DNA of 64,000 nt from assembly GCA_014584315.1 (NCBI GenBank), contig JACTNA010000028.1:1-64000 (forward strand), given 5' to 3'. Below, one piece after another: positions 1 to 64,000 of the stretch. A program made the translations under genes and the position numbers. The stretch's first letter is position 1. Every line of letters begins with the position of its first letter. This stretch comes from Planctomycetota bacterium. GTDB taxonomy: Bacteria > Planctomycetota > Phycisphaerae > Phycisphaerales > UBA1924. A model generated the notes under the pieces. That model had not been told where the DNA came from, did not search any database, and saw only the letters and a list, made by a program, of their open reading frames with translations.

Positions 1-90
1 AAAAAAAAAACGAACATGCCCGTTCGTGCGATGCCGGTGCGCAGCGAAGGTCTACCCCGTGCTGCCGGACGCACGGTACAATCGCGGGTG

Positions 91-900
91 ATGGAGCATC
101 CTTCTCGCAATGCCGATGTCTGGTACGCGATCCGTGGAGAAGGACGCGGTCCGAGGGGAGGATTCACCCTTCTTGAGGCCATGGTGGTGGTCGTTGTCGC
201 CGCCGTAGTAATTGGACTGCTCATTCCCGTGCTCACGTCGGCTCGCAGGGAGACTTGGTCGGTTGTCTGCCTTTCGCGCATCCGTGAGATGGGTAGTTTG
301 ATGGGCATGTACGCTCTATCGCACGATGACCGAGTGCCCTCGGCGCTCGACCCGAATGTTGCTGCCGCCGACCGCGGACTATGGCTTGATTACGTCAGCC
401 AAGTGTACACGACCTTTCCCCGGCGGCCGTGGCTCGATTTCGCGGGCTTCGACCCCCTCAGCGAGACCCAGTACTGTCCGGGTAATCAGCTTTGGCCTCA
501 CGATCTGCCCACCCCCTCCGACTACAACTCGGACTTCGTGCTCAGCGCGTCCCTGTTCATGGAGGCCGCCTACGCAGATCCAAACCTGCCGGAAGAGGTG
601 TGGCGGTCTCGCCTCGGAGCCAAGGTGCAGCGGATTGGCGCTGCCCACTATCCGTCTCAGAAGGCGGGCATCATGGAGTACTATGTGTGGCATGGGTGGA
701 CAGAGTCCCACGGTCCTTGGACAGATACTGTCCGCCTGACCTACTTCCGCGCCGAGCGACCCGGCTCCGTATGGTTCCTCGACGGGCATGCCCGACCGTT
801 CCATGCCACGGAAGCACTGCCGTTCGTTGATCGCTACGACGTCTGGTACAGTTGGCCGCTGTCGACGACGGCGTGGGGAATTGCCGGTCGAGATCGGTGA
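91..900 (+). CDS. Prepilin-like (type II/IV pseudopilin) secreted protein
   Basis: The N-terminus carries a classic prepilin leader: a basic stretch, then GG followed by FTLLEAMV and a long hydrophobic run ending in IPVLTSARRE. Prepilin peptidase would cut after the glycine. The C-terminal half ends in a SVWFLDGHARPF segment, matching the H-X9-DG type tail of planctomycete DUF1559-like pseudopilins. I chose the ATG at 91 because the upstream in-frame ATG at 16 only adds a low-complexity Arg-rich extension; 16 cannot be excluded. The body has scattered Cys, Trp and Tyr and no enzyme motif. Base composition is less GC-rich than the genes that follow. The export or assembly machine is probably the pil/gsp operon at 17-22 kb. 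Confidence 0.75.
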   Translation: MEHPSRNADVWYAIRGEGRGPRGGFTLLEAMVVVVVAAVVIGLLIPVLTSARRETWSVVCLSRIREMGSLMGMYALSHDDRVPSALDPNVAAADRGLWLDYVSQVYTTFPRRPWLDFAGFDPLSETQYCPGNQLWPHDLPTPSDYNSDFVLSASLFMEAAYADPNLPEEVWRSRLGAKVQRIGAAHYPSQKAGIMEYYVWHGWTESHGPWTDTVRLTYFRAERPGSVWFLDGHARPFHATEALPFVDRYDVWYSWPLSTTAWGIAGRDR

Positions 901-1006
901 CGAGCTCTCTCGCTCGGGCGCCCAACGACGTGTTCGTGCGCGCGTTCCATCACCGCTCCCGGACCCCTTCTTGTTCCCTCTCGAGCGTTGAACGCCCTGT
1001 CCCTCG

Positions 1007-1034
1007 TTGCCTCCCTCCCCCTATTCGATATACT
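1007..1034 (+). promoter_or_regulatory. Putative feoAB promoter
   Basis: TTGCCT and TATACT separated by 16 bases lie about 90 bases upstream of feoA. The spacing suits a sigma-70-type promoter. No clear iron-box palindrome was identified. Confidence 0.4.
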
Positions 1035-1123
1035 CCCCTCCGGAATCCCCCTGCGACCGAGTCTCAGTCGCCGGGGTATCATCCGTCGGCCGCCCCGCGC
1101 GGCCGCACCGGGAGGGTCTCGCA

Positions 1124-1390
1124 ATGCAGCCTGAAGCCCCAGCCAGCGTGACGCTCGCCAGCCTCCTGCCGGGCCAGAGCGGGCTTGTCCGCGATACCGA
1201 CGCCCTCTCCCCGGGCGACGCCGCCTATCTGCGTGCCCTTGGCATCCGCCCCCGCAGTCGCGTCCGGCTCTGCCGCCAGGGCGGGCCGTGCATCGTCGAG
1301 GTCGGGTGCGGGTGCGGCGGGCCGTGCTGCCGTGTCGCCCTGTCGCGGCACCTGGCCGTCCACATCATCGTCGAGCCGATGCCCGCCTGA
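1124..1390 (+). CDS. feoA: FeoA-family ferrous iron transport protein
   Basis: A short SH3-like protein of 88 residues. It contains the FeoA core: LLPGQSGLVRD, then a LRALGIRPRSRVRL segment and a C-terminal ALSRHLAVHIIVEP strand. FeoA is a cytosolic partner of FeoB. The middle is unusually Cys-rich (CGCGGPCC), which is not needed in canonical FeoA and might bind metal. The ATG at 1124 follows a GGAGGG ribosome binding site; the longer ORF beginning at 1007 lacks one. feoB starts 23 bases after the stop, so the two are co-transcribed. Confidence 0.85.
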   Translation: MQPEAPASVTLASLLPGQSGLVRDTDALSPGDAAYLRALGIRPRSRVRLCRQGGPCIVEVGCGCGGPCCRVALSRHLAVHIIVEPMPA

Positions 1391-1413
1391 GCCGGCGACC
1401 GGGGAGCCTCGCC

Positions 1414-3402
1414 GTGTCCGACGCCCCCGCGCCAACCGCCCTCCCCGCCGAGCCTGCCCGCGAGGTCCGCCCGATCCGTGTCGCCATCCTCGGCAACCCC
1501 AACACGGGCAAGACGACGCTCTTCAACCGCCTGTGCGGCGTGCGCCACAAGACGAGCAACTTCCCCGGCACGACCCAGGAGGCCCGGATCGGCTTCCCGC
1601 GGGGTCTGCCCGAGGGGAGCGAACTCATCGACCTGCCGGGCATCTACTCGCTCGAGCTCGACCAGTCCGAGGCCGCCATCTGCCGCGACGTGCTGGCGGG
1701 GCAACTCGCGCCGCGCGGCGAGTCGGTCGAGGCGCCGGACGCCGTGCTGGTCGTGACCGACGCGACGAACATGCCGCGCAACCTGATGCTGGTGGGGGAG
1801 GCGATCCGGCGTTGCCTGCCGACCGTGATCGCGATCAACATGGTGGACGCCTCGCGGCGCAAGGGCATCCACGCCGACGAGGGCGTGCTGACGGCGCGCC
1901 TCGGCGTCGAGGCCGTCCCGTGCAGCGCGCGAACGGGCGAGGGGCTCGACGCGCTGCTCGCCGCCCTGACTCGCGCCCGCATCCCCACCGAGTCCCCCCC
2001 CCCGAGCGAGGACGGCCTCGCCCTCTGGGCCGACGACCTCTACGCCCGGATGGCCGCCGGCTACGACCAGCCCCGCCCCGACACCTTCACCGACCGCCTC
2101 GACCGCGCCTTCACGCACCCGCTGCTCGGTCTCGGGGCGTTCGTGGGCGTCATGGCGGGGCTGTTCTTCGTGATCTTCTCGCTGGCCGCCTACCCGATGG
2201 GCTGGATCGAGAGCATCTTCTCGCGTCTGGGCGGGCTGGTCGGCGCGGTCCTGCCGCCGGGCGCGATCCACGACCTCGTGGCCGACGGCGTGGTCGCGGG
2301 CATCGGCGCGACCGTGGTCTTCCTGCCGCAGATCTGCCTGCTCTTCTTCCTCATCTCGCTGCTCGAGGACACGGGCTACCTCGCCCGCGCCGCGTTCGTG
2401 ATGGACCGCGTGCTGCGCCCGTTCGGTTTGAACGGGCACGCTTTCGTGCCGCTGCTCTCGAGCCACGCCTGCGCCCTGCCGGGCATCATCGCCGCGAGGG
2501 CGGTGCCCGACCGGCGCGACCGCCTGGCCACCATGCTCACCGCGCCCTTCATGAGTTGCACGGCCCGCATCCCCGTGTACGTGCTGCTCACGGTCCTGCT
2601 CTTCCGCGACAGCCCGCTGCTGCAGGCCCTCGCGTTCACCGCGTGCTACGCCCTTGGCATCGCGGCGGGGCTGCTCAGCGCGCTCGTCGCGCGGCGCACC
2701 ATCCTGCGCGGCCCGAGCCGACCGATGGCGCTCGAACTGCCGTCGTACCGCCTGCCCAGCCTGCGCACGGCGCTGCTTGCCGCGTGGGACCGCGGGCTTG
2801 TGTTCCTGAAGAAGGCCGGCACGATCATCCTGGCCATCTCGATCGTGCTCTGGTGGCTCGGCGCGTACCCGGGCACGGAGCCGCCGCCCGAGGCCGTCGA
2901 GATCCGCGAGCGGGCCGAGGCCGCCGGCGCGGACGCCGACGCGCTGCTCGCCGAGGCGGACGCGATCGAATCGCGGCACGCGACGCGACGCTCGTTCCTC
3001 GGGCGCATGGGCGAGGCCGCCGAGCCGGTCTTCCGCCCGCTGGGCTACGACCGCCAACTGACGGTGGGGGTGCTGGCGAGTTTCGCGGCCCGCGAGGTCT
3101 TCGTCGCCACGATGGCGATCCAGATCGCGGGCCGCGACGACGTCGAGGAGTCCGGCGTCTTCGAGGCGGTCGCCACCGCGACGCGCGACGACGGGCGCAC
3201 GCCCATCTTCACGCGCGCCACCTGCTGGTCGCTGCTCGTCTACTACGTGCTGGCGATGCAGTGCCTGCCGACGCTCGCCGTCACCGCGAAGGAATCCGGG
3301 CACTGGAAGTGGGCGCTGCTGCAACTCGGCTGGATGTGGGGCCTGGCCTACGCGAGCGCGCTCGTGGTCTTCCAGTCCCTGCGTGCGGCGGGCGTCGCCT
3401 AG
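1414..3402 (+). CDS. feoB: Ferrous iron transporter B (GTPase-permease)
   Basis: An N-terminal G domain has GNPNTGKT (about residues 27-34), DLPGIYS and NMVD as G1, G3 and G4, followed by SAR. The C-terminal part holds two Gate-type membrane domains with the conserved cysteines in SSHACALPG and FMSCTARIP. A charged, Ala/Glu-rich insertion of about 45 residues lies between gate segments. The 662-residue length is somewhat short for FeoB. GTG at 1414 is preferred because the family homology starts just after it and GGGGAG precedes it; the ATG at 1288 would overlap feoA. It imports Fe(II) across the inner membrane with FeoA. Confidence 0.95.
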   Translation: MSDAPAPTALPAEPAREVRPIRVAILGNPNTGKTTLFNRLCGVRHKTSNFPGTTQEARIGFPRGLPEGSELIDLPGIYSLELDQSEAAICRDVLAGQLAPRGESVEAPDAVLVVTDATNMPRNLMLVGEAIRRCLPTVIAINMVDASRRKGIHADEGVLTARLGVEAVPCSARTGEGLDALLAALTRARIPTESPPPSEDGLALWADDLYARMAAGYDQPRPDTFTDRLDRAFTHPLLGLGAFVGVMAGLFFVIFSLAAYPMGWIESIFSRLGGLVGAVLPPGAIHDLVADGVVAGIGATVVFLPQICLLFFLISLLEDTGYLARAAFVMDRVLRPFGLNGHAFVPLLSSHACALPGIIAARAVPDRRDRLATMLTAPFMSCTARIPVYVLLTVLLFRDSPLLQALAFTACYALGIAAGLLSALVARRTILRGPSRPMALELPSYRLPSLRTALLAAWDRGLVFLKKAGTIILAISIVLWWLGAYPGTEPPPEAVEIRERAEAAGADADALLAEADAIESRHATRRSFLGRMGEAAEPVFRPLGYDRQLTVGVLASFAAREVFVATMAIQIAGRDDVEESGVFEAVATATRDDGRTPIFTRATCWSLLVYYVLAMQCLPTLAVTAKESGHWKWALLQLGWMWGLAYASALVVFQSLRAAGVA

Positions 3403-3410
3403 CGTTGCCC

Positions 3411-3593
3411 GTGCCCCTCGGCGACTGGCAGTTCTGGGCCGTCACGATCGTCGCGCTGGGCGCGCTGGCGTTCCTGCTGCGCCGCGCGCTGCCGCGCCTC
3501 GCGTGGTGGCGCGGGCGCCGCCCGCCGGGACGCCGCGCGACGCTCACGGTCGGCGGGCGGGCCGTCGATCGGTCGCGGGGCAAGGGCGCATGA
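3411..3593 (+). CDS. Small single-pass membrane protein behind feoB
   Basis: A 60-residue product begins with GTG eight bases after the feoB stop. It has one hydrophobic helix (WAVTIVALGALAFLLRRAL) followed by a basic, Arg/Gly-rich tail. The position matches the FeoB-associated small membrane proteins found downstream of many feoB genes, but the cysteines typical of that family are missing, so only location supports the link. The reading frame is the tail of a long spurious ORF in the track; the real start must lie after feoB. Confidence 0.5.
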   Translation: MPLGDWQFWAVTIVALGALAFLLRRALPRLAWWRGRRPPGRRATLTVGGRAVDRSRGKGA

Positions 3594-3686
3594 GCATCCG
3601 CCGTGCGCGCGCCCGCCGGGCAAGCGGGGGCGTCGGGCGCAGGACACACGACAACCCCGACCCGGCCCCCGCTTGCGCGACGGGCG

Positions 3687-4127
3687 TCACGCCGCAGGAC
3701 GCGAGAACAGCCGCGGCAACCGGCGCGAGCGCTGCCCGCCTCCCTCGTCGTGCAACAGCCGCACCGCCTGCGCGCCCGTCTCGGCGAGCACGAACCGGCG
3801 TGCAAGCCCCGTCGAGCGGATCAGCCGGCAGGCGTCCATCGGAAGCCCCGCCACCACCAGCCGTCCGCCCGACGCCTCGCACGCCTCGCCCAGCCGCGCC
3901 AGCACGGTGAGGCAACTCACCGACAGGCGCACCCCCGGGCGGAAACTCACCACCACGCGCCACGAGCACCGCTCCGCGAGGCTCCCCAGCTGACGCTCCA
4001 TCCGCGTCGCGTGCATGTCGTGTACGTTCGCCTCGACCACCTCCGCGATCGCCCACCCCGGGCCTCGCGTCACGTCCAGCAGCCCGCCCGCATCGGCCGT
4101 CGCCCCGTTCAGCGATCGCGTCGTCAT
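3687..4127 (-). CDS. STAS-domain protein (anti-sigma-factor antagonist-like)
   Basis: The C-terminal 100 residues resemble a STAS domain: a strand with RVVVSFRPGVRLSVSCLTVL, a helix, GGRLVVAGLPMDACRLIRSTGL and a final helix. In anti-anti-sigma factors a serine just before the helix is phosphorylated; here SVSC occupies that place. No kinase or phosphatase partner gene is adjacent. I place the start at the MTTRS methionine because the upstream extension is low-complexity. It is convergent with the feo operon. The assignment to STAS is moderate and the partner is unknown. Confidence 0.55.
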   Translation of the reverse strand: MTTRSLNGATADAGGLLDVTRGPGWAIAEVVEANVHDMHATRMERQLGSLAERCSWRVVVSFRPGVRLSVSCLTVLARLGEACEASGGRLVVAGLPMDACRLIRSTGLARRFVLAETGAQAVRLLHDEGGGQRSRRLPRLFSRPAA

Positions 4128-4312
4128 CGTCGTGGCGCTCCGCGTCAACCGCCCCCGCCAGGGCACGGCCGCACGCAAGAGATGCCAAACGCACAACGAC
4201 GACGCCAGCCGCTCCGCACGATCGCCGGTGGCGGGGCGACGCTCTGGCGCGCCTGAACCGCCCGCGCAGCCTGGCACACCCGCCGGTTATCGGAACGCCC
4301 GCGATGCTCCCC

Positions 4313-5848
4313 TCACGGCCCCAGCAGCCGCCCGGCCCAGGCCCGCAGGTCGGGCCTGTCGATGCCGTCCGCGGCGGCCTCGTCGATCCAGGCCAGGTGC
4401 GACTCCCTCGGCGCGCCCGCCGCCAGGGCCGTGATGACGAGCGCGAGACGCGGATCGGGATCGCCCTCGGCGCGGGGGGCGCGCAGGTACACGTCCGCGA
4501 ACCGCGCCGCCCCCGCGTCGTCGCCCCGCAGCAGCGCTGCCGCGTAGTGCCGGCACGACTCGTCCGCGATCAGCCGACGACGAAGGACCCGGAGTTCCTC
4601 CCATTGATCGGCCGGCGCGGTGTGCGGCCGCTTCGCCCCGAGCAGCCCGACCTGCCGCGTCAGCCACGCGTGCGCGTCCGGGCGCAGCTCCTCCAGCCCG
4701 CTCCAGCGACCGCGCGACGTGACGAGGTCGATCTCCGCCCGCTCGACGACCGAGTAGACGGATGCCTCCAGGTCCGCGCCCGTGTCGTCCTGCAACTGCA
4801 GGATCGCAAAGTACTCGAACAGGTCAGGCTCCCTGTGCCCCGCTTCGGCCAGCAGGAACAGGTCGTGCATGTCCGATCCGTCAAACCACGGCGCGAGCCG
4901 GTCCTGCGCACGGTACATCGCCGCGAACCGCTCCATCGCCGGCCCGCCTCGGACGGCGAGCGAGCGCATCTCGTCGATCGCCACGATCCGGATCGCGCTG
5001 GCCGCCTGAGGATCGAACGACCGCCCACGCTCCCAGAGCCACGTGTACAGCCCGATCGCCTCCGCCGTCCCGCCCAGCGCGACGCGCTCCCGCGCCTCGA
5101 TCCATCGCCCGACCACGAGCGCCGGCGCCGCGCCCTGCTCATCCGCCACCGCGAGCACGCGCTCACTTCCCTCGTCGTGGAACGTTCGGATGGCCGGACG
5201 AGCCGGCGGCGGATTCTTCGTCGTATGCAGGAGATGCCACGCCGGGTCCGTCGATTCCAGCGACGAGAGGCCCAGGTCGGCGGTCAGCAGGATCCGCAGG
5301 GGCTTGATGTAGAACATCCCTGGGTCGTAGTCCCCGATGATCGGAATCGGGCCTTTCTGGAACCGATGGTCCGGCACGGTCCGGAACAGCGTGCCGTCCT
5401 TGAAGATCAGCACCACCGGATCCTCGCTGATCGGCCTGCCTGACGTCGGGTTGCGCGCGATGACCCGTGTGATCTGCGCCCACTCCGCCGGATGCTCCAC
5501 CTGATCGACCTTGATGGTGATCGCGTGCCACTCCAGCCACGCCCGCAGCGTCGGGCTGCGCCATGTGAACCTCTCCATCTTGTCGAACGGGTTCTCGCCG
5601 GAGTTCGTGTTAATCGTCGTCCCCGGGGCGAGCGTTACTCCGCCCGGCTGTGGGGAGTCGTGCCCGCGCGGATACACCACGAGAAACTTGTACTGCGCCT
5701 TGCTCTGTTCCAGTGCCTCCGCCAGCGACAGGTCAGAAAAAGGCCCGTCCCTTCCTTGCCCGGTCGCCGGCGCGGCCGCGGCCCCCAGCGCGACTACAGC
5801 AGCGACAACGCTCCGCCCCCAAACCCCGAGGCCCCGTGCTCGCTTCAT
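4313..5848 (-). CDS. Secreted thioredoxin-fold protein with helical C-terminus
   Basis: The 511-residue protein starts with a Sec signal (VVAAVVALGAAAAPATGQ). Residues about 40-160 look like a degenerate thioredoxin fold: LAEALEQSKAQYKFLVVYP, then PVVLIFKDGTLFRTVPDHRF, without any CXXC pair, so it is unlikely to be a redox enzyme. The remaining 300 residues are alpha-helical and Arg/Glu/Ala-rich, plausibly solenoid-like. GGGAGG precedes the ATG. The gene is separate from mntR, 53 bases upstream on the same strand. The function is unknown; a periplasmic scaffold or lifespan-type thioredoxin relative is possible. Confidence 0.6.
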   Translation of the reverse strand: MKRARGLGVWGRSVVAAVVALGAAAAPATGQGRDGPFSDLSLAEALEQSKAQYKFLVVYPRGHDSPQPGGVTLAPGTTINTNSGENPFDKMERFTWRSPTLRAWLEWHAITIKVDQVEHPAEWAQITRVIARNPTSGRPISEDPVVLIFKDGTLFRTVPDHRFQKGPIPIIGDYDPGMFYIKPLRILLTADLGLSSLESTDPAWHLLHTTKNPPPARPAIRTFHDEGSERVLAVADEQGAAPALVVGRWIEARERVALGGTAEAIGLYTWLWERGRSFDPQAASAIRIVAIDEMRSLAVRGGPAMERFAAMYRAQDRLAPWFDGSDMHDLFLLAEAGHREPDLFEYFAILQLQDDTGADLEASVYSVVERAEIDLVTSRGRWSGLEELRPDAHAWLTRQVGLLGAKRPHTAPADQWEELRVLRRRLIADESCRHYAAALLRGDDAGAARFADVYLRAPRAEGDPDPRLALVITALAAGAPRESHLAWIDEAAADGIDRPDLRAWAGRLLGP

Positions 5849-5901
5849 GGCCGCCTCCCGTCTGCGGTTCGCGGCCGGTCGGTGGTCGGTTCCGGTGTGC
5901 T

Positions 5902-6342
5902 TCACCCGTTCCCGCGCAGGCGGGCCGTGTGCCGTTGCATGGCTCGGATCGTCGCGTCGGAGACGTGGTGCTCGATGCCTTCGGCGTCGATCTCGGCCTG
6001 GTCGGGCTTCACGCCCAGCGCGACCAGGAACTCCAGCACCACCTCGTGCCGCCGGCGCGCCGCCGCGGCCATGCGCCGCCCGTCGGGCGTCAGCGTCACC
6101 GGCTTGTACGGCTCGGTCTCGACCAGCCCGCACTCCTGCAGGCGCCCCAGGATGCGCGAGACCGTCACGTGGCTCACGCCCATCATGAGGGCGAGGTCGC
6201 GCACCCGCGCCTCGCCGTGCTGCTCGACGAGTTGCATGATCGCCTCGGTGTAGTCCTCGGCCGTCTCGTCGCGGTGCGCGGACCGCGTCGAGCGGAACCG
6301 CTCCGCGTCGCCGCGCTCCGGCCTGCTTCCCTTCGCCGCCAT
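5902..6342 (-). CDS. mntR: Manganese-responsive regulator MntR (DtxR family)
   Basis: A 146-residue protein with a winged helix (EARVRDLALMMGVSHVTVSRILGRL), then GLVETEPYKPVTLTPDGRRMA, and a metal-binding and dimerisation region with RRHEVVLEFLVALGV and DAEGIEHHVSDAT. The AEGIEHHVS segment supplies the Glu/His ligands typical of MntR. It would repress metal uptake genes when Mn(II) or Fe(II) is sufficient. The feo operon lies about 5 kb away on the other strand, but no target operator was identified. The TATTCT hexamer ends seven bases before ATG, so the mRNA may be leaderless. Confidence 0.85.
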   Translation of the reverse strand: MAAKGSRPERGDAERFRSTRSAHRDETAEDYTEAIMQLVEQHGEARVRDLALMMGVSHVTVSRILGRLQECGLVETEPYKPVTLTPDGRRMAAAARRRHEVVLEFLVALGVKPDQAEIDAEGIEHHVSDATIRAMQRHTARLRGNG

Positions 6343-6349
6343 CGCGCCC

Positions 6350-6355
6350 AGAATA
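6350..6355 (-). promoter_or_regulatory. -10-like TATTCT before mntR
   Basis: On the minus strand TATTCT is followed by seven bases and the mntR ATG, a spacing that would put the transcription start at or near the A of ATG. Confidence 0.35.
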
Positions 6356-6374
6356 GCAGCACGCCAACCGGGGC

Positions 6375-6391
6375 GGGGCCTTTCAGGCCCC
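6375..6391. repeat. Short palindrome GGGGCC-loop-GGCCCC, copy 1
   Basis: A six-base stem GGGGCC/GGCCCC encloses a five-base loop that contains the TGA stop codon of the DUF167 gene. A near copy with the same flanking GGGGC lies at 52054. No T-run follows, so it is not a standard terminator. Confidence 0.5.
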
Positions 6392-6682
6392 GTCGGCGCA
6401 CCACTTCGCCCGGATGTCCTCGGCGCGCACGCCGCGCACCAGCACGGTCTTCTCCGCGCTCGCGTGCCCCGAAACGACCTCGACCGCCGACGCCCGCACG
6501 CCCAGTTCGCGCGCGATCAGGTCGCACACCGCCCGGTTCGCCCGCCCCCCCTCGGGCGGGGCGGCCACCCGCACTTTCAGGCGATCCCCGAGCCGCCCGG
6601 CGACGGCGTCCCGCTTCGCGCCCGGCACGACCTTCACGGCCAGAAGCACGCCGGCGTCACCTTCGTCCACAATGCGGATCAT
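6383..6682 (-). CDS. DUF167/YggU-family protein
   Basis: A 99-residue protein beginning MIRIVDEGDAG. It contains the DUF167 signature: VKVVPGAKRDAVAG, LKVRVAAPPEGGRANRAV, then EVVSGHASAEKTVLVRG. The family is a small, widely conserved alpha/beta fold of unknown function, often near pilus or membrane genes. The ORF track extends upstream to 6769, but the homology begins at the internal ATG. Its stop codon sits in the loop of the GGGGCC palindrome. Confidence 0.8.
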   Translation of the reverse strand: MIRIVDEGDAGVLLAVKVVPGAKRDAVAGRLGDRLKVRVAAPPEGGRANRAVCDLIARELGVRASAVEVVSGHASAEKTVLVRGVRAEDIRAKWCADGA

Positions 6683-6820
6683 CCCGGTTCGCTCCGAACG
6701 GGCGATAACGTCATCCCGAGGGCTTGATCGACCACGCTGCGGCGCCGATAATGCCATCAGCCTCGTCACGGGCGAACGTCGGCTTCAAGCCGTGTACTCG
6801 GGCGGCAAGTCCGCCTGAGT

Positions 6821-7663
6821 CTAGCCCGTGAGAGGCTTTCTCTTTTCCAGCGTCAACGGGTTCGCCACGCTGTACCACTCGCCGTACGCGCGTCGCCTCG
6901 TATCGTCGATGTCCATGACCAGCCGATACCCGTCACGGAGGAGGTTGAAGTACCGGTCTTCGTTCCGCTCGTAGAGCCGCTGAAGCGCCCACAGGTAGTA
7001 GTCCACGACCTGAAGCCCCGCCTCCTCGTGCGGGAACGCGGAACGAATCAGCGTGGGTCGATCGCTCGGGATACCCCACCTGCGGCTGAAGTTGCGCTTC
7101 GCGCGCACGATCGTGCGCTCCAGCGCATCGGCGCGATCGGACTTTCCCCGACGGGCGAAGACGATCCGATTCTCGTCCGCCTTGTGGAGCAGGTTCTTGA
7201 GCAGTCTAGACGAGAGCGAGTCGTAGACCTCGTCCGCGCTTAGCTTGCGCCCCAGCCTGTCGTGCATCATCCTCGCCTGAGCGACGAGCGCGTCCTTCCT
7301 CCGGACGACGACCTGCACCTTCGCGCCCAGTGAGGGGAGCAGGCGAAAGACCTCGCGTCGCACTTCAGCAACATCATCCTTGGCGTGGAACGCCCGGGCC
7401 GTCTTGCCCGCTCCCGGCCGCATGGACGGAACCCCGCGAAAGTAGGGATCGTCGAGAAGCGACCGGCGCAGAGCGTCGAGCGCCGCGCTCGCGTGGGCCG
7501 GGTCCGGCACATGTGCGACACCGACCATGAACGCCCTCGAGACACCCTCGTTCCCGACGATCACGCGTCCTTTCGCGTCGAACAGCGTCAGGTCGCCGGC
7601 TTCGTCGACGTAGTAATGGCGGACGACACCAGGCGATCCTGCGCTCACTTCGCCTCGCTTCAT
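6821..7663 (-). CDS. DUF3800 protein, coupled to the DNA methyltransferase
   Basis: The 280-residue protein has the DUF3800 pattern: an N-terminal acidic motif HYYVDEAGDLTLFD and a C-terminal QVVDYYLWALQRLYE, the two places where the family's conserved acidic residues sit. DUF3800 has been proposed to share an RNase H-like fold, which makes a nuclease function possible; this is inference. The ATG overlaps the stop of the upstream methyltransferase gene by ATGA, so translation is coupled. GC content and codon use are milder than in flanking host genes (for example AGA, TCT and ATA are tolerated), consistent with an acquired cassette. Confidence 0.75.
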   Translation of the reverse strand: MKRGEVSAGSPGVVRHYYVDEAGDLTLFDAKGRVIVGNEGVSRAFMVGVAHVPDPAHASAALDALRRSLLDDPYFRGVPSMRPGAGKTARAFHAKDDVAEVRREVFRLLPSLGAKVQVVVRRKDALVAQARMMHDRLGRKLSADEVYDSLSSRLLKNLLHKADENRIVFARRGKSDRADALERTIVRAKRNFSRRWGIPSDRPTLIRSAFPHEEAGLQVVDYYLWALQRLYERNEDRYFNLLRDGYRLVMDIDDTRRRAYGEWYSVANPLTLEKRKPLTG

Positions 7664-8595
7664 CGTTCGTCGGCCGACCGCCGCTTCCCCTTCAGCCCTT
7701 GCCTCGGCGGGTGGAACGCCGTGCTGGTGGGGGCCGACGCCGTGCCCTTGCGCACCATCCCCGCGCGGATGCGCTCGACCGCCCGCTCCGCGTTCGCCCG
7801 GCTGTACTCGACGCCGATGAACCGCCGACCGTGCGCGCACGCCACCACGCCCGTCGTCCCGCTGCCGGTGAACGGGTCGAGCACGAGGTCGCCCTTCTCG
7901 GAGCACGCGAGGATGACGCGCTCGAGGTACACCTCCGGCAACTGGTTGTCGTGCCCCGCGCGCCGCTCCTTGTTGTTGCCCTGCACACGCCCCCAGTACC
8001 GCCCGTACCACACGTCCATCGGCACGCGCAGCCCCGCCGGCATCCCGTCGCGCTTGCTCTCCGTGCGCGGGTCGCCGTAGATCGCGCGCCGGTCCGACAC
8101 CTCTAGCACGCGCTCGGGCCTCCACACCCGCGTAAACGGGTCGCGGCTGAAGTACAGGGCGTGGACCTTCGAGTTGATGAACCGCTGCGAGGTGTTCTGC
8201 CCGAAGCGGTAGTGCCAGATGCACCAGTTCACCATGTGCATCCCGCGCTGCTTCAGGTGCACGACGATCTCGGCCGCCCAGTCGTCCGGGATGTTCACCC
8301 ACAGCGAGCCGTTCGTCGCCAGCGCGCCCACGCACAGGTCGAGCCACTGGTACGTGAAGTCGAGGTACTCCTTGTCCGGCATCGCGTCGTGCCACTGGTC
8401 GTAGGCCCGGTTCCAGTTGAAGGGCGGGTCCGCGAAGACCAGCCGGACCTCGCGGTTCCTCACCTCCGGGAGCGTCGGCAGCACGTCGCGGCAGTCGCCC
8501 ACCCACACCCGAGCGTCGCCGCGCCCGCCCTTCGCGGCAACGGCGAGCGGCTTCGTCCGCTTCGGTTCGGCCTGTGTTCGTGGCAGCGTCGTCAT
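7660..8595 (-). CDS. Site-specific DNA methyltransferase (N4/N6 type, beta-like order)
   Basis: The motif order is beta-class: the catalytic DPPFNW (about residue 55) comes first and the SAM-binding DPFTGSGTT (about residue 250) lies near the C-terminus, with a target-recognition region between (KVHALYFSRDPF, YGRYWGRVQGNNKERR). It ends in a basic tail. Such enzymes methylate the exocyclic amine of adenine or cytosine in a short DNA site. I start at MTTLPRTQ; the larger ORF upstream is antisense to other genes. It is the first gene of a two-gene unit with the DUF3800 gene. No restriction endonuclease of a known family is adjacent. Confidence 0.9.
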   Translation of the reverse strand: MTTLPRTQAEPKRTKPLAVAAKGGRGDARVWVGDCRDVLPTLPEVRNREVRLVFADPPFNWNRAYDQWHDAMPDKEYLDFTYQWLDLCVGALATNGSLWVNIPDDWAAEIVVHLKQRGMHMVNWCIWHYRFGQNTSQRFINSKVHALYFSRDPFTRVWRPERVLEVSDRRAIYGDPRTESKRDGMPAGLRVPMDVWYGRYWGRVQGNNKERRAGHDNQLPEVYLERVILACSEKGDLVLDPFTGSGTTGVVACAHGRRFIGVEYSRANAERAVERIRAGMVRKGTASAPTSTAFHPPRQGLKGKRRSADER

Positions 8596-8648
8596 GGGCG
8601 GCCGTAGCGTAGCGGCCCGCGCGCGCCGGCGCAACCGCGCCGCGCCGC

Positions 8649-9482
8649 TCACCCGATCCGCCGCATCAGCCCCATGCCGTAGTTCAGCGGCGAGAGGTAC
8701 AACTCGACCTGTTCGTACCGGCCCTGCCCGATCGTGTCCGCGTGGTCGAGGATGTGCCGCGGCCCCATGTGCCCGCCGCACTGCTCCGGGAAGGTGTCGT
8801 GCAGCAGCACGTACCCGCCCGTGTTCAGCACGGGCTCGACCGCGTGGAAGTCCGCCGTCGCGCCGGGCACCGAGTGGTCGCCGTCGATGAACGCGAAATC
8901 GACGCCTCCGAGGCGCGCCAGGTCGTCGCGCGCCGTGGGCAGCGTCTCCCAACTCAGCCCCTTGTGGAACCGCACGAAGTCGATCAGCCCGGCCTTCTCA
9001 AGCCGCTCCTTCACGAACTCGAGCCGTCCTTCGAGCATCTCGGCGTCGCGCCACGGCCCCTTGTGGATCGGCCCAAAGTCGTCGAAGCAGTGGATCTCCG
9101 CGCCGTCCGGCGTGCCCGCGCCCGGCGTCCGTCCCGCTTCCCGCAGCGCGGCCGCCATCCAGTGCGTGCTCACCGAGCAGAACGACCCGACCTCGACGAT
9201 CACCCGCGGCTGCAGGTTGCGGATCAGCCCGTGCAGCATCAGCCCCGCCTCCGGGCTGAGCGACGCCGGGAACGCGATCGGCATCGCGTACAACTCCTTC
9301 AGCGCCTGGAGCCAGCGCACGCCCGGGTTGTCCAACCACGCCGGGAACGCCCAGCGCGTCGGGTGCGGCCCGTCGTTGCGCGGAAAGAACCGCAACTGGT
9401 CGCGCGGCAGTGGTCCCCCCCCCGCGGTCGTGTCCGGTGTCGCCGCCGCGTCCGCGGGCCTGCTGCGCTTGAGCGTGAACAT
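8649..9482 (-). CDS. Class I SAM-dependent methyltransferase, CmcI/Methyltransf_24-like
   Basis: A 277-residue enzyme-like protein. The SAM site is VIVEVGSFCSVSTHWMA with an acidic strand end (IHCFDDFG), and later VDFAFIDGDHSVPGATADFHAV and GGYVLLHDTFPEQCGGH form the typical metal-dependent O-methyltransferase arrangement with DGDH and HD. It sits between the DNA methyltransferase and an LPS kinase homologue, so a role in surface-glycan or small-molecule methylation is plausible. GGGAGG precedes the start. The substrate is unknown. Confidence 0.75.
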   Translation of the reverse strand: MFTLKRSRPADAAATPDTTAGGGPLPRDQLRFFPRNDGPHPTRWAFPAWLDNPGVRWLQALKELYAMPIAFPASLSPEAGLMLHGLIRNLQPRVIVEVGSFCSVSTHWMAAALREAGRTPGAGTPDGAEIHCFDDFGPIHKGPWRDAEMLEGRLEFVKERLEKAGLIDFVRFHKGLSWETLPTARDDLARLGGVDFAFIDGDHSVPGATADFHAVEPVLNTGGYVLLHDTFPEQCGGHMGPRHILDHADTIGQGRYEQVELYLSPLNYGMGLMRRIG

Positions 9483-9534
9483 CGGGCGAATCCTCCCGGC
9501 CTCCGTGCCCCGGTCCCATCGTAGCGTCCGCCGC

Positions 9535-10329
9535 TCACGCCAGCGGGTCGTGCAGCGGCGTGGGGTCGCCGTGCGCCGCGACCCGCTTGCCGACGAGCCG
9601 CACCACCACCCACGTCAGGCGACGCCGCAGGTCGTCGGACGCCGACGGGAACGCGGACGCGACCGCGGACTCGAATACGCCCTGCACCATCCGCATGGGC
9701 ATGGGCGAACCGACGCCCGCCGGCTCGATCAGCAGCGACGCGATCATCCTCGCCATCGGCCTCAGGCGCCTGCCGGGCGATCGCCGAACCGCGACGCAGT
9801 CCACGACCGCGACCGACACCCGCCCTCCGTCCACGCCCGACACGATCAGGTTCGAGGGCTTGTGGTCGCGGTTGAACAGCCCCGCCCGCACGATCAGGCC
9901 GACCTGCTCGCCCACCGCGCCGGCCAGCGTGTCGCCCTCGCGCTCGCTCATCGTCCCGTCGGCCAGGTGCGCCAGCAGCGTGGCGCCTTCGACCCGCTCC
10001 ATCACGAGCGCGACGACGGGCGCACCGTCCAGCCGCGCCGTCGTCAGCAGCAGCGGCTTGGCCGTCGTCACGCCCACCCGCGCCAGCCGTTCCGCGCCCC
10101 GCCAGTGCCGGTGCCCGCGCGTCGTGCCGGTGAGCGCCTGGACCCGTCGGCGCACGCCCGTCAGGGGCCAGGCCTTGACGATCACGCCAGCGCCGCCGAC
10201 CTCCGCGGCGAGGACGCGCCCGCCCTCGTGCTCCTTGAGCGTGCGCGCCGTGCGCGCCCACGCCCCCCCCGAGAGCCGCTCGGCCCAGCCGCCGGCGTCC
10301 CGCAACGTCCTGCCGGTCACGAAGTCCAT
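9535..10329 (-). CDS. Lipopolysaccharide (Kdo/heptose) kinase-like protein
   Basis: A protein-kinase-fold protein of 264 residues. A nucleotide-binding lysine is likely in VIVKAWPL. The catalytic loop is AGLFNRDHKPSNLIV, with an acidic VVDCVAV in place of DFG. This pattern fits the WaaP/KdkA/Kdo-kinase family that phosphorylates lipid A core sugars. The glycosyltransferase at 11 kb and lptD downstream support an LPS role. The true start is the ATG at 10329; sequence upstream in frame is antisense to the small protein at 10402. TACCGT lies eight bases before ATG. Confidence 0.7.
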   Translation of the reverse strand: MDFVTGRTLRDAGGWAERLSGGAWARTARTLKEHEGGRVLAAEVGGAGVIVKAWPLTGVRRRVQALTGTTRGHRHWRGAERLARVGVTTAKPLLLTTARLDGAPVVALVMERVEGATLLAHLADGTMSEREGDTLAGAVGEQVGLIVRAGLFNRDHKPSNLIVSGVDGGRVSVAVVDCVAVRRSPGRRLRPMARMIASLLIEPAGVGSPMPMRMVQGVFESAVASAFPSASDDLRRRLTWVVVRLVGKRVAAHGDPTPLHDPLA

Positions 10330-10337
10330 CGGCGAAG

Positions 10338-10343
10338 ACGGTA
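10338..10343 (-). promoter_or_regulatory. -10-like TACCGT before the LPS kinase gene
   Basis: On the minus strand TACCGT ends eight bases upstream of ATG, matching the leaderless-like spacing seen at coaD, hisS, mntR and nuoG. Confidence 0.3.
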
Positions 10344-10364
10344 GGGGGTTCGAGGCCGGGACGG

Positions 10365-10399
10365 GCGATCTCACGATCGCTACAATCTCTCGAGATCGC
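10365..10399 (+). promoter_or_regulatory. Inverted-repeat operator around a -10 box
   Basis: GCGATCTC and GAGATCGC form a perfect 8-base inverted repeat separated by 19 bases, with TACAAT between the arms. The right arm ends two bases before the ATG of the small gene at 10402. This geometry suits autoregulation by a DNA-binding product of the cassette. Confidence 0.5.
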
Positions 10400-10401
10400 G
10401 C

Positions 10402-10620
10402 ATGACCGACTCGCCTCATCATCCCGATCGCGTCGACCGCACCGCAGTGTCGATCGCGTCGCTCCACGACCCTCCCGATGACGCGGCTTTCTGGCGCACT
10501 CGGACCGTGCAAGACCGCCTGCGAGGCATCGAGACTCTTCGGTGGATGAACCATGGCCACCCCGCCACTTCCGCACGACTTCAGCGAGTTCTTGAAGTTG
10601 CTGAACGAGAGCGGGGTTAG
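10402..10620 (+). CDS. Small antitoxin-like protein upstream of nucleotidyltransferase
   Basis: A 72-residue protein with a conserved-looking core, AAFWRTRTVQDRLRGIETLRWMNHG, and an end PATSARLQRVLEVAERE. Proteins of this size with an ERL..E.LR...YG....RLQRVLE pattern are commonly encoded directly upstream of DUF6036-type nucleotidyltransferases (recognition from memory, no search). Its 3' end overlaps the next gene by 68 bases. An operator-like repeat precedes it. A role as antitoxin or partner subunit is inference. Confidence 0.6.
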   Translation: MTDSPHHPDRVDRTAVSIASLHDPPDDAAFWRTRTVQDRLRGIETLRWMNHGHPATSARLQRVLEVAERERG

Positions 10621-11005
10621 GTACCTTGTCGTCGGCGGCCACGCCGTCGGCACGCACGGGTACGTCCGCTACACCGGCGATCTCGACGTCTGGGTCGCCA
10701 TCGATTCGTCCAACGCGAAGCGCCTGCTCGAAGCCCTCAGGAAGTTCGGGTTCGACCAGCCGTCGTTGACGACGGAGTTGTTCACGCGGGATCATCAGAT
10801 CGTCCGGATGGGCGTGCCTCCGATGCGCATCGAGGTCCACACCAGCCTTTCGGGCGTCGAGTTCGAGGCCTGCTACGCCAGGCGGCAAACCGTCTGCGTC
10901 GAGGGCGTGGAGATGCCGGTGATCGGACTGGAGGACCTGCGGGCCAACAAGGCCGCCGCCGGCCGGACCAAAGATAAACTGGACCTCGAGAACCTGCCGG
11001 ACTGA
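10553..11005 (+). CDS. MNT-fold nucleotidyltransferase (DUF6036/AbiEii-like)
   Basis: A 150-residue protein with the minimal nucleotidyltransferase signature: VVGGHAVGTHGYVRYTGDLDVWV, i.e. GG, spacer and DxDxW with the two catalytic aspartates, plus a later acidic residue in MRIEVHTSL. The C-terminus, PVIGLEDLRANKAAAGRTKDKLDLENL, is characteristic of AbiEii-like enzymes. Such proteins act as toxins in type IV-like or HEPN/MNT systems or modify RNA. The overlap with the preceding small gene implies translational coupling. GC content is visibly lower than in the flanking glycosyltransferase gene. Confidence 0.8.
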   Translation: MATPPLPHDFSEFLKLLNESGVRYLVVGGHAVGTHGYVRYTGDLDVWVAIDSSNAKRLLEALRKFGFDQPSLTTELFTRDHQIVRMGVPPMRIEVHTSLSGVEFEACYARRQTVCVEGVEMPVIGLEDLRANKAAAGRTKDKLDLENLPD

Positions 11006-11080
11006 CGAACGATCGCCGCGCCCACCCTTGTGTCGCCGCCCGATTGACAACCGCCCCCCCGCGCCCGACCATCCGCACGG

Positions 11081-11884
11081 ATGACCCTCTCCGTCGTCAT
11101 TGTCTGCCGCGACAACGAGGCCACCATCGGCCGAACGCTCGCCAGCGTCGCCAGCCTGGCGACCGAGATCGTCGCCCTGGATTCCGGCTCCGCCGACGGC
11201 ACCATCCCGCTCCTCGAACGCGAGGGCGCGCGCGTCGAGCGCGTCCAGTGGCAGGGCCACGTCGCCACCAAGCAACTCGCCCTCCGCGCCGCCTCGTGCG
11301 AGTGGGTTCTCAGCATCGACAGCGACGAGTCCGTCGAGCCGGACCTGGCCGAGTCGTTGCGCGCCTTCCTCGCCTCGCCCGATCCGGGCGCGGTCGCCGC
11401 CCGCGTGAACCGCAAGGTCTGGTTCGCGGGGCGGTTCCTCGAGCACGCCTGGCAGCCCGAGTGGCGGCTCCGGCTCGTCCGCCGCGACGACGCCGAGGCA
11501 GGACGCGCGAAGTGGGGGGGGGTCAACCCGCACGACAAACTGGAGGTCGAGACCGGCCCCGGGCGCGGCGTGGTGGACCTGGCCGGCACGCTCCGCCACG
11601 ACTCCTTCACCGACATGGCCGACCACCTCGCCAACCAGGTCCGGCACGCCCGCGTCGCCGCGGAGAGCCTGCACGCCCTCGGGCGTCGCGGCAGTGTCTG
11701 GCGGCTCGCCACCTCCCCCCCCGCGGCCTTCCTGAAGCAGGTCGTGCTCAAGGCCGCCTGGCGCGACGGCTGGCGGGGCTGGGCCGCCGCGGGCTCCACC
11801 GCCGCCTCCACCCTGATGAAGCACATCCTGCTCCTCGAACGGTCCGGAAGGGCCTCCGAGGGTCCACCCCCGCCCCGTGCCTAG
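11081..11884 (+). CDS. Family 2 glycosyltransferase (LPS core WaaE/KdtX-like)
   Basis: A GT-A fold enzyme of 267 residues. The start, LSVVIVCRDNEATIGRTLASV, and EIVALDSGSADGT define the nucleotide-sugar site; SIDSDESVEPDL is the DxD metal site; EWRLRLVRRDDA is typical of the WaaE/KdtX subgroup. It lacks membrane segments except a weak C-terminal amphipathic region. With the LPS kinase it suggests a core-oligosaccharide locus. The gene runs opposite to the kinase gene. Confidence 0.85.
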   Translation: MTLSVVIVCRDNEATIGRTLASVASLATEIVALDSGSADGTIPLLEREGARVERVQWQGHVATKQLALRAASCEWVLSIDSDESVEPDLAESLRAFLASPDPGAVAARVNRKVWFAGRFLEHAWQPEWRLRLVRRDDAEAGRAKWGGVNPHDKLEVETGPGRGVVDLAGTLRHDSFTDMADHLANQVRHARVAAESLHALGRRGSVWRLATSPPAAFLKQVVLKAAWRDGWRGWAAAGSTAASTLMKHILLLERSGRASEGPPPPRA

Positions 11885-12081
11885 ACTTCCGTGACCCGAC
11901 GAGCGGGCTGGCGATGCCGGAGTGGCGTTGCACCGCGTCTCGGGCCGATGTTCAGAGGCACGCCGCGCTTCTGTCCGAACCGTCTGCGGCGGATGGCGAG
12001 CGTTCTCATCCCCACGCCGGGGCTGCCAACGCCTGTCATCCGCCGTGGGCCGGACGAACCCGTCGCGGCCACGGAGACCCC

Positions 12082-13677
12082 ATGACGCAGATGATGATGC
12101 CGGAAGCCGGCGCAGACCCGGACCACACCCAGACCACACCCAGCGCCCAGCCCGCCGACGGATCGTCGGAGGGCGGCAAGCCCCGTCGGCGACGCCGGCG
12201 CCGCGGCAAGGGCCGCTCCGGCGCGCCGGGCGACAACCGCGAACGCACCGACGGCGTCGCCCCCCCCTCGCGTCCCGCGCCCGCGCGTCAGCGCGGCCTC
12301 GGCGCGGACGTCTCGAACCCCGAGGTCTTCGACCAGGGCACGTCCTTCGACACGCTCGGGCTGAGCGAGCCGGTGCTGCGCGGCCTGCACGAGGCGGGCT
12401 TCCAGCGGCCCACCTACATCCAGGCGAAACTCATCCCGGCCGTGCTCACGGGGCGCGACGTGCTGGGGCAGGCCAAGACCGGCACGGGCAAGACCGCCGC
12501 GTTCGGCCTCCCGCTGCTGCACATGGTCAAGAAGGGCGCGGCCTTCAGCGCGCTCGTCCTCGCCCCCACGCGCGAACTCGCCGTGCAGATCACCGAGGAG
12601 ATCAACCACCTCGGCCGCCACACCGGCCTCACGGCCGTCACCGTCTACGGCGGGCAGCGCATCCAGACCCAGGTGGACAAGCTCAACCGCGGCCCCGAGA
12701 TCATCGTCGGCACGCCGGGGCGCATCTTCGACATGGTCGATCGCGGGCACCTGCACTTCAAGAACGTCCGCTTCGCCGTGCTCGACGAGGTGGACCGCAT
12801 GCTCGACATCGGCTTCCGCGAGGACATCCGGCGCATCCTCTCCCGGTGCCCGGCCGAGCGGCAGACCGTCGTCGTCAGCGCGACCATCAGCCGCGACATC
12901 GAGGACCTCGCCCGCCGCTACATGCGCAACCCCGAGAAGATCGTCACGACCGCCGGCTCGCTCACGGCCAGCATGGTCGAGCAGCACTACCTCGCCGTCG
13001 CCCCGTGGGACAAGAAGAAACTCCTGCTGCACCTGCTCAAGCACGAGGAGCCGGCCCTCACGCTGGTCTTCTGCCGCCTCAAGCGCACCGTGGACGAACT
13101 CGCCCGGTACCTCAACGCCAAGGGCGTCGAGACCCACGCCATGCACGGCGACATGAGCCAGAGCAAGCGCACCGCCACCATGCGCAAGTTCAAGGAGGGC
13201 GAACTCGCCGTCCTCATCGCCAGCGACCTCGCCAGCCGGGGCATCGACGTCGACGGGATCAGCCACGTCGTGAACTACGACCTCCCCGAAGACCCCGACC
13301 TCTACGTCCACCGCATCGGACGCACCGCCCGCGCCGGACGCAAGGGCGTCGCGTGGGCCTTCGTGACGCCCGAGCAGGGGAAACTGCTCACGCAGATCGA
13401 GCGCCTCGTCAACGCCGAAATCCCGCGCATGGACTACCCCGACTTCACGCCCACGCCGAAGCCCGACACCTGGCGTCCCGAACCGACCGGCGGCCGCCCG
13501 CCCGTCGAGATCGTCGGCGTGCCCGACAAGGCGCGCAACCGCCTCGCCGCGCCGGAAGGGCCGCAACTCCCGGAGGACCCGGCGAAACTCGCCGCCAAGT
13601 TCCCCGGGGGCGTCGTGCCGACGAAGCTCCCGCCCAAGACCCTGCGCGGGCGCGTGCCCACGCGGCGGGGCGGGTGA
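12082..13677 (+). CDS. DEAD-box-family RNA helicase (DEVD variant)
   Basis: The 531-residue protein has an acidic and basic N-terminal extension with a KPRRRRRRRGKGR tract (about 33-45), then the full helicase core: Q motif around GFQRPTYIQ, AKTGTGKT (131-138), PTRELAVQ, DEVD in place of DEAD (235-238), SAT (266-268), and HRIGRTARAG. It probably remodels RNA or ribosomal particles. The C-terminal 100 residues are Pro-rich. GGAG precedes ATG 12082; the ORF extension to 11044 overlaps the glycosyltransferase gene and is spurious. Only nine bases separate its stop from the convergent lptD stop. Confidence 0.9.
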   Translation: MTQMMMPEAGADPDHTQTTPSAQPADGSSEGGKPRRRRRRRGKGRSGAPGDNRERTDGVAPPSRPAPARQRGLGADVSNPEVFDQGTSFDTLGLSEPVLRGLHEAGFQRPTYIQAKLIPAVLTGRDVLGQAKTGTGKTAAFGLPLLHMVKKGAAFSALVLAPTRELAVQITEEINHLGRHTGLTAVTVYGGQRIQTQVDKLNRGPEIIVGTPGRIFDMVDRGHLHFKNVRFAVLDEVDRMLDIGFREDIRRILSRCPAERQTVVVSATISRDIEDLARRYMRNPEKIVTTAGSLTASMVEQHYLAVAPWDKKKLLLHLLKHEEPALTLVFCRLKRTVDELARYLNAKGVETHAMHGDMSQSKRTATMRKFKEGELAVLIASDLASRGIDVDGISHVVNYDLPEDPDLYVHRIGRTARAGRKGVAWAFVTPEQGKLLTQIERLVNAEIPRMDYPDFTPTPKPDTWRPEPTGGRPPVEIVGVPDKARNRLAAPEGPQLPEDPAKLAAKFPGGVVPTKLPPKTLRGRVPTRRGG

Positions 13678-13686
13678 GCCTCGCCG

Positions 13687-16600
13687 TTATCCGCCCAGCC
13701 GGGACGACCCGCCCTGCGCCGTCCCCAGGCCCGTCACGCCGACGGCCCCGGTCAGCCCGCGCGGGCTCACGATCACGCCGATCCCCGCTTCGTCGGTGAT
13801 CTTGTTGTAACTGAACGCCACGCCGAGGGTGAGGTTCGGGAAGTCCCGCGTCACTGTCGCCGAGAACCGCTCGAAGTCACCGGCGTCGGTGTCGTAGTTG
13901 GCGCTCAGGCCCGCGCGGTACTTGGAGGTGAGCGCGTAGTTGGCGCCGAACGAGACGACGGTCGAGTCCATCGCGTTCACGAAGTTCGTCGAGACGTAGG
14001 TGCGGAAGTCCGGCGTGTGGTCCACCACCAGCCCCGCCGACGAGTACGAGGGCTGGCTCTTCTCGAAGTCGTACACCATCCGCCCCACGATCCCCACCGC
14101 GTCCGTCGCCTGCCAGAGCGCCTCGGCGTTGATGAACTCGCCGGGATTGGAGAGTTCGGGGCGGTCCTCGAACCACCGCCCGATCGGCGACTCGGGGTCC
14201 GTGTCCGCCGACGACCAGACGTACTCCGTCCGCAGCGTCAGCACGTCCACGGTGCGCCAGCGGCCCGGCCCGCCGCGCTTCGTCTGCCAGGCCTGGTCGA
14301 TCCCGGCGCGGATCATCGTGCCCTCGGCGATCGACTCGACCGAGTCGTCGTAGACCGGCAGGTTCACGCGGTCCACGTTCGTGAACCCGTGCCACACCGT
14401 CACGCCAGGCTCGATCACGTGGCGCACGCGGTGCAGGTCGAAGAGGCGGCTGTCCACCGAGTCGTCCACGCGGTGGATGGTCGTCGAGAACCGCACGCCC
14501 GCGCCGCCCCACAGACGCGCGTTGTCCGCCTCCTCCGGCGAGTAGCCCGTGAAGTCCGTGTCCCGCGCCGTCCCCCGCGCCACGACGAACGGGCTGACGC
14601 TGATCGGCCCGGCCGCCAGTTGCATCGAGAACTCGTTGCGGGTGTCCGCGCGGACGATCGGCGCTTCGTGCAGTCCCTCCCCGCGCAGGCGGTCCGCGAT
14701 CGAGTCCACGGGGTCGATCCCGAACGCCGCCTCGGACGTGCGGCGCACGCGGTACCCCGTCTCGCGCGCCTCGGGGTCGTGGAAGTTCAGCGCGAGTTGC
14801 CCGACGCGGTGCTCGCCGTGGTACGTGAACAGCCCCGGGTACTCGTCCGGCGAGAGGTCCAGGCCGACGACCGAGTACACCGCCTCGGGCAGTTTGTCGA
14901 CGCTGTACCCCTGGCTCGAGAGCAGGTAGTCGTTGGTGATGAAGTCGTTGAGGTCCGCCTTCGCCTCGAGTTGCAGCAGCGTGTGGTCGTCGCGGCGGGC
15001 GAGGTGCCCGCGCGTCGTCACCTCGCGCCGCCGCTCCGTGATCCCCTGGAACAGCGCGGGCGCCAGCCTCGGGTCCGAGATGTACGACCCCTCCAGCGTC
15101 AGCGTCCACAGGTCGTTCACGCGCCAGCGGTGGTCGGCCAGCACGATCCCCCGCGTCCCGCCCTCGCGCGACAGCCGCGGCCCCGGCTTCATCACGTCCG
15201 TCCCCGAGTCGTCGAAGAGCATGTACGCGAACAGGTTCCCCTCGTGGTCGCGCCGGCGGATCGCGGCCTCCGCGCCCACCGCGAACCCCCGCTCGTTGTA
15301 GTAGTCCGCGAGCAGTTCCGTGCTCACCCCGTCCGGGGCGCGCAGCCCGAAGAGGCTCCACGCGTCCCACGCCGTCTTCCACGCCGGGCCCGTCCGCGAC
15401 GACGACTCGAACGCCGCGTTCCGCAGCGGGATCGCGTTCGGATCGCCCACGAACCGCGGCCAGTACAGGAACGGCACGCCCGCCCCGCGCAGCGTCAGGT
15501 CGCGCGCGTCCACCAGGTGCCCGCTCGTCCCGTCGCCGCGCCCGTACTGCGTGACCGACACCGATCCCGCGCCGATCGAGAAGTGCGGGCGCGAAAAGCG
15601 CGTGTTCGCCAGCGTCGCGCGCTCGGCCACGAACTGCCGCTCACCCTCCTGCCGGATCGACGACGCCCGCACGTACAGCGGGATGCGCCGCCGCGCGTCG
15701 TACGACCACAGCACCGCGTCCGCCACCAGCCCCCGGTCCTCGCGCACGTCGTAGTAGATCCGCGGCCCGCGCAGCGTGTACGTCCCGTCCGACGCGATCG
15801 CGTCCCCCTCGAGGTACACGCCCAGCACGTCCTCCGCCGACAGACGAGACAGGTCCGCCGCCCCCCCCGGCGACAGGAAGACCACCGCCCGCTCGCCGGT
15901 CAACTGCATCGTCCGCTGCGAGCGCGGCTGCCAGTACTGCACGCGCACGCCCCCGGTCAGCAGCACCGCCCGTTCGTCATCCCCCGGCACCAGCACGATC
16001 TGCCCCGCCGAGAACGTGAAGACGCCGTCGGACGGGAAGATCCGCGTCGGCGGCGGCTCCGGCTCGACCACGCGGCCGCCGGGCGAGGGGAGCGTCCCGT
16101 CCGCGACGCCCTCGGTCGGCTCGTCCTCGGGCGGGGGCGTGTCGCGATCATCGGGGGCGCGCACGACCTCGACGGGCGGCGGTGGGGGGGGGGTGGGATC
16201 GCGCGCGGGCGGCGCTTCGACACGATCCGGCTCCGCGCGCGCCGGGGGCCGCTCCACGAACGGTCGATCGGGCCGCCAGCGGCGCTCGACCCGCACGGGA
16301 GGCTCGGGCGGCGAGACGATCGCGCGCAGGTACTCGGCGAGTTCGGCCTCGGCCTCGTCGATGAAGGCGTCGCGCGGGCGACCCTCCTCGGCCAGGTCCG
16401 CGTGCAGACGCACCGGCTCCTCGGTCGCCACCACGCCCTGCACCGACAGCCGCTCCGCGCTGACGGTGACGGCCGCGTCCGCCGCCCCGCCCCCGACCCG
16501 GTCGAAATACACGAACACCTGATGCACCGTCGCCCCCGGCGGGGCGTCGTCGGCCTCGTGCGCTTCGAGCCTTCGCATCCACACCACCGCCCGCTTCGCG

Positions 16601-16920
16601 TTGAACCGGTGCAGCCCGAGCGTGACGACGACATCGCCGTCGAGCAGCATCCGACGCACGGGCGGCGCGACGCTCCCGTCCGGCCGCCGTGCGCCCGGCT
16701 CGGCCCAGACGCGCGCCGTTCGTGCGGCGAACTCGACCCGGCCGCGAACCGCCCCCGCGGGCAGACGCATGGAGCCGAAGTCCCGCGCCGCGATCGCCTC
16801 CGGCTGGCGCACGGGGGTGCCGCCCGGAGCGGGCGCGGCGGGCAGGCCGAGCGCGACGACGCCACCGACGATCGGCGGAGCCAGCCAGCGGCGCGCGGGA
16901 TGTCGAAACCGCCGGGGCAT
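13687..16920 (-). CDS. lptD: LptD/OstA-like LPS assembly outer-membrane protein
   Basis: A 1077-residue protein with an N-terminal signal. Residues about 60-200 and 290-400 form OstA-like beta-jellyroll repeats (VVTLGLHRFNAKRAVVW, VLLTGGVRVQYW, LRGPRIYYDVREDRG). They are separated by a Pro-rich linker (PTPPPPPPVEV). The remaining 650 residues are beta-barrel-like with alternating aromatics, ending in a Gly/Ser tail. In diderms LptD inserts LPS into the outer leaflet with LptE. The linker insertion is not usual in proteobacterial LptD. No lptE or lptA is adjacent. I start at the second methionine (MPRRF), closest to the signal. Confidence 0.8.
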   Translation of the reverse strand: MPRRFRHPARRWLAPPIVGGVVALGLPAAPAPGGTPVRQPEAIAARDFGSMRLPAGAVRGRVEFAARTARVWAEPGARRPDGSVAPPVRRMLLDGDVVVTLGLHRFNAKRAVVWMRRLEAHEADDAPPGATVHQVFVYFDRVGGGAADAAVTVSAERLSVQGVVATEEPVRLHADLAEEGRPRDAFIDEAEAELAEYLRAIVSPPEPPVRVERRWRPDRPFVERPPARAEPDRVEAPPARDPTPPPPPPVEVVRAPDDRDTPPPEDEPTEGVADGTLPSPGGRVVEPEPPPTRIFPSDGVFTFSAGQIVLVPGDDERAVLLTGGVRVQYWQPRSQRTMQLTGERAVVFLSPGGAADLSRLSAEDVLGVYLEGDAIASDGTYTLRGPRIYYDVREDRGLVADAVLWSYDARRRIPLYVRASSIRQEGERQFVAERATLANTRFSRPHFSIGAGSVSVTQYGRGDGTSGHLVDARDLTLRGAGVPFLYWPRFVGDPNAIPLRNAAFESSSRTGPAWKTAWDAWSLFGLRAPDGVSTELLADYYNERGFAVGAEAAIRRRDHEGNLFAYMLFDDSGTDVMKPGPRLSREGGTRGIVLADHRWRVNDLWTLTLEGSYISDPRLAPALFQGITERRREVTTRGHLARRDDHTLLQLEAKADLNDFITNDYLLSSQGYSVDKLPEAVYSVVGLDLSPDEYPGLFTYHGEHRVGQLALNFHDPEARETGYRVRRTSEAAFGIDPVDSIADRLRGEGLHEAPIVRADTRNEFSMQLAAGPISVSPFVVARGTARDTDFTGYSPEEADNARLWGGAGVRFSTTIHRVDDSVDSRLFDLHRVRHVIEPGVTVWHGFTNVDRVNLPVYDDSVESIAEGTMIRAGIDQAWQTKRGGPGRWRTVDVLTLRTEYVWSSADTDPESPIGRWFEDRPELSNPGEFINAEALWQATDAVGIVGRMVYDFEKSQPSYSSAGLVVDHTPDFRTYVSTNFVNAMDSTVVSFGANYALTSKYRAGLSANYDTDAGDFERFSATVTRDFPNLTLGVAFSYNKITDEAGIGVIVSPRGLTGAVGVTGLGTAQGGSSRLGG

Positions 16921-17030
16921 ACGGCCGCTCGTGGGTTGCACGCGGGCCCGGCCACCACGGCCCGGACCCGGAGCGAGCGGATGCTAACCGGGGATCGGCG
17001 TGGCCACAAGTCGGCCGACGCCGGCGCTCG

Positions 17031-18872
17031 TCAGACCGCCGACTCGGTCACCCGCAGGACCTCCTGCACGGTGGTCAGGCCCTTGGCGACCTTGGCCATG
17101 CCGTCGTCCCGCAGCGAGACCATGCCCCGTTCGAGGCACATGCGTCGGAACTCGGAGACGTTCGGGTTCCGTGCGATCACGTCCCGCAACTGGTCGTCCA
17201 CGACGAGCAACTCGTACACGCCCACGCGCCCCGCGTAGCCCGTGTTCCGGCAGCGGTCGCACCCGTGGGCCGCCCAGACGGAGTCGGCGTTCAGCCCCAT
17301 CATGGTCAGGTACTCGGCCATCTCCCCGTCCGGCGGTTCCTGCGCCTTGCACTGCGTGCAGAGCCGGCGCACCAGGCGCTGGGCGAGCACCGCGTTCACC
17401 GCCGCCCCGACCAGGAACGGCTCGATGCCGATGTTCACGAGGCGCGTGATCGAACTCGGCGCGTCGTTGGTGTGCAGCGTCGAGAGCACCAGGTGCCCGG
17501 TCAGGGCGGCCTGCACGGCGACGTGGGCCGTCTCCTGGTCGCGGATCTCGCCCACCATGATGACGTCCGGGTCCTGGCGCAGCAGGGCGCGGAGCGCGCG
17601 CGCGAACGACATCCCGATCCGGTCGTGCGTCTGCGTCTGCGTGATGCCCTCGAGGTGGTACTCGATGGGGTCCTCGACCGTGGAGATGTTCAGTTTGTTC
17701 TTGTCCAGTTGCCGGAGCGAGGAGTAGAGCGTCGTCGTCTTGCCCGAGCCGGTCGGGCCGGTCACCAGGACGATCCCGTGGGGCGCGTTCACCTGCCGCC
17801 GCCACAGTTCCAGCGTGTTCTCGGCGAAGCCGAGGTCCTCCATCTGCACGTTGATCGACCGCGTGTCCAGCAGGCGCATCACCGTCTTCTCGCCCGCGGG
17901 CGTCGGGATGGTGGACATGCGCAGGTCGAGTTTCCGCCCCTGCACGGTGCACCGGATGCGCCCGTCCTGCGGCAGGCGGCGCTCGGAGATGTCCAGGTTC
18001 GCCATGATCTTCAGGCGGCTCGTGATCGCGGCCGACATGGAGACGGGGGGGTTCATCATCTCGAAGAGCACGCCGTCGATGCGGAACCGGACCTTGAGTT
18101 TCTTCTCCGACGGCTCGACGTGGATGTCGCTCGCCCCCTCCTTCACCGCCGTCTGGATGATGTAGTTCACGTAGCGGATGACCGGGCTTTCGCCCGCCTG
18201 CTGCTCGAGATCGACCTCGTTGGCCTGCTTGGCGGCGTCGACCTCCACGTCCGACTCGTCCACGTCCTCGAGGATGGCGGACAGGTCCGGCTCGGGCTGG
18301 TCGGACTGGCCGATGATCTCGAGCGCGGCCCGCACCTCGAACGCCGTCACGATGACCAGTTTCACCGAGTGCACGCCCAGCCGCGAGCGGATCTCGTCGA
18401 GCAGGAACACGTCGTCCGGTCGCGTGGCGCCGATGACGACGCGCGTCCCCTCGGTGCGCAGCGGCACGACGAGGTGCTGCTTGCAGAACTCCCCCCCGAG
18501 CCGCTGGAGGAGCCGCCCGTCGAACCCGCCGTCCAGCCCACGGTCCAGGTCGATCCGCTCGAACGGGACGCCCGCGAGTTCCGCGATGGCCCGCTGCACC
18601 TCCGCCTCGTCCACGCCCTGCTCGATGAGCACGTCGGCGAGCCGACGCCCCGGCGACTGGCGGATCACCTGCTCGGCGGAGGTGAGACGCTCCCGCTTCA
18701 CCACGCCCCGAGCGATCAGCAGGTCGCCCAGGCCGCGCGACTCGTCGAGCGACGGCTCGTCGTCGGGCGAGTAGAGGTCGGTCATCGCCGCGTCGTCGCG
18801 CGCGGGCGGCTCCGACCGCGCCGGCTCGGCTGCGAGTTCGTTCAGCAGGTCGTCGGCGCGGCGCTTCGCCAT
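17031..18872 (-). CDS. pilB: PilB/GspE-family assembly ATPase
   Basis: The 613-residue hexameric ATPase has an N-terminal MshEN/GspE_N-type domain (LLIARGVVKRERLTSAEQ), a linker, and the motor domain: GPTGSGKT (372-379), Asp box TVEDPIEY, Walker B DVIMVGEIRDQETA and His box LSTLHTNDA. A tetracysteine zinc motif is present (C505, C508, C538, C541). This set defines extension ATPases of type IV pili or type II secretion. It is the last gene of a pilM-N-O-P-like cluster on the same strand, 22 bases after the preceding stop. No retraction ATPase or PilC lies in the window. Confidence 0.9.
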   Translation of the reverse strand: MAKRRADDLLNELAAEPARSEPPARDDAAMTDLYSPDDEPSLDESRGLGDLLIARGVVKRERLTSAEQVIRQSPGRRLADVLIEQGVDEAEVQRAIAELAGVPFERIDLDRGLDGGFDGRLLQRLGGEFCKQHLVVPLRTEGTRVVIGATRPDDVFLLDEIRSRLGVHSVKLVIVTAFEVRAALEIIGQSDQPEPDLSAILEDVDESDVEVDAAKQANEVDLEQQAGESPVIRYVNYIIQTAVKEGASDIHVEPSEKKLKVRFRIDGVLFEMMNPPVSMSAAITSRLKIMANLDISERRLPQDGRIRCTVQGRKLDLRMSTIPTPAGEKTVMRLLDTRSINVQMEDLGFAENTLELWRRQVNAPHGIVLVTGPTGSGKTTTLYSSLRQLDKNKLNISTVEDPIEYHLEGITQTQTHDRIGMSFARALRALLRQDPDVIMVGEIRDQETAHVAVQAALTGHLVLSTLHTNDAPSSITRLVNIGIEPFLVGAAVNAVLAQRLVRRLCTQCKAQEPPDGEMAEYLTMMGLNADSVWAAHGCDRCRNTGYAGRVGVYELLVVDDQLRDVIARNPNVSEFRRMCLERGMVSLRDDGMAKVAKGLTTVQEVLRVTESAV

Positions 18873-18894
18873 CGGGCCTCCTCGCGTCCGGCGT

Positions 18895-19629
18895 TCAGTT
18901 GCGGCGCGGCGCGGCGCGCGGCGGCGTGCGCGGCTGCGACGAGGGCGTGCCGAACTCGAGGACGAACTCGGTGCCCTCCGCGACGAGCACGACCTTCCGG
19001 CCCTCGATCAGCGTGACCTTGAACCCCCCTTCGAGCGTGTCGCCCACGCGCACCAGCTTGCCGCTGATGCGGGCGATCGGCATCGTGCCGCCCATGATGC
19101 CCTGCAGCTCGAACCGCCCGAACGCGGCCTGCAACTCGCGCGCGCGACGCTCGCGCTCGAGGCGCTGCTCTTCCTCCAGTTTCGCCTGGCGTGCGGCCTC
19201 GGCCCGGGCCTGCGCCTCGGGGTCGTCGGCCACGACCGGCGTGCCCGCCTCGGTGCGCAGGCGGAACGGGTCCTTGTCGATCACCTCCGCGGGCACCTGC
19301 ACCGCCCGCTTGCTCCGCTCCAGGTCCGCGAGCAGGCGCGGCGAGACCTCCGTGCCGCCCGACGCGCCGGGCTTGAAGTCCAGCACCAGCCCCGCGAGCG
19401 CTGCGCCCGGCCCCATCCCGATCGCGCGCATCGCGAAGATGCCCGCCGCCGCGCCGAGCAGCACCAGCGCGGCGACCACCACGCGGCGCGGCCCGCGCTT
19501 GGCGGTCGCGTCGAAGGGGTCTTCCTCGCCGGGCGAACCCTCGGAGAGCATCGACACGCCGAGCGGCATGAGGGGGGCGTCTTCCGGGGTCGCCTCGGGG
19601 GCGTCGTGCTCGGCTTCGCGTTGGCTCAC
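18895..19629 (-). CDS. PilP/GspC-like inner-membrane assembly protein
   Basis: The 244-residue protein has a short cytosolic N-terminus, one transmembrane helix (VVVAALVLLGAAAGIFAM), a charged coiled-coil (QARAEAARQAKLEEEQRLERERR) and a C-terminal beta domain (FELQGIMGGTMPIARISGKLVRVGDTLEGGFKVTLI). The last part matches the HR/PilP fold that links the inner-membrane platform to the secretin. The GTG start at 19629 overlaps the pilO stop (GTGA) and has GGAGG upstream; the ATG starts further in would lose this. Pro-rich tail at the end. Confidence 0.7.
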   Translation of the reverse strand: MSQREAEHDAPEATPEDAPLMPLGVSMLSEGSPGEEDPFDATAKRGPRRVVVAALVLLGAAAGIFAMRAIGMGPGAALAGLVLDFKPGASGGTEVSPRLLADLERSKRAVQVPAEVIDKDPFRLRTEAGTPVVADDPEAQARAEAARQAKLEEEQRLERERRARELQAAFGRFELQGIMGGTMPIARISGKLVRVGDTLEGGFKVTLIEGRKVVLVAEGTEFVLEFGTPSSQPRTPPRAAPRRN

Positions 19630-20162
19630 TTGCGCTCCTCCTGGAAGAAGATGCTCAGCGTGAACGAGATCGTCACTTTCCCGTCGTCGCGGGCGGACCG
19701 CCGGAGGTGGAAGTCGGAGATGCGCGTGATGCGGGGCAGCCGCTCGAGCCGCTGCAGGAACTCGTAGTACCCGCGGAAGTCCCCGCCCGACTGCACCTCG
19801 ATCGGCTGCTCCCAGTACGTGGCGGCCTCGATGGGCTTGCCCGACTTGAGCGCGGGCACGTCCAGCCCGGACTCCACCGCCAGGTCCGAGATCTGCCGGA
19901 CGATGTGGTCCAGTTCCTTGTTGGTCGGCAGCCGCGCCTCGATCTCCTCGATCGACGACGCGATCTGCGCGTTCGCCCGCTCGAGGTCCGCGTTGCGCGA
20001 CGTCTCCTGCTCCAGTTTGCGGAGCGTCTCCCGCTTCAGCCCGATCTCCTGCACCGCCGACGCGATCTCCGCGTTCTGCGGGCGGAAGACGAAGAACCAC
20101 GCCGCCAGCGGGATCGCCAGCACGAGCGCGAGCAGGGCGAACTCACGGATGCCTAACCGCAT
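19626..20162 (-). CDS. pilO: Type IV pilus assembly protein PilO
   Basis: A 178-residue bitopic protein: an N-terminal transmembrane helix (FALLALVLAIPLAAWFFVF), a coiled-coil (LKRETLRKLEQETSRNADLERANAQ), then a ferredoxin-like domain with YYEFLQRLERLPRITRISDFHL, a hallmark of PilO. It pairs with PilN in the periplasmic alignment subcomplex. The start is three bases after pilN and its stop overlaps the next GTG, indicating tight co-translation. Confidence 0.85.
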   Translation of the reverse strand: MRLGIREFALLALVLAIPLAAWFFVFRPQNAEIASAVQEIGLKRETLRKLEQETSRNADLERANAQIASSIEEIEARLPTNKELDHIVRQISDLAVESGLDVPALKSGKPIEAATYWEQPIEVQSGGDFRGYYEFLQRLERLPRITRISDFHLRRSARDDGKVTISFTLSIFFQEERK

Positions 20163-20165
20163 GGG

Positions 20166-20963
20166 TCACTCTCCCTCCGGCGACGCCGCCGACGCCTGCG
20201 GCACACGCGCCGGCGCGACCATCGCCTCCAACTCGACCTCCCGCGCGTTCCCCACCTGACGCGGGTCCGCGTCGTCGCGCAGCCGCGCCACGATCTCGAA
20301 CCGGCGGAGGTCCAGCGTGTCCAGCGTCGTCTGCGCGATGTAGAGCAGTTCCACGTTGCTCAGCAGCGGAGACTGCTGCAGCAGGCGCAGGTAGTCCGCC
20401 ACCTGGTTGTTGTCCGACGCCACGCCCACGATCGTCAGCGAGTACTCGAACCGCGGCGGCTCCACCTTCGGCGGCTCGGTCGGCTTCGTCGGGGCGGCCA
20501 CGCCCGGCTTGCTCAGCGAACGCGACGCCGCGGGCTTCGCCTTCGGGTCCGGCGGGGGCGCGGCCATCTTGATCCGCTTCGACTGCAACTTCACCTCCAG
20601 CAGCGTCACGCCGCGGGGCAGCGCGGTCACCATCTCCGCCAGCAGCACCGACCGCGGCACCGGCTCGAGCAGCGCGGTCGTGATCCGCGCCTTGTCCAGC
20701 ATCTGCGTCCGCTGCGCCTCCAGGCTCTTGAGTTGCTCCAGTTTCACCGCCGCCTGCTCGTACTGCGCGTTGATCGCCCGCTGGTCCGAGCGCACGGACG
20801 ACCAGCGCTGGTTCGTCACGAGGAACGCGCCCACCACGCCCAGCATCACCGTGAAGAACAGCGCCAGCGTCAGCGCATAGAACCGTCCCTCGGTCTTGCG
20901 CTCGACGTACTCGGCGGGCAGGAAGCCCCGTGATCCGGCGTCCGGTCGCTTGAAGTCGTCCAT
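20166..20963 (-). CDS. pilN: Type IV pilus assembly protein PilN
   Basis: The 265-residue protein has a short N-terminal cytoplasmic segment with GFLPAEYVERK (the PilM-binding NLLP-like position), a transmembrane helix (FYALTLALFFTVMLGVVGAFLV), a coiled-coil and a C-terminal PilN domain (LLAEMVTALPRGVTLLEVKLQSKRI). A Pro/Ala/Lys insertion separates the two beta halves. It follows pilM by ten bases. Confidence 0.8.
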   Translation of the reverse strand: MDDFKRPDAGSRGFLPAEYVERKTEGRFYALTLALFFTVMLGVVGAFLVTNQRWSSVRSDQRAINAQYEQAAVKLEQLKSLEAQRTQMLDKARITTALLEPVPRSVLLAEMVTALPRGVTLLEVKLQSKRIKMAAPPPDPKAKPAASRSLSKPGVAAPTKPTEPPKVEPPRFEYSLTIVGVASDNNQVADYLRLLQQSPLLSNVELLYIAQTTLDTLDLRRFEIVARLRDDADPRQVGNAREVELEAMVAPARVPQASAASPEGE

Positions 20964-20973
20964 CGGGGCCTCC

Positions 20974-22209
20974 TCACAGGTCCGTCGGGCTGAGGCACAG
21001 CCCCAGCGCGACGGCCCAGCCCGGCTGCGGCTGCGAAAGGTCAACGCCCACCGCGCGCTCCTCGCCCGTGCGCGCCAGGCGCGCCAGCGGGTCGGCGACC
21101 TGCGCCGGCACGCGCAGCGCGCGCGCCACGTGCTGGCACAGCCCGCGGTGACGCGCCTCGCCCCCCACGAACACCGCGTTGTCGATCCGCCGTCCGAAGA
21201 GCGACTCGTGGTACCGCAGGCACAGGCCCACCTCGTCCGTCAGGATCTCCACCTGCTCCGAGAGCGACACGCCCCGCGGCGAGGTCGGCGCCTCGGGCTG
21301 CTCGTCCAGGCTCGGCGTCAGGCCGGGCGCGATCGCCCGCTCGCGCCGGTCCTCCTCGACCGCGACGCCCCCGGCGTGCGACGGCGCGCCCACCGCCGCC
21401 GGCTCGGGCCGCGGTCGTGCCGCCGGCGACACCAGATCGTTCATCGACAGCCGCGCCGTCCGCGCCCGCTCCAATCGGCAGCCCAACTGCTCCGCGACCG
21501 CACGGTCCAGCAGCAGCCCGCCCGCGTTGATGACGCGCGTGAAGACCAGTTCGCGCCCGTGCGCGATCACCGCCCGCGTCCCGCCGCACCCGACGTCGAG
21601 ATAGAGCGTCGCCCGGGCCTTGTCCTCGGCGCGGCGCGTCACGTAGTCGAACGCCCGCAGCAGCGCGGTGAACTCCGCGTGCATCCCCACCGGTTCGAGT
21701 TTCGCGCTCTTGAGCGCGTGCATCAGCCGGTTCACCACCTCGCGCCCGGTGGCCAGGCAGATGACCTCGCTCTTGCCGCCGCCCACCCGCTCCGCGCCCG
21801 GCACCTCGTAGCACCGGTACACCAGGCGTGACGGGTCGCGCCCCAACTGCTCCGCCAGCATCAACTCGACCATCGACGACATCGGCGCATCGTCCGCACG
21901 CGCGAACTGCGCGTGCTTGCAGAACGTGTGCGACGACGGGATGGCGCACACCGCCCGCTTCGCGCGGATCCCCGCCGACCGCACCAGCCCCGGCAACTGC
22001 TCCGCCTGGAACTCCAGCCGCTTGCGCGGGTCGTCGAGCAGCGCCTCGGGCGTCGCCAGGCACGCCGCCGCGACGAGGTGCGGCGTCTCGCCCGGCGCGA
22101 TCTGCAAGACCTTCAGCGACGCCGTCCCGAAGTCCACCGCGACCGGCGGCCCGGGCTGCTTCACCAGCCCCAGCGCCCCGACCTTGCTGCCCAGACCGCG
22201 AAACGCCAT
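20974..22209 (-). CDS. pilM: Type IV pilus assembly protein PilM (actin-like)
   Basis: An actin/FtsA-fold cytosolic protein of 411 residues. Phosphate-1 is VAVDFGTASLKVLQ, and ATLYLDVGCGGTRAVIAHG gives the phosphate-2 region, with AVFVGGEARHRG as the adenosine motif. PilM binds the N-terminus of PilN. A low-complexity loop of about 60 residues (RPRPEPAAVGAPSHAGG and following) is inserted before the last subdomain. The ATG at 22209 follows GGGAGGTGAG. It is the first gene of the pil operon; 194 bases without a gene separate it from the metallo-beta-lactamase-like gene. Confidence 0.85.
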   Translation of the reverse strand: MAFRGLGSKVGALGLVKQPGPPVAVDFGTASLKVLQIAPGETPHLVAAACLATPEALLDDPRKRLEFQAEQLPGLVRSAGIRAKRAVCAIPSSHTFCKHAQFARADDAPMSSMVELMLAEQLGRDPSRLVYRCYEVPGAERVGGGKSEVICLATGREVVNRLMHALKSAKLEPVGMHAEFTALLRAFDYVTRRAEDKARATLYLDVGCGGTRAVIAHGRELVFTRVINAGGLLLDRAVAEQLGCRLERARTARLSMNDLVSPAARPRPEPAAVGAPSHAGGVAVEEDRRERAIAPGLTPSLDEQPEAPTSPRGVSLSEQVEILTDEVGLCLRYHESLFGRRIDNAVFVGGEARHRGLCQHVARALRVPAQVADPLARLARTGEERAVGVDLSQPQPGWAVALGLCLSPTDL

Positions 22210-22403
22210 CGCCCGCTCACCTCCCGGCGTGCCCGAACCGCAAGCCCTCGGCGCGCGCGGCACGCCCGCCGAAGCCAGCATCGGATCGTCCGGCCGCTCC
22301 CTTCACCCCGCCTCAGAGACCCCCCGGAGTTCCGAGCCGAACCCTTCGGCGCAGCCCGATCCGCCCGCGCACCCCGCACAACCCCACCCCGATGCCCGCC
22401 CCC

Positions 22404-23078
22404 TCACATCGGCCCACGCGTCGGGTTCAGCACGATGTTGTCCCGCCCCGGCACCAGCACGTCCGCGATCTCCACCGCCTCCTGGAAACTCTCCAGCGCC
22501 TTCTCGGGATCAGCGCACCGCGTCGGCACCCGGCCCTGCTCCAGGTGCTCCACCGTCGGGATCGCGTCGCCGCAGATCAACGTCGTCCGCGCCCCCGATA
22601 CCAGCAGCCCGCACGTCCCCGGCGTCACGCCCGGCAACGGGAAGAGGTCCACGCCGCGCTCGAGCCGATCGGGCGCGGGCCGGCACCGTCGCAGCAGCGC
22701 GACGCGGTACTCCAGTTCCGCCCGCGCATCCTCCTCGGCGTCCGCCGCGTCGGCCAGCAGGCGCGCCAGCGGCACGCCGACGCCCTCGCGCTCCGCCTCG
22801 GCGATCAGCCACTCCGCGCCTTCGAACGCCTCGATGCCGCGGCAGGTGTCCGCCTGGAAACTCGTGAGGAAGACGTGCGTCACGTCGCCCGGCGTCAACC
22901 CCGCCCGCTCGTCCAGCCGCGCCTCCACCGCCGACCCCGGCAGGCCCGGATCGACGAGGATGACCGCGTCGCCCGCGCGCACGAGCGTCGTCGTCGCGTG
23001 CCCGGTGCGCACGCGCCGACGCTTGTCCCGCAGCGGGTGCTCCGCCAGCGTGCCGATGCTGATGACACGAACCTCCAC
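22404..23078 (-). CDS. Metallo-beta-lactamase-fold protein lacking metal ligands
   Basis: The fold is recognisable: VILVDPGLPGSAVEARL, a strand-loop VTHVFLTSFQADTCRGIEAF, then LPGVTPGTCGLLVSG and TTLICGDAIPT. In active enzymes the loop would read THxHxDH and the second site GHTPGH; here the histidines are replaced by Ser, Gln, Thr, Val and Thr, leaving only Asp. The protein is probably not a metal hydrolase and may bind a ligand or act structurally. The start is GTG with GGGTGGAGG context. It lies 22 bases downstream of coaD on the same strand. Confidence 0.7.
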   Translation of the reverse strand: MEVRVISIGTLAEHPLRDKRRRVRTGHATTTLVRAGDAVILVDPGLPGSAVEARLDERAGLTPGDVTHVFLTSFQADTCRGIEAFEGAEWLIAEAEREGVGVPLARLLADAADAEEDARAELEYRVALLRRCRPAPDRLERGVDLFPLPGVTPGTCGLLVSGARTTLICGDAIPTVEHLEQGRVPTRCADPEKALESFQEAVEIADVLVPGRDNIVLNPTRGPM

Positions 23079-23100
23079 CCGGGGGCCTCCGTTGCGGGTC

Positions 23101-23661
23101 TCAGCGGTCGGCGTGGTCGTTGCGCAGCCGTTCCAGCGCGGGGTGCTTCTCGCGCTTCTTGCGGGCGAGCGCGTCGATCACGGGCGCGGGCACCATCGTC
23201 CGCAGGCGGGCCATGTCGTCGCCCAGCGCGGCGATCTGCCGGATCAGGCTTGAACTCGTGTAGGCGAAACTCTCGCCCGCGACCACGAAGGCCGTCTCAA
23301 GCCCCGCCACCTCGCGGTTGGTCACGGCCTGCTGCACTTCGTACTGGAGGTCGGACAGGTTTCGGATGCCGCGCAGCAGCGCGGTCGCCCCGACCGACCG
23401 GGCGTAGTCCACCGTCAGCCCGCCGTAGGAGTCGACGCGCACCGGCGCCTCGTCCGGTTCCTCCGCCTCCAGGTCCGCCACCAGACGCCTCGCCATGTCC
23501 ACCCGCTCCTCGACCGTGAACAACTGGTCCTTGCCCGGGTGTCGCCCGACCGCCACGATCAACTCGTCGAACAGGCGCCGGCCGCGACGGACCACGTCGA
23601 GGTGCCCGAAACTCATGGGGTCGAACGAACCCGGGAAGACGGCCCTGTGGGTGCGCGGCAT
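23101..23661 (-). CDS. coaD: Phosphopantetheine adenylyltransferase
   Basis: The 186-residue nucleotidyltransferase has FPGSFDPMSFGHLDVV (the (H/T)xGH motif region), VGRHPGKDQLFTVEERVDM, ALLRGIRNLSDLQYEVQQAVTNR and YTSSSLIRQIAALG (the SSS.IR motif). It makes dephospho-CoA from 4'-phosphopantetheine and ATP. Length is slightly over the usual 160 because of a C-terminal basic tail (RKKREKHPALERLR). TAGACT stands six bases before ATG, so the transcript is probably leaderless. Confidence 0.95.
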   Translation of the reverse strand: MPRTHRAVFPGSFDPMSFGHLDVVRRGRRLFDELIVAVGRHPGKDQLFTVEERVDMARRLVADLEAEEPDEAPVRVDSYGGLTVDYARSVGATALLRGIRNLSDLQYEVQQAVTNREVAGLETAFVVAGESFAYTSSSLIRQIAALGDDMARLRTMVPAPVIDALARKKREKHPALERLRNDHADR

Positions 23662-23667
23662 GGGCGA

Positions 23668-23673
23668 AGTCTA
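23668..23673 (-). promoter_or_regulatory. -10 hexamer TAGACT of coaD
   Basis: Minus-strand TAGACT is followed by TCGCCC and ATG. The distance puts the transcription start on the start codon. Confidence 0.4.
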
Positions 23674-23866
23674 CCGCCCAGCCCGCACAGACCGAACGCC
23701 CTCCCCGCCCGGGCGCCGCGCGCCGCTGGCCCGCGGCCGCGCCGTTTGGCAGAGTGGTCTCGGTTCGATGTACGGGCCGTCCTCCGTGCCCGCCGAAGGT
23801 CAGGGGCCTTTCGACCTGCCGCGCCCGATCCGAGCGGAGCCTCACGGGCGACCGATCCCCTGCCAC

Positions 23867-23906
23867 GCCCCGCGCCGGTCGCCTCATCGGTGCGGGGCCT
23901 TTTTCT
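23867..23906 (+). terminator. Intrinsic-terminator-like hairpin on the + strand
   Basis: GCCCCGC pairs with GCGGGGC across a structured 18-base loop and is followed by CTTTTTCT. Genes on both sides are on the minus strand, so the hairpin does not end any annotated transcript. It may terminate an unannotated + strand RNA starting in 23662-23860, or be a repeat of the GGGGCCTTT family. Confidence 0.4.
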
Positions 23907-23924
23907 GCGCGCGCCGGGGGCAGG

Positions 23925-24491
23925 CTACTGCTCGATGACGAACTCGTCGAAGAGCGTCGATTCGCGTCCCTGCGGGTCGGCGGCGCGGAAGACCGCCTTC
24001 AGCAGCAGCCGACGCCGCTCGCCCCGGGGGGTCTCGCCGCGGGCGACGGCCTCGCGCCGCGCGATCATGTCGCGCACCCAGCCCGGCACGCGCCCGAGCC
24101 GCAGGCGGTAGGTCCGGGTCGCGGGGTCGAAGAGCGCGGAGTTCACGTCGGGCTGGGCCATCTCGGGGACGGGCCACGTCGCCTCCTGGCGCAGCGCGCT
24201 GCCGTCGGTCGGGTACGAGAACAGCTGGATTTCCAGCTCGCCGACCGCCTTCACCGCGTCGCCCCAGCGGTCCTTCAACTCGACGTGGCACATGATGACC
24301 TCGCCGTGCTCCGGGTCGCGCGTCAGGTGCGTCAGCGGGTAGATCCGGACGGCTGTTGGCGCGAACGGGTTGCGCGTCGCCGCCATCTCGGAGGGGCCTG
24401 CGTCCGCGCCCGCCGGGGTGATCGCGCACCCGGGCGCGAACGCCAGCATCGCGGCCGACACCATGATCGAGACGGCGACCCTGCGGCTCAT
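23925..24491 (-). CDS. Lipoprotein of unknown function, end of phage-like module
   Basis: A 188-residue protein with a lipoprotein signal: basic start, hydrophobic stretch and LAFAPGC lipobox, so Cys22 or thereabouts would be lipidated. The mature part is beta-rich: TAVRIYPLTHLTRDPEHGEVIMCHVELKDRWGDAVKAVGELEIQLF. It resembles conserved planctomycete lipoproteins that describe physical quantities of a Big/IgG-like fold, but I do not recognise a named family. The start overlaps the preceding gene by ATGA. It is last in the minus-strand run from the portal gene. Confidence 0.6.
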   Translation of the reverse strand: MSRRVAVSIMVSAAMLAFAPGCAITPAGADAGPSEMAATRNPFAPTAVRIYPLTHLTRDPEHGEVIMCHVELKDRWGDAVKAVGELEIQLFSYPTDGSALRQEATWPVPEMAQPDVNSALFDPATRTYRLRLGRVPGWVRDMIARREAVARGETPRGERRRLLLKAVFRAADPQGRESTLFDEFVIEQ

Positions 24492-24805
24492 CGCGGGCCA
24501 GTGTACCGCGCCGGCGCCGGCCCCGTCGCCCTCCCCGACGCCCGACCGCCCGACGCCGACCGCAGCCGCTCGATCGCGCCGCTCAGGTCGCGCACCGCGC
24601 CCTCGACGCCGACCATGGCGCGCGTGTTCGCGTTCACGGTCGAGAGCAGCGCGTCGAGCGACGCCCGCTCGCGCGTCAGGGCCTCGTGGGCCTCGGCCAG
24701 TTGCCGCTCGCGCGCCGCCGCCGACCGACGCTCGGCGAGCCACATCCACCCGATCAGCCCCGCGACGCCGAACTGCGCCACCGCGCCCGCGACCTCCGCC
24801 TCCAT
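24488..24805 (-). CDS. Small membrane coiled-coil protein, holin-like position
   Basis: A 105-residue protein with a short N-terminal hydrophobic helix (VAGAVAQFGVAGLIGWMWLA), followed by a long charged coiled-coil (RSAAARERQLAEAHEALTRERASLDALLS). This architecture is common for phage holin- or spanin-position proteins and for host membrane anchors. Placement between tail-like genes and a lipoprotein supports a phage origin, although no endolysin is nearby. I take the internal ATG 24805; upstream residues come from the heptad repeat. Confidence 0.5.
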   Translation of the reverse strand: MEAEVAGAVAQFGVAGLIGWMWLAERRSAAARERQLAEAHEALTRERASLDALLSTVNANTRAMVGVEGAVRDLSGAIERLRSASGGRASGRATGPAPARYTGPR

Positions 24806-24825
24806 CCGCGCACCTCCACCGCGCA

Positions 24826-24857
24826 CCCCAAGCCCCAAGCCTCAAGCCCCAAGCCTC
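24826..24857 (+). repeat. Heptanucleotide repeat CCCCAAG/CCTCAAG
   Basis: Four exact units of the heptamer (CCCCAAG twice, CCTCAAG, CCCCAAG) plus a degenerate fifth occupy the gap before the tail-like gene. Units of the same family recur inside hisS at 56721. Confidence 0.75.
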
Positions 24858-24862
24858 GCACG

Positions 24863-25243
24863 TCACGCCGCCCTGATCTTCCTGAACACCGCGACGTACG
24901 CCACCGACCGAACGCGCCCGCGGTCCGTGCGGTCGCCCTCGCGCCAGTCGATGAACGTCATGTCGGCCCAGGTGCGCCCGTGCGGGTCGATCAGCGTGCC
25001 GGGCGTCGGCGTCTCCTGGAGTTGGGCGACGATCGCATCGCGGAGCGTCCACAGCGCGCTCTCGCTCGACGCGACCAGCCGACCCGCCACGACCACGTCC
25101 AACTCGCGCAGGCCGATCGGGATCGTCCCCGGCGAGATGTCGCCGAAGTACAGCCGCGTGAGCATCATCTGCCCCTGCCGCCCGAGCGCGAACCGGTGCG
25201 GCCCGCTCCCGAACAGATCAACGCCCTTGAACGAACTGGCCAT
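24863..25243 (-). CDS. Putative phage tail/baseplate-like protein
   Basis: The 126-residue protein has no certain family. It is mainly beta, with GPHRFALGRQGQMMLTRLYFGD and LIDPHGRTWADMTFIDWREGDRTDRGRVRSVAYVAVFRK. The end resembles short tail-terminator or baseplate proteins that describe a coordinate (DPHGRTW) followed by a strand pair. GAGGAGG lies just upstream of ATG 25243. The context (downstream of capsid and neck-like genes) is the only other support. Confidence 0.4.
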   Translation of the reverse strand: MASSFKGVDLFGSGPHRFALGRQGQMMLTRLYFGDISPGTIPIGLRELDVVVAGRLVASSESALWTLRDAIVAQLQETPTPGTLIDPHGRTWADMTFIDWREGDRTDRGRVRSVAYVAVFRKIRAA

Positions 25244-25263
25244 GCGTCCTCCTCAGCGTGAGG

Positions 25264-25396
25264 GAAGTGGCGAAGTGGCAGAGTGCGAAGTGACGAAGTG
25301 ACGGAGTGACAGAGTGACGGAGTGGACGCTCACGGCTCTCGCCTCTTTCTTCGATGCCTTCGCTCTCTTCGCGCCCTTCGCGTTCATTTCGTGCCT
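25264..25396. repeat. Left mosaic repeat: GAAGTGAC array then TTCGCG-type array
   Basis: First come about eight units of an octamer close to GAAGTGAC (25264-25324), then a TTCGCGCCCTTCGCGTTC-like array (25330-25396). The same two families occur in reverse complement and reverse order at 25848-25960, on the other side of the gene at 25416. The array is not a CRISPR: units are shorter and directly adjacent. Confidence 0.7.
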
Positions 25397-25415
25397 CGTT
25401 CTGAGTCCGTCCGTC

Positions 25416-25823
25416 TCAGTCGGCCGCCTCGACGATCACCGGGTCCGCCGCGCCGTCCGGGGAGACGGCGACCAGCGTCACCGTCCGCGTCGCGCCGCCC
25501 TTGACCGAGAGTTCGTGCCGGACGCCCAGCACGACCGCCTGCGCGCTCACCCGCCGCCGTCCTGTGTCCGTTCCCGCGGGCGACGTGTCGAACGAGAGTT
25601 GGCCGGCGTCGCCGGGCCTGGGGGCGTCCGGCGCATCGCGCGTCAGCGACTGCACGACGCGCACGGTGACCTCCTGCTCCGGCACGTCCGCCAGCACGGC
25701 GTGCGGCCCCAGGTCCGACCACTCGACGACGCGCCGCCGCGCCGCGCGGTCCACCACCACCGCCGACACGTCCTCCCAGGTCGCCTCGCCGAACCGAACC
25801 GCCCGCGGCGTCAACAGCAGCAT
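25416..25823 (-). CDS. Putative phage tail-tube-like protein between mirrored repeats
   Basis: A 135-residue beta-rich protein: MLLLTPRAVRFGEATWEDVSAVVVDR, then ARRRVVEWSDLGPHAVLADVPEQEVTVRVVQSL and a second half with RRRVSAQAVVLGVRHELSVKGG. A tail-tube or neck subunit is possible on length and topology but not proven. The ATG 25823 is chosen because AGGAG stands six bases before it; the track start 25838 lacks a site. It is flanked by inverted mosaic repeats, which is unusual for a gene inside a structural operon. Confidence 0.45.
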   Translation of the reverse strand: MLLLTPRAVRFGEATWEDVSAVVVDRAARRRVVEWSDLGPHAVLADVPEQEVTVRVVQSLTRDAPDAPRPGDAGQLSFDTSPAGTDTGRRRVSAQAVVLGVRHELSVKGGATRTVTLVAVSPDGAADPVIVEAAD

Positions 25824-25847
25824 GTTGATCTCCTGCACTCGGGACTT

Positions 25848-25960
25848 GAACGCGAAGACCGCGAAGTGCGCGAAGGGGAAGGAGGAGGAACTTCATGGAA
25901 CGGCTTCGCCACTTTGCCACTCCGCCACTCTGCCACTTCGTCACTACGTCACTGCGTCAC
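25848..25960. repeat. Right mosaic repeat, inverse of the left one
   Basis: A CGCGAAG-type array (25848-25880) is followed by an array of GTCACTTC/GCCACTTT-like octamers to 25960. The last unit supplies the TGA stop of the gene ending at 25957. Confidence 0.7.
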
Positions 25961-26592
25961 CTTCTCTCAAGCAACAGCACGTTCAGCCTCCGCACGGCGT
26001 CCGGCTCGCCGTCGCCGTCGGTGTCGATGCGGGCCGCGACGCGCTGGCGTTCGGCGGCGAAGCGTTCGCGGTACATCTCGGCCCGTTCGCGCAGGGGCGA
26101 GCCGACGGGCGCGAGCGCGGACGCCGCCGCGTACACCAGGTGCAGCGCGCCCAGTGAGACGAGCAGCCGCAAGGCCCACGGGCTTTTCACGCTTGCCTCG
26201 CCCGGCTCGTCCGCGCTCTCCGGGTCGATCCCGAGCATCCGCAGGGTCTGCGCGTGCACGAGCGCGATCTGGGGGCGGAAGGTCGTGACCTCGACCGGCA
26301 CGCCCGAGGCGGGGCTGGCCGGCAGCAGGGGGTCGCTCTCCGCGGCGCGCAGCCGGGAGATGACCAGCGACGCCGACGTGGTGCGTTCGATCACCTCGTA
26401 GGCCGTGCCGTCCACGAGCACGACGTTGCCGGCCCCGACGCCCGCGGCGTCGAAGGCGACGTCCTGCTCGGTCATGGCGAGCGTGGTGCCCGCCGCGCCG
26501 CCCGTGCCGCGCACGAGCCGTTGTCCCGCCCACCCGACGTCGCGGAGCAGGTTCGGTTCGAGCGTGAGCAGGTCTCGATCCCTGGCGAACAT
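25957..26592 (-). CDS. Putative head-tail adaptor (neck) protein
   Basis: The 211-residue protein follows the capsid gene. Its first 120 residues are beta-rich with VVLVDGTAYEVIERTTSASLVISRLR; a helical part follows (SPWALRLLVSLGALHLVYAAASAL), then a region RERAEMYRERFAAERQRVAARIDTDGDGEPDAV. The order matches head-completion proteins encoded right after capsid, but the family is not recognised. Its stop codon is provided by the repeat array. The track merges it with an upstream spurious frame. Confidence 0.45.
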   Translation of the reverse strand: MFARDRDLLTLEPNLLRDVGWAGQRLVRGTGGAAGTTLAMTEQDVAFDAAGVGAGNVVLVDGTAYEVIERTTSASLVISRLRAAESDPLLPASPASGVPVEVTTFRPQIALVHAQTLRMLGIDPESADEPGEASVKSPWALRLLVSLGALHLVYAAASALAPVGSPLRERAEMYRERFAAERQRVAARIDTDGDGEPDAVRRLNVLLLERR

Positions 26593-26693
26593 GGCCCCCC
26601 CCTTTCGCGTCGTGGCGCGATCGTCGTCCTTCAAACCCGCGGCACGCCTCTCGACGGGCCGCGGGCACGCACGCGGAGTCCCCCTCCCCGCGA

Positions 26694-27872
26694 TCAGTCG
26701 CCCGTGACGCTGAGGCCGGCGATCAGGCCGTGGGCGTTCTCGTTCTTGAACTCGAGGGTGTACTCGCCGACGAGTTGGCCGCGGACCGAGTCTCCGGTGG
26801 CGGCGAGCGGCTTGTAGTGGAACGAGCGTCCGCTGAGCGGCATGACCTGGACGCGGCTGCTGTCGAGCAGGATGACGGTGTCGGCGGGCGCCCAGCGGCT
26901 GAGGACGACGCGGCAGACGCCGAAGTCGCTCTCGTAGACGTTGACGAGGTTGCGGAACGAATCGTCGTCCGGCCCGAAAGACCGCTGCGAGCCGAGGAAC
27001 TCGTTGAGCATCCGCTTCTGCGCGCCGTTCATCACGATGGTGTCGATCGGGCCGTTGGACTGTTCCCAGACGCGCTGGAGCGCGGCGTTGAGGAGTTCCT
27101 CGGTGAGGACCGCGCCGCTCGTGCCCCCGCCGTCGGGCAGCCCGCCCTGGCCCGGCGCGAAGCGGTTGGTGGCGATGGAGGGCACGATGCCGTTCATGGT
27201 GCGCCGCACGGTGGACGAGCCTTGCTGGTCGCTGGCGGGGGCGACGCCGTTGATGACGGTGTTCTCGAGGTCTCGGATGAGTTCGCGCAGGCGTTCCTGC
27301 TTCTGGTAGTCCGCCTCGTCCTCGACGCCGTGCGCCCGCGCCGCCTGCATGGACCCGCTCACCCACACGCTCGCGGTGAAGATCTGGGTGTAGTTCTGCT
27401 TTCGGGCGCGGTTGGTGAACCGGGCGGTGGGGGCCTCCGCCCCCTCGAGCGCGGCGTTGCCGATGATGATGAGGCGCAGGTTGTCTTCGAGCGTCGCGTT
27501 GGGCGTCCCGCCGTAGCCGCGCACCACCGTCAGCATGCTCCCGACGACGTTCGTCACCAGCATCACCTCGCTCCATCCGTCGGGGCGCACGAGGTCGCCG
27601 ATGCGGAAGCGCGACCCGTTGTCGACCGTGAGCGACGTCGCCGTCTCGGGATCGGGCACGAAGACGGTCTGGTTGAGGTGGTCGAAGTTGGGCAGCAGAG
27701 CGTCCTCGATCCACTCGTGGACGGTGCCCATCGCCTCGCGTCGCGGATCGCCCAGGTAGTCCAGCAGCGGCGTCTCGAACGGGCTGACGATGCCGATCAC
27801 GTCGGACACGTCCTCCGCCAGTTCAGGAAGCCCGGCCCCCGCCGAATACGTCGCTTTCCCCGTGAAACTCAT
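26694..27872 (-). CDS. Phage major capsid protein (DUF5309/SU10-like, HK97 fold)
   Basis: A 392-residue capsid protein. The N-arm TYSAGAGLPELAEDVSDVIGIVSPFETPLLDYLG is typical of DUF5309; later QIFTASVWVSGSMQAARAHG, TVINGVAPASDQQG and TIVMNGAQKRMLNEFLG follow the SU10-type order. GGAGGAG stands just before the ATG 27872. Family and synteny (portal, coiled-coil protein, capsid) are consistent, so a virion-like shell can be inferred. The sequence is intact, without frameshift, and of host-like GC. Confidence 0.8.
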   Translation of the reverse strand: MSFTGKATYSAGAGLPELAEDVSDVIGIVSPFETPLLDYLGDPRREAMGTVHEWIEDALLPNFDHLNQTVFVPDPETATSLTVDNGSRFRIGDLVRPDGWSEVMLVTNVVGSMLTVVRGYGGTPNATLEDNLRLIIIGNAALEGAEAPTARFTNRARKQNYTQIFTASVWVSGSMQAARAHGVEDEADYQKQERLRELIRDLENTVINGVAPASDQQGSSTVRRTMNGIVPSIATNRFAPGQGGLPDGGGTSGAVLTEELLNAALQRVWEQSNGPIDTIVMNGAQKRMLNEFLGSQRSFGPDDDSFRNLVNVYESDFGVCRVVLSRWAPADTVILLDSSRVQVMPLSGRSFHYKPLAATGDSVRGQLVGEYTLEFKNENAHGLIAGLSVTGD

Positions 27873-27989
27873 CGCTCCTCCTCCTTCAAGTCCTCCGGAC
27901 ACGGTTCACCCCCGCTCGCACCGCGCCGGACGGTCGCGGACACGCTCCGCGCCGCGGCCGGCGAGCCTCGTTCGTTCGTCGTTCAGCCG

Positions 27990-28493
27990 TCACCGCGCCG
28001 TGCGCCGCCGGCGCAGGTAGCGCAGCAGCAGTCGCCGGTCGCCGCTGGACCGCGCCGCCGCGGCCAGGTCTTCGATCGACTCCGCCCCGCGGCCTGTCAC
28101 GCTCGCGGCGGAGGCACGCACGCCCTCGCGCCGCGCGAAGAGCGCGGGCCTGGCGCGGCGCACCTCCGCCACCGCCGCCGCCACGCCGTCGGGCGCGACC
28201 TCGCCCATCGCGCTCCGCGCCGCCTCGGCGTCCACCGCGCCGGCCCGCAGCAACTCGCGGTCGATCTCGCGCTCGAGCCGGACGCGCTCGAGTTCGGCCA
28301 TCGCGTCGGCCGCGCGCCGCTCGGCCTCCGCCAGCCGCGCCGCCAGGGCGTCGAGCGACTCGCTCGCTCCGTCCACGCCCTCGGGGCGGGGGCTTTCGGT
28401 CTCGAGGCCGGGCCTTTCGGGCGCGGTCTCGCGCGCTTCCACGCTCACCATCGGCGCATCCTCCATCGTCACGGCACCTTCGTTCGCGTCCAT
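27990..28493 (-). CDS. Scaffold-like coiled-coil protein between portal and capsid
   Basis: The 167-residue protein has an acidic N-terminal 40 residues and a long charged helix (SLDALAARLAEAERRAADAMAELERVRLEREIDRELL), ending in a basic tail RRLLLRYLRRRRTAR. Acidic plus coiled-coil plus basic C-terminus is the pattern of capsid scaffolds, where the tail binds coat protein. Position between portal and capsid fits. No protease domain is visible, so the maturation step is unclear. Confidence 0.6.
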   Translation of the reverse strand: MDANEGAVTMEDAPMVSVEARETAPERPGLETESPRPEGVDGASESLDALAARLAEAERRAADAMAELERVRLEREIDRELLRAGAVDAEAARSAMGEVAPDGVAAAVAEVRRARPALFARREGVRASAASVTGRGAESIEDLAAAARSSGDRRLLLRYLRRRRTAR

Positions 28494-28513
28494 CGTGTCC
28501 TCCTTCCCTTGGC

Positions 28514-29989
28514 TCACACCACGCCCGCGTCGCTCGGCTGGTAGCCCAGTTCGTCGAGCACGCGCTCGGTCGGCACGCCGAGTTCGACCTTGCGTTTGGC
28601 GGCGAGGGTGTCGTCGAGCACGTCGCTGGGCAGCGGGTCGGGCCATTCGAGCCGGACGCCCCGGTCGCGCTCGTCGAGTTCGAGGGCGCCCGCCGCGTCC
28701 AGCGCGCCCAGCACGATGGCGCACGCCTCCGCGATGCCGCGTCCGTAGGTGACGCGCTTGCGCTCGGTCTTGCCCAGCAGCCCGACGAGGGTGATCTTCA
28801 GGGCGTTCGCGCTGGAGAGGTTGCCGACGCGTCCCTGCACGACGCCGGTCGCCAGGGGCGGCACGCCCGAGGTCTTGTCGAGGGCGTCGCGTACTTCCTT
28901 GACGTGCGCGTCCTCGCTCGGGCTGCTCGCGTCGCCGCCGAACGCCTGCACCGACGCCTCCGGGTTGTCGGTGCTCCACACCCGCCCCGGCCCGACGGGC
29001 ATCCGCTCGAAGCCCTCGATGCCCTTGGCGAGGTACATCTTGAAACTCTGGAGCGTGACGCGGCTGGCCCGGTCGCTCAGGCGCGTGTTCAGTTCGTCCT
29101 GGAGCGGGATCAGCGGCTCGACCTCGCTCAGCCCCGAGTAGCGGAAGGGCTGCGAGACGTTCTGCACGTGGACCACGGGCACGCGCCCGCCGGTGAGCGT
29201 GATCGCCGATTCCTCGACGATCTCGCCGTCCTCGTAGACGCGGCGCACCGAGCCGGTGATGACCTCGGTGACGACCGATCGGCGGCGCCGCGTCGGCGTG
29301 GCGCGACCTCGCCCGAAGGCGCCGACGCCCCGCGTGCGTTCGACCTCGTTGAGTTCCCGCTCGAAGTGGATCGCGTAGGCGTCGAGGCGCCGGTAGTCGT
29401 TCGGGTTCAGCGCCGGCACGCCGCGCGTCGGCTCGACGAGTTCGATCCGCACGTGCTCGGCGATCTCGCCCGCGTCGGGCGGGGCGCCGCGCCGCCCGAG
29501 CAGGCGCAGGCCGGCCTCGTCGAGGCGGAGGACGAGGTCGGCGTGCCCGTAGACGTGCCCGAGCAGGGCGAAGTCCTGGAGCAGCGCGACGCCGCCGGAC
29601 GCCTCCCACACGGCGTCGAGGGTGCGTTCGACGCGCTCGCGGGTCGCGCCGTCGCGGGCGGTGCTGAGGATGCGCACGGGCTTGCCGAACATGAAGTCCA
29701 CCATCGTGTGGATGCGCCACGCGATGTCGTTCTCGATCACGACCTCGCGGTCGCCGGCGCGGTCGTCGTCGCCCGGCGTGCGTCCGACGAGGCGCGGGGG
29801 CAGGCCGGCCCGTTGTGCGAGCCGTCGCCCCGCCCCCGCGCCCGTCGCTCCCCCCGCCGATTCCATCGGGTTGCGGTAGTAGCGCCAGAGCGTTTCGAGT
29901 CGCGGCCTGACGAGCGACTCGTGCTCGTCGATCAGCGCGGCGATCGCGCCCCCCTCGATCCCCGCCGTGTCGTCGATGCGAACGCTCAT
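28514..29989 (-). CDS. Phage portal protein (SPP1 gp6-like)
   Basis: The 491-residue protein begins MSVRIDD with AGGAGG upstream. It shows portal landmarks: LVRPRLETLWRYYRNP near the N-terminus, VIENDIAWRIHTMVDFMFGKPVRI, PVVHVQNVSQPFRYSGLSEVEPLIPLQDELN and the C-terminal LDKTSGVPPLATG. This matches the SPP1 Gp6 portal family, whose dodecamer forms the DNA gate of the capsid. No terminase large or small subunit precedes it; the next gene upstream is asd. It is the first gene of the module. Confidence 0.85.
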   Translation of the reverse strand: MSVRIDDTAGIEGGAIAALIDEHESLVRPRLETLWRYYRNPMESAGGATGAGAGRRLAQRAGLPPRLVGRTPGDDDRAGDREVVIENDIAWRIHTMVDFMFGKPVRILSTARDGATRERVERTLDAVWEASGGVALLQDFALLGHVYGHADLVLRLDEAGLRLLGRRGAPPDAGEIAEHVRIELVEPTRGVPALNPNDYRRLDAYAIHFERELNEVERTRGVGAFGRGRATPTRRRRSVVTEVITGSVRRVYEDGEIVEESAITLTGGRVPVVHVQNVSQPFRYSGLSEVEPLIPLQDELNTRLSDRASRVTLQSFKMYLAKGIEGFERMPVGPGRVWSTDNPEASVQAFGGDASSPSEDAHVKEVRDALDKTSGVPPLATGVVQGRVGNLSSANALKITLVGLLGKTERKRVTYGRGIAEACAIVLGALDAAGALELDERDRGVRLEWPDPLPSDVLDDTLAAKRKVELGVPTERVLDELGYQPSDAGVV

Positions 29990-30122
29990 GCGCGCCTCCT
30001 GTCCGCCGGGCGGGACACCGCGTCCCCTCACCCTTCCCCCGCGCGGACAGGACCGCGCGCACGAACACCGCCGGTGCGCACACGGCGGCCGGCGCGCAAG
30101 ATCGGCGCGGACAACCGTTTGC

Positions 30123-30181
30123 AAAAAAGTTGCGCGTTCCCGAATATTCCCGCGGGCGGGGCGCGGGGCGTGCGCGCGCGT
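30123..30181 (-). terminator. Weak terminator candidate after asd
   Basis: Minus strand beyond the asd stop: a GC-rich stretch with GCGCG/CGCGC arms and then ACTTTTTT. The stem is not clean. It would separate the asd operon from the portal transcript. Confidence 0.3.
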
Positions 30182-31264
30182 TCAGGCCATCGCGTGGACG
30201 CCCGCCAGCCCGGCGATCTGGAGCGCGTTCAACGCCGCGCCCTTGCGCAGCTGGTCCCCGCTCACCAGCAGGCACCAGCGCCGGTGGGTTCCGCCGGGGC
30301 CGGGCGGCTCGCCGGGGTCCGGGCGCACGCGTCCGACCAGGACCTCATCGCGCCGCGAGGCCTTACGCGGCGTGGGGAACGCGTTCGCGCCGCGATCGTC
30401 CACGATCTCCAGCCCGCGCCCGCCCGCCAGCGCGTCGAGCACGCCGCCCTCGCTCGCCGGTGCGCCCAGCGTCGCCGTGACGGCCTGCGTGTGCGCGCGC
30501 AGGGCGGGGATTCGAACGCAGGTCGGCGTGACGCGGATGGCGGGGTCGTTCCAGATGCGCCGCGTCTCGTCGATCATCTTCCGCTCCTCGCCGTTCACGC
30601 CCGTCGCGCCGTCCACCGCGGAATCGTGGCTGAAGACGTTGAAGGCGCACGGCTCGGCGAAGACGCCCCCCGCGCCGCCCGCGCCGGGGAGCGTCCATCC
30701 GATCTCCGACCCTTCGCGCTCCAGCACGGCGAGGGCGTCGCGCGTCTCGCGGATGAGCGCATCGATCCCCGCCAGCCCCGCGCCGGAAACGGCCTGGTAG
30801 GTCGCCACGTCGATCGCCTCGATGCCGAACGCGCGGCGCAGCGGTTCGAGCGCGAGGAGCAGGATGGTCGTCGAGCAGTTCGGGTTGGCGACGAGGCGTA
30901 CGTCGGGCGTGACGAGAGGGCCGTTGATCTCGGGGACGACGAGCGGCACGCCGGGGTCGGCGCGGAACGCGGACGAGTTGTCCACGACGAACGCGCCGGC
31001 GCGGAGCGCGGCGGGCACGAATCGGCGCGCCGTCTCCGCGTCCGCGGCGAAGATGGCCGTGCCGACGCCCTCGAACGATCGTTCGCCCAGCGTGGCGACG
31101 CCGACTTGGGTCTCGCCGTAGCGGACGCGCAGGCCGTGCGATCGCTCGCTCGCCAGCGCGCGCACGCGCGACGCCGGCACGCCGCGTTCGGCCAGGATGG
31201 CGAGCGCCTCGCGCCCGACGGCGCCTGTCGCCCCGACGACCGCGATCAGACCTTCGCGCAGCAT
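30182..31264 (-). CDS. asd: Aspartate-semialdehyde dehydrogenase
   Basis: The 360-residue enzyme has VVGATGAVGREALAIL (NADP-binding), VDNSSAFRADPGVPLVVPEIN, ANPNCSTTILLLAL with the catalytic Cys, and RVTPTCVRIPALRAHTQAV. It converts aspartyl phosphate to the semialdehyde shared by lysine, threonine and methionine pathways. Its ATG lies 19 bases inside the aspartokinase gene's 3' end (overlap), so it is translated from the same riboswitch-controlled mRNA. Confidence 0.95.
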   Translation of the reverse strand: MLREGLIAVVGATGAVGREALAILAERGVPASRVRALASERSHGLRVRYGETQVGVATLGERSFEGVGTAIFAADAETARRFVPAALRAGAFVVDNSSAFRADPGVPLVVPEINGPLVTPDVRLVANPNCSTTILLLALEPLRRAFGIEAIDVATYQAVSGAGLAGIDALIRETRDALAVLEREGSEIGWTLPGAGGAGGVFAEPCAFNVFSHDSAVDGATGVNGEERKMIDETRRIWNDPAIRVTPTCVRIPALRAHTQAVTATLGAPASEGGVLDALAGGRGLEIVDDRGANAFPTPRKASRRDEVLVGRVRPDPGEPPGPGGTHRRWCLLVSGDQLRKGAALNALQIAGLAGVHAMA

Positions 31265-32070
31265 GCGCTCTCCTCCCTCTCCGTCCTTGTCTCTCTCTCG
31301 GGGCGGGGCGCTCCAGACCCGGGCGCTTCCCCGTCGAACTCGACATCCCACGGCCCGACTCTCGACGCGCTCCGCCCGCCGATGCACGATACTTCGAAGG
31401 ACAGCCCGTGCTGCTGCGCCCAGCGCACGGCCTTGTGCTGGACGATCGTGCCGTCGAGGCGCAGGGCCTGCTCCCAAGGAAGCGTCGAGTAGCGTCGCGG
31501 GCGCGGGCCTGGCGCGGCGGGGTCCCACTCGTACAGCCCGTCGACGTCCTTGACCAGCCGGCACGCCGCGCCGAGCCGATCGGCGACGAAGAGTGCGGTC
31601 AGGTCCGACCCGCCGCGGCCGAGGAGCGTGGTGCGTCCCGTCGCATCGCGCCCGACGAAGCCCGGGACGACGATCACCGACGCGCGGGCGAGCGCGCCGA
31701 GCGTCGTCGGCTCGTCCAGCGAGAGGGGCGAGGCGTCGAGCGGATCGTCCGTGGTGCGCAGCCCGATCGACGCGGCGTCGAGAGTCTCGACCGTCAGACG
31801 GCGCTGCGCCAGCGCGAGACCCAGCAGGGCCGCGCTGGTCAACTCGCCCGTCGCCAGCAGCAGGGCGACCGAGGGGGCGTGCGGGCGATCGCCGTAGCCC
31901 CGCGACTGCGCGAGCAGCCGATCGGTTGTTCCTTCGAGGGCGGAGACGACCGCGACGACGCGCCACCCGTCGTTGACGAACCGTGCCGCCTCGTCCGCTG
32001 CGGTGCGGACGGCCGACTCGTCGCGCAGCACCGAACCGCCGAACTTCAGGACGATCACCGGATCACGCAC
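31246..32070 (-). CDS. lysC: Aspartate kinase catalytic domain only (no ACT domains)
   Basis: The 274-residue protein has the amino-acid-kinase fold: IVLKFGGSVLRDE, VVSALEGTTDRLLAQS, GRGGSDLTALFVADRLGAA and LVKDVDGLYEWDP. Usual aspartokinases are about 400-460 residues because two ACT domains at the C-terminus sense lysine or threonine; here the protein stops after the catalytic domain with a short acidic tail. The stop and start overlap the neighbours by 16-19 bases. Expression control by the upstream riboswitch may take the place of allostery. An alternative amino-acid kinase is less likely given asd downstream. Confidence 0.85.
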   Translation of the reverse strand: MRDPVIVLKFGGSVLRDESAVRTAADEAARFVNDGWRVVAVVSALEGTTDRLLAQSRGYGDRPHAPSVALLLATGELTSAALLGLALAQRRLTVETLDAASIGLRTTDDPLDASPLSLDEPTTLGALARASVIVVPGFVGRDATGRTTLLGRGGSDLTALFVADRLGAACRLVKDVDGLYEWDPAAPGPRPRRYSTLPWEQALRLDGTIVQHKAVRWAQQHGLSFEVSCIGGRSASRVGPWDVEFDGEAPGSGAPRPERETRTEREESACCAKV

Positions 32071-33332
32071 GGCGTCACCTCGCTCTCATCCTCAACCTCT
32101 GCAAACCCGGTGGCGCGGGCGTCCCGCCCCGCGCTCTCGCCCTGATGCGCCTCCACGATCGCCCGCTCCAGGTCCGCGATCACGTCGTCCGGCTCTTCAA
32201 GCCCGACGCTCAGGCGGATCAGCCCGTCGGTGATGCCGACCGCGAGGCGCTGCTCGCGCGGCACGTCGGCGTGCGTCATGGTCACGGGGTGGGTGATGAG
32301 CGTCTCGACACTGCCGAGGTGCTCGACGAGCGAGCAGAGGCGCACGCCGTTGAGCACGCGCACCGCCGCCTCCGTCCCGCCCGCGACCTCGAAACTGAGC
32401 AGCCCGCCGTGCAGCCCGGCGCGGTGCTGGCGTTCGGCGAGTTCGCGCTGGGGGAAGTCGTCCAGGCCCGGGTAGTTCACGGCCGTCACGTGCGGGTTGG
32501 CGCGCAGGGCGCGGGCGACCTTCAGCGCGTTCTCGGAGTGCTGGCGCAGTCGCAGCGGCAGCGTCTTGACGCCGCGCACCGTGAGCCACGCCTGGAAGGC
32601 GGCCTGGATGCCGCCGGTGCACTTGCGGATGAACCGCACGCGCTCCAGCAGCGCTTCGTCGCGCGAGACGACCGACCCTCCGATCGCCGTCGAGTGCCCC
32701 TCGATGTGCTTCGTCGTCGAGTAGACGCACACGTCCGCGCCGAGGTCGAGCGGCCGCTGGATGACCGGCGTGAGGAAGGTGTTGTCCACGGCGAGGGGCA
32801 CGCCCGCGCCGCGCGCGACCCGCGCCACCGCCGCGATGTCGGTCAGTTTCATCGTGGGGTTGGCGGGGCTTTCGATGAAGACGAGGCGTGTGTTGGGTCG
32901 CAGGGCGCGCCGCACGTTCTCCGGGTCCGACGAATCGACGAACGTGGACCCGATGCCCAGCCCGCTGAGCACCTGGCGGAAGAGCCGCACCGTCCCGCCG
33001 TAGATCGCGTCGCCCAGCACGGCGTGGTCGCCCTGGCGCAGCAGCGCGAGGAAGAGGGCGGTCTCGGCGGCCATGCCTGTCACGAAACAGACGGCCGGCG
33101 GCGCGTCCTCGATCGCCCCGAGTTGCGCTTCGAGCGCGCTCACGGTCGGGTTCGACACGCGCGAGTACGCGTGCCCCTTGCTCACGCCCACCGCCTCGTT
33201 GACGTAGGTCGTGCTCTGCACGAGCGGCGTGACGATCGCCCCGGTGAGCGGGTCGGGGGCGAGGCCGCCGTGGATCGCCGTCGTGCAGGGGCCGGGGGAC
33301 GGGTCGGGGTGGTCGAAGGTGGACTGACACAT
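32055..33332 (-). CDS. Transsulfuration PLP enzyme (cystathionine gamma-synthase family)
   Basis: The 425-residue PLP enzyme has PCTTAIHGGLAPDPLTGAIVTPL, YSRVSNPTVSALEAQLGAIE, VYSTTKHIEGHS with the PLP lysine, and the C-terminal SVGLEEPDDVIADLERAI. The family includes cystathionine gamma-synthase, O-acetylhomoserine sulfhydrylase and gamma-lyases; sequence alone does not separate them. The SAM riboswitch upstream argues for a methionine-synthesis role. First gene of the operon; GAGGAG precedes ATG. The tail after position 400 is acidic. Confidence 0.9.
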   Translation of the reverse strand: MCQSTFDHPDPSPGPCTTAIHGGLAPDPLTGAIVTPLVQSTTYVNEAVGVSKGHAYSRVSNPTVSALEAQLGAIEDAPPAVCFVTGMAAETALFLALLRQGDHAVLGDAIYGGTVRLFRQVLSGLGIGSTFVDSSDPENVRRALRPNTRLVFIESPANPTMKLTDIAAVARVARGAGVPLAVDNTFLTPVIQRPLDLGADVCVYSTTKHIEGHSTAIGGSVVSRDEALLERVRFIRKCTGGIQAAFQAWLTVRGVKTLPLRLRQHSENALKVARALRANPHVTAVNYPGLDDFPQRELAERQHRAGLHGGLLSFEVAGGTEAAVRVLNGVRLCSLVEHLGSVETLITHPVTMTHADVPREQRLAVGITDGLIRLSVGLEEPDDVIADLERAIVEAHQGESAGRDARATGFAEVEDESEVTPCVIR

Positions 33333-33433
33333 GCCGCGAACTCCTCACGGCATCAATCGGGCCTGCCTTGTGCGTGGGTGGACAGCGGACGGCGCTGCCC
33401 TTTTTGCCGACCCGCCCGAGGACGGTTCCGGCC

Positions 33434-33532
33434 GCATCGTTCCCCACGCGGGGGCTGGCCTCGGCACCGCGGCCGGCGTTTCGCCGACTCGGTTGCCGCC
33501 CGGGCAGTTGGCTGACCCGGGACTCTTGATGC
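33434..33532 (-). promoter_or_regulatory. SAM-I (S-box type) riboswitch
   Basis: Read on the minus strand, GCATC opens and GATGC closes a P1 helix. After it comes AAGAG, then a P2 stem GCCCGGG-type hairpin with the conserved GGCAACC at its 3' side, a P3 hairpin (GTCGGCG-AAA-CGCCGGC), the GCGGTGCC and GGCCAGCC joining elements, and a P4 CCCC/GGGG stem. This order is that of the S-box. P2 is short and lacks an obvious kink-turn, so a SAM-I/IV variant is possible. No T-run terminator follows, so control may be translational. Confidence 0.75.
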
Positions 33533-33539
33533 TGAGGCG

Positions 33540-33567
33540 AGGATACCGGCAACGCTCGGCGAGTCAA
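33540..33567 (-). promoter_or_regulatory. Promoter of the metB-like/lysC/asd operon
   Basis: TTGACT, a 16-base spacer and TATCCT on the minus strand. The predicted start lies right at the first base of the riboswitch P1. Confidence 0.65.
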
Positions 33568-33654
33568 TATCTCTGACCCGGTTTTCGCGCCCGATCACGA
33601 TCTTCCAAGGCGCTCCGTCAAAGCCCGAAAACTCCCCCTCAACCCCCGAGAAGG

Positions 33655-33683
33655 TTGGTCCATACCCGACCCCGTGGTATCTT
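33655..33683 (+). promoter_or_regulatory. Promoter of the first dockerin gene
   Basis: TTGGTC, a 17-base spacer and TATCTT on the + strand, 65 bases upstream of the ATG at 33748. Confidence 0.5.
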
Positions 33684-33747
33684 CCCTCCGGGGCAGGGTT
33701 TGCGGCCGGTTCCGGTCTGCCCTCGCCCCGTGCGCAGGAAGCCGCCC

Positions 33748-35322
33748 ATGCTCTCCCAGAACAGCCCGATCCGTTCCGTCCTGGCCGCCGCCGCTCTGGC
33801 CCTCACCGTGAGCGCGGCGTCGGCCCAGGTCTACTCCGCCCCGACGCCGGCCGCGGGGAAGAACCCCGTCCCGGCCCGCCTCGACAACCTCTACCAACTC
33901 GGCGTCTTCACCGACGGCACGGTGTTCTGGAACACCCTGCCGCCCCCGAACGGCGACGACGGCGACGACGGCGGCTCGACACGCGACTGCACCTTCGTGA
34001 GCACGCACACCGACGCGGACTTCAGCGGCGGCACGTTCACGGTGCAGGCGGGCTTCGCGGAGAAGGAGATCCTCGCCGCGTCGTACGTCATCTCGGCATC
34101 GCAGTTCCCCATCCGCATCGACCTGATGGAGTGCATCTTCGCGACGGTGAACGCCGTCGTCCCGACCACGACGCACTGGTCGGTGCTGGTCTGGGACGGC
34201 CCGCCGAACACCGGCATCCTCGTCGCCGAGTACTCGTCGGACGGGCTGATCCTGCCGCACATCGAGCTGCCGCCGGGGACGAACGGCGTGAACGTCGCGG
34301 TCTTCGTGGACCCGAACGACCCCGAGCAGATCATCATCAACAACGACAGCGGGACGAACCGCTTTTCCATCGGCTTCCGCATCGACAAGCACAACGACCA
34401 GACGCAGAACCCCTGCTTCACGCCCCCCCCCTCGAACCGCAACGCTTTCCCGACCACGGACGTCTCGGGCCTGGCGCAGCCCTCGCACAACTGGCTGTGG
34501 GGCGTGAACTGCGGTCCGCTCGGGTGCCCCGCCAACGGCGGGTGGTCCACCTTCGCCGCGCTCCCCACCTACTGCCGCCCCAGCGGCGACTGGGTGCTGC
34601 GCGCGACGTGGACCAGCCTCTCGTGCCAGCCGGGCGTCGGAGCGTGCTGCAAGACCGACGGCTCGTGCGTGCTCGCGACGGCCGCCGACTGCCAGAGCCT
34701 CGGCGGCACGTACAAGGGCGACGGCTCGAACTGCCAGACCGCCGACTGCCCGCAGCCCAACATCCCCTGCTGCTTCGAGTCCACCGGCGGGTGCGTCATG
34801 CTCAAGGAGTCCGACTGCATCGCCGCGGGCGGCATCCCGGGGCCGGCGGGCCAGACCTGCCAGACCTACGTCTGCTTCCCGATCGGCGCGGCGTGCCTGC
34901 CCGACGGCACCTGCATCGACGGCGTCTCGCCCGACGAGGCCGACGCGCTCGGCGCGGTCTTCCAGGGCGACGGCACCACCTGCGCCACCGTCGATTGCCC
35001 CGAGCCGGTCGGGGCGGCGTGCTTCCCGAACGGGTTCTGCCTCGTCCTCACCGAGTCCGACGCCATCAACGCGGGCGCGACGTGGATGGGGCCGGGCACG
35101 ACGTGCGACGACAACAACGGCGACGGCAAGGCGGACGCCTGCGAGCCGCCCGCCTGTGCCGCGGACTTCAACGGGGACACCGTCGTGAACTCGCTGGACT
35201 TCATCGCCTTCCTGAACGCCTACTCGGCGCAGGACTCGAGCGCGGACTTCAACGGGGACACCGTGATCAACTCGCTGGACTTCATCGCCTTCCTGAACGC
35301 CTACGTCGACGGCTGCCCGTGA
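33748..35322 (+). CDS. Secreted Cys-rich protein with C-terminal dockerin repeats
   Basis: The 524-residue protein starts with a Sec signal (AAAALALTVSAASA). A first half of about 290 residues is beta-rich and ends at a WNC/CG cluster (WGVNCGPLGC). Residues about 310-450 hold four Cys-rich units of the GACCxxDGSC/GDGxxC type. The C-terminus has two calcium-loop repeats (DFNGDTVVNSLDFIAFLNAY) separated by a Ser-rich linker, ending in GCP. The role of the first half is unknown; the repeats suggest adhesion or cell-surface attachment. It is on the + strand, opposite to the six dockerin genes that follow. Confidence 0.75.
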   Translation: MLSQNSPIRSVLAAAALALTVSAASAQVYSAPTPAAGKNPVPARLDNLYQLGVFTDGTVFWNTLPPPNGDDGDDGGSTRDCTFVSTHTDADFSGGTFTVQAGFAEKEILAASYVISASQFPIRIDLMECIFATVNAVVPTTTHWSVLVWDGPPNTGILVAEYSSDGLILPHIELPPGTNGVNVAVFVDPNDPEQIIINNDSGTNRFSIGFRIDKHNDQTQNPCFTPPPSNRNAFPTTDVSGLAQPSHNWLWGVNCGPLGCPANGGWSTFAALPTYCRPSGDWVLRATWTSLSCQPGVGACCKTDGSCVLATAADCQSLGGTYKGDGSNCQTADCPQPNIPCCFESTGGCVMLKESDCIAAGGIPGPAGQTCQTYVCFPIGAACLPDGTCIDGVSPDEADALGAVFQGDGTTCATVDCPEPVGAACFPNGFCLVLTESDAINAGATWMGPGTTCDDNNGDGKADACEPPACAADFNGDTVVNSLDFIAFLNAYSAQDSSADFNGDTVINSLDFIAFLNAYVDGCP

Positions 35323-35375
35323 TCGCGCGGCGACCGCGCCGCCTGCCGCCCGCGCGGCGTGCCGCGGTTCGCGGG

Positions 35376-36200
35376 TCAATCGCACCCGGCGACGAAGGCG
35401 TTGAGGTACGCCAGCACGTCCAGGGAGTTCACGAGGGTGTCGCCGTTGAAGTCGGCCGACGGGTCGCCGGCGGTGTACGCGTTCAGGAACGCCAGGAAGT
35501 CTAGCGTGTTCACGATCGTGTCGCCGTTGAAGTCGGCCTTGCACTCCGGCGGCGGGACGGGGCCGGAGGCGACGATGGTCGCGGTCCCGTCGAGCGTGGT
35601 CTGCACGCCCTCGACCTCGCCCTCGACGGCGAAGGTCATCGTGCTGGTCAGCACGACCTGATCGCCGATGACCCAGACCGTGCCGGAGAAGGCCGTCTCC
35701 ATCGCGCCGAAGTCCGCGAGGTCGAACTCGCCGGAGCCGATCAGCGGGCCGATGATCGGCCCGCTCCCGACGTAGGCCCCGTCCCCGGTCAGGAGCGCCT
35801 CGACGGCCGGGAAGGTGAACTCGCCCGCGCCGTCGACGCCCACCGGCCCGGTCGGCGTGCCGGGGTTGGCGTAAGACGCCGCCACGTTCGTCAGCGTGAT
35901 CTTCAGCGTGCCGATGAAGGGCCCCCAACTGAAGTCGTACACCATCGCGTTCGTGAGCGCGAAGTGGAAATCGTGCATCACGATCGCGGTCGGCGTGCCG
36001 TAGTCGTCCAGTTCGACGCCGACGCTCCCCGCGATCGGCGAGGACTCCGTGTCGCAGCGCTCGCCGAGGCCGGGGTCGAGACAGATGCGCGCCGTGATCG
36101 ACGACTGCGAGGGGTCCACCTCGAGGTCCGCGATCTGCCCCGACGCCGCCGACGCCGCGCCCAGCACGCCGACCAGCGCGATCGCACGTCCCGTTCTCAT
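35376..36200 (-). CDS. Small secreted beta protein with dockerin repeats
   Basis: The 274-residue protein has a signal (IALVGVLGAASAASG), a beta-sandwich-like body of about 170 residues that begins IADLEVDPSQSSITARICLD (reminiscent of choice-of-anchor or PEP-CTERM-type surface proteins), and two C-terminal dockerin loops (DFNGDTIVNTLDFLAFLNAY, DFNGDTLVNSLDVLAYLNAF) ending GCD. No catalytic motif is seen. Convergent with the gene at 33748 with 53 bases between stops. Confidence 0.7.
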   Translation of the reverse strand: MRTGRAIALVGVLGAASAASGQIADLEVDPSQSSITARICLDPGLGERCDTESSPIAGSVGVELDDYGTPTAIVMHDFHFALTNAMVYDFSWGPFIGTLKITLTNVAASYANPGTPTGPVGVDGAGEFTFPAVEALLTGDGAYVGSGPIIGPLIGSGEFDLADFGAMETAFSGTVWVIGDQVVLTSTMTFAVEGEVEGVQTTLDGTATIVASGPVPPPECKADFNGDTIVNTLDFLAFLNAYTAGDPSADFNGDTLVNSLDVLAYLNAFVAGCD

Positions 36201-36230
36201 GGTTTCGCTCCGTTGGTTCGGCGTCGCGGG

Positions 36231-39032
36231 TCAGCCGCGACACGCCGTCCACAGGTTGAGGAACAGCAGAAAGTCCATCGTATCGACCTTCGTATCGCCG
36301 TTCAGGTCCGCGGACGGGTCCCCCGCGGCGTACCGGTTCAGGTACACGAGGAAGTCCAGCGTGTCCGTCGTGCCGTCCTGGTTCAGGTCCGCTTCGCAGA
36401 AGCACCGCTCGGGACCGACCGACGCGACCCACGTCCGCCACGAGCCGTTGACGTTGTACTCATGGTGCGCCCAGAACGTCCGCCCGTCCACGGGGTCCAC
36501 CTCGACGGCCGAATAGTCGCCCCACCGGCTGGTCTGGTAGGGCGCGTTGGACTCGACCAGCGTGATCGGCGATCCCATCGTTCCCGGCGGGTCGCACGGC
36601 AGGCGGTAGACCAGCCCCATCGAGATGTACTCGGTCGGCGACGACCGCGCGTAGCACACCGCCGCCGAGCCGTCGTCCGCCACCGTGATCGACGAGAAGT
36701 ACGTCCGCACCGTCGGCCCGAGGTCGACGTTGCCGGACTGCACGAGCGTGGGGTTGTTGCCCGAGGTCGGCCACCCGTTCATCGCCACCTCGTACCACCG
36801 CGCCAGCACCCGGTCGCTGTTGATGTGGTGCGTCGCCCAGAGCGACCCGTTCCGGTACGCCACCGACCAGAACCGGGCGTCGAACGCGGTCGGTCGCACG
36901 CTCGTCCCCAGTTGCGGCGGGTTCTCCGGGCGGCCGTAGGTCGGCACGCCGAGCGAGTAGTCCGTCACGACCGGCGTCGTGAGCAGGTTGCGGATGGCGA
37001 TCAGACGTACCGAGGTGTTGCTGGTCTGCTCGCGGTGCTCGATCAGGTACAGCGCGGGCGGGTTGTCATAACTCACCGGTGGGATGCCGGCGGACTGCGT
37101 GCTCGTCGTCAGCGTGAACGACTTGGTGATCGCCGGCGGGCTGCCCGCGAGCATCGATGCCTTGTCGAAGATGTAGACCGGGTAGTTCGAGCCAAGCCCG
37201 AACCCGTCGCCCGTAACGACGACCGCGTCGTCCGTCACGCCGATGTTGGGCGAGTCGAAGAGGTTCCCCGCCAGCCCGGTCGTTTCGAGTCGGTACTTGT
37301 ACCACGTGCCGTTCGGGTTGCTGTCGTCCGAGACCGCGATCAGCACGTAGGAGCGGTTGCCGGGCGCGTACGCCTCGGCCGCCATGGCGAAGAAGCGCCC
37401 CGTCAACTCGTCGTAGAGCACCTCGGGGTCGAAGACGAATCCCGTCGCCCCGACCGAGCCCCAGAACCCGAACGAGTCCTCGATCTCGTCCTGGAAGGTC
37501 TTGGTGCCGTCCTTCTGGAAGAACGCGATCGCGCCGTTGGTCATCACGACGACGTGGCCCGGACCGACGGCCATGTGGGGGTCTGGCGGCGTCCAGCCCG
37601 TGCTCGTGATCGCCGTGAATCCCACGCCGCGCGGCGTGAACTCGAACTCGCGCTCGGCGTGCTCGATGTCGCGCGGGTCGAAGGTCGGGGGCTCGTGCGG
37701 CCCCGGCCCCTGCGCGAGCACGATCCGCCCGTCCTCGTCGCGGTCCGGCAGCGCGGGCTTCATCGCCTCGGTCACGCCGCGCTCGCCCGCAGGCTCGGGC
37801 AGCGACTCCGCCAGCATCGTGACGTGCGCCGCGGACGAGTCGCCCAGCCCGCCGTCGCCCGACCACGCGCAGAGCATCGTGCCATCGGGCGCGAACGCGA
37901 GGCGCGCCGTCGCGGCCGCGGTGCGCATCGTCTGCGGGCCTTCGCTGCGCTCGGTGACGCGGAACTCTCCCGACCGCGCCGCGAGCGACGCCGAGAACAA
38001 CCGTCCGAACACGCCCGGCTCGCCGTCGGTCAGCCCGTTGAAGGCCACCGCGATCGTGCCGTCGGGCGCGACGGCGACCGCCGCGCCGGTCTGCGGCCCG
38101 GGCGTCGCGCCGCTCACGACGACCGGCGCGGCGTCGGTCGGGACGGCGCGCGCATCCAGCAGTCGCGCCAGCACGCCGTAGTCGTCGCCGTCGCTCTCGG
38201 CGTCGAGCCACGCGACGACGTAGCCGTCGTCCGTTGCGGCCAGCGCGGGTTCGATCTGCGACGCGGCGGGCGCCGCGGTGACGGCGCTCGGCGTGCCCAG
38301 CGCGATGCCCTCGGGGTCGAACGCCCGCACGCGCACGCCCGCGGGCAGCATCGGCGGCCCCTCGAACGCCGTCCACGCGATGGCGAACGAGCCGTCCTCG
38401 CGCACCGCGACGGCGGGCGTCGTCTGCGCGCCGTCGTCGCTCCTGGCCACGATGAACTCCGGCCCGAGCGGCGCGCCATCCGCGCCCAGCAGGCGCGCGG
38501 TCACGCGCCGCGGCGCGCCCGGCTCGACGCTCTCCCACGCGACGATCGCCGAGCCGTCCGGGCGCGCGGCGATGACGGGCGAGGCCTGCTCGCCGCGCCA
38601 CGTCTCGTTGACAAGGATCTCCTCGCCGCCCACGAAACCCGGGCCGAACCGGCGCGCGATGATCGAGCCGGCGTGCCCGTCCTGTCCGTGCGACTGCCAG
38701 ACGACCCATGCGCCACCGTCGCGCGTGGCGGCGGCGTCCGGCGCGAACTGGTGCGAGCGCGTCCAGAGGTTGATCTGCGTCTCCTCGCCGATCGCCACGC
38801 CCGCGCCGTCGAACCGCTGCCCGTACACGCCGTAGGACCCGACCTGCTGTCGGCGGCTCGTCCACACGACCAGCGAGCCGCCGCCTTCCATCACGGCCAG
38901 GGCGGCGTCGGTCTGCGCGCTCGAGGTGTAGGTGCTCGCACGCCACTCGGCCCGCGACAGGGGACGGTCATCGGCGACCGGGTGGGGACAGGCCAGGACG
39001 GCGCAGGTCGAGGCGATCAGGGCGGCGTGCAT
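36231..39032 (-). CDS. Large secreted beta-propeller-like protein with dockerin repeats
   Basis: The 933-residue protein starts MHAALIASTCAVLACP, a signal that could be a lipoprotein type. Residues about 60-420 hold repeats of the form AALAVMEGGGSLVVWTS, GGAWVVWQSHGQDG, SFAIAWTAFEG, each about 50 residues, as in beta-propeller or FG-GAP-like surface proteins. Residues 450-850 form a second domain with GFTAITSTGWTPPDPHMAVGPGHVVVMTNGAIAFF, possibly another propeller. It ends with two calcium loops (DLNQDGTTDTLDFLVYLNRY and a second). GGGGAGGAG precedes the start. Function unknown. Confidence 0.7.
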   Translation of the reverse strand: MHAALIASTCAVLACPHPVADDRPLSRAEWRASTYTSSAQTDAALAVMEGGGSLVVWTSRRQQVGSYGVYGQRFDGAGVAIGEETQINLWTRSHQFAPDAAATRDGGAWVVWQSHGQDGHAGSIIARRFGPGFVGGEEILVNETWRGEQASPVIAARPDGSAIVAWESVEPGAPRRVTARLLGADGAPLGPEFIVARSDDGAQTTPAVAVREDGSFAIAWTAFEGPPMLPAGVRVRAFDPEGIALGTPSAVTAAPAASQIEPALAATDDGYVVAWLDAESDGDDYGVLARLLDARAVPTDAAPVVVSGATPGPQTGAAVAVAPDGTIAVAFNGLTDGEPGVFGRLFSASLAARSGEFRVTERSEGPQTMRTAAATARLAFAPDGTMLCAWSGDGGLGDSSAAHVTMLAESLPEPAGERGVTEAMKPALPDRDEDGRIVLAQGPGPHEPPTFDPRDIEHAEREFEFTPRGVGFTAITSTGWTPPDPHMAVGPGHVVVMTNGAIAFFQKDGTKTFQDEIEDSFGFWGSVGATGFVFDPEVLYDELTGRFFAMAAEAYAPGNRSYVLIAVSDDSNPNGTWYKYRLETTGLAGNLFDSPNIGVTDDAVVVTGDGFGLGSNYPVYIFDKASMLAGSPPAITKSFTLTTSTQSAGIPPVSYDNPPALYLIEHREQTSNTSVRLIAIRNLLTTPVVTDYSLGVPTYGRPENPPQLGTSVRPTAFDARFWSVAYRNGSLWATHHINSDRVLARWYEVAMNGWPTSGNNPTLVQSGNVDLGPTVRTYFSSITVADDGSAAVCYARSSPTEYISMGLVYRLPCDPPGTMGSPITLVESNAPYQTSRWGDYSAVEVDPVDGRTFWAHHEYNVNGSWRTWVASVGPERCFCEADLNQDGTTDTLDFLVYLNRYAAGDPSADLNGDTKVDTMDFLLFLNLWTACRG

Positions 39033-39196
39033 CACGGTTCGACTCCTCCCCCGTGTTCGAGACGGCGCGGGGCCGCCGGCGGCAGTCCGGCGGGCCGACA
39101 CCAACCTACGGCCTCACGCCCCTCGATGCAACGGTTTTCGCGCCGACTCGACCCTTCGCGTGCGTCGACAGGCGGGGAGTTCCCCCCCTGCGCGGG

Positions 39197-41377
39197 TCAG
39201 GGGCACCCGGCGGCGTAGGCGTTGAGGTAGGCGAGGAAGTCGATGGTGGAGATCAGGCCGTCGTCGTTGAGGTCGGCCCGCGGGTTCTGGGCCGACCAGT
39301 CCGCGAGGAAGGCGATGAAGTCGATGCTGTTGACCGCGCCGTCACGGGACCAGTCGGCCACGCAGTCCGCGTGGCGCCAGCGCGAGGCGGGGATCGGCTG
39401 TCGCGGCAGGCCCGGCCCCTCCGCGCGCACGATCAGCCCCGCGCTCCCCGAGTTCTCGAAGAACTCGACGCGCAGGCGGTGCAGGCCCGCCTCGAGCGCG
39501 GCGGGCGCGGAGCGTTCCTGCATGCCGTGCTGCCCGTCGTTGTTCACGAGCAGCGAATCGCCCAGGTACAGCATCGACCCGTCGTCGGACTCGACCGACA
39601 GCACGTACAGACCGGTCTCGGGCGCCTTGAAGTACCCGTCGAAAACCGCGCCGACGAAGTTGGACCGCCCGCTGGTGGCGAACTGCCCGCCCGAGGAGGG
39701 GTAGTCCACGTTCGGCACGATGTCGAACTTGTACGGGGTCAACGCCGAGTAGTCGGGCATCGAGCTGCTGGGCGGGATCACGTAGTACGCGACCGAGACG
39801 CCGGGCGCGGTCACGCCGGGCTGGTCCGCGGGCCGAGGCTCGATCACGTCCACGAACACCTCGCCCAGGTCGTACCCAGCGCCCTCGCGGTACAGGTAGT
39901 ACTCGAAGCGGTCCGCCCCGGTGTAGCCCTGCGGCGGGACGTAGAGCGCCTCGTCGCGCCCGCCCTCGCCCGTCCCCTGCGAGATCGACACCGACCCGCC
40001 CTGATCCGAGATGCCCTGCACCGTCGAGAGCACGATCCCGTCGCAGTTCAGCGCGGCATCGTTCTTCAGCACGTCGATCCGCGTCGAAGCGTCGCGCATC
40101 ACGGACGCCGCGTCGTCCACCGCGAACAGGCGGTTCGTCAGGTTGCACGGCGCCTGGAACTGCAGGTAGAACAGGATCCGGTCGATGACGAGCGGCCCGA
40201 AGCGCAGCACGATGTTCGTCATCCCGCCCGGGCAGGTGTGGCAGTACGACATGATCGTCCCGCCCCAGGCATCCGAGCAGTCCCCAAGCCCGCACTTGTC
40301 GATGGGCGGCTCGTACCCGTCGTGGGTGTGGAGGGTGCCGAAGTTGTGCCCGAGTTCGTGCGCGACGACCATCAGGTCCCAGTTCCCGCTGTGATGGTCC
40401 TGGAGCGGGTAGGGGAACCACCCGCCGACGCCGGAGACCGCGTACCCCCAGTCCTTCGAGCACATCACGCTCACGTACGCGACGCCGCCGCCGAAGTTGC
40501 CCGAGAACAGGTGCGCCAGGTCGCGCTGCACGCTCCCCTTCGTCGCGCGCCAGTGGCTGAGCAACTCGCCGAGGCGGTCGCTCCCGCCGTAGGGGTCGTC
40601 GTCCTGCGCGAAGACTCGCAGGTACGGCACGACGAGGCGGACGTTGAGTTCGTAGGTGTAGATCTCGCTGACCGCGGCCATCAGCGTGAGGGCGTAGGCC
40701 GCCGAGGCGTCCGCGTTGCCGCCGAACAACCACGCCGTGTACTCGTAGTCGGAGTCGATCGCCACCCGCGCCACGCGGCACGGACCGTTGCGCGCGCCCT
40801 CGCCGCCCTCGCCGGCCTCCGCCATCGCCAGACCGAGCGGGTCGTGCGTCGCGGCGTCCACGTGGCACATCCAGTCCGGCTGCATGTGGTCCGGCAGGTC
40901 GGCGACGTCGTAGACGACGTGCGGGCCTTCGACGCCCGTCGGCGGCGGGACCAGCGCGAAGCGCTTCCCCTCGGTCTCGATCAGGGCGTGGCTACCCCAC
41001 GGAGAGAGGCTCAAGAACACCCGCGAATCGGCGTCGCCCTCGACCGTCCCGCGCAGCGTGACGACCTCGGGGCGGGGCATGGGCACCTCGCCCTGGGCCG
41101 TCACGACCAGCACCTCCGCGTCCGGCGCGAGCACGTCGAACGCCTCGAGCCGGAGGTCCACCGACCCGCCGGGGATGGGGAAGCCGGTCAGCGTCACGTC
41201 GCTCGCGCGGAAGCGGTCGAGGTCGCCTGAGTCGATCGTCACCGCCACGAACGGCTCGAACCCCGCGCCGGCCTCTCCACGCACGGGCGCGACGGGCGAG
41301 ACGCGGACATCCTGCGCGACCAGCGCGGACGCGAACGAGGCGAGCACGGCGACGACGGTCAGGCAGGTGCAGCGCAC
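39197..41377 (-). CDS. Secreted zincin metalloprotease with PA14 and dockerin repeats
   Basis: The 726-residue protein starts with GTG and a signal (LTVVAVLASFASALVAQ). The zinc site is HELGHNFGTLH (H340, E341, H344, H350), followed by the Met-turn GGTIMSYC, so it is a reprolysin/M12-like protease. A prodomain of about 200 residues precedes it. Residues about 520-640 fit a PA14 domain (TGLYVLSVESDDGSMLYLGD), a sugar-binding fold. Two calcium loops (SRDGAVNSIDFIAFL and DLNDDGLISTIDFLAYL) end in GCP. The enzyme probably acts outside the cell on protein or glycoprotein. Confidence 0.85.
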   Translation of the reverse strand: MRCTCLTVVAVLASFASALVAQDVRVSPVAPVRGEAGAGFEPFVAVTIDSGDLDRFRASDVTLTGFPIPGGSVDLRLEAFDVLAPDAEVLVVTAQGEVPMPRPEVVTLRGTVEGDADSRVFLSLSPWGSHALIETEGKRFALVPPPTGVEGPHVVYDVADLPDHMQPDWMCHVDAATHDPLGLAMAEAGEGGEGARNGPCRVARVAIDSDYEYTAWLFGGNADASAAYALTLMAAVSEIYTYELNVRLVVPYLRVFAQDDDPYGGSDRLGELLSHWRATKGSVQRDLAHLFSGNFGGGVAYVSVMCSKDWGYAVSGVGGWFPYPLQDHHSGNWDLMVVAHELGHNFGTLHTHDGYEPPIDKCGLGDCSDAWGGTIMSYCHTCPGGMTNIVLRFGPLVIDRILFYLQFQAPCNLTNRLFAVDDAASVMRDASTRIDVLKNDAALNCDGIVLSTVQGISDQGGSVSISQGTGEGGRDEALYVPPQGYTGADRFEYYLYREGAGYDLGEVFVDVIEPRPADQPGVTAPGVSVAYYVIPPSSSMPDYSALTPYKFDIVPNVDYPSSGGQFATSGRSNFVGAVFDGYFKAPETGLYVLSVESDDGSMLYLGDSLLVNNDGQHGMQERSAPAALEAGLHRLRVEFFENSGSAGLIVRAEGPGLPRQPIPASRWRHADCVADWSRDGAVNSIDFIAFLADWSAQNPRADLNDDGLISTIDFLAYLNAYAAGCP

Positions 41378-41416
41378 GGCGCTTCTCCGGGTAGAGGGGG
41401 GACTGGGTTCCGAATC

Positions 41417-41444
41417 AGCGGCCCACGGTCTCCCGTGGGCCGCT
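41417..41444 (-). terminator. 12-bp stem with GAGA tetraloop after the subtilase gene
   Basis: Minus-strand AGCGGCCCACGG-GAGA-CCGTGGGCCGCT is a perfect 12-base-pair hairpin 50 bases after the S8 stop. A T-run is absent, so termination strength is uncertain; the stem may protect the 3' end. Confidence 0.55.
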
Positions 41445-41495
41445 CGTGGTCGCGTGTCGAGGGCGTGGCGCGGCCTCGCGCCCGCCCGCGCGGGC

Positions 41496-44400
41496 TTAGT
41501 CGCACCCGGCCGTGTAGGCGTTCAGGAACGCGAGCACGTCGAGGGTGTTGAGCACGGTGTCGCCGTTGAAGTCCGCGCTCGGGTCGCCCGAGTTGTAGGC
41601 GTTGAGGAAGGCGAGGACGTCGAGGGTGTTGACGACCGTGTCGCCGTTGAAGTCCGCGGGGCAGGACTCGTCCTCGCATTCGAACCCGAACAACTCGAAG
41701 TCGTCGACGAGCGCCTCGACCAGCGAGTCAGGCGCGAGGTCCTCGGCGATGAATCGCAGGCTGATCGTCCCGTTGGGCGTGGCCAGCCCGCGCGAGGAGA
41801 CCATCTGCTGGTACCACCCGCCGTCCGCGATCGGGCCGCCCGGTCCGACGACCTCGGCGGTGTTCCACGCCGCGCCGTCGCTGGACATCTGCACCGTGAA
41901 GGCGTCCTGGTTGGGGCTGTTCCCGCGTGAGTTCGTGTACCACCGCCAGTACTTCACCAGCGCGTAGGGGTACCCCGCGATGTTGAAACTCGGGCTTTGC
42001 AGCGTCGTGCGCCCGCCGTCGACGTCGCGCGAGTTCGCGTTCGCGCCCGCCTGCCCGTCGGTGACCCAGCAGGCCACGCCGCCGTCGGTGTGGTCCTCGC
42101 CGGGCTGGACGACGAACCCGTTGTTGACGGTCTGCTGCGGCGTCATGCGGTTCCAGAGGCCGGCGGTCGCGGTGTCGCCCGGCGCGCCGCTCGTCCAGCC
42201 GGAGTTGAACTCGAAGAAGTCCGTGAGCAGGGCGACGACGGACCCGACGATGGACTGCTGGGGCGCGTACCCGCCCAGGTCAGGCTCCGACACGAGTCCG
42301 GACTCGACGCTCTCGGCCGTCGCGTAGTACTCGGCGACCATCCCGCAGGGGAATCCGGGCAGCGTGGCCCGGTAGACGTCGCCGCCCTGATGCACGAGCG
42401 GCACGCTGGTGAACGAGCCGACCGCCCCCGCGCGGTAGTAGAGCGTGGGGCTGTCGACGATCAGGGTGTCGGTCCCCGGTGCGACCATCACGTCGAGGTC
42501 GAAGGGGGTGAGCGGCGTGAGCGACGCCGGTGCGTTGAGGAAGGCGACCTGCAGCGGCAGTTCCTGGGCCACCTGGCCGGTCACGACCAGCGCGTAGCCC
42601 TGCTTGCCCTGCTGCACGCCCGCGCCGATGACGCGCGCCGTCCAGACGCCGGACTGCGGCGAGTTCAGGTGGACCTGCTCGACGTTGTTGCGGTCGTCCT
42701 TGCTGCCTCCGGGCACGCTGACGCCGCCGCTGAACACGTTGCCCTTGTAGACCGTCCCGCCCGGCGAGAGGACTTCGAGGTCGAGGTCGTTGATCGCCGC
42801 GAACGAGGCGCCGGCGCTCGCCGCCACGTCCGTCCAGACGAGCGTGACGCGGAGTTGCTCGGCCGCGCCGGTGATGTTGAACTGCACCTGCTCGCTCTGC
42901 CCGGTGTTGAGGCCGACGGCGTTGCGCACGTCGCGGACGAGCATGGTGCGCACGTCGCCGGGGAAGTAGAGCGCGACGTCCGCGAGCAGACGCCCCCAGC
43001 CCTCCTGATTGCTCGGGTAGCCGGAGACGCCCGTCATGTCCACCGCGCCGTTGATCAGCGTCGCCTTCACGAGCGCGCCGCTGGGTGTGATCTGGTCCGA
43101 GGGCTTGGGCGAACCGGAGGGGTAGTACCCGTCGGCGTAGTACTGGCGCACCAGCGCGCCCATGCCCGCGATCGCGGGGCTGGCCATCGAGGTCCCGGTC
43201 GCCGTCGTCGTGCTGCACGACGAGGAGTTGAGGCTCGAGTTCGTGCTGCACCCCGGCGCGTAGATCTCGGGCTTGCGCCGCCCGTCGCTGGTGGGGCCGG
43301 TCCCGCCGGTGCAGTGCTGGCCCTGGTTGGGCGTGTCGCGCGACGCGCCGACCGCCAGCAGGTTCTTGGCGTTCTCGGGGTTCTTGAGCGTGTTCGTGTT
43401 CGTCACCGCCAGGTAGACCTGGCTGTCCTCGTAGGTGTGCTGGAAGCGGTCGAACCCGCGGCAGAGGCCGTCGTACTGCGTGGTCCCGTCGTTGCCCCAA
43501 CTGTTGGTGTGGTCGCGCCCGGTCTGGTTGTGGTGCGTTTCCAGGCGCAAGAAGATCGCCGTCTCGCTGAACGACGGGATGGTGTTGTAGACGATCTTCG
43601 CCAGGTACGCCATGCCGCGCGTGTCGTTGTTGGTCCCGTTGTCGCCCGCGGCGGTCCCGGCCACGTGGGTCCCGTGGAACTGCGACCCGAGCGACGTGTT
43701 GTAGGCGAGGATCTTCCGGTGGTTCGGGCCGATCGGGTTCACGGAGTCCAGGAAGGAGCAGTGGTTCACGTTGATCTTGTCGTCGATGACCCCGACCACC
43801 TGCCCCGCGCCCGTCAGCCCGTTGGTGTACAACTTGAGGTCGTTGGTGATGTTGGTCTGGAGGATCCAGCGCGTCGTGTTGTTGCGCAGCGTGATCTCGG
43901 GGAAGTCCTCGACGAACTGGACGCCGGCGACCTTCGCGATCGCACCGGCCGCCATCGTCGGCGCCTCGACGTGCAGCGAGGCGTGCGTGCCGATCCAGTC
44001 CACCGACGCGACCCTCACGCCGGGGATCGCCGCCACGGCCTGCACCGTCGCGTGCAACTCGGCGTCGAGGAACAACTCCACCAGGAACTGCGACATCCCC
44101 TGCCCCGCCAGCGCTTGGCGCTCCAGCGTCGTGAACCGCCGCTGCCCGATCTCGGGCGCGAGTTTCCACGCGTCGTCGAACGCCGACCACCAGCGCACGA
44201 ACCCGAGCGCTCCCAGCGCGCCCGCGTCCGCGCCCTCCAGCCGCACGATCCACGAGTTCATCGGCAGGTAGTCGCCCAGCCACACGCCCGCGGCGTGCAG
44301 CGCGTCTCGGCGCGCCGGCGTCATCGGGCCGTCCAACTGGATCACCCACCGCCCCGGCTGCCCGGCCAGCGCGGCGACGCCCGGGCGGCCGGCCGTCGTG

Positions 44401-44576
44401 TCGATCGTCCCCGTCCGGAGGTACAGCGCGGTCGGGCTGACGGGGGCCAGCCCCGCCAACGCCGGATCGACGACCACGTCGTCCGACGACGACCACGCCT
44501 GCCCCGCACTCGCCGCCAGCGCCACGCACAGCCACGCCGCCGACAGGCGACCCGAACCTGACTTCCTGCTGCCCAT
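41496..44576 (-). CDS. Secreted subtilisin-like serine protease (S8) with dockerin repeats
   Basis: The 1026-residue protein has a signal, a prodomain of about 230 residues, and the S8 domain: Asp in VVGVIDDKIN (265/266), His in HGTHVAGTAAG (301) and Ser in GTSMASPAIAG (463). After it come a beta domain with a jellyroll-like WTDVAASAG region, an Ig-like segment, and a C-terminal choice-of-anchor-like part (YWRWYTNSRGNSPNQDAF) shared with the protease at 44978. Two calcium loops (DFNGDTVVNTLDVLAFLNAY) end in GCD. Start chosen at MGSRKS with GAGGATC upstream; the track extension is spurious. Confidence 0.9.
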   Translation of the reverse strand: MGSRKSGSGRLSAAWLCVALAASAGQAWSSSDDVVVDPALAGLAPVSPTALYLRTGTIDTTAGRPGVAALAGQPGRWVIQLDGPMTPARRDALHAAGVWLGDYLPMNSWIVRLEGADAGALGALGFVRWWSAFDDAWKLAPEIGQRRFTTLERQALAGQGMSQFLVELFLDAELHATVQAVAAIPGVRVASVDWIGTHASLHVEAPTMAAGAIAKVAGVQFVEDFPEITLRNNTTRWILQTNITNDLKLYTNGLTGAGQVVGVIDDKINVNHCSFLDSVNPIGPNHRKILAYNTSLGSQFHGTHVAGTAAGDNGTNNDTRGMAYLAKIVYNTIPSFSETAIFLRLETHHNQTGRDHTNSWGNDGTTQYDGLCRGFDRFQHTYEDSQVYLAVTNTNTLKNPENAKNLLAVGASRDTPNQGQHCTGGTGPTSDGRRKPEIYAPGCSTNSSLNSSSCSTTTATGTSMASPAIAGMGALVRQYYADGYYPSGSPKPSDQITPSGALVKATLINGAVDMTGVSGYPSNQEGWGRLLADVALYFPGDVRTMLVRDVRNAVGLNTGQSEQVQFNITGAAEQLRVTLVWTDVAASAGASFAAINDLDLEVLSPGGTVYKGNVFSGGVSVPGGSKDDRNNVEQVHLNSPQSGVWTARVIGAGVQQGKQGYALVVTGQVAQELPLQVAFLNAPASLTPLTPFDLDVMVAPGTDTLIVDSPTLYYRAGAVGSFTSVPLVHQGGDVYRATLPGFPCGMVAEYYATAESVESGLVSEPDLGGYAPQQSIVGSVVALLTDFFEFNSGWTSGAPGDTATAGLWNRMTPQQTVNNGFVVQPGEDHTDGGVACWVTDGQAGANANSRDVDGGRTTLQSPSFNIAGYPYALVKYWRWYTNSRGNSPNQDAFTVQMSSDGAAWNTAEVVGPGGPIADGGWYQQMVSSRGLATPNGTISLRFIAEDLAPDSLVEALVDDFELFGFECEDESCPADFNGDTVVNTLDVLAFLNAYNSGDPSADFNGDTVLNTLDVLAFLNAYTAGCD

Positions 44577-44977
44577 GTCTTTCGATCCTCCAGAACGCCC
44601 CTCACGCCGAGGCGGGGGCTGGTGTGTGCCTGTCAATCGGCCCGACGATCCTCGGGCTGGATGCCCCGCCCGGGCCTGTCCCGGCGGCGTTGCGTCCCGC
44701 GGCGTCCCACGCCGCACCGTCCGTCATGTCCCCGGTTCTCGGCCCCTCCTCGGCCTGATCGCACGCCGACAATGAACGCCCGCGCGACGCGCGGCCGCGA
44801 TCTCCCATACGAGCCTCGGGCGCGACCGGACGAACCATTCTCTCGCGCCCGTTCCGCCTTTGGTAGCAGAAACCTGCGGTACAGATCAATCCGAATCCGC
44901 CAACCGGAGCCAGATAAAGAACAACCCCGCGGTCTCCCGCGGGGTGTTCGAGTGTTGTCAGGGTCGGGCGTTGCGAA
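44577..44977. other. Gene-free region between two protease genes
   Basis: Holds the upstream region of the S8 gene (minus strand) and the terminator of the gene that ends at 44978. No additional ORF with coding character was seen. Confidence 0.6.
44924..44945 (-). terminator. Intrinsic terminator with GAGA tetraloop
   Basis: Minus-strand ACCCCGCGG-GAGA-CCGCGGGGT is a perfect 9-base-pair hairpin, followed by TGTTCTTTAT. It ends the metalloprotease transcript. Confidence 0.75.
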
Positions 44978-47734
44978 TCAATCGCAGCCCGCGTTGTAGG
45001 CGTTGAGGAAGGCGAGCACGTCGAGCGAGTTGATGACGGTGTCGCCGTTGAAGTCGGCCTTCGGGTCGTTGGCGTTGTAGGCGTTGAGGAAGGCGAGCAC
45101 GTCGAGCGAGTTCAGCACCGTGTCGCCGTTGAAGTCGGCGGGGCAGTCGTCGCACACGCCCATGCTGACCGTGAACTCGTCGATGGCGGCCTCGACGATC
45201 GAGCCGGGCTCGAGGTCCTCGGCGATGAACCGCACGCGCACGTTGGCCGTCGGGGCGACGAAGTCCTCCACGTTGAACTCGTGGTAGAACCACCCGCCCG
45301 AGGTGCCCGGCCCGGACGGCCCGACCGTCTCGACGTTCACCCAGCCCGAGCCGTTGTTGATGTCGACGCGGAAGGTGTCCGTGTTCGGGGCCGCGCCCTG
45401 GTCGTTGGAGTACCAGCGCCAGTAGGAGATCGTGATCCCGCTCTGGCCCACGAGGTTGAGAGTGGGCGTGATGACGGTCGTCTTCCCGCCGTCCACGTCG
45501 TACTGCCCGATGCTGGTTCCGGCGCGCCCGTCGGTGACGTAGCAGATGGTGCCGGGGTCGGAGACGTCGTCCTCCGGTTGCGCCGGCGTGCCCTGCGGGT
45601 CCATGCGACCCCAGATGCCGGTGGTGGCGTTGTCGCCGGCGTCGCCGACCGTCCAGCCCTTGTTCGTCTCCATGTCGTCGTGGAAGGCGACCACGACGTC
45701 GTCGTACGCGGACGCGCTGTAGGCGTCGGCCGGGGCGTTGGTCGGGTTGGTGTGGAACCCGCCCTGCGTGTCCTGCACCTGGATGAACCAGTCGATGCGG
45801 GACTCGCAGGAGATGCCCGGGAGGGTGGCGATGTACTGCCCGCCGCCCAGGTCCGTCAGGCCCGAGTCCTGGTACGACCCGCCGTCGACGGAGTAGTAGA
45901 GCCGCTCGGTGCCGGGCTGCGGGGTCTTCAGCCCGGCCTCGATATCCACGCGGACGCCGTAGGACTGCCCGGGGGGCAGGATGGAGGGACGCCCATCCGG
46001 GTACTTGAAGACGATGGGGGGAAGGTCGGGGCAGGAGATGCTGTGGGCCGCGAACGCCGCGCAGATGAGCGTCCAGTTCGGGGTCCCGTTGGTGATGTCC
46101 CCGTCGTCGTCGTCAACGGTCAGCCACTGGATGGCCGTCGCCGGGTGGGCGGAGTTGTCCCCGCTGCCGCCGGTGGTGATGAGCGACCAGTCGACGTGCA
46201 ACTGCTGGACCATGGCCAGGCCGGCGGCGGAGCCGTAGGTGTTGCCGAAGTTCTCACGGATGCGCCAGACGACGCCACCGATCAACTGCCCGCAATGGTG
46301 GACGCCGCCCGAGCAGGGGTACTGGACGTTTGCCAGGACCGGGTAGCGCACGTATCCGCCGTTGGTGAAGAAGTTCCGCCCGATGATCGGATCGTCGTAC
46401 TGGATCATGGAGCAGGTGTCCGCGTAGCCCTCGCCGAACGCGCCCTGCGACAGCCCGAGCCGGGCGACGATGTAGTGCCCGTACTCGTGCGCCACCACCG
46501 AGGAGTACGCCGTGTTGTTGCACCCGCCCGCGGCCCGGTAGAAGTTGATCGACGAGCCGTCGAAGTAGGCGTTGCAGCTCGAGTTGATGTTCACGTTCGC
46601 CGGGCACTTGAAGTCCATGCCCGTCCACGTCGTGCGGTAGCGGATGTAGTCGTGCGTCCTGGCGGTGTGGATCGCCGCGTTGACCTGCGCCGTCGTGAAC
46701 TGCGACGGGCTGGAGTTGTACTCGAGCGTCCCCGGGACGCCGGGGGTGAACGTGCCGCTGATGGAGAGCACGCCCGTGCCCGACTGGTCGTTCACGTCGA
46801 CCCACAGCCCGTTGTCCAGGTTGCTCGTGACCGTGACGGGGTTCACCCCGCCGTGCGTGATCACGAAGTCGCCGTTGTCCTGCGAGTACGAGTTGTTCCC
46901 GCCCTGCACGACCACCCGCATGTCCGGCATCGCCATCACCACGGGCGGGTTGGACCCCATGTCAGGGTCCGTGCCGGGGGTGGCCCTCGCGTTGAGCGTC
47001 CCGATCACGTCGATGTTCAGCACCTCGTTGCGCACGTACAACAGCGCTCCCGTGTTCGCATCGACGAAGAAGGTGTACCGCTCGCGGGCCTCGAGACTCG
47101 GCTCCTCGCCCACGAACTTCCACGCCAGCACCGGGTCGCGGCGCGTGTCATCGCCCTGGAAGATCACCATCTCCGCGTCCGACCAGACGGGCAGGTGCTC
47201 GAAGTTGATCATGTCGCGCACCGAGCCGACCGCCTGGTTCCCTTGCACGAACGGCAGCCCGAACCCGCCCTCGGGACGCTGGGCGAACTTGCCGGCCGCG
47301 TACACCACGCGGTCCTGCTCGCCCGCGAACCCGTTGAGCACCATCAGGCGACCGATCCCGTGCTCCACCGGCAGGCCGTCGATGTACTGCTGGTACCCGA
47401 AGACCGTGAACTTGCCCATCCCGGTCTCGCCCACCCAGACCTGCTCCAGGTCCAGGTCGCCCGCGCCGAACGCGGTCCCGTGGTCCGCCCACCACTTGGC
47501 GGCGGCCTCGTCGGGCGTTTCGGCCGCCGTCATCGGCTTGCCGTAGATCAGGTTGACCCGGCCCTCATCCACCCAGGCCTGCACGCCGGGGAACTGGCGG
47601 CTGAGGTCCAGGAATCCGGGAGGCGTGATCGGGAGGGTCTCGATCCCCCCCATCTTCCCGCTGGACATGGCCGAGGCCGAGCCGGCAAGGCCGACCAGCG
47701 CGGCGATCGCGATCCGACGAATCGATGTGGACAT
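44978..47734 (-). CDS. Secreted HEXXH gluzincin protease with dockerin repeats
   Basis: The 918-residue protein has a signal (IAALVGLAGSASA), an FTP-like propeptide region (GQVWVGETGMGKFTVFGYQQYIDGLPVEHG style, residues 80-200) and a zinc site HEYGHY (H416, E417, H420) with the third ligand in GAFGEGYADT (E435, D439), as in thermolysin/fungalysin-type gluzincins. Two beta domains follow, the second sharing YWRWYSNDQG with the S8 protease. It ends in two calcium loops (DFNGDTVLNSLDVLAFLNAY) and GCD. AGGAACC precedes ATG. Family within M4/M36 not resolved. Confidence 0.85.
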   Translation of the reverse strand: MSTSIRRIAIAALVGLAGSASAMSSGKMGGIETLPITPPGFLDLSRQFPGVQAWVDEGRVNLIYGKPMTAAETPDEAAAKWWADHGTAFGAGDLDLEQVWVGETGMGKFTVFGYQQYIDGLPVEHGIGRLMVLNGFAGEQDRVVYAAGKFAQRPEGGFGLPFVQGNQAVGSVRDMINFEHLPVWSDAEMVIFQGDDTRRDPVLAWKFVGEEPSLEARERYTFFVDANTGALLYVRNEVLNIDVIGTLNARATPGTDPDMGSNPPVVMAMPDMRVVVQGGNNSYSQDNGDFVITHGGVNPVTVTSNLDNGLWVDVNDQSGTGVLSISGTFTPGVPGTLEYNSSPSQFTTAQVNAAIHTARTHDYIRYRTTWTGMDFKCPANVNINSSCNAYFDGSSINFYRAAGGCNNTAYSSVVAHEYGHYIVARLGLSQGAFGEGYADTCSMIQYDDPIIGRNFFTNGGYVRYPVLANVQYPCSGGVHHCGQLIGGVVWRIRENFGNTYGSAAGLAMVQQLHVDWSLITTGGSGDNSAHPATAIQWLTVDDDDGDITNGTPNWTLICAAFAAHSISCPDLPPIVFKYPDGRPSILPPGQSYGVRVDIEAGLKTPQPGTERLYYSVDGGSYQDSGLTDLGGGQYIATLPGISCESRIDWFIQVQDTQGGFHTNPTNAPADAYSASAYDDVVVAFHDDMETNKGWTVGDAGDNATTGIWGRMDPQGTPAQPEDDVSDPGTICYVTDGRAGTSIGQYDVDGGKTTVITPTLNLVGQSGITISYWRWYSNDQGAAPNTDTFRVDINNGSGWVNVETVGPSGPGTSGGWFYHEFNVEDFVAPTANVRVRFIAEDLEPGSIVEAAIDEFTVSMGVCDDCPADFNGDTVLNSLDVLAFLNAYNANDPKADFNGDTVINSLDVLAFLNAYNAGCD

Positions 47735-48000
47735 GTGGGTTCCTCCGCCCGCTCGAGGCTGAAAACGCGAAAAGCCCCGCCCGACGCTCGGGACAAGGCA
47801 ACCGACGGGGAGGCCCGCTCCAACAGCCCGACAGCGGACACGGAATCCCCCTCAGACCACGGGGCCATTCGGCGACCCGAGGCCGTCGGTTCCTGCCCAG
47901 CCTACATCGTCCGCCTCTGTGGCGGAATACCCATCCTCAATTCGAGCAGAAACCCTGCCCGTGCGGGATGGAAGGCCTGGGGGCCGGAAACCTCGATCCT

Positions 48001-49275
48001 CTACGGGCACCCGGCGGTGTACGCGTTCAGGAAGCAGAGCACGTCCAGCGTGTTGATCGCCGTGTCCCCGTTGCAGTCCGCCCCAGGATCGCCCGCCGTG
48101 TACAGGTTCAGGAAGCAGAGCACGTCCAGCGTGTTCACCACCGTGTCCCCGTTGCAGTCGGCGTAGCACGACGGCAGGCCGCGCCAGACCGCCATCCCTC
48201 CCTCGGCCCGCACGGCCCCCGTGTCATAGATCGGCGCGGTCGGCGTGAACGACCCGTTCGCATGGACTTTGAAGACGTACAGCCCGGCGATCCCGTCCGT
48301 CGCGGACGAGTCGTCCGTCACGAAGAGCAGGTCGTCCATGGACGCCATGTTCCCGATCGTCCCCTGCAGCCCGACGTCGAACATGAACCCCGTCGAGGTG
48401 AGCGAGCCGTCCGGGTTGATCGCGAACGAGCGAACCGTCGCGTCCGTCCCGTGGCCCATGAACAGGAAGGCGCCGTCGTCCGTGATCGCGGGGTAGGCGG
48501 GCGATGCGCCCGGCGAGGTGTAGGGCGACCCCGGCAGCGGCATGAGCACGCCCTCCGCCACGTCGTACCCCAGGATCTTCTTCCCGTCCCCGCTGATGCC
48601 ACCGCCCGCGTACAACTTCGTCCCGTCCCGGCTGATCCGGATGTTGAGCGGGTAGTTCGGCGTGCCGACCGTGAGGTCGTTCGTGAGCGTCCAGTCCGGG
48701 TTGATCGCCCAGCGTCGGATGTTCAGGCTCGTCGAGTCCTGCGAGTACAACTTCCCGTCCACCGGGTGCAGCGCCAGCGCGGTGTTGAACGATCCCGACG
48801 CCTGCGACGAGAGTTTCGTGAGCGTGAGCGCGTCGCGGTCGAAACGCCAGACGTGGATCTGCGACGCCCCGAACTCCGAGCGCGTGATGGCGATCACGTC
48901 GTTGCTCAGCCATTCCGCCGCCAGCGGAGAGTTGTCGATCCAGAACGACGCCAGCATCGTCAGCGAGGCGTCCGGCGCGACCGCAAAGACGTGGAACCGG
49001 TCCATGGTCGAGCTGCCGTCCTGCGAGCCTGCGGCCTCCGCCGCCGCCAGCAGCGATCCGTCCGGGTTGATCGCCACCGTGGACGTCCACATCTCGGTCG
49101 GGTAGTTCCCGACCATGGTCAGCGAGTCGTCCGCGTTGACCCGGAACGAGGTCACGCTCGCCGTCGTCGTGTGGTAGTGCCCCACGAAGACGGCCCGCGA
49201 CTCCGACTGCCCCATCGCCCCGAACGCCATCGACACCGCCGCCGCCGCGGCCGCCACACGCACACGCACACGCAT
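48001..49275 (-). CDS. Secreted lactonase-type beta-propeller with dockerin repeats
   Basis: The 424-residue protein begins MRVRVRVAAAAAAVSMAFG (signal). It has repeated strands such as VAINPDGSLLAAAEA, LALHPVDGKLYS and IRISRDGTKLYAGG, spaced about 50 residues, typical of seven-bladed 6-phosphogluconolactonase-like propellers. The two calcium loops (DCNGDTVVNTLDVLCFLNLY) are Cys-containing and end GCP, unlike the other copies. The intergenic 47735-48000 carries no gene. The propeller's ligand is unknown. Confidence 0.75.
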   Translation of the reverse strand: MRVRVRVAAAAAAVSMAFGAMGQSESRAVFVGHYHTTTASVTSFRVNADDSLTMVGNYPTEMWTSTVAINPDGSLLAAAEAAGSQDGSSTMDRFHVFAVAPDASLTMLASFWIDNSPLAAEWLSNDVIAITRSEFGASQIHVWRFDRDALTLTKLSSQASGSFNTALALHPVDGKLYSQDSTSLNIRRWAINPDWTLTNDLTVGTPNYPLNIRISRDGTKLYAGGGISGDGKKILGYDVAEGVLMPLPGSPYTSPGASPAYPAITDDGAFLFMGHGTDATVRSFAINPDGSLTSTGFMFDVGLQGTIGNMASMDDLLFVTDDSSATDGIAGLYVFKVHANGSFTPTAPIYDTGAVRAEGGMAVWRGLPSCYADCNGDTVVNTLDVLCFLNLYTAGDPGADCNGDTAINTLDVLCFLNAYTAGCP

Positions 49276-49380
49276 ACCCGGCCTCCTGTTCGCTCCGTGC
49301 GGACTCAATCTACCCCGCACGCGCCGGCCGACCAAGGGGAATCGCTCCCCTCGCTCCCGAACCGGCGTTCACCCGGGGCC

Positions 49381-51618
49381 TCAGCCGCACCCCACCGCCC
49401 ACCAGTTCAGGAACGCCAGGAAATCCAGCGACGTAACCGCCCCGTCCCCATCCAGGTCCGCGCTGGGCTCGCCGGACACGAAGGCGTTGAGGTAGGCGAG
49501 TACGTCCACCGTGTCCGTGCCGCCGTCCGTGTTGAAATCGCCCGGCTCGAAGATCGGCACGCTCCACGCCCCCCGGCCCTGCGTTCCTGCCACCAGCCGC
49601 CCGCGCGGACGGTCGAGCACCAGGTCGATCACCGCCACGTTCGGCATCCCGAGCGCGTACCGCTGCCACGACACGCCGCCGTTCATCGATCGGTACACGC
49701 CCGCGTCGGTCCCGGCGTAGAGCGGGCGCAGCAGGCACGAGGAGTCCACGACGACCACGTTCACCGGCAGGTCTGGCAGGTCGCCGTCGAGCGCCTCCCA
49801 CGTCGCCCCCGCGTCGCGTGAACGGCGCACCTTCGGCCCGCCGAAGTGCGCCGTCGCCAGATAGACCTCGCGCGGGTCGTCCGCCGCGACGGTCAGTTCC
49901 CGCGTCACGCGCGGCCAGCCGGGGTGGCCGGTCAGCACCGCCTCGAAGTTCGCGCCGCCGTCCTGCGACGCGAGCACGCGCCCGTCGTTCGTCGAGGCGT
50001 AGACGAAGGACGAGTCCGACGGCGCGATGGCCAGCGCACGGATCGCCCCCTGCCCGTCGGTGAGGTCGCCGCTGAGCACGCTCCAACCCGACCCGCCGTT
50101 CGTGCTCAGGTGGATGCGGTGGGTTGCGTAGAGCATCCGGTCGGCGTCGGCGGGGTCGATGATGTAGGGCGGCAGGAAGCAGTTGCGCCCGCTGATCCCG
50201 CCGCCGACGTGCGAGAACGAGTTTCCCCCGTTCGTCGAGCGGAAGAGGTTCCCCGTGCCCTGGTACTCGGCGAAGACGCGGTGCGGGCGCGTCGCGTCGA
50301 GTTGCGTCCATCCGCCGTCGCCGCCGAGAACGGTCGCCCAGGCGACCCCGTCGTCGCTTCGCCGATTCGTGCCGTTGTCCTGCGTCCCGCCCATGACCCA
50401 CCGTTCGTCGGTCGGGTGGAGCGAGAGGCCCGCGTAGAACTGCACGGTGGAGAGGCCGTCGTTGAGGTTGACGTAGGAGTCGCCGAGATCGTCGCTCCGA
50501 TGCACGCCGCCGTCGTCGCCGACCACCAGCCGGCCCGCCGCGTCGAACTCGATGGCGTGGATGTCGACGTGGGGCGGGGTCACGTTCGCGCCGACGCCGT
50601 TGACGTATCGGCGCATGTTCAGCCCGCCGTAGAAGACGACGTTCGCGTCGTCGGGCTTCACCCCGACGACCGACAGGTACCAGCCGTAGGTCGCCTGGTT
50701 GACCGACCCGTGCGCCGTCCAGGTCGCGCCGCCGTTGTCGGACCGGAAGCCGCCGATGTTCTCCGCGCCGCCTCCCGCGGCGTCCGCCGGCTTGGTGAGG
50801 AGCGCGAAGACCCGCGAGGGCTGGCTCGGCGCGACCGCAAGACTGACCCGCCCGATCGGTCCCGGCAGACCCCCCCCTCCGCCCAGTTTCGCCCAACTGG
50901 CCCCGGCGTCGGTCGTTTTGTAGACACCGTTGCCCGCGTCGCCGAAGATGTGCCCGATCGCGGCGTAGAGCGTGGCCGGGTTCGCCGGGTCCAGCGCCAG
51001 GTCGGTCGCGTCCACCGCGGGCAGCCCGTTGGTCAGGTGCGTCCACGTCGCCCCGCCGTCCGCCGACTTGAACACGCCCACCGGCCCCGTCGCGCCCGGG
51101 TGCCCCTTCGCGGCGACCAGCGTCGGGAACCCGCCCGCCCGGGCGACCGAGGCGTACAGCGTCTGCGTGTTCGTCGGGTCGATTCGGATGCGCGAGAAGC
51201 ACCGCCCGGCGAAGGTCTCCGCCGCGAGCACCGTCCACGTCTCGCCGCCGTCCGTGGACTTGTAGAGGCCCAGCCCGTAGCGCGAGTGGTTGGCGAAGTT
51301 CGCCTCGCCGCTCCCGGCGTAGACCACCTGCTCGTCGTGCGGGTCGAGCGCGATTGCGCCGATCGACGTGGTCGGGAGATGGTCTGTCAACGGCGTCCAG
51401 GTCAGCCCGCCGTCGCGGGTTCGCCACACGCCCCCGTCCGCCGCGCCGACGTAGTAGAGGTCCGGGTCCACGCGGCTGCACGCCACTGCGCTGATGCGCC
51501 CCGCCGAGCCTCCCGAGACGCTCGCCGGCGCGGGGCCGAGGGACTCCCACGACTGCCCCCACGCCGGGCCCGTGACCGCCGCCAGCGCCACCATCGCACG
51601 CACGATCATGGTCCTCAT
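49381..51618 (-). CDS. Secreted BNR/sortilin-like propeller protein with dockerin repeats
   Basis: The 745-residue protein starts with a signal (ALAAVTGPAWGQ). Asp-box repeats are many: GGVWRTRDGGLTWTPL, GLYKSTDGGETWTVL, GVFKSADGGATWTHL, GVYKTTDAGASWAKL and others, giving two or more propeller domains like sialidase/VPS10 proteins. The end has two weaker loops (DFNTDGGTDTVDVLAYLNAF and DLDGDGAVTSLDFLAFLN). No sialidase catalytic Arg triad was identified. Its ATG overlaps the stop of the DUF4198 gene upstream (ATGA), so the two are coupled. Confidence 0.8.
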   Translation of the reverse strand: MRTMIVRAMVALAAVTGPAWGQSWESLGPAPASVSGGSAGRISAVACSRVDPDLYYVGAADGGVWRTRDGGLTWTPLTDHLPTTSIGAIALDPHDEQVVYAGSGEANFANHSRYGLGLYKSTDGGETWTVLAAETFAGRCFSRIRIDPTNTQTLYASVARAGGFPTLVAAKGHPGATGPVGVFKSADGGATWTHLTNGLPAVDATDLALDPANPATLYAAIGHIFGDAGNGVYKTTDAGASWAKLGGGGGLPGPIGRVSLAVAPSQPSRVFALLTKPADAAGGGAENIGGFRSDNGGATWTAHGSVNQATYGWYLSVVGVKPDDANVVFYGGLNMRRYVNGVGANVTPPHVDIHAIEFDAAGRLVVGDDGGVHRSDDLGDSYVNLNDGLSTVQFYAGLSLHPTDERWVMGGTQDNGTNRRSDDGVAWATVLGGDGGWTQLDATRPHRVFAEYQGTGNLFRSTNGGNSFSHVGGGISGRNCFLPPYIIDPADADRMLYATHRIHLSTNGGSGWSVLSGDLTDGQGAIRALAIAPSDSSFVYASTNDGRVLASQDGGANFEAVLTGHPGWPRVTRELTVAADDPREVYLATAHFGGPKVRRSRDAGATWEALDGDLPDLPVNVVVVDSSCLLRPLYAGTDAGVYRSMNGGVSWQRYALGMPNVAVIDLVLDRPRGRLVAGTQGRGAWSVPIFEPGDFNTDGGTDTVDVLAYLNAFVSGEPSADLDGDGAVTSLDFLAFLNWWAVGCG

Positions 51619-52475
51619 CGTGCCCCCTCCTCTGCGCGAGTGGCTTCGAACGTGAGCACGCAGGTGTAGACGACCCAGTCCGCCCCGCCGTCGCGCGACG
51701 GCGCGGCGTGGTGGAACTCGACGCGCCACACGCCCGTCCGGTCGAGCCGCACGGGCGCGATGCCCTTGTCGTCCGCCGTCGTGCGCCGCTCCTCCCCGCT
51801 CGCCGCGTGCGTGGCGATCACCGTCGCGCCGGCGACGGCGCTGCCGTCGGCGTAGACGCGCACGGCCATGTCGCTCGGCAAGAGCAACGCCGTCGGGTCC
51901 ATCAGCGCGCGAATCTCGGTCGCCAGCCCCGACTTGCTGACCGCCACGTCCGTCGCCGCGCTCCCCGCCCGCACCAGCGCACACGCCGATTGCACGCGCA
52001 ACACCCGCACCGGGGCCTCCGCGTCTCGATGCGGGGCCTCTTGATCTCGGGGCGGGGCCTTTCCAGGCCCCGTCTCCATTTCGTTCAACCCCTTCCCAAC
52101 CCGCTCCATCAACCTCCCGAACGCCTCGCTCCCCATCACCTCCACTCGCCGCGCCAGATCAACGCCCACCATCGTCACGCCCGCGCGCGCCGGCGACACG
52201 CGCAGGGTCTTGCTGTCCGCCTCGACGGGCGCGCTCGCGTGGTTCCGCTGCGAGTGGCTGTCGCGCACGAACACCCACTCGGCCCCGGCCTCTTCCCACG
52301 CGATCCCGCGCACGCCCTCCGGGCCGTGCGACTCGAGGCGCAGCGCCACCGACTCCCCGGGCGCGAGCGTCAGCCGTTCCGCGCCGAGCGACGCGACGCG
52401 CTGCCCGAACGCCGACGCGCCGCACCAGGCCAGCACGCCGATCGCCAATACGACGGCCGTTGTCCTTCGTCCCAT
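51615..52475 (-). CDS. Secreted DUF4198-like protein
   Basis: The 286-residue protein has a signal (VVLAIGVLAWCGASAFG). The N-terminal half is Ig-like (LTLAPGESVALRLESHGPEG); the C-terminal half (PSDMAVRVYADGSAVAGATVIATHAASGEERRTTADDKGIAPVRLDRTGVWRVEFHHA) is a DUF4198/NikM-type beta domain. These proteins often carry a metal or act as carriers for surface proteins. The linker METGPGKAPPRDQEAPHRDAEAP is encoded by GGGGCC-repeat DNA. It is first in the unit with the BNR protein and divergent from lipoamide dehydrogenase. Confidence 0.65.
   Translation of the reverse strand: MGRRTTAVVLAIGVLAWCGASAFGQRVASLGAERLTLAPGESVALRLESHGPEGVRGIAWEEAGAEWVFVRDSHSQRNHASAPVEADSKTLRVSPARAGVTMVGVDLARRVEVMGSEAFGRLMERVGKGLNEMETGPGKAPPRDQEAPHRDAEAPVRVLRVQSACALVRAGSAATDVAVSKSGLATEIRALMDPTALLLPSDMAVRVYADGSAVAGATVIATHAASGEERRTTADDKGIAPVRLDRTGVWRVEFHHAAPSRDGGADWVVYTCVLTFEATRAEEGAR
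52054..52071. repeat. Short palindrome GGGGCCT-loop-AGGCCCC, copy 2
   Basis: A seven-base stem GGGGCCT/AGGCCCC with a four-base loop lies inside the DUF4198 gene and encodes part of its linker. It matches the copy at 6375. Confidence 0.5.
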
Positions 52476-52653
52476 CGTGTCCGCCCCCTGTGCGCAGGCC
52501 GCGCGTTCGCCCCGCCGACGGCGCGAGTGTACAGGACGGCCCGGCCACGACCAAGCCCATTCGGCCCGCTGCGAGGGGCCGCACGCCCCTTCCTATACTG
52601 CCAACCCACCGCGGCTCGACCGCGGGAAACACCCCGAAAGAGAGGCTCTTCGC

Positions 52654-54198
52654 GTGGCTGAGAGACACTTCGACCTCATCGTCATCGGCGGCGGCCCGGG
52701 CGGGTATGTCGGCGCGATCCGCGCCGCGCAACTCGGCATGAAGGTCGCCTGCATCGAACGCGCCAAACTCGGCGGCGTCTGCCTCAACTGGGGCTGCATC
52801 CCCTCCAAGGCCCTCCTCTCCAACGCCGAACTCATGGAGAAACTCCACGAACGCGACGCCTGGGGCCTCACGCTCAAGGGCGACGTGGGCGTCGACTGGT
52901 CGAAGGTCATCGGGCGCTCGCGCGACGTCGCGGCCAAACTCAACAAGGGCATCGAGTTCCTCTTCCGCAAGAACAAGGTCGAGCACGTCGTCGGCAGCGC
53001 GAAGATCGTCAGCGGCTCCAAGGGCGGCCGGCCCTGCCGCGTCGAGGTTTACGACTGCGAGGTCCAGGAGGAGCGCACCGACGCCCCCGCCAAGCCCGCC
53101 GCCAAGCCCCGCGAGACCATCACCGCCACCCACGTCCTCGTCGCCACCGGCTCCGTCGCCCGTGACCTGCCCTTCGCGAAGTTCGACAACGACCGCATCT
53201 GGGGCGCGCGCGAGGCCATGTTCAACAAGGAGATGCCGAAGTCCCTCGTCGTCGTCGGCGCGGGCGCGATCGGCATGGAGTTCGGCTACTTCTACCACTC
53301 CTTCGGCACGAAGGTCACGATCGTCGAGATGCTCGACCGCCTCCTCCCCGTCGAGGACGAGGACGTCTCCAGGGCCATCGAACGCCTCTACAAAAAGAAG
53401 GGCTTCGACATCCGCACCGGCCACCTCACCACGGGCGTCGAGAAGACCAAGTCCGGCGTCAAAGTCACCATCGCCCCCGTGAAGGACGGCAAGCCCGACG
53501 AGTCGAAGAAGGAGACCATCGAGGCCGACCGCGTCCTGCTCGCCATCGGCGTCAAGGGCCGCTACGACGGGCTCTTCGACGATTCGCTGGGCCTCAAGAC
53601 CGAACGCGACCACATCGTCACCGACTTCAAGCCCGGCAAGACCGTCAACGAACCCATCGACTACACGACCAGCGTCCCCGGCGTCTACGCCATCGGCGAC
53701 GTCATCGGCCCGCCCTGGCTCGCCCACGTCGCCAGCGACGAGGCCATCATCTGCGTCGAACGCATCGCCTGGCGCACCGACCCCAAGAAGCACCACGAAC
53801 CGATCCCCATCGACTACTCCGTCATCCCCGGCTGCACCTACTGCCAGCCGCAGGTCGCCTCCGTCGGCTTCACCGAACGCCAGCTGAAGGAGAAGGGCCT
53901 CAGGAAGGGCGAGGACTACGAGGTCGGCTCCTACCCCCTCCAGTCCCACGGCAAGGCCATCGCCGCGCTCCACACCGACGGCTTCGTCAAGATCATCCGC
54001 GGCCTGCCCCGGGGCGAGATCCTCGGCGCGCACATCCTGGGCGACCAGGCCACCGAACTCATCGCCGAACTCACCCTCGCCCGACGCCTCGAAGCCACCA
54101 CCGAGGAGATCATCGTCACCGTCCACGCCCACCCGACGATGCACGAGGCCGTCCGCGAAGCGGCCCTGGCGAGCGAGGGGAAGGCGATTCATATGTGA
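52654..54198 (+). CDS. lpdA: Dihydrolipoyl dehydrogenase (pyruvate/2-oxoacid complex E3)
   Basis: The 514-residue flavoprotein has FDLIVIGGGPGGYVGAIRAAQ (FAD), the redox disulfide GGVCLNWGCIPSKALL, VVVGAGAIGMEFGYFY (NAD), AIGDVIGPPWLAHVAS and the catalytic HAHPTMHEAVREAAL. A Lys/Ala/Pro-rich insertion of about 20 residues lies near residue 145 (ERTDAPAKPAAKPRE). GTG at 52654 is used because family homology starts there and GAGAGG precedes it. It reoxidises lipoamide. No E1 or E2 genes are near. TATACT at 52594 may be its -10. Confidence 0.95.
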   Translation: MAERHFDLIVIGGGPGGYVGAIRAAQLGMKVACIERAKLGGVCLNWGCIPSKALLSNAELMEKLHERDAWGLTLKGDVGVDWSKVIGRSRDVAAKLNKGIEFLFRKNKVEHVVGSAKIVSGSKGGRPCRVEVYDCEVQEERTDAPAKPAAKPRETITATHVLVATGSVARDLPFAKFDNDRIWGAREAMFNKEMPKSLVVVGAGAIGMEFGYFYHSFGTKVTIVEMLDRLLPVEDEDVSRAIERLYKKKGFDIRTGHLTTGVEKTKSGVKVTIAPVKDGKPDESKKETIEADRVLLAIGVKGRYDGLFDDSLGLKTERDHIVTDFKPGKTVNEPIDYTTSVPGVYAIGDVIGPPWLAHVASDEAIICVERIAWRTDPKKHHEPIPIDYSVIPGCTYCQPQVASVGFTERQLKEKGLRKGEDYEVGSYPLQSHGKAIAALHTDGFVKIIRGLPRGEILGAHILGDQATELIAELTLARRLEATTEEIIVTVHAHPTMHEAVREAALASEGKAIHM

Positions 54199-54307
54199 AC
54201 AGGCTCGCCCGGACTGAGCCTCATTTCCCCCTTGGCCGTCACACGGCAGTATTTGGGCGATCCAGCCGTCCACACCCACCCTTTGACCGGCAAACCCGCC
54301 GGGCAGA

Positions 54308-54337
54308 TTGACACTGGATTAGCCAATGGGCTATATT
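54308..54337 (+). promoter_or_regulatory. Consensus-like promoter TTGACA-N18-TATATT
   Basis: TTGACA and TATATT with an 18-base spacer lie in a locally A+T-rich patch 27 bases upstream of the ATPase start. It is closer to the sigma-70 consensus than the host promoters seen elsewhere. Confidence 0.65.
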
Positions 54338-54338
54338 T

Positions 54339-54360
54339 AGTCTCTAGACTAAAAGAGTCT
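54339..54360 (+). promoter_or_regulatory. Overlapping dyads AGTCT-CT-AGACT and AGACT-AAAAG-AGTCT
   Basis: Two dyads share the AGACT arm immediately after the -10. The second can form a hairpin in the leader just upstream of ATG 54365. Operator or leader structure are both possible. Confidence 0.5.
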
Positions 54361-54364
54361 CAGG

Positions 54365-55582
54365 ATGGCGAAGGCCCTTGAAAACCCCTTCCGTCCCGGT
54401 GCGGGCCACATGCCCCCCTACTTGGCCGGGCGGACTCGCGAGCAGGAGGAGTTTCGCAAGCTCCTGGCGCAGGACGTCGTCCTCCAGAACGTGGTCCTCA
54501 CCGGCCTCCGCGGCGTGGGGAAGACCGTTCTCCTCGACACCTTCAAGCCCGAGGCCACGCGCCGGGGATGGGTGTGGGTCGGCACAGACCTGTCCGAGTC
54601 GGCCAGCGTCGATGAGGAGAGCCTCGCACGCCGAATCATCACCGACCTTGCGGTCATTACCGCGGGCATCACGGTCGAACACGTTGAGGTTCGTTCGATC
54701 GGCTTCAGGCCCGAGCGCTCACGCCTGCCCGTCAGACTCGATTTCAACACGCTCTGGTCCGTGTACAGCAACACCCCGGGACTCGTATCCGACAAACTGA
54801 AGGCCGTACTCGACCTCGTCTGGGCTGCTGTGCCTTCGACCGGGAAGCAGGGCATAGTCTTCGCCTACGACGAAGCGCAGAACATGGCCGACCACGCCGA
54901 GCGTGAGCAGTACCCTCTCTCGCTCCTGCTCGACGTTTTCCAGTCTGTCCAGAAGAAGAACATCCGCTTCATGCTCGTCCTGACCGGCCTCCCGACGCTC
55001 TTTCCCAAACTCGTTGCGGCACGGACCTATTCAGAGCGGATGTTCCGTGTGATCTCGCTCGAAAGACTGGCCAAAAAGGACAGCCGCGACGCCGTCACGA
55101 AGCCTGTCGCTGATGGTCCGCTCGTCTTCACACCGCGTTCCGTCGACGTCATCGTCGAGATGTCAGGCGGATATCCCTATTTCATCCAGTTCATTTGCCG
55201 GGAAGTGTATGACGCTTGGATCCAGCAGGTCGGGAAGTCCAAGGAAGCATCTGTGCCCGTGGATGAGATTCAGCAGAAACTCGACTCCGATTTCTTCGCA
55301 GGGCGATGGGCGAGGGTGACTGATAGGCAACGCGAACTGCTCACCGTCATCGCGAAACTTGACTCTGCGGAATCCGAGTTTGCTGTGCTGGAGATCGTCG
55401 AGAAGTCCAAGGAACTCCTCGCAAAGCCTTTCGGCGCAAGCCACGTCAACCAGATGCTCAACACGCTCAGCGAGTCCGGGCTGATCTACAAGAACAGGCA
55501 TGGCAGGTACTCCTTGGCCGTCCCGTTGCTCAACAGGTTCATTCTTCGGCAGCTTGAGACTGACAAGACCCTCTGGGGCTAG
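54365..55582 (+). CDS. AAA+/STAND-like ATPase with C-terminal winged helix
   Basis: The 405-residue protein has Walker A TGLRGVGKT (about 45-53), Walker B GIVFAYDEAQNM (about 165), sensor LVLTGLP and a C-terminal winged-helix part (RQRELLTVIAKL, SHVNQMLNTLSESGLIYKNRHGRYSLA). Order and length are like the MoxR/orc1-like single-protein ATPases found alone in mobile islands. Codon use and GC are milder than in flanking genes. AGGATGG context at the start. Function unknown; it may be a defence or replication-initiator ATPase. Confidence 0.7.
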   Translation: MAKALENPFRPGAGHMPPYLAGRTREQEEFRKLLAQDVVLQNVVLTGLRGVGKTVLLDTFKPEATRRGWVWVGTDLSESASVDEESLARRIITDLAVITAGITVEHVEVRSIGFRPERSRLPVRLDFNTLWSVYSNTPGLVSDKLKAVLDLVWAAVPSTGKQGIVFAYDEAQNMADHAEREQYPLSLLLDVFQSVQKKNIRFMLVLTGLPTLFPKLVAARTYSERMFRVISLERLAKKDSRDAVTKPVADGPLVFTPRSVDVIVEMSGGYPYFIQFICREVYDAWIQQVGKSKEASVPVDEIQQKLDSDFFAGRWARVTDRQRELLTVIAKLDSAESEFAVLEIVEKSKELLAKPFGASHVNQMLNTLSESGLIYKNRHGRYSLAVPLLNRFILRQLETDKTLWG

Positions 55583-55612
55583 GGGCAGCCGACTCGTTGC
55601 ACGGAGGCGTGA

Positions 55613-56521
55613 TTACCCCGCCGTCTTCGCCGTCGCTGTGTGCTGCGCGATCCGGCGCGCCCGCTCCAGCAGCGCGCCCTCGTCGCGGCGCACCAGCAGC
55701 CGGTTGTACGACAGCCAGCAGACGTGCTCGTACCCGCGCGCCGCCAGGTACTCGCCGAGCGTCGGGTCTTCGCCCAGCCCGTGGTCCTCGACCAGGATCA
55801 CCCGCGGCCGGAACCGGGCCAGGTCGAACCCGTCCAGCAGCGCCAACTCGTGCCCCTCGACGTCGATCACCACCAGGTCGATCGCCCCCGCGTGCTCCGC
55901 CAGCAGGTCGTCCATCGTCGTCAGCGGGGCCTCGACCCGCTCCTCGGCCGTGCGCGGCGGGCGCTTCGTGAACCGCCGCCCGCCCGGGTCGTCCAGGAAC
56001 GACGACGCGTCGTACCCCCCCCCTCCGCCGCCGGGCGCGCGCGAGTCGATCAGGTGGGTGAACGACGCCGTTCCAGTCGAGCCGCGCCGTGAGAGGGCCG
56101 CGTTCACGACCCGCGACCCCGGCCGCCGCGCCGCGGCCAGCGCGTGCAGCGAGGGCACGGCCTCGACCAGCAGCCCCGTCCACCCCATCGCCTCGAAGGC
56201 GTAGGTCACCGCGTAGGTGTAGCCGTCGTAGGCCCCGACCTCGACGAAGAACCCCTCCGCCTGCCCGGCGAACACCTCGTCGAGGAACAGGTCCTCGCCG
56301 AACTGCGACCGGAACTCGACCGGCATCCGCGCCGCCCGCCCCGCGGCCCGCAGCCGCTCCTCGGCCCGGAACGCGTACAGCGGCTTGACCGCGTGCAGCA
56401 TCTCCATCTCGCGCCGGTCCAGCCGGGCGATGCGTCGGCGCAGCCGGCGGTGCCGACGCTCCGCCCCCAGCGCGACCGCGCCGAGCGCCACCCCGAGAGC
56501 CACGATCAGCGCGAGTTCCAT
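55613..56521 (-). CDS. FkbM-family methyltransferase with N-terminal membrane helix
   Basis: The 302-residue protein has a membrane helix (LALIVALGVALGAVALG), a charged helix, then the FkbM core: SQFGEDLFLDEVF, GFFVEVGAYDGYTYAV, VVIDVEGHELALLDGF and RPRVILVEDHG. FkbM enzymes transfer methyl groups to hydroxyls of glycans or polyketides. A Gly-rich loop and repeat of Arg/Pro are inserted near residue 170. Its ATG overlaps the hisS 3' end by 16 bases, so it is translated with hisS. The stops of it and the ATPase gene converge 30 bases apart. Confidence 0.8.
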   Translation of the reverse strand: MELALIVALGVALGAVALGAERRHRRLRRRIARLDRREMEMLHAVKPLYAFRAEERLRAAGRAARMPVEFRSQFGEDLFLDEVFAGQAEGFFVEVGAYDGYTYAVTYAFEAMGWTGLLVEAVPSLHALAAARRPGSRVVNAALSRRGSTGTASFTHLIDSRAPGGGGGGYDASSFLDDPGGRRFTKRPPRTAEERVEAPLTTMDDLLAEHAGAIDLVVIDVEGHELALLDGFDLARFRPRVILVEDHGLGEDPTLGEYLAARGYEHVCWLSYNRLLVRRDEGALLERARRIAQHTATAKTAG

Positions 56522-58047
56522 GCCCGCTCCGCGATCTTCCGCCCGATTTCGTCGATCGGCACGCGATCCGGCCACTGCTCGCCCGTGCGCAGGTCCTTCA
56601 CCGTCGCCTCCGACGCGCTCTCGACGATGACGGCGAACCGCGCCCCGACCTGCGCCGCCTCCTTCAACAGCTTGCCGACGTTCTTCGTCGCCTTGTACGA
56701 GTGGCGGACGTGGAGGGGGGCCTGAGGCTTGGGGCCTGGGGCCTGAGTCTTGAGTCCTGAGTCCTGAGGCGCGCGGGAGCCGCGCCGCAGCGAGGCGACC
56801 AGCGGCCGCACCTGCCGCTCCGCTTCCTCCGTGCCGTTGCTCAGCACGAACACGTCCGGCGACTGCCCGACCAGCCCCATCAACTCCGCATCGCTCGGCA
56901 TCAGCCCCTTGTCCTGCAACAGGTTCGCCAGCACCACGTCCCCCATCGCGAACCCGACCGCGGGAGTGGGAGGGCCGCCGAACAACTCGACCAGATTGTC
57001 GTACCGCCCGCCGCCGGCGACCGCACGCTCGCCCTCGGCGATGACTTCGAAGACGGTGCCGGTGTAGTACGCGAGGCCGCGCACCACTCGCATGTCGGCC
57101 GTGAACCAATCGGTTGAATAGCCCAACTGAAGAAGTGCCAGATTTACGGGCATGGTCTTGGAGAATGCGCGAGCCGAAGCCTCGTGAACTGCATCAAGAG
57201 GCCCTAGTTGAGCATGGGCAGTCTGGAACACTTCCGTAAGTGACGAGGCAGTGCCACTTATCGTTGCGCCGGGCACGAGAGATAGAATACACGCCTTGCT
57301 TGCGCCAAGCGCACGGAGCTCGTCAAAGCTCTTGTCTGGCGGTTGCTTATCGATCCGGTCTATGACGGCGAATGCAGCTGAAAGAGCCGCGCTAGACACT
57401 CCCTCTTTCAGAAGCAGATCGCTGACGACCTTTCTGTCGCTGATGCGGATTCGAACATCCCCGGGTGTGAGTCCGACGCTGGAAAGGAAGTCGACACAGC
57501 ACGCGATGCACTCCGCATCCATCCGCGCCTTCGCCTCCGCGACCTCCGCGCGGCTTTCCGCGTCCTCCGCGTTCCATTTTTCAGGAGCCACATCCAGCCC
57601 CAGCACGTCGCAGTTCCACTGCAGGAACTCCCGCAGCCTGCCCCGTTGCGGCCTCTCCGCCCTGAAAAACGGCCCGATCTGGAACCACTTGCACGGTTTG
57701 GGCAGCCCCGCCGCCCGGGCCGCGTACATCCGCGCCAGCGTCGGCGTGAACTCCGGCCGCATCGCGTAGGGCGCGCGCCCGGTCGCCCGCACCCGCTCGA
57801 CCTCGTCCGGGCTTTTGCCCGAGTACGCCTGGAACAACTCGCCGAGGATGCCCTCGCCGCTCTTGACGGCGTAGAGGTCCGACTCCTCGAACGTCGGCCC
57901 GTCCACCTCCTCGAAGCCGTGTCGCACGGCCACCTCGCGCCACCGCTCGGTGATCCACCGCCGCCGCGCCGCCTCGACCGGGTAGAGGTCCCGCGTCCCG
58001 CGCGGCCCCTGCATCGGCGTGCCCTGCTTCGTCCCGGGTTCCGACAT
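56506..58047 (-). CDS. hisS: Histidyl-tRNA synthetase with repeat-encoded insertions
   Basis: A class II synthetase of 513 residues: motif 1 region GPRGTRDLYP and PTFEESDLYA, motif 2 around GRAPYAMRPEFTPTLARM and FQIGPFFRAERPQ, the His-binding VRGLAYYTGTVFEV, motif 3 GGRYDNLVELFGG, and the anticodon-binding domain DVFVLSNGTEEAERQV. Two insertions are encoded by repeat DNA: NAEDAESRAEVAEAKARM (about 160) and QDSGLKTQAPGPKPQA (about 430). DNA at 57100-57500 is markedly less GC-rich than the rest of the gene. TAGCCT stands six bases before ATG. Confidence 0.92.
   Translation of the reverse strand: MSEPGTKQGTPMQGPRGTRDLYPVEAARRRWITERWREVAVRHGFEEVDGPTFEESDLYAVKSGEGILGELFQAYSGKSPDEVERVRATGRAPYAMRPEFTPTLARMYAARAAGLPKPCKWFQIGPFFRAERPQRGRLREFLQWNCDVLGLDVAPEKWNAEDAESRAEVAEAKARMDAECIACCVDFLSSVGLTPGDVRIRISDRKVVSDLLLKEGVSSAALSAAFAVIDRIDKQPPDKSFDELRALGASKACILSLVPGATISGTASSLTEVFQTAHAQLGPLDAVHEASARAFSKTMPVNLALLQLGYSTDWFTADMRVVRGLAYYTGTVFEVIAEGERAVAGGGRYDNLVELFGGPPTPAVGFAMGDVVLANLLQDKGLMPSDAELMGLVGQSPDVFVLSNGTEEAERQVRPLVASLRRGSRAPQDSGLKTQAPGPKPQAPLHVRHSYKATKNVGKLLKEAAQVGARFAVIVESASEATVKDLRTGEQWPDRVPIDEIGRKIAERAWNSR
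56721..56769. repeat. Heptanucleotide repeat inside hisS
   Basis: Seven adjacent heptamers (CCTGAGG, CTTGGGG, CCTGGGG, CCTGAGT, CTTGAGT, CCTGAGT, CCTGAGG on +) encode a flexible segment between the catalytic and anticodon domains. The family matches 24826. Confidence 0.8.
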
Positions 58048-58053
58048 GCCGCA

Positions 58054-58059
58054 AGGCTA
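58054..58059 (-). promoter_or_regulatory. -10-like TAGCCT of hisS
   Basis: Minus-strand TAGCCT, then TGCGGC and ATG; same spacing as coaD. Confidence 0.35.
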
Positions 58060-58100
58060 TCCGACGCGCCGCCCCCCGTGGCACGCCACCGCCCCTCCCC

Positions 58101-58106
58101 TACACT
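58101..58106 (+). promoter_or_regulatory. -10-like TACACT of nuoG
   Basis: TACACT ends eight bases before ATG 58115, predicting a leaderless or nearly leaderless message divergent from hisS. Confidence 0.35.
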
Positions 58107-58114
58107 CCCGTCCC

Positions 58115-59887
58115 ATGCCCACCGTCACCATCAACGGCGTTCAGTGCCCCTTCACACCCGGCCAGACCATCCTCCAGGCCGCCAACGCCGCCGGCGTCGA
58201 TATCCCCTTCTACTGCTACCACGACGGCCTCTCGATCGTCGCCTCCTGCCGCATCTGTCTCGGCGAGGTCTGGGCGCCCAACCCCCGCAACGAGAACCGC
58301 CTCGAACCCTTCATGGGCGGCAAACTCCTGCCCACCTGTCAGACCCCCGCCTCCGACGGCATGGTCGTCCACACCGACTCCCCCAAGGCCGTCCAGAACC
58401 AGAAGGCGGTCATGGAGTACCTCCTCATCAACCACCCGCTGGACTGCCCCGTCTGCGACCAGGCCGGCGAGTGCCTCCTCCAGGACTACTCCTTCAAGTA
58501 CGGCCGCGGCGTCTCACGCTTCCAGGAGCAGAAGGTCAAGAACCCCAAGAAGGACCTCGGCCCGCACGTCTACCTCTACGCCGACCGCTGCATCATGTGC
58601 ACCCGCTGCGTGCGCTTCACCCGCGAGGTCTCGGGCACCGCCGAGTTGTACGTCGACGGCCGCGGCAACAAGGAGGAGATCGACGTCTTCCCCGGCGAGG
58701 GCATCACGAATCCGCTGAGCGCGAACGTGATCGATCTCTGCCCCGTCGGCGCGCTCCTCGACAAGGACTTCCTCTTCGCCCAGCGCGTCTGGTTCCTCCG
58801 CTCGACGCCCTCCATCGACGGCATCACCGCGAGCGGGGACAACCTCTGGATCGAGCACAACGAGGGGCGCGTCTACCGGATCAAGCCGCGCGAGAACATG
58901 GGCGTCAACAAGTGGTGGATCACCGACGAGGTCCGCTACGGCTGGAAGCACGTCCACAGCGACAGCCGCCTCCGCTCGACCATGCGACGCCAGTACGGCG
59001 CGCTGGTCGAGGACGATTCGGAGCGCTGCTACGCCGACGCCATCGACGGCCTGCGCCGCGCCGCCGAGGGCGGACGCCGACTCGCCCTCCTCGTCAGCCC
59101 CATGCTCACCTGCGAGGACGCCTGGGCCTTGGCCACCCTCGCCCGCGAGATCGACCCCAACGCCGTCCTCGGCGTCGGCCCCGTCCTCCGACGTGGCGAG
59201 GACCAGACCTTCCCGCCCGGCGCGGGCGACGACGACCCCCGCGCGTTCCGGGTCTACGCCGAGAAGGCGCCCAACGCGCGCGGCGTGCGGCACGTCCTCG
59301 CGGCGGTGGGGGGGGAGACGCTCGACTACGACGACTTCGTCCGACGCATCGCGGGCGACGAGGTCGGTGCGGTCATCCTCACCGGCAACTACACCTCGGG
59401 CGACTGGGCGCCGCAGCCGCTCGCCGACGCCGCCGACCGCCGCCACGGCCGCTTCGTCGTCCTCATCGACACGCTCGGCGGCCCGCTGATCGACGGCGCG
59501 GACGTCGTCCTCCCCGGGTGCACGTGGGCCGAGAAGGCCGGCACGTTCGAGAACGCCCGCGGCCTGCTCCAGGCCTTCGAGGCCGCCATCCCGCCGGTCG
59601 AGTTCGCCCGCTCCGAAGGGCAGACCGCCTTCGACCTGCTCGCGGTGCTGCACGGCGAGGCCCTCGCCTCGCCCCGGCGCGTGAAGGTGGTCGTCGTGGA
59701 CGAACAGCCGGGCATGGTGCCCCAGGCCACCGAAGTCGTGCTGCCCCGCTCCCGCCTCTTCAATGCCGCCGAAGTCCGAGCCGAAATGGCCCGGGCCACC
59801 CCTGCCCTCGCCGCCTTCGCCGGCGAAGTGACGCTCCCAGCCCCCGCCCCACGCCATGAGGCGGCGGTGGAGATGGTGGAACTGTAA
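58115..59887 (+). CDS. nuoG: NADH-quinone oxidoreductase subunit G-like iron-sulfur protein
   Basis: The 590-residue protein has a 2Fe-2S ferredoxin domain (IPFYCYHDGLSIVASCRICLGEV), the His/Cys 4Fe-4S region DCPVCDQAGECLLQDYSF, a second 4Fe-4S set RCIMCTRCVRFTREV with NVIDLCPVGAL, then a molybdopterin-oxidoreductase-like part containing WIEHNEGRVYRIKPRENMGVNKWWI. This is the NuoG pattern. No other nuo genes lie in the window, so it is a solitary subunit here and could also serve a formate dehydrogenase or hydrogenase module. The start is the ATG after TACACT. Confidence 0.85.
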   Translation: MPTVTINGVQCPFTPGQTILQAANAAGVDIPFYCYHDGLSIVASCRICLGEVWAPNPRNENRLEPFMGGKLLPTCQTPASDGMVVHTDSPKAVQNQKAVMEYLLINHPLDCPVCDQAGECLLQDYSFKYGRGVSRFQEQKVKNPKKDLGPHVYLYADRCIMCTRCVRFTREVSGTAELYVDGRGNKEEIDVFPGEGITNPLSANVIDLCPVGALLDKDFLFAQRVWFLRSTPSIDGITASGDNLWIEHNEGRVYRIKPRENMGVNKWWITDEVRYGWKHVHSDSRLRSTMRRQYGALVEDDSERCYADAIDGLRRAAEGGRRLALLVSPMLTCEDAWALATLAREIDPNAVLGVGPVLRRGEDQTFPPGAGDDDPRAFRVYAEKAPNARGVRHVLAAVGGETLDYDDFVRRIAGDEVGAVILTGNYTSGDWAPQPLADAADRRHGRFVVLIDTLGGPLIDGADVVLPGCTWAEKAGTFENARGLLQAFEAAIPPVEFARSEGQTAFDLLAVLHGEALASPRRVKVVVVDEQPGMVPQATEVVLPRSRLFNAAEVRAEMARATPALAAFAGEVTLPAPAPRHEAAVEMVEL

Positions 59888-59920
59888 GGAAAACGATCGG
59901 TATGTTGCGGCATAGTGCGC

Positions 59921-59952
59921 TTGATCGTGCCAATTATGTGTAATATACTACA
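59921..59952 (+). promoter_or_regulatory. Promoter with TGTA-N-TATA-N-TACA dyad
   Basis: TTGATC and TATACT are separated by 17 bases. The -10 lies within an imperfect palindrome TGTAATATACTACA (59939-59952), a likely repressor site. ATG follows at 59982. Confidence 0.5.
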
Positions 59953-59981
59953 TCTGAATCGACGATGAAAGAGCAGTACGC

Positions 59982-61424
59982 ATGCAGAACGTGCCTAGAC
60001 ACGAACTCTTCGCGATACTGAGCCAGATGAATCCCTGGTGGCAAGGGCAGCTCCTTCGCGGCCTGCCCACGTGGACTCGTGCCGCCTTCCCAGAACTCCT
60101 CAGGTGGCTCGTCGATCCGCCTGCGCCCCGCGCCGTCCTCGTTACTGGAGCACGTCAGGTCGGCAAGACGACGCTCCTGCGGCAGGCCGCTCGTTCTCTG
60201 CTCGCTCGCGGCATCGAACCACGACAGATTCTGTACGTCACCTTCGATCATCCCCTCATGAAGATCAGCGGCGTTGAGGGGGTGATGCGAGTATGGAACG
60301 AGCTCAACGCCCCGGACCCGGAGCGAGAGCAGCACCTTCTGCTCGACGAGATCCAGTACGTCAGCGACTGGGGCACGTGGCTCAAGCATCAAGTGGACTT
60401 CGAGAAGCACAGGCGCATCGCGGCCACCGGCTCTGCAATCCCGATCCGGCGCGAAGGGCAGGAATCGGGCGTGGGCCGCTGGCACACGATCAAACTCCCG
60501 ACGCTGTCGTTCTATGAGTACCTTCAGATCAGAAACACCGCGATGCCGGAAGTCCCGCGCGTCGCTTCATTGACGCAGCCCTTCGCGTGGCCGGACGCCG
60601 AGCGGCGGAGGGTCGCCCTGAGTGCGGAGGCGCTCGTCCCGCATTTCCACGAGTACCTGCTCCGCGGCGGCTTTCCCCAGACCGCGAGCGTCGACGACGT
60701 CGATACGGCCCAGCGGCTGCTCCGCGAGGACATCGTCGACAAGGTGCTCAAACGCGACATGACCGCCCTTTTCGGCGTGCGACGCATCACGGAACTGGAG
60801 CGACTCTTCATCTATCTCTGCCTGCACGATGGGGGGATGCTCGACGTTCAGGCGCTGGCGAGCAACGTCGGCGTCAACTCACGCACGATCGCCAACTACC
60901 TCGACCTCTTCGAGGACTCGAACCTCATCTACCGCCTCCGTCCGTTCGGGTACGGGAAGCAGATTCTCAAGGGGCGGCAGAAGGTCTATCTCGCCGATGC
61001 CGCCATCGCCGGGAGCGTGCTCATGCGCGGCCGTGCGCTGCTCGAAGACGCCACGCGCCTGGGACACGCCGTCGAAACCGCCTTCTTCAAGCACGTCTTC
61101 GCGCACTACTACAGCGTCAGCATCGGCTTCTCCTACTGGATCGGCGACCGCGGCACGGAGATCGATGTCATCGCCGAGATCGCCGGCCGCGTCGTCCCCT
61201 TCGAGGTCAAGTACCGCGGCACGATCGACTCGCGCGACCTCCGAGCGCTCGCCGAGTTCTGCGCCGCCCGCGACGTGAACCGTGCCTACATCATCGGCGC
61301 AGACCCGCGCGACCTCAGCGTCCGCCCCCTCGGCCCCGCCCCCGAAGCCCCCCAGGCCCTCGTCATCCCGGCCCCCCTCGCGTGCTACTGGCTGTCGAGG
61401 ATGGAGTTGGAGCGCACCGAATGA
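59982..61424 (+). CDS. AAA_14/DUF4143 ATPase with nuclease-like C-terminus
   Basis: A 480-residue protein: Walker A VTGARQVGKTTLLRQ (about 53-67), Walker B HLLLDEIQYV and a DUF4143 region (ALVPHFHEYLLRGGFPQT, SRTIANYLDLFEDSNLIYRLRPFG) ending in an endonuclease-like fold with GTEIDVIAEIAGRVVPFEVKYRG, i.e. an E-x-D...ExK arrangement. These ATPases are widespread in mobile or defence-like positions; cellular role unknown. The start codon is preceded by the A+T-rich promoter described separately. The 180 bases after the stop show nothing recognisable. Confidence 0.8.
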   Translation: MQNVPRHELFAILSQMNPWWQGQLLRGLPTWTRAAFPELLRWLVDPPAPRAVLVTGARQVGKTTLLRQAARSLLARGIEPRQILYVTFDHPLMKISGVEGVMRVWNELNAPDPEREQHLLLDEIQYVSDWGTWLKHQVDFEKHRRIAATGSAIPIRREGQESGVGRWHTIKLPTLSFYEYLQIRNTAMPEVPRVASLTQPFAWPDAERRRVALSAEALVPHFHEYLLRGGFPQTASVDDVDTAQRLLREDIVDKVLKRDMTALFGVRRITELERLFIYLCLHDGGMLDVQALASNVGVNSRTIANYLDLFEDSNLIYRLRPFGYGKQILKGRQKVYLADAAIAGSVLMRGRALLEDATRLGHAVETAFFKHVFAHYYSVSIGFSYWIGDRGTEIDVIAEIAGRVVPFEVKYRGTIDSRDLRALAEFCAARDVNRAYIIGADPRDLSVRPLGPAPEAPQALVIPAPLACYWLSRMELERTE

Positions 61425-61606
61425 TGGCGTCGAGCTCGCGTCGCCTGCGTCCACTCGATCCTCGATCCTTGAGCCATCGACCGCTCCTTCATTCCAAACA
61501 CTAACCGAACGGTCGCCGCCCGTCAACGGCACCCCCAACCCCAGCGGCTAGCATCCCCGAGCCGCAACCGCGATGCCACCGGCGCGCCGCTCCGCGCCCT
61601 TCGCCC

Positions 61607-61849
61607 ATGACCGAGATCATCGTCACCACGGTCGTCGTCGCCGTCCTCGGCGTGCCCTTCATCCTCCTCTGGTGGAAGATCGCGGATCAGTGGGCGGACG
61701 AGGAGCACAAGCGGTTCGGCCGCACCAAGGCGCCCGAAGGACCGGCCCCGCGCGTCGTCCGCGGCTTCGACTCGCCCGCGAGCGCGGACCCTGCCGCTCC
61801 CGCCTCTTCCCCCGTCGCCGAGCCGATGGAGGATCGGCGCGCGCCCTGA
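61607..61849 (+). CDS. Small single-pass membrane protein
   Basis: An 80-residue protein with one N-terminal helix (IIVTTVVVAVLGVPFILLWW), a basic HKRFGRTK stretch and a Pro/Ala-rich tail. It looks like a short membrane anchor or bitopic accessory protein. The CLC gene starts 90 bases later on the same strand, so joint transcription is possible. No family recognised. Confidence 0.55.
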   Translation: MTEIIVTTVVVAVLGVPFILLWWKIADQWADEEHKRFGRTKAPEGPAPRVVRGFDSPASADPAAPASSPVAEPMEDRRAP

Positions 61850-61939
61850 GCGCCACCGCTCCATCGCGCCGCCGCGGCTCCCGCCACGTTGAGACTTCGA
61901 CGCGCCTCGCCCCTCCCGCCCGATACAGTCGGGGCGAGC

Positions 61940-63769
61940 ATGGCCGCGCTCACCGCCTCCATCCGCCGCGCCCTCAAGCGACTCGGCTTCCGCGAGGAGT
62001 GGTATCTCATCATCATCGGCGCGCTCGTCGGCACGCTCACGGGCCTGGCGGCCATCGCCTTCGACTGGCTGCTCCACCGCGCCTTCGACTCCGCCCACAC
62101 CCTCGAGGCCCGCCTCGGTCCCGTCGGCCTCGTCGTGATTCCCACCGTCGGCCTCGCGGCGACCGGCGTCCTTGTCCACTACTTCGCCGCCGAGGCCAAG
62201 GGGCACGGCGTCCCGCAGGTCATGCGCGCCCTTATCACCCGCGGCGGGTTCATCCCCTGGCGCACGGGCATCGTCAAGGTCGCCACCTCCATCCTCACCG
62301 TCGGCTCGGGCGGGTCCGCCGGCACCGAAGGCCCCATCGTTCAGATCGGCGCCACCGCAGGCTCAGTCGTCGGCCAGCGCCTGGGCGTCTCGCGAGAGCA
62401 GATGTCCGTCCTGGTCGGGTGCGGTGCCGCCGCGGGCATCTCGTCGATCTTCAACGCCCCGATCGCCGGCGTCATCTTCGTCCTCGAGGTCCTGCTGCGC
62501 GACTTCTCGCTCCGGGCCTTCACGCCCATCGTGGTCGCTTCGGTCTTTTCGGCCGTCACCACCCAGGCCGTCCTCGGCGAGAACGAGGCCATCTTCACCG
62601 TCGAGGAAACCCTCCACGCCCTCGAGTTCACGCCGCAGGAACTCCCGTCCTACGTCCTGCTCGGCGGCATCTGCGGGCTGGTGGCGGTCGCCTTCCAGCG
62701 CCTGCTCCACAAGGGCGAGGACCTCTACGACGCGTGGCGCATCCACCCGCTCCTCAAGCCGATCACCGGCGGCCTCGCCCTCGGCGCGCTCGCGCTGGCC
62801 TACATCGCGCTCGAGCACGCGCTCGGCACAGGCTCGCTCACCCGCGGCCCAGCGCCCGCCTTCTTCGCCAACGGCTACGAGCCGATCCACCGCATGCTCG
62901 CTCCGGACACCTACCTCGGCGCGGAGGGCGCGGACGCGCGGCTCGCCGTCCTCGCCCTGCTCCTCCTGCTCATGCTCTTCAAGGCCGTCGCCACCACTTT
63001 CACGCTCGCCTCCGGCGGCTCGGGCGGCGTCTTCGCCCCGAGCCTTTTCCTCGGCGCGACCGCCGGCGGCGCGCTCGGCCTCTCCCTCGAACTCCTCCAC
63101 CTCATTCCCGACGGCTCGACGCCCGCCTCCTACGCGCTCGTCGGCATGGCGGCCGTCCTCGCCGCGTCGTCGCACGCCCCGCTCACCGCCATCCTGCTCC
63201 TCTTCGAACTCACTCGCAACATCTACGTCATGCTCCCCGTCATGCTCGCCGCGGTGCTCGCCACGGTCGTCGCACAACTGCTCGACCGCGACTCGATCTA
63301 CACCTTCCGCCTGCGCCGCTCGGGCCTGCGCGTGGGCCGATCGCGCGACCTGACCGTCCTGCGCCGCGTGCACGTCCGCGGCGTGAGGCAGACCACGCTC
63401 CCGCCCGAGCCGGTCTATCCCTCCGACCCGGTCGCCAAACTCGTCGCCATGCACGCGGTCTACGACACGCCGGACTTCCCGGTGGTGGACGAGCGCGGGC
63501 GATACGTCGGCATGGTGACGGGCCTCGACGTGCGCACCGCGCTGATCGACCGCGAGGCGATCCCGCTCCTCCTCGTGGCCGAGCTCATGCGCGACGATGT
63601 CCCCCCGCTGCTGCCCGATGAGACGCTCGAGGTCGCGCTCGACCGTTTCGCCGCCTGCGACGCGGCCAGCCTGGTCGTCGTCAACGACAACGAGGAACGG
63701 CGCCCCCTCGCCCTCGTCACCCGCGCCGATGTCATGCAGCGCTACCGCGACGCCCTCGAAGAGGCGTAG
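61940..63769 (+). CDS. CLC-family anion channel/transporter with C-terminal CBS pair
   Basis: The 609-residue membrane protein has CLC signatures: KGHGVPQV (place of GSGIPE, Ser replaced by His), GSGGSAGTEGP with the gating Glu, and ASGGSGGVFAP (GxFxP). Two CBS domains follow (about 460-600: VYDTPDFPVVDERGRYVGMVT, ASLVVVNDNEERRPLALVT). At the internal-gate position the sequence is FVLEVLL, where exchangers such as E. coli ClC have a second Glu; Val there is the state of CLC channels. Start at MAALTAS; GATACAGT lies nearby upstream. Confidence 0.9.
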   Translation: MAALTASIRRALKRLGFREEWYLIIIGALVGTLTGLAAIAFDWLLHRAFDSAHTLEARLGPVGLVVIPTVGLAATGVLVHYFAAEAKGHGVPQVMRALITRGGFIPWRTGIVKVATSILTVGSGGSAGTEGPIVQIGATAGSVVGQRLGVSREQMSVLVGCGAAAGISSIFNAPIAGVIFVLEVLLRDFSLRAFTPIVVASVFSAVTTQAVLGENEAIFTVEETLHALEFTPQELPSYVLLGGICGLVAVAFQRLLHKGEDLYDAWRIHPLLKPITGGLALGALALAYIALEHALGTGSLTRGPAPAFFANGYEPIHRMLAPDTYLGAEGADARLAVLALLLLLMLFKAVATTFTLASGGSGGVFAPSLFLGATAGGALGLSLELLHLIPDGSTPASYALVGMAAVLAASSHAPLTAILLLFELTRNIYVMLPVMLAAVLATVVAQLLDRDSIYTFRLRRSGLRVGRSRDLTVLRRVHVRGVRQTTLPPEPVYPSDPVAKLVAMHAVYDTPDFPVVDERGRYVGMVTGLDVRTALIDREAIPLLLVAELMRDDVPPLLPDETLEVALDRFAACDAASLVVVNDNEERRPLALVTRADVMQRYRDALEEA

Positions 63770-63791
63770 GCCGCCCCCTTGGGCCTCGAAG

Positions 63792-63819
63792 AAAAAACGC
63801 CGGGCGTTGCCGCCCGGCG
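63792..63819 (-). terminator. Intrinsic terminator of the TPR gene
   Basis: Minus-strand CGCCGGGCG-loop-CGCCCGGCG, followed by TTTTTTC. It ends the partial gene at the window edge. Confidence 0.85.
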
Positions 63820-63847
63820 CGCGTGACTCAGGGATGAGCCGCGACGA

Positions 63848-64000
63848 TCAGCCGCCGCTCTTCATCTTCTTCATCCGCTCGAGCGCCTCGCTCAGCTGCT
63901 CCTTCATGTTGGCCGGGGCGAGGGCGACGGCCTTCTCCTGCACTTCGAGCGCCTTGTCCTGCTGGCCCGCGAACCAGAGCGCCCACGCGTAGGTGTCCAG
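63848..64000 (-). CDS. TPR-repeat protein, C-terminal end only
   Basis: The last 50 codons, reading out of the window, give LDTYAWALWFAGQQDKALEV, then QEKAVALAPANMKEQLSEAL and a lysine-rich end. This is one tetratricopeptide repeat and a basic tail. The gene is absent from the ORF track because its start lies beyond position 64000. It is followed by a terminator 28 bases after the stop. Confidence 0.8.
   Translation of the reverse strand: MDTYAWALWFAGQQDKALEVQEKAVALAPANMKEQLSEALERMKKMKSGG

Follow-up and report, generated by a model that had tools for sequence, protein, structure and literature searches.

Mirror-image repeats around a resident gene of a Planctomycetota bacterium as probable gene-less members of an intergenic element family with inverted short-word arrays

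The window, a stretch of 64,000 nucleotides from the genome of a Planctomycetota bacterium, contains between positions 25264 and 25960 a single gene that is flanked on both sides by tandem arrays of short words in mirror-image order. With a probability of about 0.7, we consider these arrays to belong to two separate elements, both gene-less and both from an intergenic family with inverted short-word arrays at the ends, whereas the gene between them is a long-term resident of a vertically inherited cluster. The two units would lie in opposite orientation, one in each spacer, and would thereby generate the order b-c-gene-c'-b'. Coding members of the family would contain either a PF05635 gene specifying a four-helix-bundle protein (S23p/IVP) between arrays of 7/8-base words or a GxxExxY gene (PF13366) between arrays of mostly 8-10-base words, and many gene-less members would resemble MITEs. 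The observations on which this account is built are the anatomy of the arrays, their orientation rule, their link to two gene families, and the presence or absence of arrays and the replacement of words at orthologous spacers; the b...c units themselves are probably inserted elements.

Layout of the arrays in the window

The plus strand of the segment presents b, c, the gene on the minus strand, c' and b', and both the positions of the arrays and the inverted pairs I1 (40 nt at 80%), I2 (30 nt at 87%) and I3 (20 nt at 95%) confirmed the mirror order that a sequence-only reading of this DNA had claimed. The left b array (25264..25325, plus strand) is composed of the octamer AGTGACGR/AGTGGCRR and begins about 21 bases off the start codon of a 126-aa gene (24863..25243, minus strand) on the far side of the left spacer. 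It is followed by the left c array (25359..25386, plus strand), which consists of the nonamer CTTCGCGNN with TTCGCGTTCA as its end. The right copies are located on the minus strand, with c' at 25847..25876 (TTCGCG on that strand) and b' at 25905..25960 (AGTGAC on that strand). The left spacer (25244..25415) thus represents one b...c unit that reads against the direction of the enclosed gene and the right spacer (25824..25956) a second one that reads with it, and every gene around the mirror is encoded on the minus strand. The window units are located between protein genes and outside rRNA genes, and a search of the window against Rfam yielded no match.

It had further been claimed that the next gene takes its stop codon from the right array, and this statement proved correct, as this neighbouring gene (25957..26592, minus strand), which belongs to the phage-head-like cluster, terminates in a TGA at 25957-25959 within b'. 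Inspection of the word itself revealed one TGA per 8 bases in b and a complement of the b unit that is devoid of stop codons. Since the unit comprises 8 bases and includes TGA, three units stop all frames on the b strand, and an array of this kind may therefore adjoin or replace the stop codon of a gene, as is the case in the window.

With at most one mismatch, the b pattern yielded 13 matches in the window, compared with 3.6 expected matches and a maximum of 9 in 100 shuffles, and 12 of these 13 matches are located inside the b and b' arrays. The reversed patterns, applied as a control to the whole genome, gave 0 matches for b and 0 for c. The genome-wide counts of b and c that are reported below were derived from strict pattern searches and from the stretches around the resulting matches.

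The enclosed gene as a resident of an old cluster

The enclosed gene (25416..25823, minus strand) encodes a protein of 135 aa. The respective ORF is open to 25838 (about 140 aa), and ATG at 25823, with AGGAG six bases upstream, is most likely the start codon rather than GTG at 25838. The gene had been described as phage-like, a designation that suits neighbouring genes, which encode an SU10-type major capsid protein (26694-27902, minus strand) and an SPP1-type portal protein (28514-29989, minus strand), but not the gene itself, for which comparisons with Pfam, PHROGs and NCBIfam revealed no family. The region 24488-29989 has the composition of a small phage-head-like cluster (portal, capsid, and four or five small genes) between host genes. 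No terminase was detected near this cluster, and PF03237, the only terminase family searched, gave 0 matches in the whole genome; a search with the capsid protein against viral contigs likewise detected no relative.

Within the family, 33 of the 37 genomes contain a single homologue of the enclosed gene, compared with only one of 24 genomes from other families of the order. In most of the relatives with surroundings read, it has the same neighbours in the same direction, and the cluster is possibly domesticated or similar to a gene transfer agent. In the outgroups G004, G005 and G007 the gene order is kept, and both spacers are array-free and 9-20 bp in length or nearly so. The congener G002 contains clear arrays in both spacers in the same order, with a downstream spacer of about 370 bp, and the congener G001 contains arrays in both spacers in the same order in eroded form; the left unit is found at the same place in both. 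As this order is shared by three congeners, the arrangement is older than these three congeners, and as the gene is conserved in relatives that lack arrays, the arrays did not bring the gene.

These data bear on two of the interpretations that had been offered for the symmetry. The first was a mobile unit, in which b...b' and c...c' would represent nested terminal inverted repeats of one element carrying the gene. Homotypic arrays do flank a single gene in the coding elements described below, and b/b' and c/c' do so here. However, the gene has long belonged, in single copy, to a syntenic cluster, b...c units also occur singly elsewhere in the genome, and array-free orthologues in the same gene order largely refute the proposed cassette, which we regard as highly improbable. 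The second interpretation, an inversion substrate, would imply that recombination between the arms flips the segment 25400-25850. This segment is flanked by long inverted repeats, but the gene is collinear with its neighbours in the compared relatives, including the two array-bearing congeners, the arms are only 80-95% complementary, and no recombinase was detected among the neighbouring genes tested. An invertible switch is thus unsupported by the present data and appears extremely unlikely.

The mirror as two b...c units in opposite orientation

The genome contains seven spacers in which b and c are arranged alike relative to each other, namely the left and right spacers of the window and the loci L060, L061, L063, L064 and L068. 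The units other than the window pair stand alone, save for an incomplete case in L064. When the units were oriented from b to c, local alignment gave a value of 43 for the left versus the right window unit, versus 64 for the left unit and L063 and 56 for the left unit and L061. Both words share the sequence CGAAG/CTTCG.

The sequence-only reading had also considered transcript ends that form long hairpins. One part of this suggestion was upheld, since a fold enclosing the gene is predicted for the joint transcript of 717 nt (z = -5.47; 0 of 20 shuffles equally good), but the window spacers folded singly were no better than shuffles. The candidate of a special hairpin in each spacer was consequently dropped. 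A related explanation holds that the arms were selected to pair in a polycistronic mRNA, enclosing or insulating the gene; besides the predicted joint fold, the retention of the arrangement across three congeners is in its favour. The window pair is not preferentially complementary, however, as its RNA duplex (-140.5 kcal/mol) is exceeded by that of the inverted left unit and the L063 unit (-200.9 kcal/mol), arms from the same genome pair no better than arms across genomes, and the arms of G001 are eroded (RNAduplex -67.8). A selected pair of arms was dropped for this reason, and the long-range hairpin is an improbable explanation. The long-range fold results from two related units that lie in opposite orientations, with no sign of selection for the pair, and the mirror as such represents a by-product of an ordinary kind.

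The site of the L068 unit (G000, the window's genome, C26:157.2 kb; L327, L328) differs among the congeners, as G000 has c'...b', G001 has b...c in the opposite order, and G002 has a CACAGATGNA element. These differences may be due either to occupation of the spacer on more than one occasion or to the flipping of a unit.

Orientation of the arrays relative to gene boundaries

Of the 19 intergenic b arrays in the window's genome, 17 have their start at the gene boundary closer to them, and 16 follow the 3' end of a gene and point away from it. For c, it is the end of the array that lies at the closer boundary, in 12 of 17 cases in this genome and in 18 of 19 cases in G045, a genome of the same order; G013 was excluded because its gene calls, trained on 434 codons, were too few. 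These counts correspond to spacers in which the left end carries a GAAG-rich array and the right end a CTTC-rich one, on either strand. With respect to the assumed tendency of the arrays to pair around genes, their orientation is non-random relative to gene boundaries, yet five of the seven b...c units are without a complete mirrored partner.

The spacers of G045 (L151-L170) are very regular, with c'...c or b...b' at the two ends, and they represent the clearest set of gene-less elements.

Inverted arrays bordering PF05635 and GxxExxY genes

In L168 (G045:C49), a c'...c pair encloses a GxxExxY gene (PF13366) with one internal TAG. Arrays around genes were evaluated by scoring the left flank against the inverted right flank, with a cut-off score of at least 16. 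Among the relatives, this score was reached by 34 of 41 GxxExxY genes and by 55 of 71 PF05635 genes (36 of 47 strong and 19 of 24 weaker matches), compared with 0 of 60 mismatched flanks of the strong PF05635 set. About a quarter of the PF05635 genes and a sixth of the GxxExxY genes of the relatives are accordingly without detectable inverted flanks. The core PF13366 homologue reached the cut-off in 0 of 19 cases, a value that is unaffected by the inflation of its mismatched-pair control through orthologous loci in mixed orientation. This longer PF13366 homologue (L251-L270) occurs family-wide in single copy without inverted arrays and looks like a core gene. The array periods among the relatives are nearly all 7 or 8 for PF05635 and mostly 8-10 for GxxExxY genes, with 8-base arrays occurring in both gene classes.

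The link to PF05635 extended to a multi-phylum set including, by record title, Planctomycetota, Acidobacteriota, Bacteroidota, Proteobacteria, Firmicutes, Nitrospirae, candidate phyla and others. In this set, 53 of 76 loci scored above the 99th percentile of mismatched pairs, and the 99 arrays scored had a period of 7 in 66 cases and of 8 in 26 cases (92 of 99). A phylum-wide GxxExxY set, in which the ORF boundaries rest on hand-assigned strands, gave 15 of 25 loci at or above 16 but only 11 of 25 above the 99th percentile of mismatched pairs, partly because mismatched pairs score higher here, words such as CACAGAGGN being alike across genomes. No paper linking PF05635 or GxxExxY proteins to such arrays was found in the open-access literature.

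With regard to the window, PF05635 genes flanked by the exact word b were found in L340, where it stands on both sides, and in L219, where the match is exact on one side, and the b octamers fit the 7/8-base end arrays of the coding PF05635 members. As the spacers 25244-25415 and 25824-25956 contain neither a PF05635 ORF nor room for one, the window units are at most gene-less derivatives of the PF05635 class; the c and c' copies of the window are likewise not associated with a GxxExxY gene.

Differences in array length and words among congeners and the near confinement of arrays to spacers would also be expected if the arrays were microsatellites, generated locally by replication slippage in any DNA free of coding constraint and unrelated to any element. 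Slippage does not, however, yield inverted copies at both spacer ends, a fixed orientation towards the gene boundary or an association with PF05635 and GxxExxY genes, and we judge it an unlikely origin of the arrays.

Comparison of orthologous spacers among congeners

The PF05635 elements of the window's genome each carry their own word at both ends, which is GAGCAGCA in L231 (C13), CAAATGG in L232 (C26) and AGTGGAC in L233 (C20). In the L233 spacer, the coding element of G000 is replaced in G001 by a gene-less element with the word CCAAATGG, each lying in the interval that separates the stop codon from the ribosome-binding region of the following gene, and the spacer of G002 is array-free and about 34 bases in length. 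At L231, the site is empty in G001, and the PF05635 genes of G000 and G002 are only 53% identical (flanks 89%) and have different words; this comparison of IVP proteins covers three of six loci. At L232, the PF05635 gene is present in all three genomes, and the word of G001, which differs from that of G000/G002, is found at both ends. At L235, G000 contains a GxxExxY gene, G002 a gene-less CACAGAGG hairpin and G001 neither of them. The left and right words at L231 and L233 agree within a genome, but not between genomes.

The b...c units have unlike words at their two ends, in contrast to the coding elements, and none of them was found with a gene inside. The words of the coding elements read in the window's genome (AGTGGAC, CAAATGG, GAGCAGCA and CGCGGAGGC) include no local source of b or c. 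No target-site duplication was evident by eye at three compared sites, no transposase was identified, and neither transposition nor excision was seen; the pattern of presence and absence could include loss.

Relation to known systems

The closest known systems are the intervening sequences (IVSs) of 23S rRNA in Coxiella and Leptospira. The Coxiella IVS comprises an S23p/PF05635 ORF, a 28-bp terminal stem and tandem heptamers of variable copy number before the ORF, and it is excised by RNase III (PMC4990558); for one S23p protein, a pentameric ring has been reported (cited in PMC4990558). The elements described here share with IVSs the PF05635 ORF, complementary ends that could form a stem, heptamers beside the ORF and variants without an intact ORF. 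They differ in their location between protein genes instead of rRNA helices, in having arrays at both ends and in the many gene-less copies per genome. The arrays of the window are best read as gene-less members of IVS-like elements. By analogy with the Coxiella IVS, pairing and processing of the ends would make transcription of array-bounded elements tolerable, with the hairpins in their transcripts presumably cut by RNase III, and the encoded proteins would act on the array hairpins. We infer that the PF05635 or GxxExxY proteins may drive the spread or upkeep of the elements, and it might be speculated that the pentameric ring of S23p fits the repeated word.

MITEs and REP/REPIN sequences are short, gene-less and quasi-palindromic, are interspersed in spacers and are presumably mobilised in trans. 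The gene-less elements are likewise short, quasi-palindromic and scattered through spacers, but their ends are arrays with a word that varies between elements and matches within one, and neither a transposase nor a REP-associated tyrosine transposase was identified. The accessory protein Avd of diversity-generating retroelements (DGRs) resembles PF05635 by sequence and structure alignment (PMC10053308); unlike the situation in DGRs, no reverse transcriptase was noticed, as an incidental observation, beside the elements described here. In filamentous cyanobacteria, short tandemly repeated repetitive sequences (STRRs) consist of 7-bp units that lie between genes, are predicted to form hairpins and have no assigned function (PMC2670836). 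The arrays resemble them in unit length (about 7 bp), in their location between genes and in predicted hairpins, and differ by units of 7, 8 or 9 bases.

The occurrence of inverted short-word arrays around genes for two small proteins in many phyla suggests a widespread and little-described mobile or RNA-processed element, which may be more than a variant of known systems, with novelty judged on the open-access literature. On balance, we see an even chance that the arrays define a pan-bacterial class of intergenic mobile elements in which the word length follows the protein (7/8 for PF05635, mostly 8-10 for GxxExxY), both ends share a word and change it together, gene-less relatives fill spacers from the stop codon to the ribosome-binding site, and both STRRs and rRNA IVSs figure as members or relics. 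Tandem repeats of 7-9 bases between bacterial genes, such as STRRs, have been noted before without an accepted explanation, and no established role of PF05635 proteins beyond rRNA and DGRs or of GxxExxY proteins was found in the open-access literature. If the arrays are the ends and the proteins the contents of one kind of element, both become directly testable. That the two ends change their word in concert calls for a copying or pairing mechanism of an unfamiliar kind.

Besides b and c, the window contains two heptamer arrays. One of them (24826..24859, CCCCAAG/CCTCAAG) is located in the next spacer of the phage-head-like cluster and is without counterpart in G001 and G002; the other one, with the word GGGGCCTGAGGCTTGAGG, extends from 56717 to 56770.
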